This document shows, piece after piece, positions 1 to 27,185 of a DNA stretch of 27,185 nucleotides. Origin of the DNA: a virus. The stretch covers positions 1-27,185 of the IMG/VR virus record IMGVR_UViG_3300006917_000120. One strand, written 5' to 3'. Both the position numbers and the translations under genes were made by a program. How positions within the stretch are numbered: the stretch's first letter is position 1; the number at the start of each line of letters is the position of its first letter. The notes beneath the pieces were generated by a model. That model saw nothing but the letters and a program-made list of their open reading frames with translations, had not been told where the DNA came from and made no database searches.

Positions 1-1936
1 CAACCTGAGAGATACGCAGTTCACCCGTGCTGAAGGTGTACTCAAACTTACCGTGGTACGAAGCGTTGTTGCCCAACGTCATCGTGCCGTTGGTGGCCGT
101 GCTATCCGAAACCGTAAGGCGTGCAAGTGGCGAACTCGTCCCAATGCCCACGTTGCCGGTCGGCATGAGCACATCGCCGTTTGAATGATTAAACCGCATG
201 ACCTCCGCTGACGGATTTGCGCCACCAGTTGAGGTCAGGAATGATGTGCTATCTGCGGTGGCGTAATTGGAAAATATCGACATCCGAGCGCCGCCATTTG
301 CTCGGAGGTTGATGCCGGGGTTAATGCCACCAGCAATGATCGTCGCGTCAGATGTGTTCGTGTAGGTGTTAACTGCGTGAACCTTACCCGCGGGCGAACT
401 CGTCCCAATGCCCAACCCGGTAGAGGTCAGGCGCATGGCTTCGACGTTGTTGGTTATAAAGATGGCACTTCCATTGGGCTGATTTGCGAGATACAAATCA
501 GTGCCGTCTTGCCAGATATAGCCCCTTCTGACGCCACCGTTACCGAACGAAATAATCGCGCCAATAGATGATCCGTTAATCGTCAGATCGGTTCTGCCCG
601 ATGCTGCCGACAGCGCAGCAGCGCCAACCCCCAAATTCGTCCCATCAAACGTCAGCGCACTCCCCGTGGTCAGGACTTTGGAGCCGTTGAGGTAGGCCAC
701 TCCGTTGGCGGTGCCTGAGGTCAGCACCGGGTTGGTGTACAGGTTGATGTTGCCCGAGCCCTTGGCTGCCAGCGTCAGGTCCACGTTGGCATCAGAACCC
801 TGAGCGTCAATCGTCACGCCGGTGCCCGTGACGCCACCGTACACGCGCACGTAGTTGACCGCAGCGGCCGTGGAGCTCACGCGCAGCGATTCAGAACCAG
901 TGGACGCGCCCAGCTTGGTCAGGCCCGTGGACGTCAGCACCGTCAGGTTGGCTGCAGTCGATGCGTTCAGCGTCGTGAATGAGCCGGCCACCGCAGTCGT
1001 TTGGCCGATGGTGACGTTGTTGATCGCGCCGGTGATCTTGCTGCCGGCCAGGCCAGTGATCCAGCTCGGGTCGCTGTAGGACCCGGTGGTGTAGACACCG
1101 TTGGTGACGGTGCCCGCGTTGCCCGTGACGTTTATGCCCCAGGTGCCTGACGCCCCCGTGCCGGTGGGCGACGGGATGTCGGTGCCGATGGCTAGGCCCA
1201 AGTTCGTGCGCGCGCCCGAGGCCGTCGTGGCGCCGGTGCCACCGTTGGCCACCACCAGGGTGCCGGCCATCGTCAGCGTGCCGCTGCTGGTGATCGGGCC
1301 GCCGGTGAACGACAGACCCGTCGTGCCGCCCGATGCATCGACCGACGTCACCGTGCCCACGCTGGGCTCGGTCGCCCACTCGACATCAGTGCCGCCTGCG
1401 TTGAGCCGCAGGAATTTCAGCGCGTTGCCCGTGTAAGACGGCAGCAAGTTGACGCGAGCATTCGCGGCGGTGCTGGCACCCGTGCCACCGTTGGCCACGG
1501 CCACGATGCCGGTCACGTTGGTGGCGTTGCCAATCACTCCCCCAGTTGCTGTAATCGCACCAGTCACGGCAAGCGTGCCGCCGATAGTGACGTTGCCCTG
1601 CGCCGTGAACGTGCGCCCGGTGGGCACCAGGATGCCGTTGGCGGTGTACTGCAGTACTGCCGTGCCCTGCACGACGCCCCACATCTCTCCCGTGCCCAGC
1701 CGGTAGAAGCCGGTGCTGGGCTCGTTGAGCCAGGCGATACCCGGCGCACCCAGCGTGCCGTCCGCAAGCCGGAACGGCGCCAACATGCCACCCTCGCCGG
1801 TGCGCGACAGCGAGTTGGTGATTTCGTTGCCGACGTCTTCCAGCGTCGTGTTGGCCCAGCTCGCCTCGATCAGCGAGCCGGCCTCGACCGGGTTGCCGCT
1901 GGGCAGCGTGTAGTTTCCTGATGCGTTGCGGGGCAT
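1..1936 (-). CDS. Phage tail fibre protein, C-terminus cut by the window edge
   Basis: Receptor-binding tail fibre, last gene of the late operon in view. The frame stays open from the ATG at 1936 to the left edge (645 codons), with AAGGAG 8 nt upstream of the ATG. The N-terminus (MPRNASGNYTLPSGNP) is of the kind that attaches podovirus fibres to the virion. The middle carries two phage-fibre repeats (VANGGTGASTA and VANGGTGATTA, each followed by an AR.NL motif), then a long Gly/Ser/Thr/Asn-rich beta-structured stretch. Near the edge are two copies of the G(I)GTSSP signature (LGIGTSSPAGK and VGIGTSSPLAR), each preceded by a (A/V)MR segment. In many fibres this pattern comes just before a self-cleaving S74 chaperone domain, which would lie outside the window. 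Fibre identity is firm; receptor and trimer structure are inferred. Confidence 0.9.
   Translation of the reverse strand, partial: MPRNASGNYTLPSGNPVEAGSLIEASWANTTLEDVGNEITNSLSRTGEGGMLAPFRLADGTLGAPGIAWLNEPSTGFYRLGTGEMWGVVQGTAVLQYTANGILVPTGRTFTAQGNVTIGGTLAVTGAITATGGVIGNATNVTGIVAVANGGTGASTAANARVNLLPSYTGNALKFLRLNAGGTDVEWATEPSVGTVTSVDASGGTTGLSFTGGPITSSGTLTMAGTLVVANGGTGATTASGARTNLGLAIGTDIPSPTGTGASGTWGINVTGNAGTVTNGVYTTGSYSDPSWITGLAGSKITGAINNVTIGQTTAVAGSFTTLNASTAANLTVLTSTGLTKLGASTGSESLRVSSTAAAVNYVRVYGGVTGTGVTIDAQGSDANVDLTLAAKGSGNINLYTNPVLTSGTANGVAYLNGSKVLTTGSALTFDGTNLGVGAAALSAASGRTDLTINGSSIGAIISFGNGGVRRGYIWQDGTDLYLANQPNGSAIFITNNVEAMRLTSTGLGIGTSSPAGKVHAVNTYTNTSDATIIAGGINPGINLRANGGARMSIFSNYATADSTSFLTSTGGANPSAEVMRFNHSNGDVLMPTGNVGIGTSSPLARLTVSDSTATNGTMTLGNNASYHGKFEYTFSTGELRISQV
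129..414 (-). repeat. Direct repeat pair in the tail fibre gene
   Basis: Two identical 22-nt segments at 129-150 and 393-414 encode the shared IGTSSP motif of the fibre. They are 264 nt (88 codons) apart and in the same frame. They mark successive copies of a beta-structured fibre module and could support recombination between modules. The exact identity is seen directly; the recombination role is inference. Confidence 0.7.
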
Positions 1937-1949
1937 GTTGTTCGCTCCT

Positions 1950-3686
1950 TCAGTTTCCCTGGGTCATCCCATACGCGCGCAGCGCCGGGACCAAGTATTC
2001 GTTGCCGTACCGGCGCACGGCCGCCTGGCCGGGCAGCGCACCCTGCAGGAAGCGCTGGCCCGTCTGGGTGCCCAGCAGCGCCGTGGCGCCCATGTCCATG
2101 CCGACCATCGGCAGGCCAAAGCCGAGCACCGGCAGCAGCTTCTCTGCGGTGCCGGGGCCCGTCTCAGGCAGCCGGCTGCCGAGCACCTGCTCAGCACGCA
2201 GCACGTCGGCCTGGTTCAGCGCATTGCCGCGCGCAAATGCCGACTTGCCTGGCGAGCGGTCGTTGGCCTTGACGGCCGACAGCATCTGGCGCGGCGTGGT
2301 CACACCCTGCGTCTGCGCGCCCAGCGAGCCGGTGGCGCGCTGGAGTTGCATGAATGTCGCGTAGGCTTTGTTGATCGCTGCAGCCTCGCTGGCCACTTCG
2401 GGCGGCAGGCCGCGCGTGCGCAGCCCCTCGATGGCGCCCTTGAGCTCCTTGAACGCCTCGGCGGCCTCGGCATCACCGCGCCGATAGGCCGACGTGATGC
2501 GCGTCTCCAGCGAGTCGATGGCCTGCTTGACCGACTCGGGGCGCGTGGCCGCGTGGCCGAGCTCGGTCGTCTCGGTGACCGGGGTCTTGATGCGCGAGCT
2601 GATGGGGCCCGAGCCGACCGTCTGGCCGCCGCTGCGCTTGACCACCGACTCGGTGCCGCTGCGCAGGATGTCGTCGGCCTGCTTGGCCGCAGCCTGGATG
2701 TCACCGGCGATGCGCGGGAAGTAGGCCTCGGCGTTCTTCAGGACGCTGGCAACCTCCTGCCCGTACACGTCATCCACCGGGATGCCGCGACCCTTGTAGA
2801 GCGCGTCGTAGGCTGCGTCAAATCGGGTGCGCAGCGTGTTGAGCGCGTCGCTGCCGATGTCCTGCACCGGCTTCGTCTCCCAGCGCAGCACGTTGCCTGC
2901 GTCGTCCAACACGGGGCTGGGCGGCGTGGCCTTCGCGGCCATGTTGCGATTGAACCCTTCGATGGCCTCGCGCTCCTGGCCGCGAATGATGTTGCCCGCC
3001 ACAGGTAGTGCCCGCGCGCGCTCAGCAGCATCACGTAGCACCTTGTTCTCGGAGGCCTTCCACATCGGGACATACATGCCTTGATCCATCATGGCGCGAG
3101 CTTCGGGCGTCACGCCGCCGGCAGCCACGCCGCCCAGGGTCTTGGTGAGCACGCGCCCGGCCACCTCGCCAGCACCGGCGCCCAGGCCGCCACCGACAGC
3201 GGCCGCGCCACGATTGTCTGGAGTGAGGGCGGCCGACGTGGCAGCGCCGGCCGCGATGTTGGTGGGAAGGCTGCCACCTGCAAACCGCAGCGCTTGAGGA
3301 AGGAAACGTGCGCCAGCCTGCAGCGCCTGCGCACCGCGAATGGCAGGGGCTGCCGTCAGCGCGATCTCGCCGCTGACGTTGCCCACCGTGCCTGCGGTGC
3401 CCGCTTCATCTTTGAATGCGCGGCCCTGCTCGATCATCGCCTTGTCTTCGGGGCTCAGATCAGTGAACAGGCCCTTGAGGCCCATCGCGGCCTGGTCGAG
3501 TGCGACCTTGGCGCCGCCCAGGCCACGCATGAACGCGCCCATCTGGCCGACGTCCTGGCCGGCGTAGGCATTAGCCATCGCCCTGCGCTTTTCCTTGCGG
3601 ATCTCGCCTAGGTCTTGTGACGCAACCTTGCGCTCCAGCTCTTCCAGCCGGCGCAGCTCCTCAAGCTCAGCGCGTGGGTCCATCAT
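1950..3686 (-). CDS. Probable internal virion / DNA-ejection protein (578 aa)
   Basis: I do not recognise a named family. The first 45 residues are highly charged and likely coiled coil (PRAELEELRRLEELERK). Residues of about 95-190 form a long Gly/Ala-rich, weakly hydrophobic stretch (e.g. GGGLGAGAGEVAGRVL) that could insert into membranes. The rest is mostly helical and mixed-charge, with another Gly/Leu-rich segment near residues 505-545. Size, composition and position between tail hub and fibre genes match podovirus ejection proteins (compare P22 gp7/gp16/gp20 as a class, not by sequence). The ATG at 3686 overlaps the previous stop as ATGA. A second ATG at 3683 has better spacing (6 nt) from GAGG, so the start could be one codon later. 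Role inferred from context. Confidence 0.72.
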   Translation of the reverse strand: MMDPRAELEELRRLEELERKVASQDLGEIRKEKRRAMANAYAGQDVGQMGAFMRGLGGAKVALDQAAMGLKGLFTDLSPEDKAMIEQGRAFKDEAGTAGTVGNVSGEIALTAAPAIRGAQALQAGARFLPQALRFAGGSLPTNIAAGAATSAALTPDNRGAAAVGGGLGAGAGEVAGRVLTKTLGGVAAGGVTPEARAMMDQGMYVPMWKASENKVLRDAAERARALPVAGNIIRGQEREAIEGFNRNMAAKATPPSPVLDDAGNVLRWETKPVQDIGSDALNTLRTRFDAAYDALYKGRGIPVDDVYGQEVASVLKNAEAYFPRIAGDIQAAAKQADDILRSGTESVVKRSGGQTVGSGPISSRIKTPVTETTELGHAATRPESVKQAIDSLETRITSAYRRGDAEAAEAFKELKGAIEGLRTRGLPPEVASEAAAINKAYATFMQLQRATGSLGAQTQGVTTPRQMLSAVKANDRSPGKSAFARGNALNQADVLRAEQVLGSRLPETGPGTAEKLLPVLGFGLPMVGMDMGATALLGTQTGQRFLQGALPGQAAVRRYGNEYLVPALRAYGMTQGN

Positions 3687-4915
3687 CCACCTCGATGCTT
3701 CTTGCGCAATTGCTCCAGCTCGGCCTGCTCAGCGGGCGTCAACCCACCGGCCGCGCTGGGGGGATTGTTGCTCACCCCAGTACGCTGCCCTGCAGCCTTG
3801 TTGGCCGCACCGCCCAGCGCTGCTGCGTTGGCGCGGGCGTAGTCGCGCGCGGCGCGCAGCTTGCCGATCACCACCTCGGGAGGATCTTCGGGGCTGGGGA
3901 TGAACGTGGCGGCGCGCGCAGCTTCACCGATGGACTGCGCGGCACCGTAGATGTCGCTGATCTCCATCGCGGCCTGGCGCAGCACGTCGGCGCGCAGCTT
4001 CAGCGTGTCCTCGTTCAACAGCACGGAACCCACGCGGCCCTGCATCATCGACGGCAGCTTCGACACCGCCGCAGCCGTCATACCGAACGCTTCGGGGTTG
4101 CGGTCAATCTTCTCGATGAGCGCGTCCGACGAATCTGCCTTCGCGCCAAACACCCGCGCGGCCTCGACGTTCTTCTCAAATGTCGCCTTCGGGATCATCG
4201 GCCCCATGTGTGGCGTGTAGGTCGGCTGGCCGTTGGGGTCCAGGCCGATCAGGTACGACATGCCCGTTTTGCTGTTGATGACCACCTGCTGGCCCTCGGG
4301 CGTGAATCCCGACGGCGCAAAGCTGCCAGGCTCGCCCTTGTTGGCCGCCATGTCGCGGCGCAGGTCGAACATGTCTTTGCGCAGTTGATAGTCACGATCA
4401 CTTTGCGCCAGTCGATCCTGGCGCGTCTGGTCGTAGCGGTCCTGCGCCTCGATCTGGCGCTCCAGGCCCGCAGCCTGGCGCTCCAGCGCGGCGCGGCGCG
4501 TGTCGCGTGCGGCGAACGGGTCTTTGATGTACTGGCCGTCGGGCGTGAGCATGCCCTGCCCGATGCGCATCGGCTCGCTGGCGGCCGTGGCGCGCTTGAG
4601 GTACTGGGCCTGCACCGGCTGGAAATTCTCGCCCGCATACTGCGCCGCCAAGGCATTGAGCATGGCCGCCTGGCTGGCCTCGCCCTGCTGCTTGGCAAAC
4701 GCCTGCAGCGCAGACGTGTCCACCTCGTTGGTGTCCATGCCGCTCAGCTCTTCGTAGACCTTGCCCAACCGCGAGCGCATGCTCATCGGCAGCGCCTGGC
4801 CCGGCTGCACCGTGTTGGTCAGCACACCCTGCGGTGACTGCAGGCCCCCGAGCGCCAGCGGCAGCAGGCGCCGCTTGCGCTGCTCGACGTCTTCGGAAAA
4901 GGTCAACGGGTCCAT
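3683..4915 (-). CDS. Probable internal virion protein, helical (410 aa)
   Basis: Unrecognised family. The sequence is soluble and helix-rich. Residues of about 135-190 are a strongly charged coiled-coil-like stretch (RQAAGLERQIEAQDRYDQTR), followed by a short beta-like segment (INSKTGMSYLIGLDPNGQP) and a helical C-terminal half that ends in a Lys/Arg-rich tail (LEQLRKKHRGG). GAGGAG lies 5 nt before the ATG and overlaps the stop of the preceding 118-residue gene; its own stop overlaps the next start as ATGA. Coupling to the neighbouring genes suggests the three products are made together, consistent with an ejectosome or tail-internal complex. Function is inferred from position only. Confidence 0.7.
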   Translation of the reverse strand: MDPLTFSEDVEQRKRRLLPLALGGLQSPQGVLTNTVQPGQALPMSMRSRLGKVYEELSGMDTNEVDTSALQAFAKQQGEASQAAMLNALAAQYAGENFQPVQAQYLKRATAASEPMRIGQGMLTPDGQYIKDPFAARDTRRAALERQAAGLERQIEAQDRYDQTRQDRLAQSDRDYQLRKDMFDLRRDMAANKGEPGSFAPSGFTPEGQQVVINSKTGMSYLIGLDPNGQPTYTPHMGPMIPKATFEKNVEAARVFGAKADSSDALIEKIDRNPEAFGMTAAAVSKLPSMMQGRVGSVLLNEDTLKLRADVLRQAAMEISDIYGAAQSIGEAARAATFIPSPEDPPEVVIGKLRAARDYARANAAALGGAANKAAGQRTGVSNNPPSAAGGLTPAEQAELEQLRKKHRGG

Positions 4916-4924
4916 GACGACTCC

Positions 4925-5281
4925 TCAGTAGGCCGGGCCGTCGCCAGTGTCAGGCGGGCCATAGGCACCCGGCACTTGCATGCCGCCCATGCGCTGGCGA
5001 CGCAGCCGCTCAAGGGCCTCGCGCTGCTGCGCGTTCATGCCCCGCATCGCCGCGTCCTGCGCCATCTGGCCCTGGCCGGCCATGTAGCCCTGGCCGAGCT
5101 GCGCGGCGTACTGCGTGATCGACGGCGGCACGTAGTGCTTGCCAACCATCTGCCCCTGCGGGGCGTTCATCGAGTTGCCGCGCAGGGCATCGATCATGGC
5201 CTGCTTGCGCTTGAGCTCTTCCTGCTCAGGGCGCATCGCGCCCATTTCCAGCAGGTAGTCGAACATCAGGTTATCGTTCAT
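4925..5281 (-). CDS. Small Met/Gln-rich virion-region protein (118 aa)
   Basis: Unknown family. The protein is rich in Met, Gln, Ala and Gly, with GQGYMAGQGQMAQDAAMRGM in the middle, a basic patch (REALERLRRQRMGG) near residues 87-100 and a Pro/Gly-rich tail. GGAAGGT lies 5 nt before the ATG. It starts 3 nt after the stop of the long Gln-rich gene and is followed 9 nt later by the 410-residue gene. The composition resembles the repeat part of its upstream neighbour, so it may be a partner in the same internal virion structure. No catalytic motif is visible. Confidence 0.65.
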   Translation of the reverse strand: MNDNLMFDYLLEMGAMRPEQEELKRKQAMIDALRGNSMNAPQGQMVGKHYVPPSITQYAAQLGQGYMAGQGQMAQDAAMRGMNAQQREALERLRRQRMGGMQVPGAYGPPDTGDGPAY

Positions 5282-5284
5282 GGC

Positions 5285-7273
5285 TTACCTTCCGAATCCA
5301 AACAGACCAGCGGCCGCGTAGGGGTTGCCCAGCGCTGCCGAACCGAGGGAGAACAGGCCGCCCATCATGTTGGACGCACCGGCCTGCTGCGCGTTGTAGG
5401 CGCCCAGCGCGGCGTCGTAGCCCATCTGCGTGGCGCCCAGGATGTTGGGCGTCTCCGAGCGCTGCGCAGCCGCAAACGACGGCATGTTGGGCATCGTGAC
5501 CTGCTGGCCACTCAGCAGCGCGTTCATCTCGTTGAGCGACATGCCACGGCGCTGCATCTGCTCCGCGATGGCCTGCTGGCGCAGCTGGTTCTGGAACGCG
5601 GCCGCCTGCTGGTTCATGCCGAACTGCTGCTGTGCGGCCTGGTTCATGGCCTGCATGCGCGCGATGTCCAGCGCCGAGGCCTGGCCCAGTGCCTGGTTGC
5701 GGAACTGCTGCGATGCCAGATCCTGCGAGAACTGCTGGCCCGCAGCACGATTCTGCAGGTCAGCCTGCCCCATGATCTGGTTGTAGAGCTGCTGCTGCGC
5801 CTGGTTGCCGAACTGACCAGCCGCAAGCTGCTGCCCGAACGCCTGCTGGATCGCCTGGTTGTTCAGGTTGGTGTTGGTCACGTCCTGCGAGAACGCCTGC
5901 GCACGCGCAGCGTTGGCCGCTTGCTGAGCGCCCATCAGCTGGTTGTAGGCTTGCGCGTTGGCGGCATTGCCGAACTGTCCAGCCTGCAGGCCTTGCGCGA
6001 ATTGCTGGTTGCGCGCGTCATTGGCAGCCTGTTGAGCACCCAACGCTTGCGCGTAGGCCTGCTGCACCGCACTGTTGCCGAACTGCCCGGCGGCCAGGTT
6101 TTGGTTGAAGGCCTGCTGCTGTGCTTGGTTGTAGGCCTGCTTGGCGCCCATCTGCTGGTTGAATGCCTGCGCGGCGGCCGCGTTCTGGAACTGATTGGCG
6201 CTCAGACCTTGCTGGAATGCTTGGTTTGCCGCCTGGTTGGCGAACTGGCCGCCGGTGACGTCCTCGTTGAACGCCTGCTGGCGCGCACCCATGCCCATGT
6301 TGAACAGGCGCATGGCCTCGTTGCCGGCCGTGTCCAGCGCGTTGAAGCGCTCGGCAGCCTGGCGCTGATTGAGCTCGTCCAGCGCCCGCTTGTAGCCCTC
6401 GGAGCCCACGCGGAAACCTTGGTTGGCCAGCTGCGTCTCCAGCTGCGCCTGCTGGCGCTCATGGAGCGGCTGCATGCGAGCCATCAGCGTGTTGGCCACG
6501 GTGTCGCGGTAGCTGCCGTCGAACTGCGGCAGCGCCGGGTTGTCGGCGGTGGCCAGGCCGCGCTGCAATTGCTCGGTGCCAGTGTTGCGCGCGAGCTGGT
6601 AATTGTTGGACTTGAAGTCGGTTATCAACGGCGTGGTGCCCACGCCCGTGGTCAGGGCCGACGTCATCGGGTTGAAGTTGGCGTCGAGCTGGGTCTGCGG
6701 AACCGCGCCCTGGACACCGTTAGCCAAGGCAGAAAATTCGGTTTGAACCGGCTGATTCTGAGCGCCGAAATCCAGCCCCGAGGTCAGGGTGGAAACGCCC
6801 ATCTGCGGGCCACCAAAACCGAACGCGCCGGTGACCTGGTTAGAGCGCGACGGCACATTGGTTTCCAGCCCCCGCGTGTAGTCGGACGTGGAGCCCTGCA
6901 GCGACAGCGGGCCGCCGCCGGTGGCCATCTGCGGCAGGTTCTGATAGTCGAACGGCTGCCCGTATTCATTGGCCACGCGACCCATGAACCCGCTGGCCAG
7001 CTGCGAGCGCGAATTTTGCAATCCGACCTGCGCATCAAGCGCAGACTGAAGGCCAGGCGCCAGCGTGTTGTTCTGCGTCCAGGACGTGACCGTCTGCCCG
7101 GTTGCCGGGTCAGTGGTGGCCGACGTGTTCCACGACTGCGAACCGAACGGCGTGTTGATCGTCGGCCGGTTGGCGAAGTTTTGGATGTTGGTCAGCTCTT
7201 TGCTGGCCTCGGCCTGCGCTTCTGCGGCGGCGACGTAGTTAGGTGGGGGTGGTGCTGATCCTTTGCCGCCCAT
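5285..7273 (-). CDS. Gln/Ala/Asn-rich helical repeat virion protein (662 aa)
   Basis: Probable internal virion or tail-associated protein. The N-terminus begins MGGKGSAPPPP and leads to a conserved-looking segment around residues 33-48 (FANRPTINTPFGSQSW). Residues 105-250 are Gly/Ser/Thr/Asn-rich. Residues of about 330-530 are tandem helical repeats of roughly 36 residues built on two similar halves, with the recurring core AAGQFGN and alternating Phe/Tyr anchors. The C-terminal 30 residues are Gly/Ala/Leu-rich and hydrophobic (GGLFSLGSAALGNPYAAAGL), possibly membrane-active. AAGGAG sits 7 nt before the ATG. The start lies inside the end of the GNAT gene (35-nt overlap). The open frame, ribosome site and neighbours make the gene secure; the ejection role is inferred. 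Confidence 0.78.
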   Translation of the reverse strand: MGGKGSAPPPPNYVAAAEAQAEASKELTNIQNFANRPTINTPFGSQSWNTSATTDPATGQTVTSWTQNNTLAPGLQSALDAQVGLQNSRSQLASGFMGRVANEYGQPFDYQNLPQMATGGGPLSLQGSTSDYTRGLETNVPSRSNQVTGAFGFGGPQMGVSTLTSGLDFGAQNQPVQTEFSALANGVQGAVPQTQLDANFNPMTSALTTGVGTTPLITDFKSNNYQLARNTGTEQLQRGLATADNPALPQFDGSYRDTVANTLMARMQPLHERQQAQLETQLANQGFRVGSEGYKRALDELNQRQAAERFNALDTAGNEAMRLFNMGMGARQQAFNEDVTGGQFANQAANQAFQQGLSANQFQNAAAAQAFNQQMGAKQAYNQAQQQAFNQNLAAGQFGNSAVQQAYAQALGAQQAANDARNQQFAQGLQAGQFGNAANAQAYNQLMGAQQAANAARAQAFSQDVTNTNLNNQAIQQAFGQQLAAGQFGNQAQQQLYNQIMGQADLQNRAAGQQFSQDLASQQFRNQALGQASALDIARMQAMNQAAQQQFGMNQQAAAFQNQLRQQAIAEQMQRRGMSLNEMNALLSGQQVTMPNMPSFAAAQRSETPNILGATQMGYDAALGAYNAQQAGASNMMGGLFSLGSAALGNPYAAAGLFGFGR
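5684..6286 (-). repeat. In-gene array coding ~36-residue Gln/Ala/Asn helical repeats
   Basis: This stretch codes the repeated part of the 662-residue protein (residues about 330-530). The best copies share LAAGQFGN or LQAGQFGN followed by a Q(A/Q)Y..(A/L)(L/M)GAQQAAN half. The period is close to 18 residues per half, about five alpha-helical turns, which would stack the aromatic residues on one face of a long rod. Copies have diverged at the DNA level, so recent tandem duplication is unlikely. Confidence 0.7.
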
Positions 7274-7679
7274 GAGCGTTCTCCTTGATCCAGCGGCACT
7301 CGTCGTGCCTCATTTCGAACATCACACAATCGACCGTCTCAGCGATCCTGCGGAATCCCAGCTTCTCGTTTATGCGTAAGGCCTCGTCCAAGTGCTTGGG
7401 CGTAAGGCCATACACAGCTTCCATGCCGCATTTTACGAACGGGTATTCGAACGCTGCGCGCCACAATTGCCGCGTCAGCGAGTGCGAACTGTCGAACGCG
7501 ACGTGCATCCAGCAGGCACTGTGAGTCCATGCGTTGAACCCGACAGCGCAGGCAATCGTGCCGTCGTCGCGCATGGCCGCGATGGTGCGCAGGTCAGAGC
7601 TCCACGGCAACCGCGTGTGGCGTGTCATCCACTGCCAGATGACAGGCGCCTGGCCGGGTTGATCGGTGACCAGTTTCAT
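7239..7679 (-). CDS. GNAT-family N-acetyltransferase-like protein (146 aa)
   Basis: Small GNAT-fold protein of a kind common beside podovirus tail genes. The end of the fold is recognisable: AVYGLTPKHLDEALRINEKLGFRRIAE matches in pattern the last helix and strand, with a hydrophobic strand, a residue run leading to an ALR.NEKLGF helix, and R.I.. after it. An upstream block (SLTRQLWRAAFEYPF) is the helix expected after the acetyl-CoA loop, but the classical R/Q-x-x-G-x-G/A loop is replaced by SSHSLTRQL. Cofactor binding may therefore be altered. The start ATG overlaps the stop of the proline-repeat gene (ATGA), and the last 35 nt overlap the start of the 662-residue gene. Substrate unknown; a virion or host protein is possible. 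Confidence 0.75.
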   Translation of the reverse strand: MKLVTDQPGQAPVIWQWMTRHTRLPWSSDLRTIAAMRDDGTIACAVGFNAWTHSACWMHVAFDSSHSLTRQLWRAAFEYPFVKCGMEAVYGLTPKHLDEALRINEKLGFRRIAETVDCVMFEMRHDECRWIKENAHGRQRISTTPT

Positions 7680-8830
7680 CCACCCGACTCCGTCAACAGG
7701 CCGCCACTGCCGGCCTCGCGCCGCGCCAGCATGTCCTGGTACTCAGGCGATGACATGAACGCATCGCGCACCATGTCGGGCGTGTAGCCCAGGTCGTTCA
7801 TGGCCATGAGCCAGAAGTCAAAACCCTCCTCATCAGGCTGGCGGTCAAACACCTCCTGATACAGGTTGGTGAGCGCGGCCGCGTTGTCGGCCCTGACTGG
7901 CAGGTCAGGGATCTGGTCAATCGTCGGCAGATCAACGACATCAGGCAGCAGGTCGATGGGGTCATCAATGAACGGCAGTTCATCTGGCACCGATGGGACA
8001 TCGGGCAGCACAACCTCGTCGACCGGCGGCACTTCCGGCACCTCGGGAACCTCGGGCAGGTCGACATCTTCCGGCAGCAAGTCGATGGTGTCGTCAATGG
8101 CCGGAAGCTCTTCAGGCACCACAGGCACGTCGGGCAGCACCGGCGCGTCAGTCTCTGGCAGAACGGGCGGCAGGTCAGGCACCGGCAGCACCTCGGGGAG
8201 ATCAACCTCCTCGGGCAGCAGCGGGATCTCTTCCACCGGCAGATCGGGCAACGGCTCGGGCATCGACGGCACAGGCTCAGGCAGCGACGGCACGATGACC
8301 TCGTCACCGCGCACCAGGCTCTCCCCGCCTTCACCCCAGCCGCTGGCGTCCTTCTTGGGAGGCTTGACGTCCACAATCACCGTGTCGGGGATCGGCGTTA
8401 GGCCCTCGGGCTTATCGTCAGACGGCGACAGCTCAGGGACATCAGGAATTGGGAGCACCTCGGGCAAGTCGACATCGGTCGGCAGCGGATCGATGGGGTC
8501 GTCCTCCAGTGGAGGCAGCTCATCTGGCGCATCAGGCAGGTCAGGCAGCACCGTCGGCTCGACCTCGACGAACTCAATCGGATCAGCAACACCCGACGGG
8601 CCACCACCGACGCCAGTCGATGGGCCCGTTGCCTTGGGCCTGGCGCCGCCGGGCACACCGGCCGGCATCCTCAACACCTGCGGGTTGAACAGCAGGCCCG
8701 ACAGATCCATCGGCATCAGACCGACCGGGTTGTTGCCACGGTTGGCCATCAGGCCGATGTCATTGCTCAGCGACTGCGGGGCCCCGCGCAGGGATGCGAT
8801 CAGCGCGCTGGCGTATTCAGGCGCGGCCAT
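7676..8830 (-). CDS. Acidic proline-repeat protein with C-terminal DUF4214 domain (384 aa)
   Basis: Three parts are visible. Residues 1-75 are a short Gly/Pro/Ala-rich head. Residues of about 85-312 are an extended, very acidic Pro-rich repeat: four copies of a unit close to D-x-I-D-L-L-P-x-D-V-D-L-P-E-V (residues 111-130, 201-219, 247-266, 290-309) separated by PxP-type Pro/Val/Leu/Glu stretches, with no cysteine. Residues of about 314-370 match the DUF4214 pattern (LYQEVFDRQPDEEGFDFW, then V...F..SPEY), a domain best known from secreted bacterial surface and RTX proteins. The ATG at 8830 shares its A with the stop of the tail-hub gene, fixing the start. Probably a virion-associated extended spacer. 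It could be a tail appendage or an ejected protein; no direct evidence separates these. Confidence 0.8.
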   Translation of the reverse strand: MAAPEYASALIASLRGAPQSLSNDIGLMANRGNNPVGLMPMDLSGLLFNPQVLRMPAGVPGGARPKATGPSTGVGGGPSGVADPIEFVEVEPTVLPDLPDAPDELPPLEDDPIDPLPTDVDLPEVLPIPDVPELSPSDDKPEGLTPIPDTVIVDVKPPKKDASGWGEGGESLVRGDEVIVPSLPEPVPSMPEPLPDLPVEEIPLLPEEVDLPEVLPVPDLPPVLPETDAPVLPDVPVVPEELPAIDDTIDLLPEDVDLPEVPEVPEVPPVDEVVLPDVPSVPDELPFIDDPIDLLPDVVDLPTIDQIPDLPVRADNAAALTNLYQEVFDRQPDEEGFDFWLMAMNDLGYTPDMVRDAFMSSPEYQDMLARREAGSGGLLTESGG

Positions 8831-10416
8831 CACATCACTCCACCGAGCTCGGTCATGATGTGCGAGCTTGTGAACACGGTGCCAGGCAGGCCACGCACCT
8901 TCATGCGCAGCGCAGCGTAGTAACCCAGGCCAGTGGTGCCCACCCACGCCTGGTAGGTGTTGGCATCACCCACCCAGCGCGCCACGTTCCACACCGCTTC
9001 ATCCCAGCGCGCATCGGGCGTGCTGGTGTACGACGGCGAGCCGGCCACGTTGGAAAACGAATACTGGGTGTTGATCCGCACCTTGACGCTCGGCGCACTC
9101 GGCGCGATGAAGATCGGCCGCGCCATGCTGAGCTTCTTGAGGTTGGCCGGCGTGTCGAACGCCTGGAACGCGGTCTGGATGTCGCCCTGGATGGTGTCGC
9201 CGGGATCACCCTCGACCGTGGCGTCGTCGGTGTCACCATAGAACGCCAGGCCTGTGCGGCCGTCGAACGTGCCAAAGTAGACCTGGCCGCCCAGCATCGT
9301 CGTGCAGCGCATCGGGATGCCGGTGAACGTACACCAAGAGCCTGTGACCACGTTCATGGCGAACTGCGTGTACACGCCCGCGCGGGGCGGCGGCTTGATG
9401 ACCAGGATCTCCGACGACGGGACCGGAAACACGGCCCAATACTTCTCGTCGAGCAGCTCGGTCACAGCGCGCAACAGCGCCGGCTGGATCTTCGATGCCG
9501 GGCTCACCTGCACGTCGGTGAACTGCCCCGACACTAGCTTGCTCATCGGCACCAGGCCGGCCGAGCTGACAATCATCACATCGCCGCCGAAATTGGTGTA
9601 GTAGGTGCCGTGGCGCGGGACCGGGCCCACGTACCAGACACCCTTGAGCCCAAACGTGGCGGTGCTGGTCGGGTCAGTGCCCTGCCACACGCCAATGTCG
9701 CCCTCGGTGCCCACGACGATCAGGTAGTCGTCGATGCTGAGCCCGGCGTCCATCGTCCAGTTGATGAGCGCCGACACGCTGCCACCGTTGCGCAGCACCG
9801 AACCCATCGGGAACGCCGTGGCCGTGCCGGTCACCGCGTTGACGGTGTTGAGGTAGTAGACGTTGGTGTCGTTCTCGCACGTGAACCACACGCGCTGCTT
9901 CCACACGGCCACCGTGCGCGGGTGGGCCGGCAGGCCGGTGACGGTGCGCTGCACCCAGCCGTTGGTGCTGTCGTAGGTCCAGTACCCGGCACCAGGCGAG
10001 ACGGCCAGCAGAAACGTGTCGCCGGTGGTGGCGAACATCGTGGTGTTCCACTCACCATCCGTGCTGCCGGTGCCGGCCTCAATGACGCTGGGAGGGTCGG
10101 TCGTGACGTCGTAGACGTCCTCCCCGGCCGCCGCAAACACCTTGTCGTCCTCGCCGCTCTGCGATTTGAACGCGAAGATTGAGTCGATGGGCAGGCTGAT
10201 GGTGTCGGTGTTGACCTGCCAGCCCTTGCGCAGCTCCACGCCCTGCTGGCGCGGGATGAAGTTGTTGAGGATCAGCGCGTCGCGCGGATCCATCGCGCTG
10301 ATGGGGTCGCGGTAGTTCAGGCCGCCCACCGGCGCGGGCATGTTGAAGACCTGCGCGACCCTAGCGGCGGCGACCCTTCGCGGGGTCTTGAAGGGGGCGA
10401 GCGGCACCAGCGGCAT
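8830..10416 (-). CDS. P22 gp10-like tail hub / DNA stabilisation protein (528 aa)
   Basis: Podovirus tail hub that closes the packaged capsid and carries fibres. The body is a long series of beta-rich blades with repeated aromatic/Gly strands (SIFAFKSQSGEDDKVFAAAG, TFLLAVSPGAGYWTYDSTNG, VWKQRVWFTC, DYLIVVGTEGDIGVWQGTDP), as in the beta-propeller of P22 gp10-type and T7 gp12-type proteins. The N-terminal segment (PVGGLNYRDPISAMDPRDAL) is the characteristic opening of this phage family. The gene starts 2 nt after the stop of the gp4-like adaptor gene, the same adaptor-hub order as in P22-type tails. Fold and place are convincing; assignment to gp10 type rather than T7 gp12 type is less certain. 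Confidence 0.85.
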   Translation of the reverse strand: MPLVPLAPFKTPRRVAAARVAQVFNMPAPVGGLNYRDPISAMDPRDALILNNFIPRQQGVELRKGWQVNTDTISLPIDSIFAFKSQSGEDDKVFAAAGEDVYDVTTDPPSVIEAGTGSTDGEWNTTMFATTGDTFLLAVSPGAGYWTYDSTNGWVQRTVTGLPAHPRTVAVWKQRVWFTCENDTNVYYLNTVNAVTGTATAFPMGSVLRNGGSVSALINWTMDAGLSIDDYLIVVGTEGDIGVWQGTDPTSTATFGLKGVWYVGPVPRHGTYYTNFGGDVMIVSSAGLVPMSKLVSGQFTDVQVSPASKIQPALLRAVTELLDEKYWAVFPVPSSEILVIKPPPRAGVYTQFAMNVVTGSWCTFTGIPMRCTTMLGGQVYFGTFDGRTGLAFYGDTDDATVEGDPGDTIQGDIQTAFQAFDTPANLKKLSMARPIFIAPSAPSVKVRINTQYSFSNVAGSPSYTSTPDARWDEAVWNVARWVGDANTYQAWVGTTGLGYYAALRMKVRGLPGTVFTSSHIMTELGGVM

Positions 10417-10418
10417 CG

Positions 10419-11171
10419 TCAGACCCCATACCCAGTGTCGGGCGTGTTGGTCAGCGGCTGGATGTACGGGAAGCGGAAGTCACGCGCCATCGACAGCACC
10501 GGCGCACCCTTCTCGCGCTCCTTGCGGTTGTCGAACGCGAGCTGGAAGTCACGCATGGCCGAGCTGCTATCCAGGCCCTTCATCTCCAACCACCGCACCC
10601 GCGTGTACTGCGTCATCACCGTCGGATCGAGCAGGATGATGTCGCCGTTCTTGTTGGCGCGGTTCTTATACAGGTCGGGGTTGTCCTGGTCCCGCACCCA
10701 GGCGTTGGACTGGTAGAAAAAGTTGAAGACCTGCGTCGTGCTCGGCGGCGCCAGGATGTACAGACGGTTGTCGCGCACCTGCCAGTAGAACGACAGCGTG
10801 GGCAACGTCGGCCGGATCAGCAGCTGCTGCCACATCTGCGGCGACACAGGGCCCAGCGCCGGAAACCGATTGGTCTGGTTCCACTGCGTCTGGTCGATCC
10901 AGTCGTAGAAGTCCTCTGGCAGCGCGAACGACTTCTCGGTCTGGCCCGACGTGTCGGCCGTGATGTTGATCTGCGTGCTCTTGGTCAGCTCCTGCCAGTC
11001 GTACATCGACAGCAGGTCGGCGCCGGCCATGTTGACGGCCTGCACCATCTGCAGCACTGCCGGATCATCACTGCCGGCCGGATCGGCCGGGACGGGGTAG
11101 CCCACCATCGCCGCCACGTTCTGCACGATGGCAGACAGTGACGACTCGTCGATGATCTGATAGCTGGGCAT
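10419..11171 (-). CDS. gp4-like head-to-tail adaptor protein (250 aa)
   Basis: Head-to-tail connector that docks onto the portal after packaging. The first 60 residues are helical (LSAIVQNVAAMVGYPVP, then VQAVNMAGADLLSMYDWQEL). After that comes a beta region with the family's typical FALPEDFYDWIDQTQWNQTN and FPALGPVSPQMWQQL blocks, and a C-terminal helical tail with a basic end. This pattern (WxWQ.L near residue 57, LP.DF..., D.T.W..TNR) is what I associate with podovirus gp4-like adaptors. The gene is preceded by a G-rich ribosome site and followed by the tail-hub gene after 2 nt. Confidence in the adaptor role is good; no enzymatic motif (such as a muramidase site) is evident. Confidence 0.82.
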   Translation of the reverse strand: MPSYQIIDESSLSAIVQNVAAMVGYPVPADPAGSDDPAVLQMVQAVNMAGADLLSMYDWQELTKSTQINITADTSGQTEKSFALPEDFYDWIDQTQWNQTNRFPALGPVSPQMWQQLLIRPTLPTLSFYWQVRDNRLYILAPPSTTQVFNFFYQSNAWVRDQDNPDLYKNRANKNGDIILLDPTVMTQYTRVRWLEMKGLDSSSAMRDFQLAFDNRKEREKGAPVLSMARDFRFPYIQPLTNTPDTGYGV

Positions 11172-11186
11172 CCCGTCCCCCGTTGA

Positions 11187-11792
11187 TTACGCCTCGGCGC
11201 TTTCTTCCGTCTTGCGCTTGCTGCCCACCTTGGACATCAGCGCGGCCATCTGCTGCTTGAGCGTTTCGATCTCAGCGTCACGCTGGGCGAGCTCCTGATT
11301 CATGCGCTCGATGGGCGCGTTGCCCGCGGCCACCTCGAGGAACGCCTTGGCGCGCGCCTTGTCGGCCTGGAAGCCCATGAACTTCTGCCCCAGACTGTCG
11401 TTCGCTTCCGCGAGCTGCTCGACCGTGACGATCTTGAAGTAACGGTACTCCTCGATCTTGGCCGGCGTCATGGTCGGCAGCGACGTCAGCGGCGTGCCGA
11501 CGACGGCCTCGGCCTGGCCGGACTTCCACTTGTTGTAGCGCTCCTGGAAGCGCTGAATGTCCTGCTCGGTCACCGGGCGCTCGACCACGCTGGACTTGTC
11601 GCCCGGCACGAAAATGCGCACGTAGTCGGTTTCCTCGTACACGGCGCGGCCAGCCTCGCGACTCTTGGCAGCGTGCAAGCGCGGCTTGCGCAGGAATTCG
11701 ACGTACAGCTTGTTGTCGTGCGCGTAGCGCGACTCGTCAGGATTGGGCAGGTCGCCCATCTCAGAGAAATCAGTGGGGGTGGTGGGTTGCAT
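11187..11792 (-). CDS. Conserved head-region protein with C-terminal coiled coil (201 aa)
   Basis: Common in phage head gene clusters, no assigned function that I can name. Residues of about 24-75 hold a compact alpha/beta part (KLYVEFLRKPRLHAAKSREA, then YEETDYVRIFVPGDKSSVV). Residues 78-160 are helical and include TEQDIQRFQERYNKWKSGQ and a short TPLTSLPTMTPAKIEEYRYF segment leading into VEQLAEANDSLGQKFMG. This looks like a helix-hairpin-type module. The last 40 residues are a predicted coiled coil (NQELAQRDAEIETLKQQMAA) with a basic/acidic tail. It lies between the small 111-residue gene and the tail adaptor gene, so a role in head completion or as a capsid-bound protein is plausible but inferred. 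Confidence 0.75.
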   Translation of the reverse strand: MQPTTPTDFSEMGDLPNPDESRYAHDNKLYVEFLRKPRLHAAKSREAGRAVYEETDYVRIFVPGDKSSVVERPVTEQDIQRFQERYNKWKSGQAEAVVGTPLTSLPTMTPAKIEEYRYFKIVTVEQLAEANDSLGQKFMGFQADKARAKAFLEVAAGNAPIERMNQELAQRDAEIETLKQQMAALMSKVGSKRKTEESAEA

Positions 11793-11817
11793 GATGTTTT
11801 CTCTTTTGTGGTGGTGA

Positions 11818-12153
11818 TTAGGCCGCGACGGCCCAGCAGTAGTCGCCCGTGACCATCGTGCGGCCAGAGCGATTGACCCAGCCCGTGGTCACTGCGGCGC
11901 CATTGGCGACGGTGCCCGAGGCTTGGACATAGCGAGTGCCCTTGGATGCGCCATACGACGCGCCAAGTGCGTAGACGGTGCCTGCGGTCGCGCCGCCGAT
12001 GCGCTCGGCAACGAATGCCGATGCGGTGAGCGATTGCTCGGCCAAAGGCCCCGACATGTTCGCGCCCACACCGATGCCGGTGGAAAGGGCGCCCGTATCC
12101 TGACTTGCCGTGGCGTCGCAGATGGCGCCATCGGTTTGGTAGGTTGCTGCCAT
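11818..12153 (-). CDS. Small capsid-neighbour protein, possible decoration protein (111 aa)
   Basis: Unrecognised family. The sequence is Ala/Gly/Thr/Ser-rich, with few charges and hydrophobic strands such as AGTVYALGASYGASKGTRYV and MVTGDYCWAVAA at the end, consistent with an all-beta fold. It lies immediately behind the major capsid gene and its terminator, where phages commonly encode decoration or head-fibre proteins. AGGAG precedes the ATG by 9 nt. Two cysteines (residues near 13 and 107) are present in an otherwise mostly cysteine-poor cluster. The decoration role is inferred from position, size and composition; a head-completion protein is the main alternative. Confidence 0.65.
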   Translation of the reverse strand: MAATYQTDGAICDATASQDTGALSTGIGVGANMSGPLAEQSLTASAFVAERIGGATAGTVYALGASYGASKGTRYVQASGTVANGAAVTTGWVNRSGRTMVTGDYCWAVAA

Positions 12154-12176
12154 GATGGAATGCTCCTGTGAAAGTC

Positions 12177-12212
12177 AAAAAGCCCCTCGGGTGAGTCGCC
12201 CCGCCCGAGGGG
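12177..12212 (-). terminator. Intrinsic terminator behind the major capsid gene
   Basis: Perfect 9-bp inverted repeat: CCCCTCGGG at 12183-12191 and CCCGAGGGG at 12204-12212, with a 12-nt loop. Read on the minus strand the stem is followed by one C and then five Ts (12181-12177). It begins 31 nt after the capsid stop codon. This is a textbook factor-independent terminator inside the late operon. It should be partial, since essential tail genes lie beyond it. Confidence 0.85.
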
Positions 12213-12242
12213 AAGGGTGACCCACCACAGGCCCACCAAAAC

Positions 12243-13214
12243 TTAGTTCTGGATACGGCCCTGGAACTGAGCGCCAGAGCTGGTGAGGTTGCCGGCCCAG
12301 GCCAGGATCTGCACTTCGGCGTCCTGGTTGATCGCGTAGCGACGGTTGGGCGACAACGGCACCATGTTGCGCTGAGCGTGCGGACGCCAGAACAGATACT
12401 TGGTGTTGAGGAAGAAGCCGGTGGACGCGGGGCAGTAGCCGCCGATACCACCGTCGAGCACCACGTCGGCGTCCATGAACTTCACGGTCGGGAAGCCCAG
12501 GTTGGCCGAGTTGGGATCGGTGAAGCGCTGGATGGCCTGCAGCGAACCCATGTAGTACGACCAGTAGACGGTGTCCAGCACGATCAGGTCGGGCCGGTCA
12601 GCGCCGCGCACGGTGTTGCCCCACAGGGTGTTCATCGCGGCCTGGATGGTGGTCGCGCTGGGGGTCACGCCTTGCACGCTGAAGTCGTACAGCTTGGAGC
12701 GCCAGAAGGTCCAGGTGGCGCGGTCGATGCCACCGTAGGTGCCGGTGGTGGGGTCAGAGGGAACAGCGGCGTTCAGGCCGGTGATCTCCTTGCCGCCCGA
12801 GCCGGTGCCGTCGGAGTACACCGACTGGGCCAGCTTGTTCATCATCGTGCTTTCGGCCACGTTCAGGCGGGCCTCCAGCAGGTCGATGAACTGCTCCTTG
12901 CCAGCGTTCTGCAGCATCTCCAGGCCAGAGATCACCACCGGGCAGGCGAGCTGCTTGATGTTGTACTCGGCGGCCGAGATGACGTCCTGAGCGGCCACCG
13001 GCAGCAGGTCGTAACCCGAGTAGAAGCCAGCGTTCGCGTTCTCAGCGAAGGACAGCTCCTGCAGGATCGTGTTGCCGCCGCTGATGGTCTTGACGTTGCC
13101 GCGCTGGTTCAGCTTGGCAAGCAGGGCGTTGTTCTTGGTGACGTTGTCCGCGATCTGACGCGAACGGGATTGGATAGTGGTGGCGACGATGTCGCTCACA
13201 TTCGGAAATGCCAT
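12243..13214 (-). CDS. Major capsid protein, HK97-fold type (323 aa)
   Basis: Main shell protein. The N-terminal helix (VSDIVATTIQSRSRQIADNV) leads into a strand region (GGNTILQELSFAENANAGFY), then the DLLPVAAQDVISAAEYNIKQ and PVVISGLEMLQNAGKEQF blocks that I associate with an HK97-like capsid family of podoviruses. The spine helix is probably residues 104-130. The C-terminal part (RPDLIVLDTVYWSYYMGSLQ, and RYAINQDAEVQILAWAGNL near the end) is typical of the A-domain and closing strands. GGAG lies 8 nt before the ATG. The gene sits directly after a scaffold-like gene, has an unusual 191-nt structured leader, and is followed by a strong terminator, all consistent with a highly expressed gene. 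No N-terminal prohead protease site is evident. Confidence 0.9.
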   Translation of the reverse strand: MAFPNVSDIVATTIQSRSRQIADNVTKNNALLAKLNQRGNVKTISGGNTILQELSFAENANAGFYSGYDLLPVAAQDVISAAEYNIKQLACPVVISGLEMLQNAGKEQFIDLLEARLNVAESTMMNKLAQSVYSDGTGSGGKEITGLNAAVPSDPTTGTYGGIDRATWTFWRSKLYDFSVQGVTPSATTIQAAMNTLWGNTVRGADRPDLIVLDTVYWSYYMGSLQAIQRFTDPNSANLGFPTVKFMDADVVLDGGIGGYCPASTGFFLNTKYLFWRPHAQRNMVPLSPNRRYAINQDAEVQILAWAGNLTSSGAQFQGRIQN

Positions 13215-13242
13215 GATGAAAGCTCCACAGAAAATTGGATTT

Positions 13243-13385
13243 GCGGCTGAGCCGCGCCAGTTTTGTGTGGCCTACGCAGACCTTCTCAGTCCGGCTTCGT
13301 CGTAGGTGGGAGCCTGGCGGCTCTCCTATGAGCTCTCGGTGGCTGTCGGTGCTTTGGGCACACGGGCGAGAGGTTTGCACCTCTC
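13243..13385 (-). ncRNA. Candidate structured RNA leader of the capsid gene
   Basis: The 191-nt gap between scaffold stop and capsid start codes no convincing protein and is full of stem-loops when read on the minus strand. In transcript order: a 7-bp stem closed by a GCAA (GNRA) tetraloop (13368-13385); a 4-bp GTGC/GCAC stem (13349-13361); a 7-bp stem with one G-U pair and a 4-nt loop (13308-13325); a 6-bp CCTACG/CGTAGG stem (13271-13276 with 13301-13306) enclosing a smaller hairpin; and a 4-bp GCGG/CCGC hairpin (13243-13255) just before the ribosome site. No stem is followed by a U-run. It could be an mRNA stabiliser, a processing site or a translational regulator. Structure is seen; function is inferred. 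Confidence 0.5.
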
Positions 13386-13405
13386 ACCATGTTGCGATTA
13401 GAACA

Positions 13406-14542
13406 TCACCGCGCCGACAGAGCAATTGCCTGCTCAATGGCAGAGCGCACGCTGTCAGGCTGCCCCCCCGCTGGTGCAGCCAGGGCCGGCGCACCGGACA
13501 CGCTCACTGCAGCCGCGCGGGCGCGCTGCGCTGCGCTGTTGCCCTGCTGAGCCTGGTTGGCCTTGGCGCGCTGCTGCAGCACCGAGCGCACGCGGGGGTT
13601 GGCCAGGCAGGCCTGCCGGTAAGCATCCTGCAGGCTGAGCTCGCGGCCACGCCGCTGGGCCACTTCCATCAGGTCGGCCATCTCCTCGCGCACGTCCTGG
13701 CCGAATTCAGCGCGCTCCAGAAAGCTCTCAACCTGCGTGCTCGCCTGGCTGGCCAGCTGCTGCTGCTGCATGGCCTGCGCCTGCTGGAACTGCGACATGA
13801 ACTGCTGCACCGGCGCGAGCTGTTGCTGCACGGCCTGCTGAAGCTGCATCTGCTGCTGATCGACCTGGGGCACCTGGCCGGCCAGCGCCGCGTCAAGCTG
13901 CTCGATGAAACTCTGGCCGAACCGGCCGACGCCGAACTGCTTGACCATGCCGGCCACCAGCTGCGCGAGCTCGGGCCCGGTGCCCGTGCGCAGCTTGACG
14001 GCCGTGGCCATCAGGTTGTCGATGGCCTGGATCGGCGTGGCGTTCTCGGCGCGGATGTAGGCCTCGTAGGGCGCGAACGCGCGTGAGTAGGCCTCGGCCA
14101 CCTTGCGGGCCTCGGACGTTTCCTGCAGTGTGCGCTGCACTTCCTGCTCGCGGCGCGCCACTTCGGCGCGCACGTCGGGCGGCAGCTTGCCCCAATGCTC
14201 GCGCACCTCGGGCCGCCAGGATGCCGGGGCCCGGTCCTGCTGCTGCTTGGGGCCCGACTTCGGTCCGGGTGTGATCTCCGTCACATTTTCGGCCTTGGCG
14301 AACTTGCCCTTCTCATCGCGCGGGCGGTCGGCCTTTTCGGCCAGCGCGTTCAGGTCAGCGTTCGCGCCTTCAGCCGGCGCATCGCCGGCCGGCATGTCCA
14401 GTGTGAGCTGGGGCTCTTCAGCCGCAACAGGTTGAGCCGGGGCCGATGAGGCTGCAGCTGGTGCCGCATCCGGTGCCGCCTCGGATGTCTCCATTGCCGA
14501 CGCGATGGCATCGCGCAGGTTCTCTGTGGTGGGTTCGTTCAT
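13406..14542 (-). CDS. Capsid scaffold protein (378 aa)
   Basis: Assembly scaffold placed just upstream of the capsid gene. The N-terminal 75 residues are disordered-looking and rich in Ala, Pro and Glu. After that comes a short basic segment with the frequent scaffold signature PRDEKGKFAKA, then ASWRPEVREHWGKLPPDVRA, a block I recognise from podovirus scaffolds. Long helices follow, including a Gln-rich coiled coil at about residues 230-280 (QQQMQLQQAVQQQLAP). The C-terminus is Ala/Ser-rich with a final amphipathic helix (SVRSAIEQAIALSAR) of the sort that contacts coat protein. The ATG at 14542 overlaps the previous stop as ATGA, so the 378-residue form is chosen over an upstream in-frame extension. 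Function inferred from motif pattern and location. Confidence 0.85.
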   Translation of the reverse strand: MNEPTTENLRDAIASAMETSEAAPDAAPAAASSAPAQPVAAEEPQLTLDMPAGDAPAEGANADLNALAEKADRPRDEKGKFAKAENVTEITPGPKSGPKQQQDRAPASWRPEVREHWGKLPPDVRAEVARREQEVQRTLQETSEARKVAEAYSRAFAPYEAYIRAENATPIQAIDNLMATAVKLRTGTGPELAQLVAGMVKQFGVGRFGQSFIEQLDAALAGQVPQVDQQQMQLQQAVQQQLAPVQQFMSQFQQAQAMQQQQLASQASTQVESFLERAEFGQDVREEMADLMEVAQRRGRELSLQDAYRQACLANPRVRSVLQQRAKANQAQQGNSAAQRARAAAVSVSGAPALAAPAGGQPDSVRSAIEQAIALSAR

Positions 14543-14868
14543 CGGTTTCTTTCTTGGAGTTTGTGGATGGCACGCTCGATGTCCTGGCGCCGGAACGTGC
14601 CACCTTGGGTGTACAAGCGCTCGCGCTCTTGCTTGGCCTTGGCCCAGGTTTCCTTGAAGTCGTCGGTCGTCGTCAACCCGGTGGCGCGCATGTAGTCGCG
14701 GTGCTTGGTGCGCGAGCTGATGTCGGTGCCGTCCGGTGCGCGCGCGCCGTCGTAGTTGCGGTCGCCCCACAGGGCGCCAGAGTCGGTGCGTAGCTCGGGC
14801 TGGTAATCGGGCGTCACCTCGATGAGCTCGCCCGTGACACGGTCCTGAATCCAGCGGCGTCGAGTCAT
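14539..14868 (-). CDS. Small conserved phage protein between portal and scaffold genes (109 aa)
   Basis: Unknown function. The N-terminus is basic (MTRRRWIQDRVTGELIEV). The centre (GALWGDRNYDGARAPDGTDI, then SSRTKHRDYMRATGL) keeps the SSR.KHR.(Y/H)(M/L)R motif that I associate with small proteins at this position in other podovirus head clusters. Several of those carry an N-terminal zinc ribbon; this one has no cysteine, so no such ribbon can form. The C-terminus is helical and charged. Start and stop both overlap their neighbours as ATGA, so it is translated as part of a tightly coupled trio with the 651-residue gene and the scaffold gene. Confidence 0.75.
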   Translation of the reverse strand: MTRRRWIQDRVTGELIEVTPDYQPELRTDSGALWGDRNYDGARAPDGTDISSRTKHRDYMRATGLTTTDDFKETWAKAKQERERLYTQGGTFRRQDIERAIHKLQERNR

Positions 14869-16820
14869 TCCTCTTCGTCCTTCTTGCGCAGTGCGTTGAT
14901 GAGTGCAGCCGCGCCACCAGCACCGGCTGCGGTCAGGGCCAGCGCGGCCGGGTCGGCGTAACCGTAGTACAGGCGGCGCCAGTCGGTGGGCGCAATCTTC
15001 ACGTCCTTGCCCGACTGGTAGTACCCGGCATCTTTGTGCGCCTGCAGCGAGTCCTGCAGCTCCGACCACGACGACCTCGGCAGCTTGCGGTAGTCGGGGT
15101 GCGCAAACTCATGCGGCTCGACGCGGCCACGGTACGTGTCCCACAGGCGCCACTGCTCGGGGAACAGCGGCAGGTCAGGGTTGGGCCCACGCGACTCGTC
15201 CACGTACTGCACCACCTTCTTGTAGAAGGGGTTGAAGTCGCTCACCACCTTGGGCTCGTAGGCCAGCTTGTCGGGGCTCAGCGACTCGGGCAAGCCCGGC
15301 GTGAGCTCGCCGGTCTTGGCGCTGCGGTAGACCTTGTTGGGCGTCGTGCCGCCAATGATGCTGATGGCCGACTCTTCGACCTTGCGGCCCATCTTCGGAT
15401 CCTGCGCGACGGCCGCGCGGATCGCGTCAGGGCCGGCGCCCCTCATGCCCGTCAAACCCGCCAGGCGCGAAGTGAACTCGGCGCCCACCTCAGGGTCGTC
15501 GAGCATGCGGTCGTAGTTCTTGCGGATCATCCACAGATCCACCGCGCTGGTGTTGCCCTTGTTCAGGTCCAGCCAGGGCGTGCCCAGCGAGGCCGTCTTT
15601 GACGACAGGCCCGGCACCTGGTTCATCACGCGGGTGGTCACGTCGCGCACCGTCTCGCTGCCCTGCGGCTGGAACATCTCCGGCTTCTTGCGGATCAGGT
15701 CGGCCATGATGGGCATGTTGCCCAGGTTGGCCGTGCCCAGCACGCCCATGCCGCCAGTGGTAGCCGCACCCACGCCGCCCTCCCTGGCCAACGCGCGGCC
15801 GATGCCTTCGCTGCCGGCGCGGTCGGCCAGCGCGTTGAGCTCGTCCTCGTTGCGCAGCCGGAAGCGCTGCGCCAGGAACTCGTTCTGCGTCAGCGGCGCG
15901 TTGGGCGATAGCAGCGCGAAGTTGAGTCGGTTGAAGGTATCGACCTTGTCGGGGTTGTCGATCTGGTACGTGCGCAAGAACTTCTGCATGAGCGCGTTGT
16001 GCGCCTCACGCGGCAGCGCCTCAGGGTCGAAGTTGTTGCCCTTGATGTAGAACAGGTCGGGGATCGTGAACTTGCCTTCCAGGCCGCCGGGGATCATCAC
16101 CTCGCGGCGCGTGTTGAGGTCACTGATGCCCAGCGAGCGCGGCTCGGACAGGCTCATGTCCACGCCGTGCTGCTTGCCCCAGTCGATCCACTCCTGCGAG
16201 CTCATCTCCTCGGGCCGCTTAGGCAGCACGCGGGGCTCGGTGCGCAGCTCAGCGCGCGCGATCAGCGCGTCATCCACGGCCGACTTCGGGATGGCCTTGG
16301 CAGCCTTGAAACCGGGGTCACTCAGGAACGACCGTGCGATGTCCTCCTCGCCGGCTTCCTTCACAGGTGCCACAGCCTTGGAGCTGCGCTCGATGGCATC
16401 GCCTTCGGCCTTGGCGCGCACGGCCTCAATGGCGCGCTCCTTCTGCTGGCCCTTGAGTTCAGCAAAGGCCTTGGACTTGCGCATGCGCTCTTCGGCCACG
16501 TCAGCCTTGCGCAGCGCCGCCACGGTGGCCTCGGTGGCGTTGCCGACGGCCTTGCCCGCCTGGCGCGCCTTGTTGGCCGCCAACGGCAGACCACCGACCA
16601 CCGGCAGCATGCCGGCAGCCGACAACGTCATTCCCAGGTAGTCGCGGTCGCGCCGGGCGCGCTCGTAGTCGCGTGCGGCCAGCGCCGTGCCCACCACCGG
16701 CAGCAACCCGTAGCCGACGTCCTGCGCGGTATCGACCAGGTCAGCGTCGGCCGGCGTGTCCAGGGACACGAACTTGCGTGCGCGGTTGCGAAGCGCGTCA
16801 ATGTACGAACCGACGTCCAT
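14865..16820 (-). CDS. Large protein of unknown function in the head cluster, DUF7178-like (651 aa)
   Basis: No named function. Residues of about 35-85 are a Gly/Ala/Leu/Val-rich segment (GYGLLPVVGTALAARDYERA, then LGMTLSAAGMLPVVGGLPLA) that looks membrane-active. Residues 90-150 are a charged helix. The central part contains GLSSKTASLGTPWLDLNKGN followed by DLWMIRKNYD, a pattern I associate with DUF7178-like regions in large phage proteins. Near the end are RGRVEPHEFAHPDYRKLP and a hydrophobic helix of about 20 residues (residues about 622-641, ALALTAAGAGGAAALINAL) followed by a charged tail. GAGG lies 7 nt before the ATG. Hydrophobic segments at both ends suggest a virion protein delivered at infection, but it sits among assembly genes rather than with the other ejection proteins. 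The family name is from memory and uncertain. Confidence 0.7.
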   Translation of the reverse strand: MDVGSYIDALRNRARKFVSLDTPADADLVDTAQDVGYGLLPVVGTALAARDYERARRDRDYLGMTLSAAGMLPVVGGLPLAANKARQAGKAVGNATEATVAALRKADVAEERMRKSKAFAELKGQQKERAIEAVRAKAEGDAIERSSKAVAPVKEAGEEDIARSFLSDPGFKAAKAIPKSAVDDALIARAELRTEPRVLPKRPEEMSSQEWIDWGKQHGVDMSLSEPRSLGISDLNTRREVMIPGGLEGKFTIPDLFYIKGNNFDPEALPREAHNALMQKFLRTYQIDNPDKVDTFNRLNFALLSPNAPLTQNEFLAQRFRLRNEDELNALADRAGSEGIGRALAREGGVGAATTGGMGVLGTANLGNMPIMADLIRKKPEMFQPQGSETVRDVTTRVMNQVPGLSSKTASLGTPWLDLNKGNTSAVDLWMIRKNYDRMLDDPEVGAEFTSRLAGLTGMRGAGPDAIRAAVAQDPKMGRKVEESAISIIGGTTPNKVYRSAKTGELTPGLPESLSPDKLAYEPKVVSDFNPFYKKVVQYVDESRGPNPDLPLFPEQWRLWDTYRGRVEPHEFAHPDYRKLPRSSWSELQDSLQAHKDAGYYQSGKDVKIAPTDWRRLYYGYADPAALALTAAGAGGAAALINALRKKDEEE

Positions 16821-16829
16821 CCCTGAACC

Positions 16830-17207
16830 TCACTTGAGGAATTTGAGCTTGTACAGCGTGGACTCGTAGGTGCCCACGATCTCGTCGATCACGTTGTGCA
16901 GCGACGACAGCTTGCGCGGCACCATCTCGTCGCGGCAGTCGTCGATGTACTCCATCATTTCGCGCAGCACGGGCTCGATGTCGCCCTCGTACTCGTTGTC
17001 CAGCAGCGGCACCTCCAGCAGCTCACCGTAGCGGCCCTGGTACTGCTCCGCGAACTTGTCCGCGAGCTTGGTGATGCCCTCGTAAAACTCACCCAGCGCC
17101 ACGTGTTTGGCATACGCACCCGGTCCCTTGGCCTTCAGGTGCGCCTTGTGCGCCAGGTCGCGCGCCAGGAACAGCAGACCCACGAATTCGCCAGCGTTCA
17201 TCGCCAT
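16830..17207 (-). CDS. Small all-helical phage protein, ferritin/Dps-like pattern (125 aa)
   Basis: Conserved helical protein found beside portal genes. The sequence matches a pattern known from phage families such as DUF5856: LARDLAHKAHLKA, then AKHVALGEFYEGITKLADKF, AEQYQGRYG, and a C-terminal IDEIVGTYESTLYKLKFLK. The spacing of His, Glu and Asp residues in the first two helices resembles a small four-helix bundle of the ferritin/Dps type. Iron binding cannot be claimed from this sequence. GAGG lies 6 nt before the chosen ATG at 17207; a second in-frame ATG is at 17201. It lies 8 nt after the portal stop. Function unknown. Confidence 0.75.
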   Translation of the reverse strand: MAMNAGEFVGLLFLARDLAHKAHLKAKGPGAYAKHVALGEFYEGITKLADKFAEQYQGRYGELLEVPLLDNEYEGDIEPVLREMMEYIDDCRDEMVPRKLSSLHNVIDEIVGTYESTLYKLKFLK

Positions 17208-17215
17208 GATTCACC

Positions 17216-19138
17216 TCACTGCACGCCACCCATCGGGGGCAGCATGGGCGCCGCCGGGGGCAGCATGGGGTTGGGCTGCATCGTGGCCATCTGCACGGCC
17301 TTCATGCGGGCATCCATCTCGGTGTTCACGGCCTTGGCCTGGCGCTCCTTCGCGCCGGCCATCTTCTCGGCCACTTCAGCTTGCTGCAGCGGCGAGGGCT
17401 GCGGCGGCTGCACGCCACCCTGCGCCAGCTGGGCTATAGCCTGGTCGAGCACGCCCTCGATCTCCTGCGACACGCGGAACTTGGACACGCTCCACTGCAG
17501 CAAACGCAGAAGGTAGGGCCCGGCCTGCGGCACGCCCTGCACCATCGGCGCGACCTGCGAGATGAACGCCCCCAGGCCCTGCATAAACTGCACGGCCGCG
17601 TCGCGCTCGGCCGCCCAGTCAAGTGCGGCCATCGAGTCGGCCTCGACGTTGATGCGGTACTGCGCCACGTACTCGTCCTTGAGCAACGCGATGGCCGCCG
17701 GGGCCATCTGGGCGTCGGGGGTGCGGTCAATGTTGGAGCGCGCCACCATCGTCTGCGGCTGCCAGTGGCGCGAGATGATCTCGGCCTTGATGCGCAAGCC
17801 CTCGCTGATCCACTGCGCGATGTAGAACTGCATGAGCTGCACGCGCGTGCTGCCGAACTGCGCCTTGATCTGCTGCGCGGTGGCCGTCTCTGAGGCCTTG
17901 GAGCTGCCGCGCATGATGTCGGACACGCCCAGGATCTCGTAGATCTGCATCACCTTGTCCTGCCGGTACACGCGCAGGTTGTTGATGGCATTGACCACCT
18001 GGTCGATGGGCGCCCAGTCCACCTTGCCCTTGATGCCGCCGGCCTCGGCGAACATCGCCCAGTTGTCCACCGGGATCAGCTGGTTCTCGCTGCCCTGGTT
18101 GAACATGCGCTGGATGCCGTCAGCACCACGGTCGTACACGCCGACGATCTTGGCCGCGCGGGTCAGCCAGGTGATGCGGGTGTTGATCTCGTCGAGCTCG
18201 TTGAACTGGTCCTGCGCGAAGATGTAGTCGGCGCGCGGCATCAGGTTGGAGCTCGTCACGTTGGCCATCAGCGCACGCGGGCACGGGAAAAACCCGTCGA
18301 GCTGCAGCGGGTCGTCCTTGACGTCCAAGATGGTCGGTGCGCCCTCGGCGTACCAGTAGACCTTCTTGTGCTCCTTGCACCAGATTTCGAACACCTGCGC
18401 CTTGTTCCAGACGTCGTGCTGGGGCAGGTTGTTCTGGTCGGTGGGCTTGACCGACTGAATGGGCACGCTGTTGGCGATCTCCTCACCGAACCGCGCTTTG
18501 AGCTGATCCTTGGTCATGTAGACCCGTCGCGCCACCCACCGCACCTCGTTCCAGGTCCGCGCCGGCGACCAGAAGAAGTCCTGCCAATGGATGTAGTCCA
18601 CCGGCGCGTCCTCTTCGACGATGCGCTCCTGCGTGTACGCGGGCACCAGCTCGTTGCCGAACTCATCGAGCACGGCCGGCACCTCCTCCTGCTCGATTTC
18701 GACCTCGTAGCGCAGCCAGATCTGGCCCATGCCCACCGTCAGCCAGTCCTCAATGCCCTGGCGCACCGCGTCATCCCACTGGGAGATGTTCTCTTCAAAG
18801 CCACGGTTGAGAATGCGCTGCAGGATGATGCCGGCCACGCGCGCCTGGTCGTCTTCGACGTCGAGGAATGAGCGCGACACGTCGGCCTTCGGCGGCCGCG
18901 CGTACAGCATCGACAGCATCACCTTCATCGTCGACCAGAACAGGTTGACGCGGGACTCGTCTTTGCCCCAGGTGTCGCGCTCGTCGAGGTAGCGCTTGAT
19001 GATGCGCTCGCCGTGCTTGTGGAACTTCTCCAGCTCCTGCTGCGATGCCTTGATCTCAGTGCCCCAGCGCTGCTGCAGACCCGCCGGCGTGTCGGCAAAG
19101 TCTGAGCTGCTGGTGATCTTCTCTTGTTGCTCGATCAT
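17216..19138 (-). CDS. Portal protein (640 aa)
   Basis: Dodecameric DNA channel at the capsid vertex; it receives the terminase and later the tail adaptor. The N-terminal third has the phage portal block around residues 65-84 (LFWSTMKVMLSMLYARPPK), then helices and the DYIHWQDFFWSPARTWNEVR strand region (about residues 180-200). The clip/stem and wing follow (DYIFAQDQFNELDEINTRIT, then SGRGSSKASETATAQQIKAQ-like text as RGSSKASETATAQQIKAQFG). The C-terminus is helical, Gln/Ala-rich and then Pro/Met-rich (MLPPAAPMLPPMGG). The length is usual for podovirus portals, and the ATG overlaps the large terminase stop as ATGA, the classic terminase-portal order. Identification is strong from the motif run and its place. 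Confidence 0.9.
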   Translation of the reverse strand: MIEQQEKITSSSDFADTPAGLQQRWGTEIKASQQELEKFHKHGERIIKRYLDERDTWGKDESRVNLFWSTMKVMLSMLYARPPKADVSRSFLDVEDDQARVAGIILQRILNRGFEENISQWDDAVRQGIEDWLTVGMGQIWLRYEVEIEQEEVPAVLDEFGNELVPAYTQERIVEEDAPVDYIHWQDFFWSPARTWNEVRWVARRVYMTKDQLKARFGEEIANSVPIQSVKPTDQNNLPQHDVWNKAQVFEIWCKEHKKVYWYAEGAPTILDVKDDPLQLDGFFPCPRALMANVTSSNLMPRADYIFAQDQFNELDEINTRITWLTRAAKIVGVYDRGADGIQRMFNQGSENQLIPVDNWAMFAEAGGIKGKVDWAPIDQVVNAINNLRVYRQDKVMQIYEILGVSDIMRGSSKASETATAQQIKAQFGSTRVQLMQFYIAQWISEGLRIKAEIISRHWQPQTMVARSNIDRTPDAQMAPAAIALLKDEYVAQYRINVEADSMAALDWAAERDAAVQFMQGLGAFISQVAPMVQGVPQAGPYLLRLLQWSVSKFRVSQEIEGVLDQAIAQLAQGGVQPPQPSPLQQAEVAEKMAGAKERQAKAVNTEMDARMKAVQMATMQPNPMLPPAAPMLPPMGGVQ

Positions 19139-20475
19139 CCGATCCTCGCTGTCTGTTGCGGGCCGGTATCCCAGATGTCGTCAAGCGAAAACTGGTAGCT
19201 GGCACCCTTTTGGCCTGGTGACCTTGGTGCGATTCTAGGCTCGGAGTGTGTTTTTCCCACCGGCCTGGCCGCCAAAGCGAAGTACCGGAACGCATCCGCA
19301 GCGTGCGAGTGCTGGTCGTGCTTGGGCTTGTTGCGGAATGTCTGCGTCTTCTCGTCCCACTCCCGCATGTACGCGCGCAGGTGGTCGATCCCGTCGTAGC
19401 AGACCTCCTCATCAAAGAAACACTTGGGCAGCACCAGGCGCGCAGCCTCAATCCCGTCCTGCAGCGACATCTCCGGCACGATCTGCGGCCGGATCCCGTT
19501 GGCCAGGAACTGTTCGATGATCGACTTGCCCGTCTGCAGCGACTTCGCACGCGCGTCGTGCGGCAGGTACACCGTTCCCACCTTGTACGGCCGCGACTTC
19601 ACCCAGTCGATGTAGTGCCCGATGGCCTGGTTGTCGTCTTCCATGAACTCGACGACGCGATACCCGTCGGGCGTCTCCTGCCAGCCCCACCAGCTGCAGC
19701 TGTCGGTGTAGCCCAGGTCGGCCGCCAGGTGCACCGGGAAGTCAGGGTCTAGCTTGTGCGCGGCGATGCGGCCCTGCTCATAGGCGTCACCTATCGCCCT
19801 GGCGTAGTACGCCCCAGGGATCGCCGCTTCAAAGCTGCACTCGTACTCGACCAGGTACGAGTCCTCGGTCATCTGCGCCTTCGCGGCCGAGAGCTCCTCG
19901 TCGTCCAGGATGCGGGTCTTGGACGCGGGCAGCTCCAGCAGAACGTGCGTCTTCGGGTTTAGCCGCGCCTCTTCCTTCAGGTTCCAGAACAGGTTCTTGC
20001 CCTTGGGCGTGCCGGCCCAGATGCACCAGCCCTTGCGGTCGGAGAGCGCCGGCCGGATCACCTTGTACCAAGCGTCCGGCCGCATGTCCCCCACCTCGTC
20101 CATCACCACGCCGTCGAAGTACATGCCGCGCAGCGCGTCAGGGTTGTCGGCGCCAGCCACATAGATCCGGCTCTCACCACCCCAGCCGTTGCGCATGTCG
20201 ATCCGCAGCTCCGACTCATTCGGCGGCTTGGTCTGCAGCGGCTTCGTGAGCTCCTTGAGGTACGTCCACGCCACCCGCTTGGCCTGCTCCCGGTACGGCG
20301 CCAGGTACGCGAACTGCGGATTGGGGTGCTGCGTCTCCAACGCGCCGATCACCAGGTCAGCGCACATCGCCACCGTCTTGCCAGCGCGTCGGTGCGCCAC
20401 CACACACGCCCACCGCCGCTGCCGGTTGTGCAGCGGCAGGAACACGTCGCGCGGCTGGTAGGCGTTGATGTCCAT
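19135..20475 (-). CDS. terL: Terminase large subunit, ATPase/nuclease (446 aa)
   Basis: DNA-packaging motor. Counting from the ATG at 20475, Walker A is AHRRAGKT (residues 28-35), Walker B with catalytic Glu is VVMDEVGD (123-130), and a coupling motif is AGTPKG (154-159). The RNase-H-like nuclease has D253 in DLGYTDS, D307 in LPHDA and D394 in HAADAFRY, the three expected acidic metal ligands. The length is normal. A GTG at 20496 would add seven residues; neither start has a good ribosome site, and family members usually open close to this position, so the ATG is preferred. The stop overlaps the portal start. The packaging type (headful or cos) cannot be read from these motifs alone. Confidence 0.95.
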   Translation of the reverse strand: MDINAYQPRDVFLPLHNRQRRWACVVAHRRAGKTVAMCADLVIGALETQHPNPQFAYLAPYREQAKRVAWTYLKELTKPLQTKPPNESELRIDMRNGWGGESRIYVAGADNPDALRGMYFDGVVMDEVGDMRPDAWYKVIRPALSDRKGWCIWAGTPKGKNLFWNLKEEARLNPKTHVLLELPASKTRILDDEELSAAKAQMTEDSYLVEYECSFEAAIPGAYYARAIGDAYEQGRIAAHKLDPDFPVHLAADLGYTDSCSWWGWQETPDGYRVVEFMEDDNQAIGHYIDWVKSRPYKVGTVYLPHDARAKSLQTGKSIIEQFLANGIRPQIVPEMSLQDGIEAARLVLPKCFFDEEVCYDGIDHLRAYMREWDEKTQTFRNKPKHDQHSHAADAFRYFALAARPVGKTHSEPRIAPRSPGQKGASYQFSLDDIWDTGPQQTARIG

Positions 20476-20550
20476 CAGCGCACGAAACGGCCGCACCGCA
20501 CGCAGCGCGCACGCCAGTTGCGCACGGTTTCACGTGGGGCTCTTTTGTGG

Positions 20551-20586
20551 ATGCGCAGGGCGCATAGGAGTTTGTGCAAAAAACTC
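20551..20586 (-). promoter_or_regulatory. Two adjacent hairpins in the terS-terL gap
   Basis: The 158-nt gap between the small and large terminase genes (20476-20633) carries no gene I can support. It holds two perfect 6-bp inverted repeats: ATGCGC/GCGCAT with a 3-nt loop (20551-20565) and GAGTTT/AAACTC with a 7-nt loop (20568-20586). They are only 2 nt apart. No T-run suits a terminator on the minus strand. They may be an RNA-processing or attenuation site in the leader of the large terminase message, or protein-binding palindromes. A G5-A-G5 tract lies at 20615-20625. Confidence 0.45.
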
Positions 20587-20633
20587 ATAAGGCCATTTTT
20601 GAAATGCTGGAGATGGGGGAGGGGGCCCCTGCG

Positions 20634-21155
20634 TCAGCCACCCCCCGCCCCCGGCTCGACGGGGGGGTGGGGGGTCGCGCGCGCCTGCCCCCCGGCCCCC
20701 TGCGCCGCCCGGCTGGAGCCCGGCTCGGCCTGGTCACTCGCATCAATAATCCGCTGCTCAAGGGCTGGAACGTCAGTTACATCAAGCACTTGCGCGTTCT
20801 GCCCATGAATTTGTGCCACCGATGCGACGCCGCGCTGCGCCAACCAGGGCATGCTGATGGTGATGCCGCCGTTGACGTTGTGCGCCACCTGCAGCGGTAG
20901 CGCCTTGGCGACCAGGCCGGCGAAGATCTGGCGGTCCTGCACGCCGCCCTGCGCGCGCTCGATCAGCCAGCCGGCCAGGCCCTTCGGGTGGCAGTCGCGC
21001 GCGGCCATCTCGACGGCCTCGCGGATCGTGCGCGTCACCTTGTTGGGCGTGCCCTTCTGCCGGCCGAGCGGCAGCGGCGCCCCGCTCAGGGGCGATCGAG
21101 GCCTCTCCTTCTGCTCTCGATCTTTGGGAGATTCGCAATGTTGCGTTTCCTGCAT
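20634..21155 (-). CDS. terS: Probable terminase small subunit (173 aa)
   Basis: Placed directly upstream of the large terminase, as expected for the DNA-recognition subunit. Residues of about 32-75 are the recognisable part: GRQKGTPNKVTRTIREAVEM followed by ARDCHPKGLAGWLIERAQGG. This 'KGTPNK' opening with helices behind it is common in phage proteins at this place and could be a winged or helix-turn-helix DNA-binding unit. Residues 75-140 are helical with few motifs. The last 35 residues are low-complexity (Gly/Ala/Pro/Glu) and encoded by long G and C tracts. The ATG at 21155 has only a distant G-rich ribosome site. Sequence alone does not prove the role; the other candidate is a small regulatory DNA-binding protein. 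Confidence 0.65.
   Translation of the reverse strand: MQETQHCESPKDREQKERPRSPLSGAPLPLGRQKGTPNKVTRTIREAVEMAARDCHPKGLAGWLIERAQGGVQDRQIFAGLVAKALPLQVAHNVNGGITISMPWLAQRGVASVAQIHGQNAQVLDVTDVPALEQRIIDASDQAEPGSSRAAQGAGGQARATPHPPVEPGAGGG
20640..20675 (-). other. 13-bp GC hairpin at the 3' end of terS
   Basis: An A-C6-G-C5 arm (20640-20652) pairs with a G5-T-G6-T arm (20663-20675), with one G-T wobble and a 10-nt loop. It lies inside the last codons before the terS stop. The homopolymer tracts make the coding end prone to length change, and the stem could stall transcription or translation before the large terminase gene. No T-run follows, so it is not a standard terminator. Confidence 0.5.
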
Positions 21156-21191
21156 GCCGGTGATGCTACCCCAACAGCGAACCCAAACCGC

Positions 21192-21362
21192 GTGCGCCTG
21201 CCCCCCACACCCCTATACAGGGCAGACGCAGGCGCACCCCCAAACGCCCCTTCGCGCAGGGGAAAGCCCCCCGCCTGGGGGCGGCGGGGGCTTCACTTTC
21301 CCCCTCCTGCGCTTGCAGTGCGCTCGCATGGCGATCGCATAGCAGGCGCACGGCAGGCGCAC
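21192..21362. repeat. Iteron-like 10-mers between rep and terS genes (possible origin or pac site)
   Basis: The 210-nt gap 21156-21365 has no gene. It contains the 10-mer GCAGGCGCAC three times on the plus strand (21228-21237, 21342-21351, 21353-21362) and once inverted (21192-21201). The last two copies are 11 nt apart, one helical turn. The first and inverted copies form a 10-bp inverted repeat with a 26-nt spacer that includes the only AT-rich patch of the gap (CTATACA, 21213-21219). An 8/10 match lies in the rep gene end at 21403. Placement next to a primase-helicase gene favours an origin; placement next to terS also allows a packaging site. Confidence 0.5.
21264..21293. terminator. Strong GC hairpin behind the replication gene
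   Basis: An arm at 21264-21275 (AAG-C6-GCC) pairs with 21283-21293 (GGC-G5-CTT) through an 11-bp stem with one bulged C and a 7-nt loop. It lies 73 nt after the stop of the primase-helicase gene on the minus strand. The flanking U-run is short (the stem's own terminal Ts, then TCCCC), so termination may be weak or need a factor. It separates the replication gene from the late operon. Confidence 0.5.
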
Positions 21363-21365
21363 CCA

Positions 21366-23468
21366 TCACTCATCCCCTTCCGAGCCGCTGCCACGCCACA
21401 TGGCAGGCGCCCCTGAGCCCTGCGCTGCGCGCAGCTTGCCCACGTCGGTGAGCTGCAGCCGCTTGAAGTTCTTGCGGTCGTGCTTGTACTCAACCTCCTC
21501 CAGTAGCCCGTCGCGCTGCATCTGGAACAGCAGGCTGAAGAACTCGCTGCGCTCGACGCGGGGGAACTCGGCCTCACTCTTGAGCACGCGGTAGGCGTTG
21601 TTGTTGGCCGATGCGTTCATGCTCAGCCGCTGCCCGGCGCGCTCGGCGCTGACCAGCAGTCGAAGAATCGCAGCGCGATTGGTATTCCGCACCAGCGCGG
21701 CCGCAGCAGAAGCGCCTGGCGTGGTGCCAAAGCGCCGGAACACCTTGGCCTCGATGTCGAACTCCAGGCGCACTTCATCCTGCAGCGGGCCCAGGTTGCA
21801 CTTCTCATGGCGCAGGCTGATGACGCGCTCGCCGTCGCGGGTCATGGCCCAGCGGCTGCGCGCTGAGTTGTTCCAGGCCGTGGACCCGCTGAAGGTGGTG
21901 TTGGTGTCCTGGCCGGCGCCCATGCGCACTGAGGCCTTGTCGACGTGCGCCAGCAGCAGGACAGCTGCACCCGTGCCGTGGGCGATGGCATTGAGGCACC
22001 GCATGAACCCGCGCACCTCGGCGCGGTCGTTCTCGTTGGCCGCGAACACGTCTGATGCGTTGTCGATGATGACGACCTGGGCGCGGTGGCGCACGGCCGC
22101 GTCGGCCAGCCACTGCATCTTGTCGGTCGCGCCGCCCGCGCGCCAGAGCACGCAGTCCTGGTCGGTCATGTCGTAGACGGCCAGGCGATCCTTGAGCTCC
22201 AGCATGCCAACCTTGAGATCCCTGCAGATGTTGGCCACGCGGAAGTGCACGGTTCTGGTGTCGTCCTCGGCGCTGATGACCAAGACCCGGCAGGGCTGCA
22301 GCTCCATGCCCAGCCAGGCGTGGCCGGTGGCCAGGCCGACGGCCAGCTGCAGGGACAGGTTGGACTTGCCCACGCCGCCGTTGGCGCTCAGGATCGTGGT
22401 GGTGCGGGCCGGCAGCCAGCCGGGCACGTGGAAGTGCGCCGGCTCGGGCTCGCGGTCGCCCAGGCTGTCCCAGTCCAGCGGCGTGAGGGCGCCAGGCTGC
22501 GCGGGGGTGTCCATCTTCTGGACGTCATCACCCACGGCCAAGTTGACCGTCACCGACCGCGGCTGCCGGTTCTCAGGCGCGAACTTCTCGGCTGACTTCA
22601 CCGCGCGCGGGATCTCAGCGCGCCGCATCTCCCAGCGCCTGACCTCCTCGGCCGGACCCGTGGGGCGCACCTGATCCATCAAGCTGTAGAGCAGCTCCAC
22701 GGCCGCGCCGGCGTACATGCCCCCGCTGACCAGGCTGGCGGCCAGCCGCGCCAGGCTGTCGTGGTAGCTGCGCTCGCTGACCGGGGCCGTGAGCATGGCC
22801 AGCATCTCCCCGGCGTGCGAGCCCGTGCTCGAGGTGGTCGGCGCAGTCGCGGCCACGGCACTGGCCACGCGCAGGGCGTCCAGGTCAATGCCCACGGCCG
22901 CGCAGGCATCAGCCAGGGTCCAGCGCACGTTGGGGTGCCACTCTGCCAGCTGCACCTTCCAGGGCCCGGCAGCGCGCGGCTTGGTGTTGGTGCCGCCAGG
23001 CAGGCGCACGTAACGCACGCATGCGTTTCCGCTTCTATCGTTGCTACGCCCCCGGCTGGCCAGGGCGACCATGATGCGGTCGACCAGCTCCTGGTTGCTG
23101 CAGTCGGGGTCGTCGCGCCAGTCCAGCAGGATGCCGACCTGGTACTTGCCGGGGCTGGTCTGCAGCGCCCAGGAGTACTGCATCACGTCGGCCGGGTCGA
23201 TGTCGTCGACGACCAGGGCGGCCAGGGCGTGGAACGTAGCCTTCTGCCGGGCCCACGGGAAGCCGGTGAGGATGGCGGTGCTGAAGTAGGTGTTGTCGGC
23301 GCTGGCGCCGTCGATGAGCTTGGCCTGTTGCTCGGTGCCACGGTAGGCGCGCCCGGCCCAGACACCCTCGGGCGGGTTGTCGGGTGAGGCGCGAAAGCTG
23401 CAGACCCACCCGTACTGGTCGGGGGCGAGCTCGCCGTGGACTTCGGCCAGGAAGTCGCTGTTGGTCAT
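21366..23468 (-). CDS. Fused RepB-type primase / RepA-type hexameric helicase (700 aa)
   Basis: Replication initiator-class enzyme joining priming and unwinding. The N-terminal 190 residues fit the RepB-like primase domain: acidic motif VVDDIDP (86-92), a central SPGKYQVGILLD (105-116), and RLPGGTNTK (155-163). After a helical linker, the ATPase has Walker A GGVGKS (364-369) in TILSANGGVGKSNLSLQLA, a following VISAEDD (397-403), Walker B VVIIDNASDVF (465-475), sensor LLLAHVDK (504-511) and the RepA-type block GSTAWNNSARSRW (528-540). The C-terminal 100 residues look like a winged-helix region. The ATG at 23468 has GAGG 8 nt upstream; an upstream ATG at 23486 lacks a ribosome site. It lies 20 nt after the Cro-like gene and is probably co-expressed with it. 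Confidence 0.88.
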   Translation of the reverse strand: MTNSDFLAEVHGELAPDQYGWVCSFRASPDNPPEGVWAGRAYRGTEQQAKLIDGASADNTYFSTAILTGFPWARQKATFHALAALVVDDIDPADVMQYSWALQTSPGKYQVGILLDWRDDPDCSNQELVDRIMVALASRGRSNDRSGNACVRYVRLPGGTNTKPRAAGPWKVQLAEWHPNVRWTLADACAAVGIDLDALRVASAVAATAPTTSSTGSHAGEMLAMLTAPVSERSYHDSLARLAASLVSGGMYAGAAVELLYSLMDQVRPTGPAEEVRRWEMRRAEIPRAVKSAEKFAPENRQPRSVTVNLAVGDDVQKMDTPAQPGALTPLDWDSLGDREPEPAHFHVPGWLPARTTTILSANGGVGKSNLSLQLAVGLATGHAWLGMELQPCRVLVISAEDDTRTVHFRVANICRDLKVGMLELKDRLAVYDMTDQDCVLWRAGGATDKMQWLADAAVRHRAQVVIIDNASDVFAANENDRAEVRGFMRCLNAIAHGTGAAVLLLAHVDKASVRMGAGQDTNTTFSGSTAWNNSARSRWAMTRDGERVISLRHEKCNLGPLQDEVRLEFDIEAKVFRRFGTTPGASAAAALVRNTNRAAILRLLVSAERAGQRLSMNASANNNAYRVLKSEAEFPRVERSEFFSLLFQMQRDGLLEEVEYKHDRKNFKRLQLTDVGKLRAAQGSGAPAMWRGSGSEGDE

Positions 23469-23488
23469 GGTGGGCACCTCGACCATGA

Positions 23489-23731
23489 TCAACGACGCAT
23501 GCCAGCGAGATCCTCCACCTTGAGCTTGACGCCCACCTTTTTGCCCAGCGCCAGCAGGTCGGGCCAGTGCTTCTGGGGAATGCGCCCGCCGGTGCCGCGC
23601 GGCCTGGGCTGGCACCAGCGCGACAGGGCCGACGGGGTCATGCCCAGGGTGGCGCTGACGGTGGTCTTACCTCCCAGTGTTTCGATTACGCCGTATGCCG
23701 GCTCGCAAAAGTGGATGGTGGGGATGGCCAT
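23489..23731 (-). CDS. Cro-like regulator of the carph-isopro type (80 aa)
   Basis: Small DNA-binding regulator, probably the lytic partner of the divergent repressor. A helix-turn-helix is readable at about residues 12-37 (AYGVIETLGGKTTVSATLGM then TPSALSRWC), followed by GGRIPQKHWPDLLALGKKVG. That last block is the hallmark of the small Cro/CI-family proteins called carph-isopro in current annotation. The C-terminus is short and basic. The ATG at 23731 is chosen because the domain starts there; a TTG at 23779 would add 16 unrelated residues. It precedes the replication gene by 20 nt on the same strand, so repression of this promoter would switch off replication and perhaps the late operon. 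Confidence 0.8.
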   Translation of the reverse strand: MAIPTIHFCEPAYGVIETLGGKTTVSATLGMTPSALSRWCQPRPRGTGGRIPQKHWPDLLALGKKVGVKLKVEDLAGMRR

Positions 23732-23781
23732 TTGAGATGTGGTGAAGAGGTTGAACAGTACATGGTGCGATTGACGCAACG

Positions 23782-23809
23782 GTGAGAGTATGTCAGGCTC
23801 ACAGGCTCA
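23782..23809. promoter_or_regulatory. Candidate repressor operators in the switch region
   Basis: A 21-bp interrupted palindrome, GTGAG-11 nt-CTCAC, spans 23782-23802. Overlapping it is a perfect tandem octamer, CAGGCTCA twice, at 23794-23809. Both lie in the 95-nt gap between the divergent repressor and Cro-like genes and cover the -10 and spacer of the minus-strand promoter candidate. Binding by either regulator would block that promoter. The repeats are seen directly; which protein binds is inference. Confidence 0.5.
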
Positions 23810-23814
23810 ACCAA
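23785..23814 (-). promoter_or_regulatory. Candidate promoter for the Cro-like/replication genes
   Basis: On the minus strand, TTGGTT (23814-23809) and TACTCT (23790-23785) are separated by 18 nt. The -35 matches consensus at TTG only and the -10 at four of six positions, so this is a moderate sigma-70-type candidate. Transcription would start near 23778, about 47 nt before the Cro-like ATG. It overlaps the palindrome and the tandem octamer, which fits a repressible phage promoter. Confidence 0.4.
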
Positions 23815-23826
23815 CGATGCAAAACG

Positions 23827-24405
23827 ATGGAAACAACCTGGTTCAAAGGCCAGTTGGCCGATAAGAAGCTGTCCCAGCGTGCGTTGGCGAAGCTACTCAA
23901 CCTCGACCATGCAGCTATCTCGCTCATGTTTCGCGGCAAACGTCGGATGACTCCGACGGAGGCCAAGAAGATAGCGGACGTGCTGGGTGTAAAGGTGACC
24001 GAAGTGCTGCGCCGAGCTGGTGTGGCCGTGCAGGACGATGTCCAGCGCGTGCCCATCACCTGCTACATCAACGGCAGTGGGGTCGTGACACTGTTCCCAG
24101 AAAAGACGCACGACAGCGTCGCTGGGCCAGCTGACTGTCCCAAGGGGACCTATGCTGTCCAGTGTCGGTGCCCTGGCGCGCCTCAAGATGGGTGGCTGGT
24201 GTTTGTCTCGCCCGCTCAGAACACGGCCGATCAGCAGATGGATCGGCTGTGCCTGGTGGCGATGAACGAAGGCACCAGCACCATTGCGGTGGTGCGACGC
24301 GGTTACCGCAGCGGCACGTACAACCTCATCACCTGGCCGGCGCGCGATCTGCGTACCGACTCGCTGGTGGCGTGGTGCGCGCCGGTGCTCTGGATCAAGC
24401 CCTGA
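23827..24405 (+). CDS. CI-like repressor, XRE helix-turn-helix (192 aa)
   Basis: Probable lysogeny repressor, divergent from the Cro-like gene. Residues of about 5-62 are an XRE-type helix-turn-helix (LSQRALAKLLNLDHAAISLM, FRGKRRMTPTEAKKIADVLG). The C-terminal 110 residues are beta-rich, with CLVAMNEGTSTIAVVRRGYR then SGTYNLITWPA, resembling the LexA/S24 fold in outline. I see no Ala-Gly cleavage site and no clear Ser/Lys pair: where active members have a catalytic Lys before the G(Y/T).PGT-like turn, this protein has VVRRGYRSGTY. It is probably not self-cleaving. The ATG at 23827 is chosen because the domain begins there; it has no ribosome site, and a GTG at 23782 would place coding over the operators. 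Translation may depend on a short or leaderless mRNA. Confidence 0.8.
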   Translation: METTWFKGQLADKKLSQRALAKLLNLDHAAISLMFRGKRRMTPTEAKKIADVLGVKVTEVLRRAGVAVQDDVQRVPITCYINGSGVVTLFPEKTHDSVAGPADCPKGTYAVQCRCPGAPQDGWLVFVSPAQNTADQQMDRLCLVAMNEGTSTIAVVRRGYRSGTYNLITWPARDLRTDSLVAWCAPVLWIKP

Positions 24406-24421
24406 GCCTTTGATCTCGTAA

Positions 24422-24440
24422 GCTAGGGAAAGTACCTAGC
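24422..24440. promoter_or_regulatory. Perfect 6-bp inverted repeat after the repressor gene
   Basis: GCTAGG (24422-24427) and CCTAGC (24435-24440) are separated by 7 nt and begin 16 nt past the repressor stop. The downstream bases (AAATTGTCTTC) are not a T-run, so a terminator is doubtful. The 19-bp size suits an operator controlling the following early genes. It belongs to a 117-nt AT-richer gap (24406-24522) that has no gene. Confidence 0.4.
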
Positions 24441-24460
24441 AAATTGTCTTCTCTCAACTG

Positions 24461-24489
24461 TTGTGCTTTTCTCATCATTGAGTGAGAAT
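24461..24489 (+). promoter_or_regulatory. Weak promoter candidate for the plus-strand early genes
   Basis: TTGTGC (24461-24466) and GAGAAT (24484-24489) are 17 nt apart in the AT-richer gap before the 82-residue gene. The matches are only three and four of six positions, so this is offered because of spacing and place rather than strength. A start near 24496 would leave about 27 nt before the ATG at 24523. Confidence 0.25.
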
Positions 24490-24522
24490 TCATCCATACC
24501 AACTGCAAACAGGAGCAACGAG

Positions 24523-24771
24523 ATGACCAAGACCGAATGCCTGAACAAAGCTGCAGCGGCGCGCCATGCGGCCAAGTTGGCAACCGCCCGTTACGCCGTG
24601 TACGCCAACACCTTTGGCGGCGGCGACAAGCTCACGCAAGACGCCCTGTTGGCAGTAGACGTGGCGAACGAGGTAGCCGCGAAGTGGGAGCGAATCGCTG
24701 AGTGGAACCCGATGACTCGCAAGGCCGCGCTCCGCAAAGGAACGCTCCCCGCCTATCTCTTTGGCTACTGA
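24523..24771 (+). CDS. Small early protein of unknown function (82 aa)
   Basis: Unrecognised. The protein is soluble, Ala-rich and mostly helical: KAAAARHAAKLATARYAVYA, then a Gly-rich turn (FGGGDKLT) and a second helix (LAVDVANEVAAKWERIAEWN), with a basic end. AGGAG lies 7 nt before the ATG, which fixes the start and excludes an upstream in-frame ATG at 24463. It is the first gene of the plus-strand early group behind the repressor. The composition suggests a small helical hairpin, perhaps a regulator or an anti-host factor; no motif supports either. Confidence 0.7.
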   Translation: MTKTECLNKAAAARHAAKLATARYAVYANTFGGGDKLTQDALLAVDVANEVAAKWERIAEWNPMTRKAALRKGTLPAYLFGY

Positions 24772-24880
24772 TCCCCATCCCCCGGTCTGGCCCTTCCCAA
24801 CCTACAAGGGCCAGCGCTACAAGCCACCCCGCAAACCTAAGCCAGGCCCACCACCCAACGCTCCCGAAGCGCCTTTCTGA
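24761..24880 (+). CDS. Possible proline-rich micro-ORF, TTG start (39 aa)
   Basis: A frame opens at TTG 24761, inside the end of the 82-residue gene, and runs to TGA at 24878. The product is extremely Pro/Lys-rich (e.g. YKPPRKPKPGPPPNAPEAPF). There is no ATG or GTG in the frame and no ribosome site at a useful distance. It fills an otherwise empty 118-nt gap between two early genes, which is its main support. It may be non-coding. Confidence 0.25.
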   Translation: MATDPHPPVWPFPTYKGQRYKPPRKPKPGPPPNAPEAPF

Positions 24881-24889
24881 CCCACCACC

Positions 24890-25021
24890 ATGCACGACTA
24901 CACCTACTCCCCCATGCGCGAGCGCATCGAGCGCCGCCGCCAGGCTGCGATGGATGTCCTGACTGCAGTCGGGCTGGGTCTGGCCGGCGCCACCTTCTTC
25001 TTCTTCTGGTTGTCGCGATGA
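24890..25021 (+). CDS. Tiny single-span membrane protein (43 aa)
   Basis: The reading frame from ATG 24890 ends at TGA 25019-25021, which overlaps the next start as ATGA. Residues 1-20 are polar and basic (MRERIERRRQAAMD), and residues of about 22-41 are one hydrophobic helix (LTAVGLGLAGATFFFFWLSR). The charge pattern predicts the basic N-terminus in the cytoplasm. No ribosome site is evident. Translational coupling with the following 55-residue membrane protein suggests the two work together. Possible jobs include superinfection exclusion or a membrane regulator; nothing in the sequence chooses between them. Confidence 0.6.
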   Translation: MHDYTYSPMRERIERRRQAAMDVLTAVGLGLAGATFFFFWLSR

Positions 25022-25185
25022 ACAACAAGTGCCGCTACGGCAGCTGCCTCGGTGGCGAGGCCTGCTTGTGTGAGATGGAGCGCGAGGCCGTTGAGGAAAC
25101 GCGCCAGGCAATGCGCATGTTGGCGTGTGTGCTGATTTACGCGGCCGTCATGGCGGGCCTGATCGCCATCGTTTGGATCCTGTGA
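25018..25185 (+). CDS. Cys-rich single-span membrane protein (55 aa)
   Basis: From ATG 25018 to TGA 25183. The N-terminal part has four cysteines (residues 5, 10, 16 and 18 in CRYGSCLGGEACLCE), a spacing that could bind a metal or form disulfides. An acidic/basic helix follows (MEREAVEETRQAMRM), then a hydrophobic helix at about residues 35-55 (LACVLIYAAVMAGLIAIVWI). The start overlaps the stop of the 43-residue membrane protein, and the next gene starts one nucleotide after its stop, so the three genes are probably translated in series. Function unknown. Confidence 0.6.
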   Translation: MNNKCRYGSCLGGEACLCEMEREAVEETRQAMRMLACVLIYAAVMAGLIAIVWIL

Positions 25186-25186
25186 A

Positions 25187-25468
25187 ATGAAACCCGCACA
25201 CGAATTCCTGAACGCAGCGGCCCAGCACATGCTCGACCGCGCCAAGACCTACGACCGACCCGAGGGCGAGCGCTCGATGGCCGCCACGGTCGATGCCTTC
25301 AACTACATCACCGGGCACTCGCTGAGCGAGGCCGATGGGTGGTTGCTGATGCTGGTGCTAAAACTGGTGCGACTGCACCAGCGCGCCGGCTTTCACCTGG
25401 ACAGCGCAGAAGACGCTGTTGCCTACGCCGCACTGCTGGCCGAGGCGAAGAGCAAATACAACGAGTGA
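25187..25468 (+). CDS. DUF6378-type phage protein (93 aa)
   Basis: Matches the pattern of the DUF6378 family, small phage proteins of unknown role: AAAQHMLDRAKTYDRPEGER then SMAATVDAFNYITGHSLSEA, DGWLLMLVLKLVRLHQR, and a final DSAEDAVAYAALLAEAKSKY. The family motif 'RAKTYD.PEGERSM..TV.AFN.ITGH' is complete, so the protein is full length. The ATG follows the previous stop after one nucleotide, so it is probably coupled. It sits in an early region, in agreement with family members that occur near replication and recombination genes. The family name is from memory. Confidence 0.8.
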   Translation: MKPAHEFLNAAAQHMLDRAKTYDRPEGERSMAATVDAFNYITGHSLSEADGWLLMLVLKLVRLHQRAGFHLDSAEDAVAYAALLAEAKSKYNE

Positions 25469-25497
25469 CCCACCACAAACCCAACGAAAGGAAACAC

Positions 25498-25881
25498 ATG
25501 GACAACCTGGACATCCTGGCCACGCAATGGCACGCGGCCAAGCGCGCCGAGGAGCGCGCACGCGACGACCGCATCGCAATCGAAGAAAAGATCCTTGCCG
25601 CGCACCCGGCCAAGCAGGAGGGCAGCGAGACGGTGACCACCGGTATGGGTCACAAGATCAAGCTCACCGGCAAGATCATCTACAAGGCCGACGTCGACCA
25701 GCTGGAGGTGCTGACGTCCAGCTGGCCCGAGGACGCGCGCCCCATCAAGGTCGAGGTGAAGGCCGACGAAGCCAAGCTCAAGGCCATTCGCAATGAGCGC
25801 CCCGACCTGTGGAAGAAGATTGCCGGCGCTGTCGAAACGAAGTCGGCCAAGACCGGCGTGTCCATCGAATTCAAGGAGTGA
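25498..25881 (+). CDS. Conserved early phage protein, DUF7173-like (127 aa)
   Basis: The first 40 residues are a charged helix (ILATQWHAAKRAEERARDDR, IAIEEKILAAHP), followed by a short beta segment (GMGHKIKLTGKIIYKADVDQ) and a C-terminal part ending TKSAKTGVSIEFKE. This layout resembles the DUF7173 family of small phage proteins that occur beside DNA-metabolism genes; recognition is tentative. AAAGGAAA lies just before ATG 25498, fixing the start; the in-frame upstream extension is rejected. It is followed by a 70-nt gap with two inverted repeats and then the 214-residue gene. Confidence 0.72.
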   Translation: MDNLDILATQWHAAKRAEERARDDRIAIEEKILAAHPAKQEGSETVTTGMGHKIKLTGKIIYKADVDQLEVLTSSWPEDARPIKVEVKADEAKLKAIRNERPDLWKKIAGAVETKSAKTGVSIEFKE

Positions 25882-25920
25882 CGCAAAGTCACTCAAACCG
25901 GCAACGATCCGCTGGCCGGT
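25876..25920 (+). promoter_or_regulatory. Two inverted repeats in the gap before the 214-residue gene
   Basis: GAGTGAC/GTCACTC (25876-25882 and 25888-25894) is a perfect 7-bp hairpin with a 5-nt loop that includes the stop codon of the DUF7173-like gene. A second, ACCGGC/GCCGGT (25897-25902 and 25915-25920), follows after 2 nt. Neither has a T-run. They may protect or cut the early transcript so that the two halves are expressed at different levels. Confidence 0.45.
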
Positions 25921-25951
25921 CCAACAAGCGGACAACCCAAGGAGCATTGAA

Positions 25952-26596
25952 ATGGCATTTGCAAAGAAGGACGACGGCATCGCCGTCATCAAGGCCGCGA
26001 ACATTGTTCGCACCACCATCCGCATCAAGGGCACTGCGCCCTTTGTGCAAAACAAGTTCAGCAAGAAGGCGCGCGACAAGATGATGGCCGACATGGCAAC
26101 TCCGAAAGCGGCCAAGAAGGGCAAGACTGAGCGGCCGCCGCGCGACTACGACGACGACTTCAACCAGTCGCAGCACATCAGCGTCAATGGCTGGAACGGA
26201 ATTCCCTGCCCCGCGTTTCGCGCAGCAATGATCGACGCATGCCGCACGGTTGGCATGGTGATGACGCGCGCCAAGATGGCCGTGTTCGTGCTGCCTGACG
26301 GTTTTGACAAGGACGACGGCACGCCGCTGGTCAAGTTGATTGCTGATAAGCCTGAGCGCACCGAGTCGCTTGTACGCAATGACAACGGTGGCGCTGACAT
26401 TCGAATCCGACCCATGTGGCGCAATTGGGAGGCCGATGTATCGGTCGAATTTGACGCCGACATGATCACTCCCGAGTCAGTCATCAACCTGTTGGATCGC
26501 GCTGGGCGCCAGGTTGGCGTTGGCGAAGGCCGCCCGTACAGCAAGAACAGCGTCGGACAAGGCTGGGGCACCTTTACTGTTGTGGAGACGAAATGA
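25952..26596 (+). CDS. Conserved phage protein with C-terminal Gly-rich loop (214 aa)
   Basis: Unknown role. The N-terminal strand region (RTTIRIKGTAPFVQNKFSKK) leads to a Lys-rich linker. A central helix follows a conserved-looking SQHISVNGWNGIPCPAFRAA and MIDACRTVGMVMTRAKMAVF. The C-terminal strand block (GADIRIRPMWRNWEADVSVE, then ITPESVINLLDRAGRQVGVG) ends with EGRPYSKNSVGQGWGTFTVV. The order strand, helix, strand with a closing Gly-rich 'G.GE.RP...G.G.F.V' loop recalls ferredoxin-like RNA- or DNA-binding folds such as RAMP/Cas7-type proteins. That is only a resemblance. AAGGAG lies 8 nt before the ATG. The next gene overlaps its stop by ATGA, so the pair is made together. Confidence 0.72.
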   Translation: MAFAKKDDGIAVIKAANIVRTTIRIKGTAPFVQNKFSKKARDKMMADMATPKAAKKGKTERPPRDYDDDFNQSQHISVNGWNGIPCPAFRAAMIDACRTVGMVMTRAKMAVFVLPDGFDKDDGTPLVKLIADKPERTESLVRNDNGGADIRIRPMWRNWEADVSVEFDADMITPESVINLLDRAGRQVGVGEGRPYSKNSVGQGWGTFTVVETK

Positions 26597-27132
26597 AACG
26601 CAAACCTGCAACCCTTGATCTGCGCTCGGAGCAAATTCGGGCCGAGTTGGCCGCCATCGCGGCTGCCAACAACAACCTGCTGAATCCGGCGCATGTCGTT
26701 GAGGCCGCACGCGACCCGACGTCGGTGCTGCATGATGAATTTGAGTGGGACGACGATGCTGCGGCAGACGGCTACCGGCTTGCCCAGGCCGGAGCACTGA
26801 TCCGCAGGGTCAAGTTCACGTTGGTGCGGCAGAACGCCGAAACGCGCCAGCTGGAAATCAGGACGACGCGCGCTTACCAGTCCAGGCCATCGGAACGTGG
26901 CGCGGGTGGTGGCTACGAACAGGTCGAGCAGATCATGGCCGACCCGCGCAAGCGCGACGAACTGATTGACCAGGTGCTGCGAGAGCTTGCTGCATACCGC
27001 AAGCGCTATGCGGACCTGGTGGCGCTCACCGAGGTGTGGCGCGCCATTGATGACGCCATCGACGTGCTGAGCACGTCGGCTCCTTCGCGGCAAGGCTCGG
27101 CGGCGCAGCCGGGGCATGGCGTGGCGAGCTGA
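26593..27132 (+). CDS. Conserved phage protein with C-terminal coiled coil (179 aa)
   Basis: Recognised as a recurrent phage protein without assigned function. The key block is LNPAHVVEAARDPTSVLHDE then FEWDDDAAADGYRLAQAGAL and IRRVKF (residues about 30-75): an acidic, tryptophan-containing motif followed by a helix. Residues of about 110-165 are a charged helix, likely coiled coil (YEQVEQIMADPRKRDELIDQ, LRELAAYRKRYADLVALTEV). The C-terminal 15 residues are encoded by the onset of the 5-nt-period GGC sequence and look non-conserved. The ATGA overlap with the 214-residue gene fixes the start and implies coupled translation. A DNA-metabolism role is possible from context. Confidence 0.75.
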   Translation: MKRKPATLDLRSEQIRAELAAIAAANNNLLNPAHVVEAARDPTSVLHDEFEWDDDAAADGYRLAQAGALIRRVKFTLVRQNAETRQLEIRTTRAYQSRPSERGAGGGYEQVEQIMADPRKRDELIDQVLRELAAYRKRYADLVALTEVWRAIDDAIDVLSTSAPSRQGSAAQPGHGVAS

Positions 27133-27185
27133 GGCGTGACGTGGAACGCCCTGGCGCGGCAGGCGAGGCGAGGCAGGGAAGGGCC
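27113..27185. repeat. 5-nt-period GGC-rich sequence at the right edge
   Basis: GG(C) recurs every fifth base: 27113, 27118, 27123, 27133, 27143, 27153, 27158, then with a one-base phase slip 27162, 27167, 27172, 27177 and 27182. The bases between vary (CAT, CGT, CGA, CGC, CAG). It covers the last codons of the 179-residue gene and the 53 nt after it, and runs off the window. A simple 5-bp repeat in an otherwise complex sequence suggests slippage expansion or a special structural element. Confidence 0.6.

Follow-up and report, generated by a model that had tools for sequence, protein, structure and literature searches.

The window analysed here, a 27,185-nt stretch of viral DNA (IMG/VR record IMGVR_UViG_3300006917_000120, positions 1 to 27,185), contains an exceptionally long gap directly upstream of its major capsid gene, raising the question of what this interval does for the gene that follows it. 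The preliminary description of this DNA had called the gap unusual for the late operon and had proposed that it encodes a cis-acting RNA, namely an mRNA stabiliser, an RNase processing site or a translational switch. From the stop codon of the ORF in the scaffold position (13408-13406) to the capsid ATG (13214), we measured exactly the 191 nt that had been reported (13215-13405, minus strand), while neighbouring late genes either overlap or are separated by 2, 15, 25 and 89 nt.

The downstream gene (12243-13214, minus strand) encodes a 323-aa protein that matches phrog_9953, major head protein, with an E-value of 4.6e-115 and is 63.9% identical to the major head protein of Myxococcus phage Mx8. 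The upstream gene (13406-14542, minus strand; 378 aa) has no match in Pfam or PHROG and is named scaffold only by its position between the portal-side genes and the capsid gene. A 651-aa ORF without a PHROG match (14865-16820, minus strand) occupies the interval from the portal-side genes to the scaffold-position gene, and a 125-aa protein matching DUF5856 and the PHROG 'starvation-inducible transcriptional regulator' is encoded between the portal gene and this ORF (16830-17207, minus strand).

Fold of the leader and its conservation among relatives

Comparison with shuffled controls, a check suggested in the preliminary description, favoured a stable fold. For the minus-strand RNA of the gap, the predicted folding energy was -77.2 kcal/mol, whereas dinucleotide shuffles gave -56.8 +/- 4.3 (z = -4.76, none of 200 shuffles being as good); for the RNA that begins at the predicted start site and extends into the capsid gene, it was -90.9 against -65.0 (z = -5.74). 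The helices of the preliminary description were recovered, although they are nested and not, as it had stated, five in succession: P1/P2 lie 5' of a long-range helix, P3, which forms at the Shine-Dalgarno sequence and encloses P4, P5/P6 and P7. At the gathering threshold of Rfam 15, which covers riboswitches, ribozymes, HEARO and phage RNAs, neither the window leader nor 17 further loci spanning other leader types were matched, and the weak matches of the leader comprised just one snoRNA, attributable to chance. Likenesses to TPP riboswitches (CUGAGA, GCGUAGG) and, in locus L077, to hammerhead ribozymes (CUGAUGA) were dropped on sight for unsuitable spacing and partners, Rfam giving no match for either. 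A scan of the window's minus strand for intrinsic terminators or attenuators, taken as GC-rich hairpins with a T-run behind them in that strand, found none. On the plus strand, the apical part of P7 yields one terminator-like hairpin with a T-run (13242-13256), which is at chance level (1 found, 1.5 expected).

Capsid searches for relatives retrieved at least 80 loci per search, most of which have a gap of 165-210 nt with common conserved blocks, hereafter leader type A. A three-block pattern had 170 capsid-linked occurrences (overlapping loci counted); pattern matches without a capsid gene looked like chance, and full-length matches with a downstream homologue were all upstream of this capsid gene. 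Among 85,000 bacterial and archaeal genomes, the pattern search gave 71 matches, all of them apparently chance except a capsid-linked one in a Brevundimonas bin. In total, at least 64 distinct related phages have a type A leader, invariably before the capsid gene.

For the covariance model that the preliminary description had recommended, 64 non-redundant type A members were aligned and 66 sequences were realigned to the resulting model. In this alignment, which is fitted to the model and hence biased towards the modelled structure, paired cells amounted to 81.5%, against 68.2% with shuffled partners and 35-46% with the structure slid, 33 of 47 pairs had changed on both sides, and the covariation score was 0.356, compared with 0.146 for shuffled partners and at most 0.108 for slid structures. 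The changes on both sides are located in P1, P3, P4, P5 and the apical part of P7, and P2 and P6 are nearly invariant. An alignment-free strand-swap test gave z-values of -15 for P1 and P4 (-15.2 each), -11.9 for P3, -6.8 for P7 and -3.4 for P5 and nothing for P6; for this test as for the covariation statistics, the shuffles do not keep phylogeny.

Hairpin P1 (ACAUGGUGAGAGG/CCUCUCGCCCGUGU; 13360-13392, minus strand, as are all leader elements below) has changed on both sides in all nine upper pairs. It includes the 7-bp GCAA-capped stem noted previously (GAGAGGU-GCAA-ACCUCUC), but the emphasis laid on the GNRA tetraloop was misplaced: the cap is GNRA in 33 of 64 relatives and UNCG, CUYG or another loop in the rest, which rules it out as a conserved tertiary contact and leaves it as one of several stable caps. 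P2 (GUGUGCCCAAAGCAC; 13349-13363) is a short hairpin that overlaps the P1 base and is nearly invariant, without covariation. The 5' strand of P3 (GAGAGCUC; 13330-13337), the partner of the Shine-Dalgarno region, has seven of eight pairs changed on both sides, and the P4 hairpin (13303-13328) all eight, with 94-99% of sequences paired. The P5/P6 hairpin (13271-13306) combines CCUACG (13306-13301)/CGUAGG (13276-13271) with CGGAC/GUCUG, and its ACG/CGU pairs in P5 are 90% paired with changes on both sides. P7 (CCACA...UGUGG; 13225-13270) is a long imperfect hairpin ending on the Shine-Dalgarno sequence, in which CACA/UGUG is swapped for CAUCUGA/UCAGAUG in other relatives.

Leaderless relatives also exist. 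The five closest (L353, L375, L380, L396 and L405) form one clade with 8-9 nt between scaffold and capsid genes and capsids about 75% identical, a natural deletion, so that this capsid type can do without the leader. A comparison of scaffold proteins between leader-bearing and leaderless phages revealed no decisive difference. The absence of the leader from relatives, which the preliminary description had regarded as contrary evidence, is seen in this clade, against at least 64 carriers. With the same place in relatives, compensatory changes and no match elsewhere, the comparative evidence strongly supports the leader as a real, evolutionarily conserved, folded cis-acting RNA, as had been proposed.

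The leader also appears to have its own promoter. The scaffold-position TGA is followed by an extended -10 element, TG-T-TCTAAT (13397-13408 with the stop codon, hexamer 13402-13397), recognised from the sequence and from relatives. The window's own hexamer, with C at position 2, is weak and non-consensus and was missed by a simple scan; in 53 of 61 type A leaders, an extended -10 (TGnTATAAT-like) is found at +5/+6 from the start of the scaffold stop, with a mean score of 5.87 versus -0.6 in control windows, and the TG is retained even in phages whose scaffold stop is TAA. A weak -35-like hexamer, TTGCTC (13420-13425), lies 17 nt before the -10 and overlaps the end of the scaffold-position gene; relatives have ATTGCGA/TTGC.. 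at equal spacing, but this region is coding DNA. RNA synthesis is predicted to start at ~13390, at the P1 base. Because the conserved extended -10 promoter sits at the scaffold stop codon, the RNA would be a 5' leader beginning at hairpin P1.

Promoters were found in other leader types too, including TTGACA-17-TAGAAT in Stenotrophomonas phage BUCT555 (L419) and, in L400, TTGAAG-17-TATAAC downstream of a terminator-like hairpin. In the 141-nt pre-capsid gap of BUCT555, no A/CCA module (see below) was found, and the spacer region of the promoter is an inverted repeat (ACACGGCC..GGCCGTGT). Four loci of leader type D (L400, L401, L398 and L390) have a terminator-like hairpin in the pre-capsid gap, and the L400 promoter is near the sigma70 consensus, so the capsid gene may be a separate transcription unit in these loci.

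A recurrent A/CCA internal loop and masking of the Shine-Dalgarno sequence

Among the columns that do not vary in type A are GUG and C of P1/P2, CAGCCACC, GA of GGAG, CCAC and CGGACUG. Apart from P1/P2 and a few single bases, the invariant columns amount to two nested asymmetric internal loops in which A lies opposite CCA. The outer module, M1, is CAG-CCA-CCG...CGG-A-CUG (5' strand 13337-13345, invariant; 3' strand 13287-13293, invariant in 66 of 66 sequences), and the inner module, M2, is AGG-A-[hairpin]-CCA-CCU, which in the window is the P4 hairpin UAGG-A-GAGCC(GCCA)GGCUC-CCA-CCUA. The P5/P6 hairpin overlaps bases of both modules and would therefore be an alternative pairing; P5 covaries and M1 is invariant.

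By k-mer clustering, 14 further leader clusters were split from type A among the relatives, and the same loop is found there in other helices: CCGGA-A-GCC..GGC-CCA-UCCGG in type E, AGCGAG-A-GC..GC-CCA-CUCGCU in Mx8, UUGUGCG-CCA-CCGC..GCGG-A-CGUGCAA in L411 and GUUAUG-CCA-UCUGCGCC..GGUGCAGA-A-CAUGAU in L358. Loop counts were 161 in type A, 29 in type B and 26 in the rest, compared with 8.8, 1.9 and 1.9, respectively, in dinucleotide shuffles. When all possible 1x3 loops were surveyed without bias, CCA/A was present in 12 of 16 mutually unrelated leader groups, the runner-up being present in 6. Module density was 0.88 per locus in the 250 nt before the capsid gene, at most 0.1 elsewhere in sense and 0 in antisense before the capsid gene; since the module is restricted to the sense strand, it would act as RNA and not as DNA. 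Type D leaders, some of which are detected by the type A covariance model (E = 4e-6 to 1e-5), also have nested M1 and M2, with GAG-CCA-CC and CUC in place of CAG/CUG, which provides indirect compensatory support for M1, a module that is invariant and without covariation within type A. The loop is thus a sequence-specific motif that recurs in varied helices, as expected of a protein-binding operator. The literature found on the C-loop, considered as an established name for the A/CCA loop, gave no consensus for comparison.

The Shine-Dalgarno sequence GGAG (13226-13223) overlaps the 3' strand of P3 (GAGCUUUC, 13225-13218; together 13218-13226). P3 pairs GGAG and the bases that follow and is kept with compensation in essentially all 64 relatives, as in AAAUGCUCC/GGAGCAUUU (L315), AUGACUC/GAGUCAU (L321), GAUGAG/CUCAUC (L271) and GAAACUC/GAGUUUC (L052). 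The median predicted probability that the Shine-Dalgarno sequence is unpaired was 0.02 in native leaders, 0.29 with a shuffled upstream leader and 0.35 with M1 enforced, the last figure meaning merely that M1 and P3 do not nest, because folding programs exclude pseudoknots. GGACUCC, the 3' strand of M1 in type D, complements the Shine-Dalgarno sequence GGAGUC; in type B, as read by eye from the sequences, A-CAUGAUC, the 3' strand of the module, pairs with the GAUCAUG that immediately precedes GAG. Module formation thus competes with Shine-Dalgarno masking in three leader classes, which slightly favours activation over repression upon binding. A type A pseudoknot with both M1 and P3 formed is possible and would make binding repressive.

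Among the three functions suggested in the preliminary description, the translational switch fits best, given the covarying helix that masks the Shine-Dalgarno sequence; a stabilising role of the 5'-terminal hairpin is plausible with a predicted start at the P1 base, and an RNase processing site found no specific support. The promoter, the repeated A/CCA loop and the connection with HNH endonuclease genes had escaped the preliminary description. From the structure, masking helix, modules, position and promoter consensus documented above, we infer a binding factor, its identity and a direction of control. The leader is probably a translational control element: its A/CCA loops would be bound by a factor, a head-assembly protein being the likeliest, which alters how far the Shine-Dalgarno sequence is exposed. 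The folded 5' leader would form a capsid-specific transcription and translation unit together with the extended -10 promoter of the sigma70 type and the capsid gene, in which the leader RNA would occlude the capsid Shine-Dalgarno sequence between P3 and P7 and the P5/P6 hairpin would compete with the two nested A/CCA copies. Binding of the factor, presumably the capsid or scaffold protein, to the modules would change Shine-Dalgarno exposure, with activation slightly preferred to repression, and capsid synthesis would thereby be tied to assembly. A head-assembly protein would be the simplest choice of factor, given that the loops accompany this capsid gene across many leader scaffolds.

The main competing explanation is a passive leader that boosts expression by its own promoter and a 5'-terminal hairpin protecting against mRNA decay, with no specific factor and with the other helices just blocking RNase access. 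The capsid is the most abundant protein, the predicted start lies at the P1 base and P1 is often capped by stable tetraloops, all of which would suit such a leader; we nevertheless consider it unlikely, as it leaves unexplained the two invariant nested modules, the loop common to unrelated leaders and the conserved helix that hides the Shine-Dalgarno sequence. The T7 gene 10 leader, the precedent for this explanation, is short and promotes translation (PMC8748333). It resembles the present case in that a promoter and a structured 5' leader directly precede the major capsid gene, but the window leader is ~180 nt long, covaries, hides the Shine-Dalgarno sequence and contains repeated A/CCA loops. 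A model for the possible mode of action of translational control by the capsid leader is the com-mom system of phage Mu, in which a translation inhibition structure lies beside a small protein-recognised hairpin and binding of Com activates translation (PMC6483171). Both are cases of masking in phage mRNA; however, Com reads a hairpin-loop sequence, whereas the conserved part of the capsid leader is an internal loop and the gene is the capsid gene. The scanned window proteins included no Com homologue.

Phage leaders that mask a ribosome-binding site are therefore already known as a kind, and the RNA family is new: the leader family, the recurrent loop and the HNH connection described below were not found in Rfam or in the freely accessible journal literature searched. 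In tailed dsDNA phages, production of the capsid protein is commonly regarded as plain, strong late expression, and the leader suggests an unreported way of controlling it. If this is true, a Shine-Dalgarno-masking leader with loops resembling protein sites makes capsid output a regulated step and provides a concrete, mutable operator with which the regulator can be sought.

HNH endonuclease genes at the leader position

In several relatives, the leader position is filled by an HNH ORF of ~195-200 aa, whose weak match to HNH is its sole Pfam match, and the promoter is retained. An A/CCA hairpin (gcg-CCA-ucccg..cggga-A-cgc) is present at one fixed position in all 13 of the HNH genes tested with a capsid gene directly downstream, and most of these genes have a second one (ccuaag-A-ggc..gcc-CCA-cuuggg). 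Synonymous codon shuffling predicts 0.2-0.5 modules per gene, whereas each HNH mRNA contains 1-3, mostly in fixed places and with compensatory variation in the stems. Alignments with HNH coding DNA scored higher than all shuffled controls for several type B leaders (best score 51 versus at most 32), which, as judged from these alignments, are decayed HNH genes; the homology is visible by direct alignment only, nhmmer searches of HNH against the leaders giving no match in any. No HNH homology was seen by alignment in type A beyond P2 or in types D and E, and a derivation of type A from HNH coding DNA is unsupported beyond the promoter and the P1/P2 region. In the capsid tree, an HNH gene in one phage can be replaced by a type A leader in a close relative (L305/L306, L056/L052 and L063/L068). 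Outside the leader, a partial HNH-like frame (45% identical) is present at L043:1641-1844 (minus strand) and L137:13028-13231, in a phage with a type A leader.

Tentatively, and with somewhat less than even confidence, we suggest that the A/CCA module has spread to, or been re-created in, unrelated capsid leaders and the HNH gene, and that a decayed HNH mRNA was kept as a capsid leader, turning a selfish gene into an RNA that controls translation and is recognised by a head protein of the phage. This would be a rare, sequence-documented route from a homing endonuclease gene to a host regulatory RNA. Phage T4 offers a partial parallel, its homing endonuclease genes, I-TevI among others, having a promoter of their own and a ribosome-binding site that is hidden in RNA structure, and its free-standing endonuclease genes adjoining structural genes (PMC2988022). 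The T4 structure, however, controls the endonuclease, whereas here a module shared with the endonuclease mRNA precedes the capsid gene and persists after endonuclease loss. HEARO and OMEGA are likewise structured RNAs associated with an HNH ORF, of which ORF-less copies exist. The capsid leader shares the HNH association but differs in having no Rfam 15 match, in an HNH protein of ~195 aa with HNH as its only Pfam match, and in modules that lie inside the coding region.

The same observations could mean that the leader is a remnant or vehicle of an HNH homing element, with homing re-installing the sequence and the modules serving the HNH gene, for example its own translation, and not the capsid gene. 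The ORFs exactly at the leader position with the promoter kept, the type B alignments, the excess of modules in HNH mRNAs and the exchange of HNH genes and type A leaders between near-identical capsids all accord with this. We regard it as improbable even so: phages with a leader only and no HNH gene in the available DNA, such as that of the 27-kb window, preserve pairing by compensation, and the persistence of compensatory change in HNH-less DNA indicates selection on the RNA itself; moreover, HNH homology is absent from types D and E and, past P2, from type A.

An action in trans, with A/CCA hairpins nucleating capsid or scaffold assembly like the coat-protein sites of RNA phages, would explain why a leader contains the same small hairpin motif several times, but is very improbable given the leaderless relatives and the tight link to the Shine-Dalgarno sequence, which indicates cis control. 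A metabolite riboswitch, despite conserved junction bases and a competing hairpin, is equally hard to credit, as a simple internal loop that is repeated across scaffolds before a single gene and has no Rfam match suits a protein site better than a ligand pocket.

Both arrangements of the capsid locus also occur on one 71-kb contig, IMGVR_UViG_3300047554_000338 (L431 and L010/L328), where one capsid gene lies behind an HNH gene and another behind a type A leader; this contig possibly represents two related phages joined in assembly.
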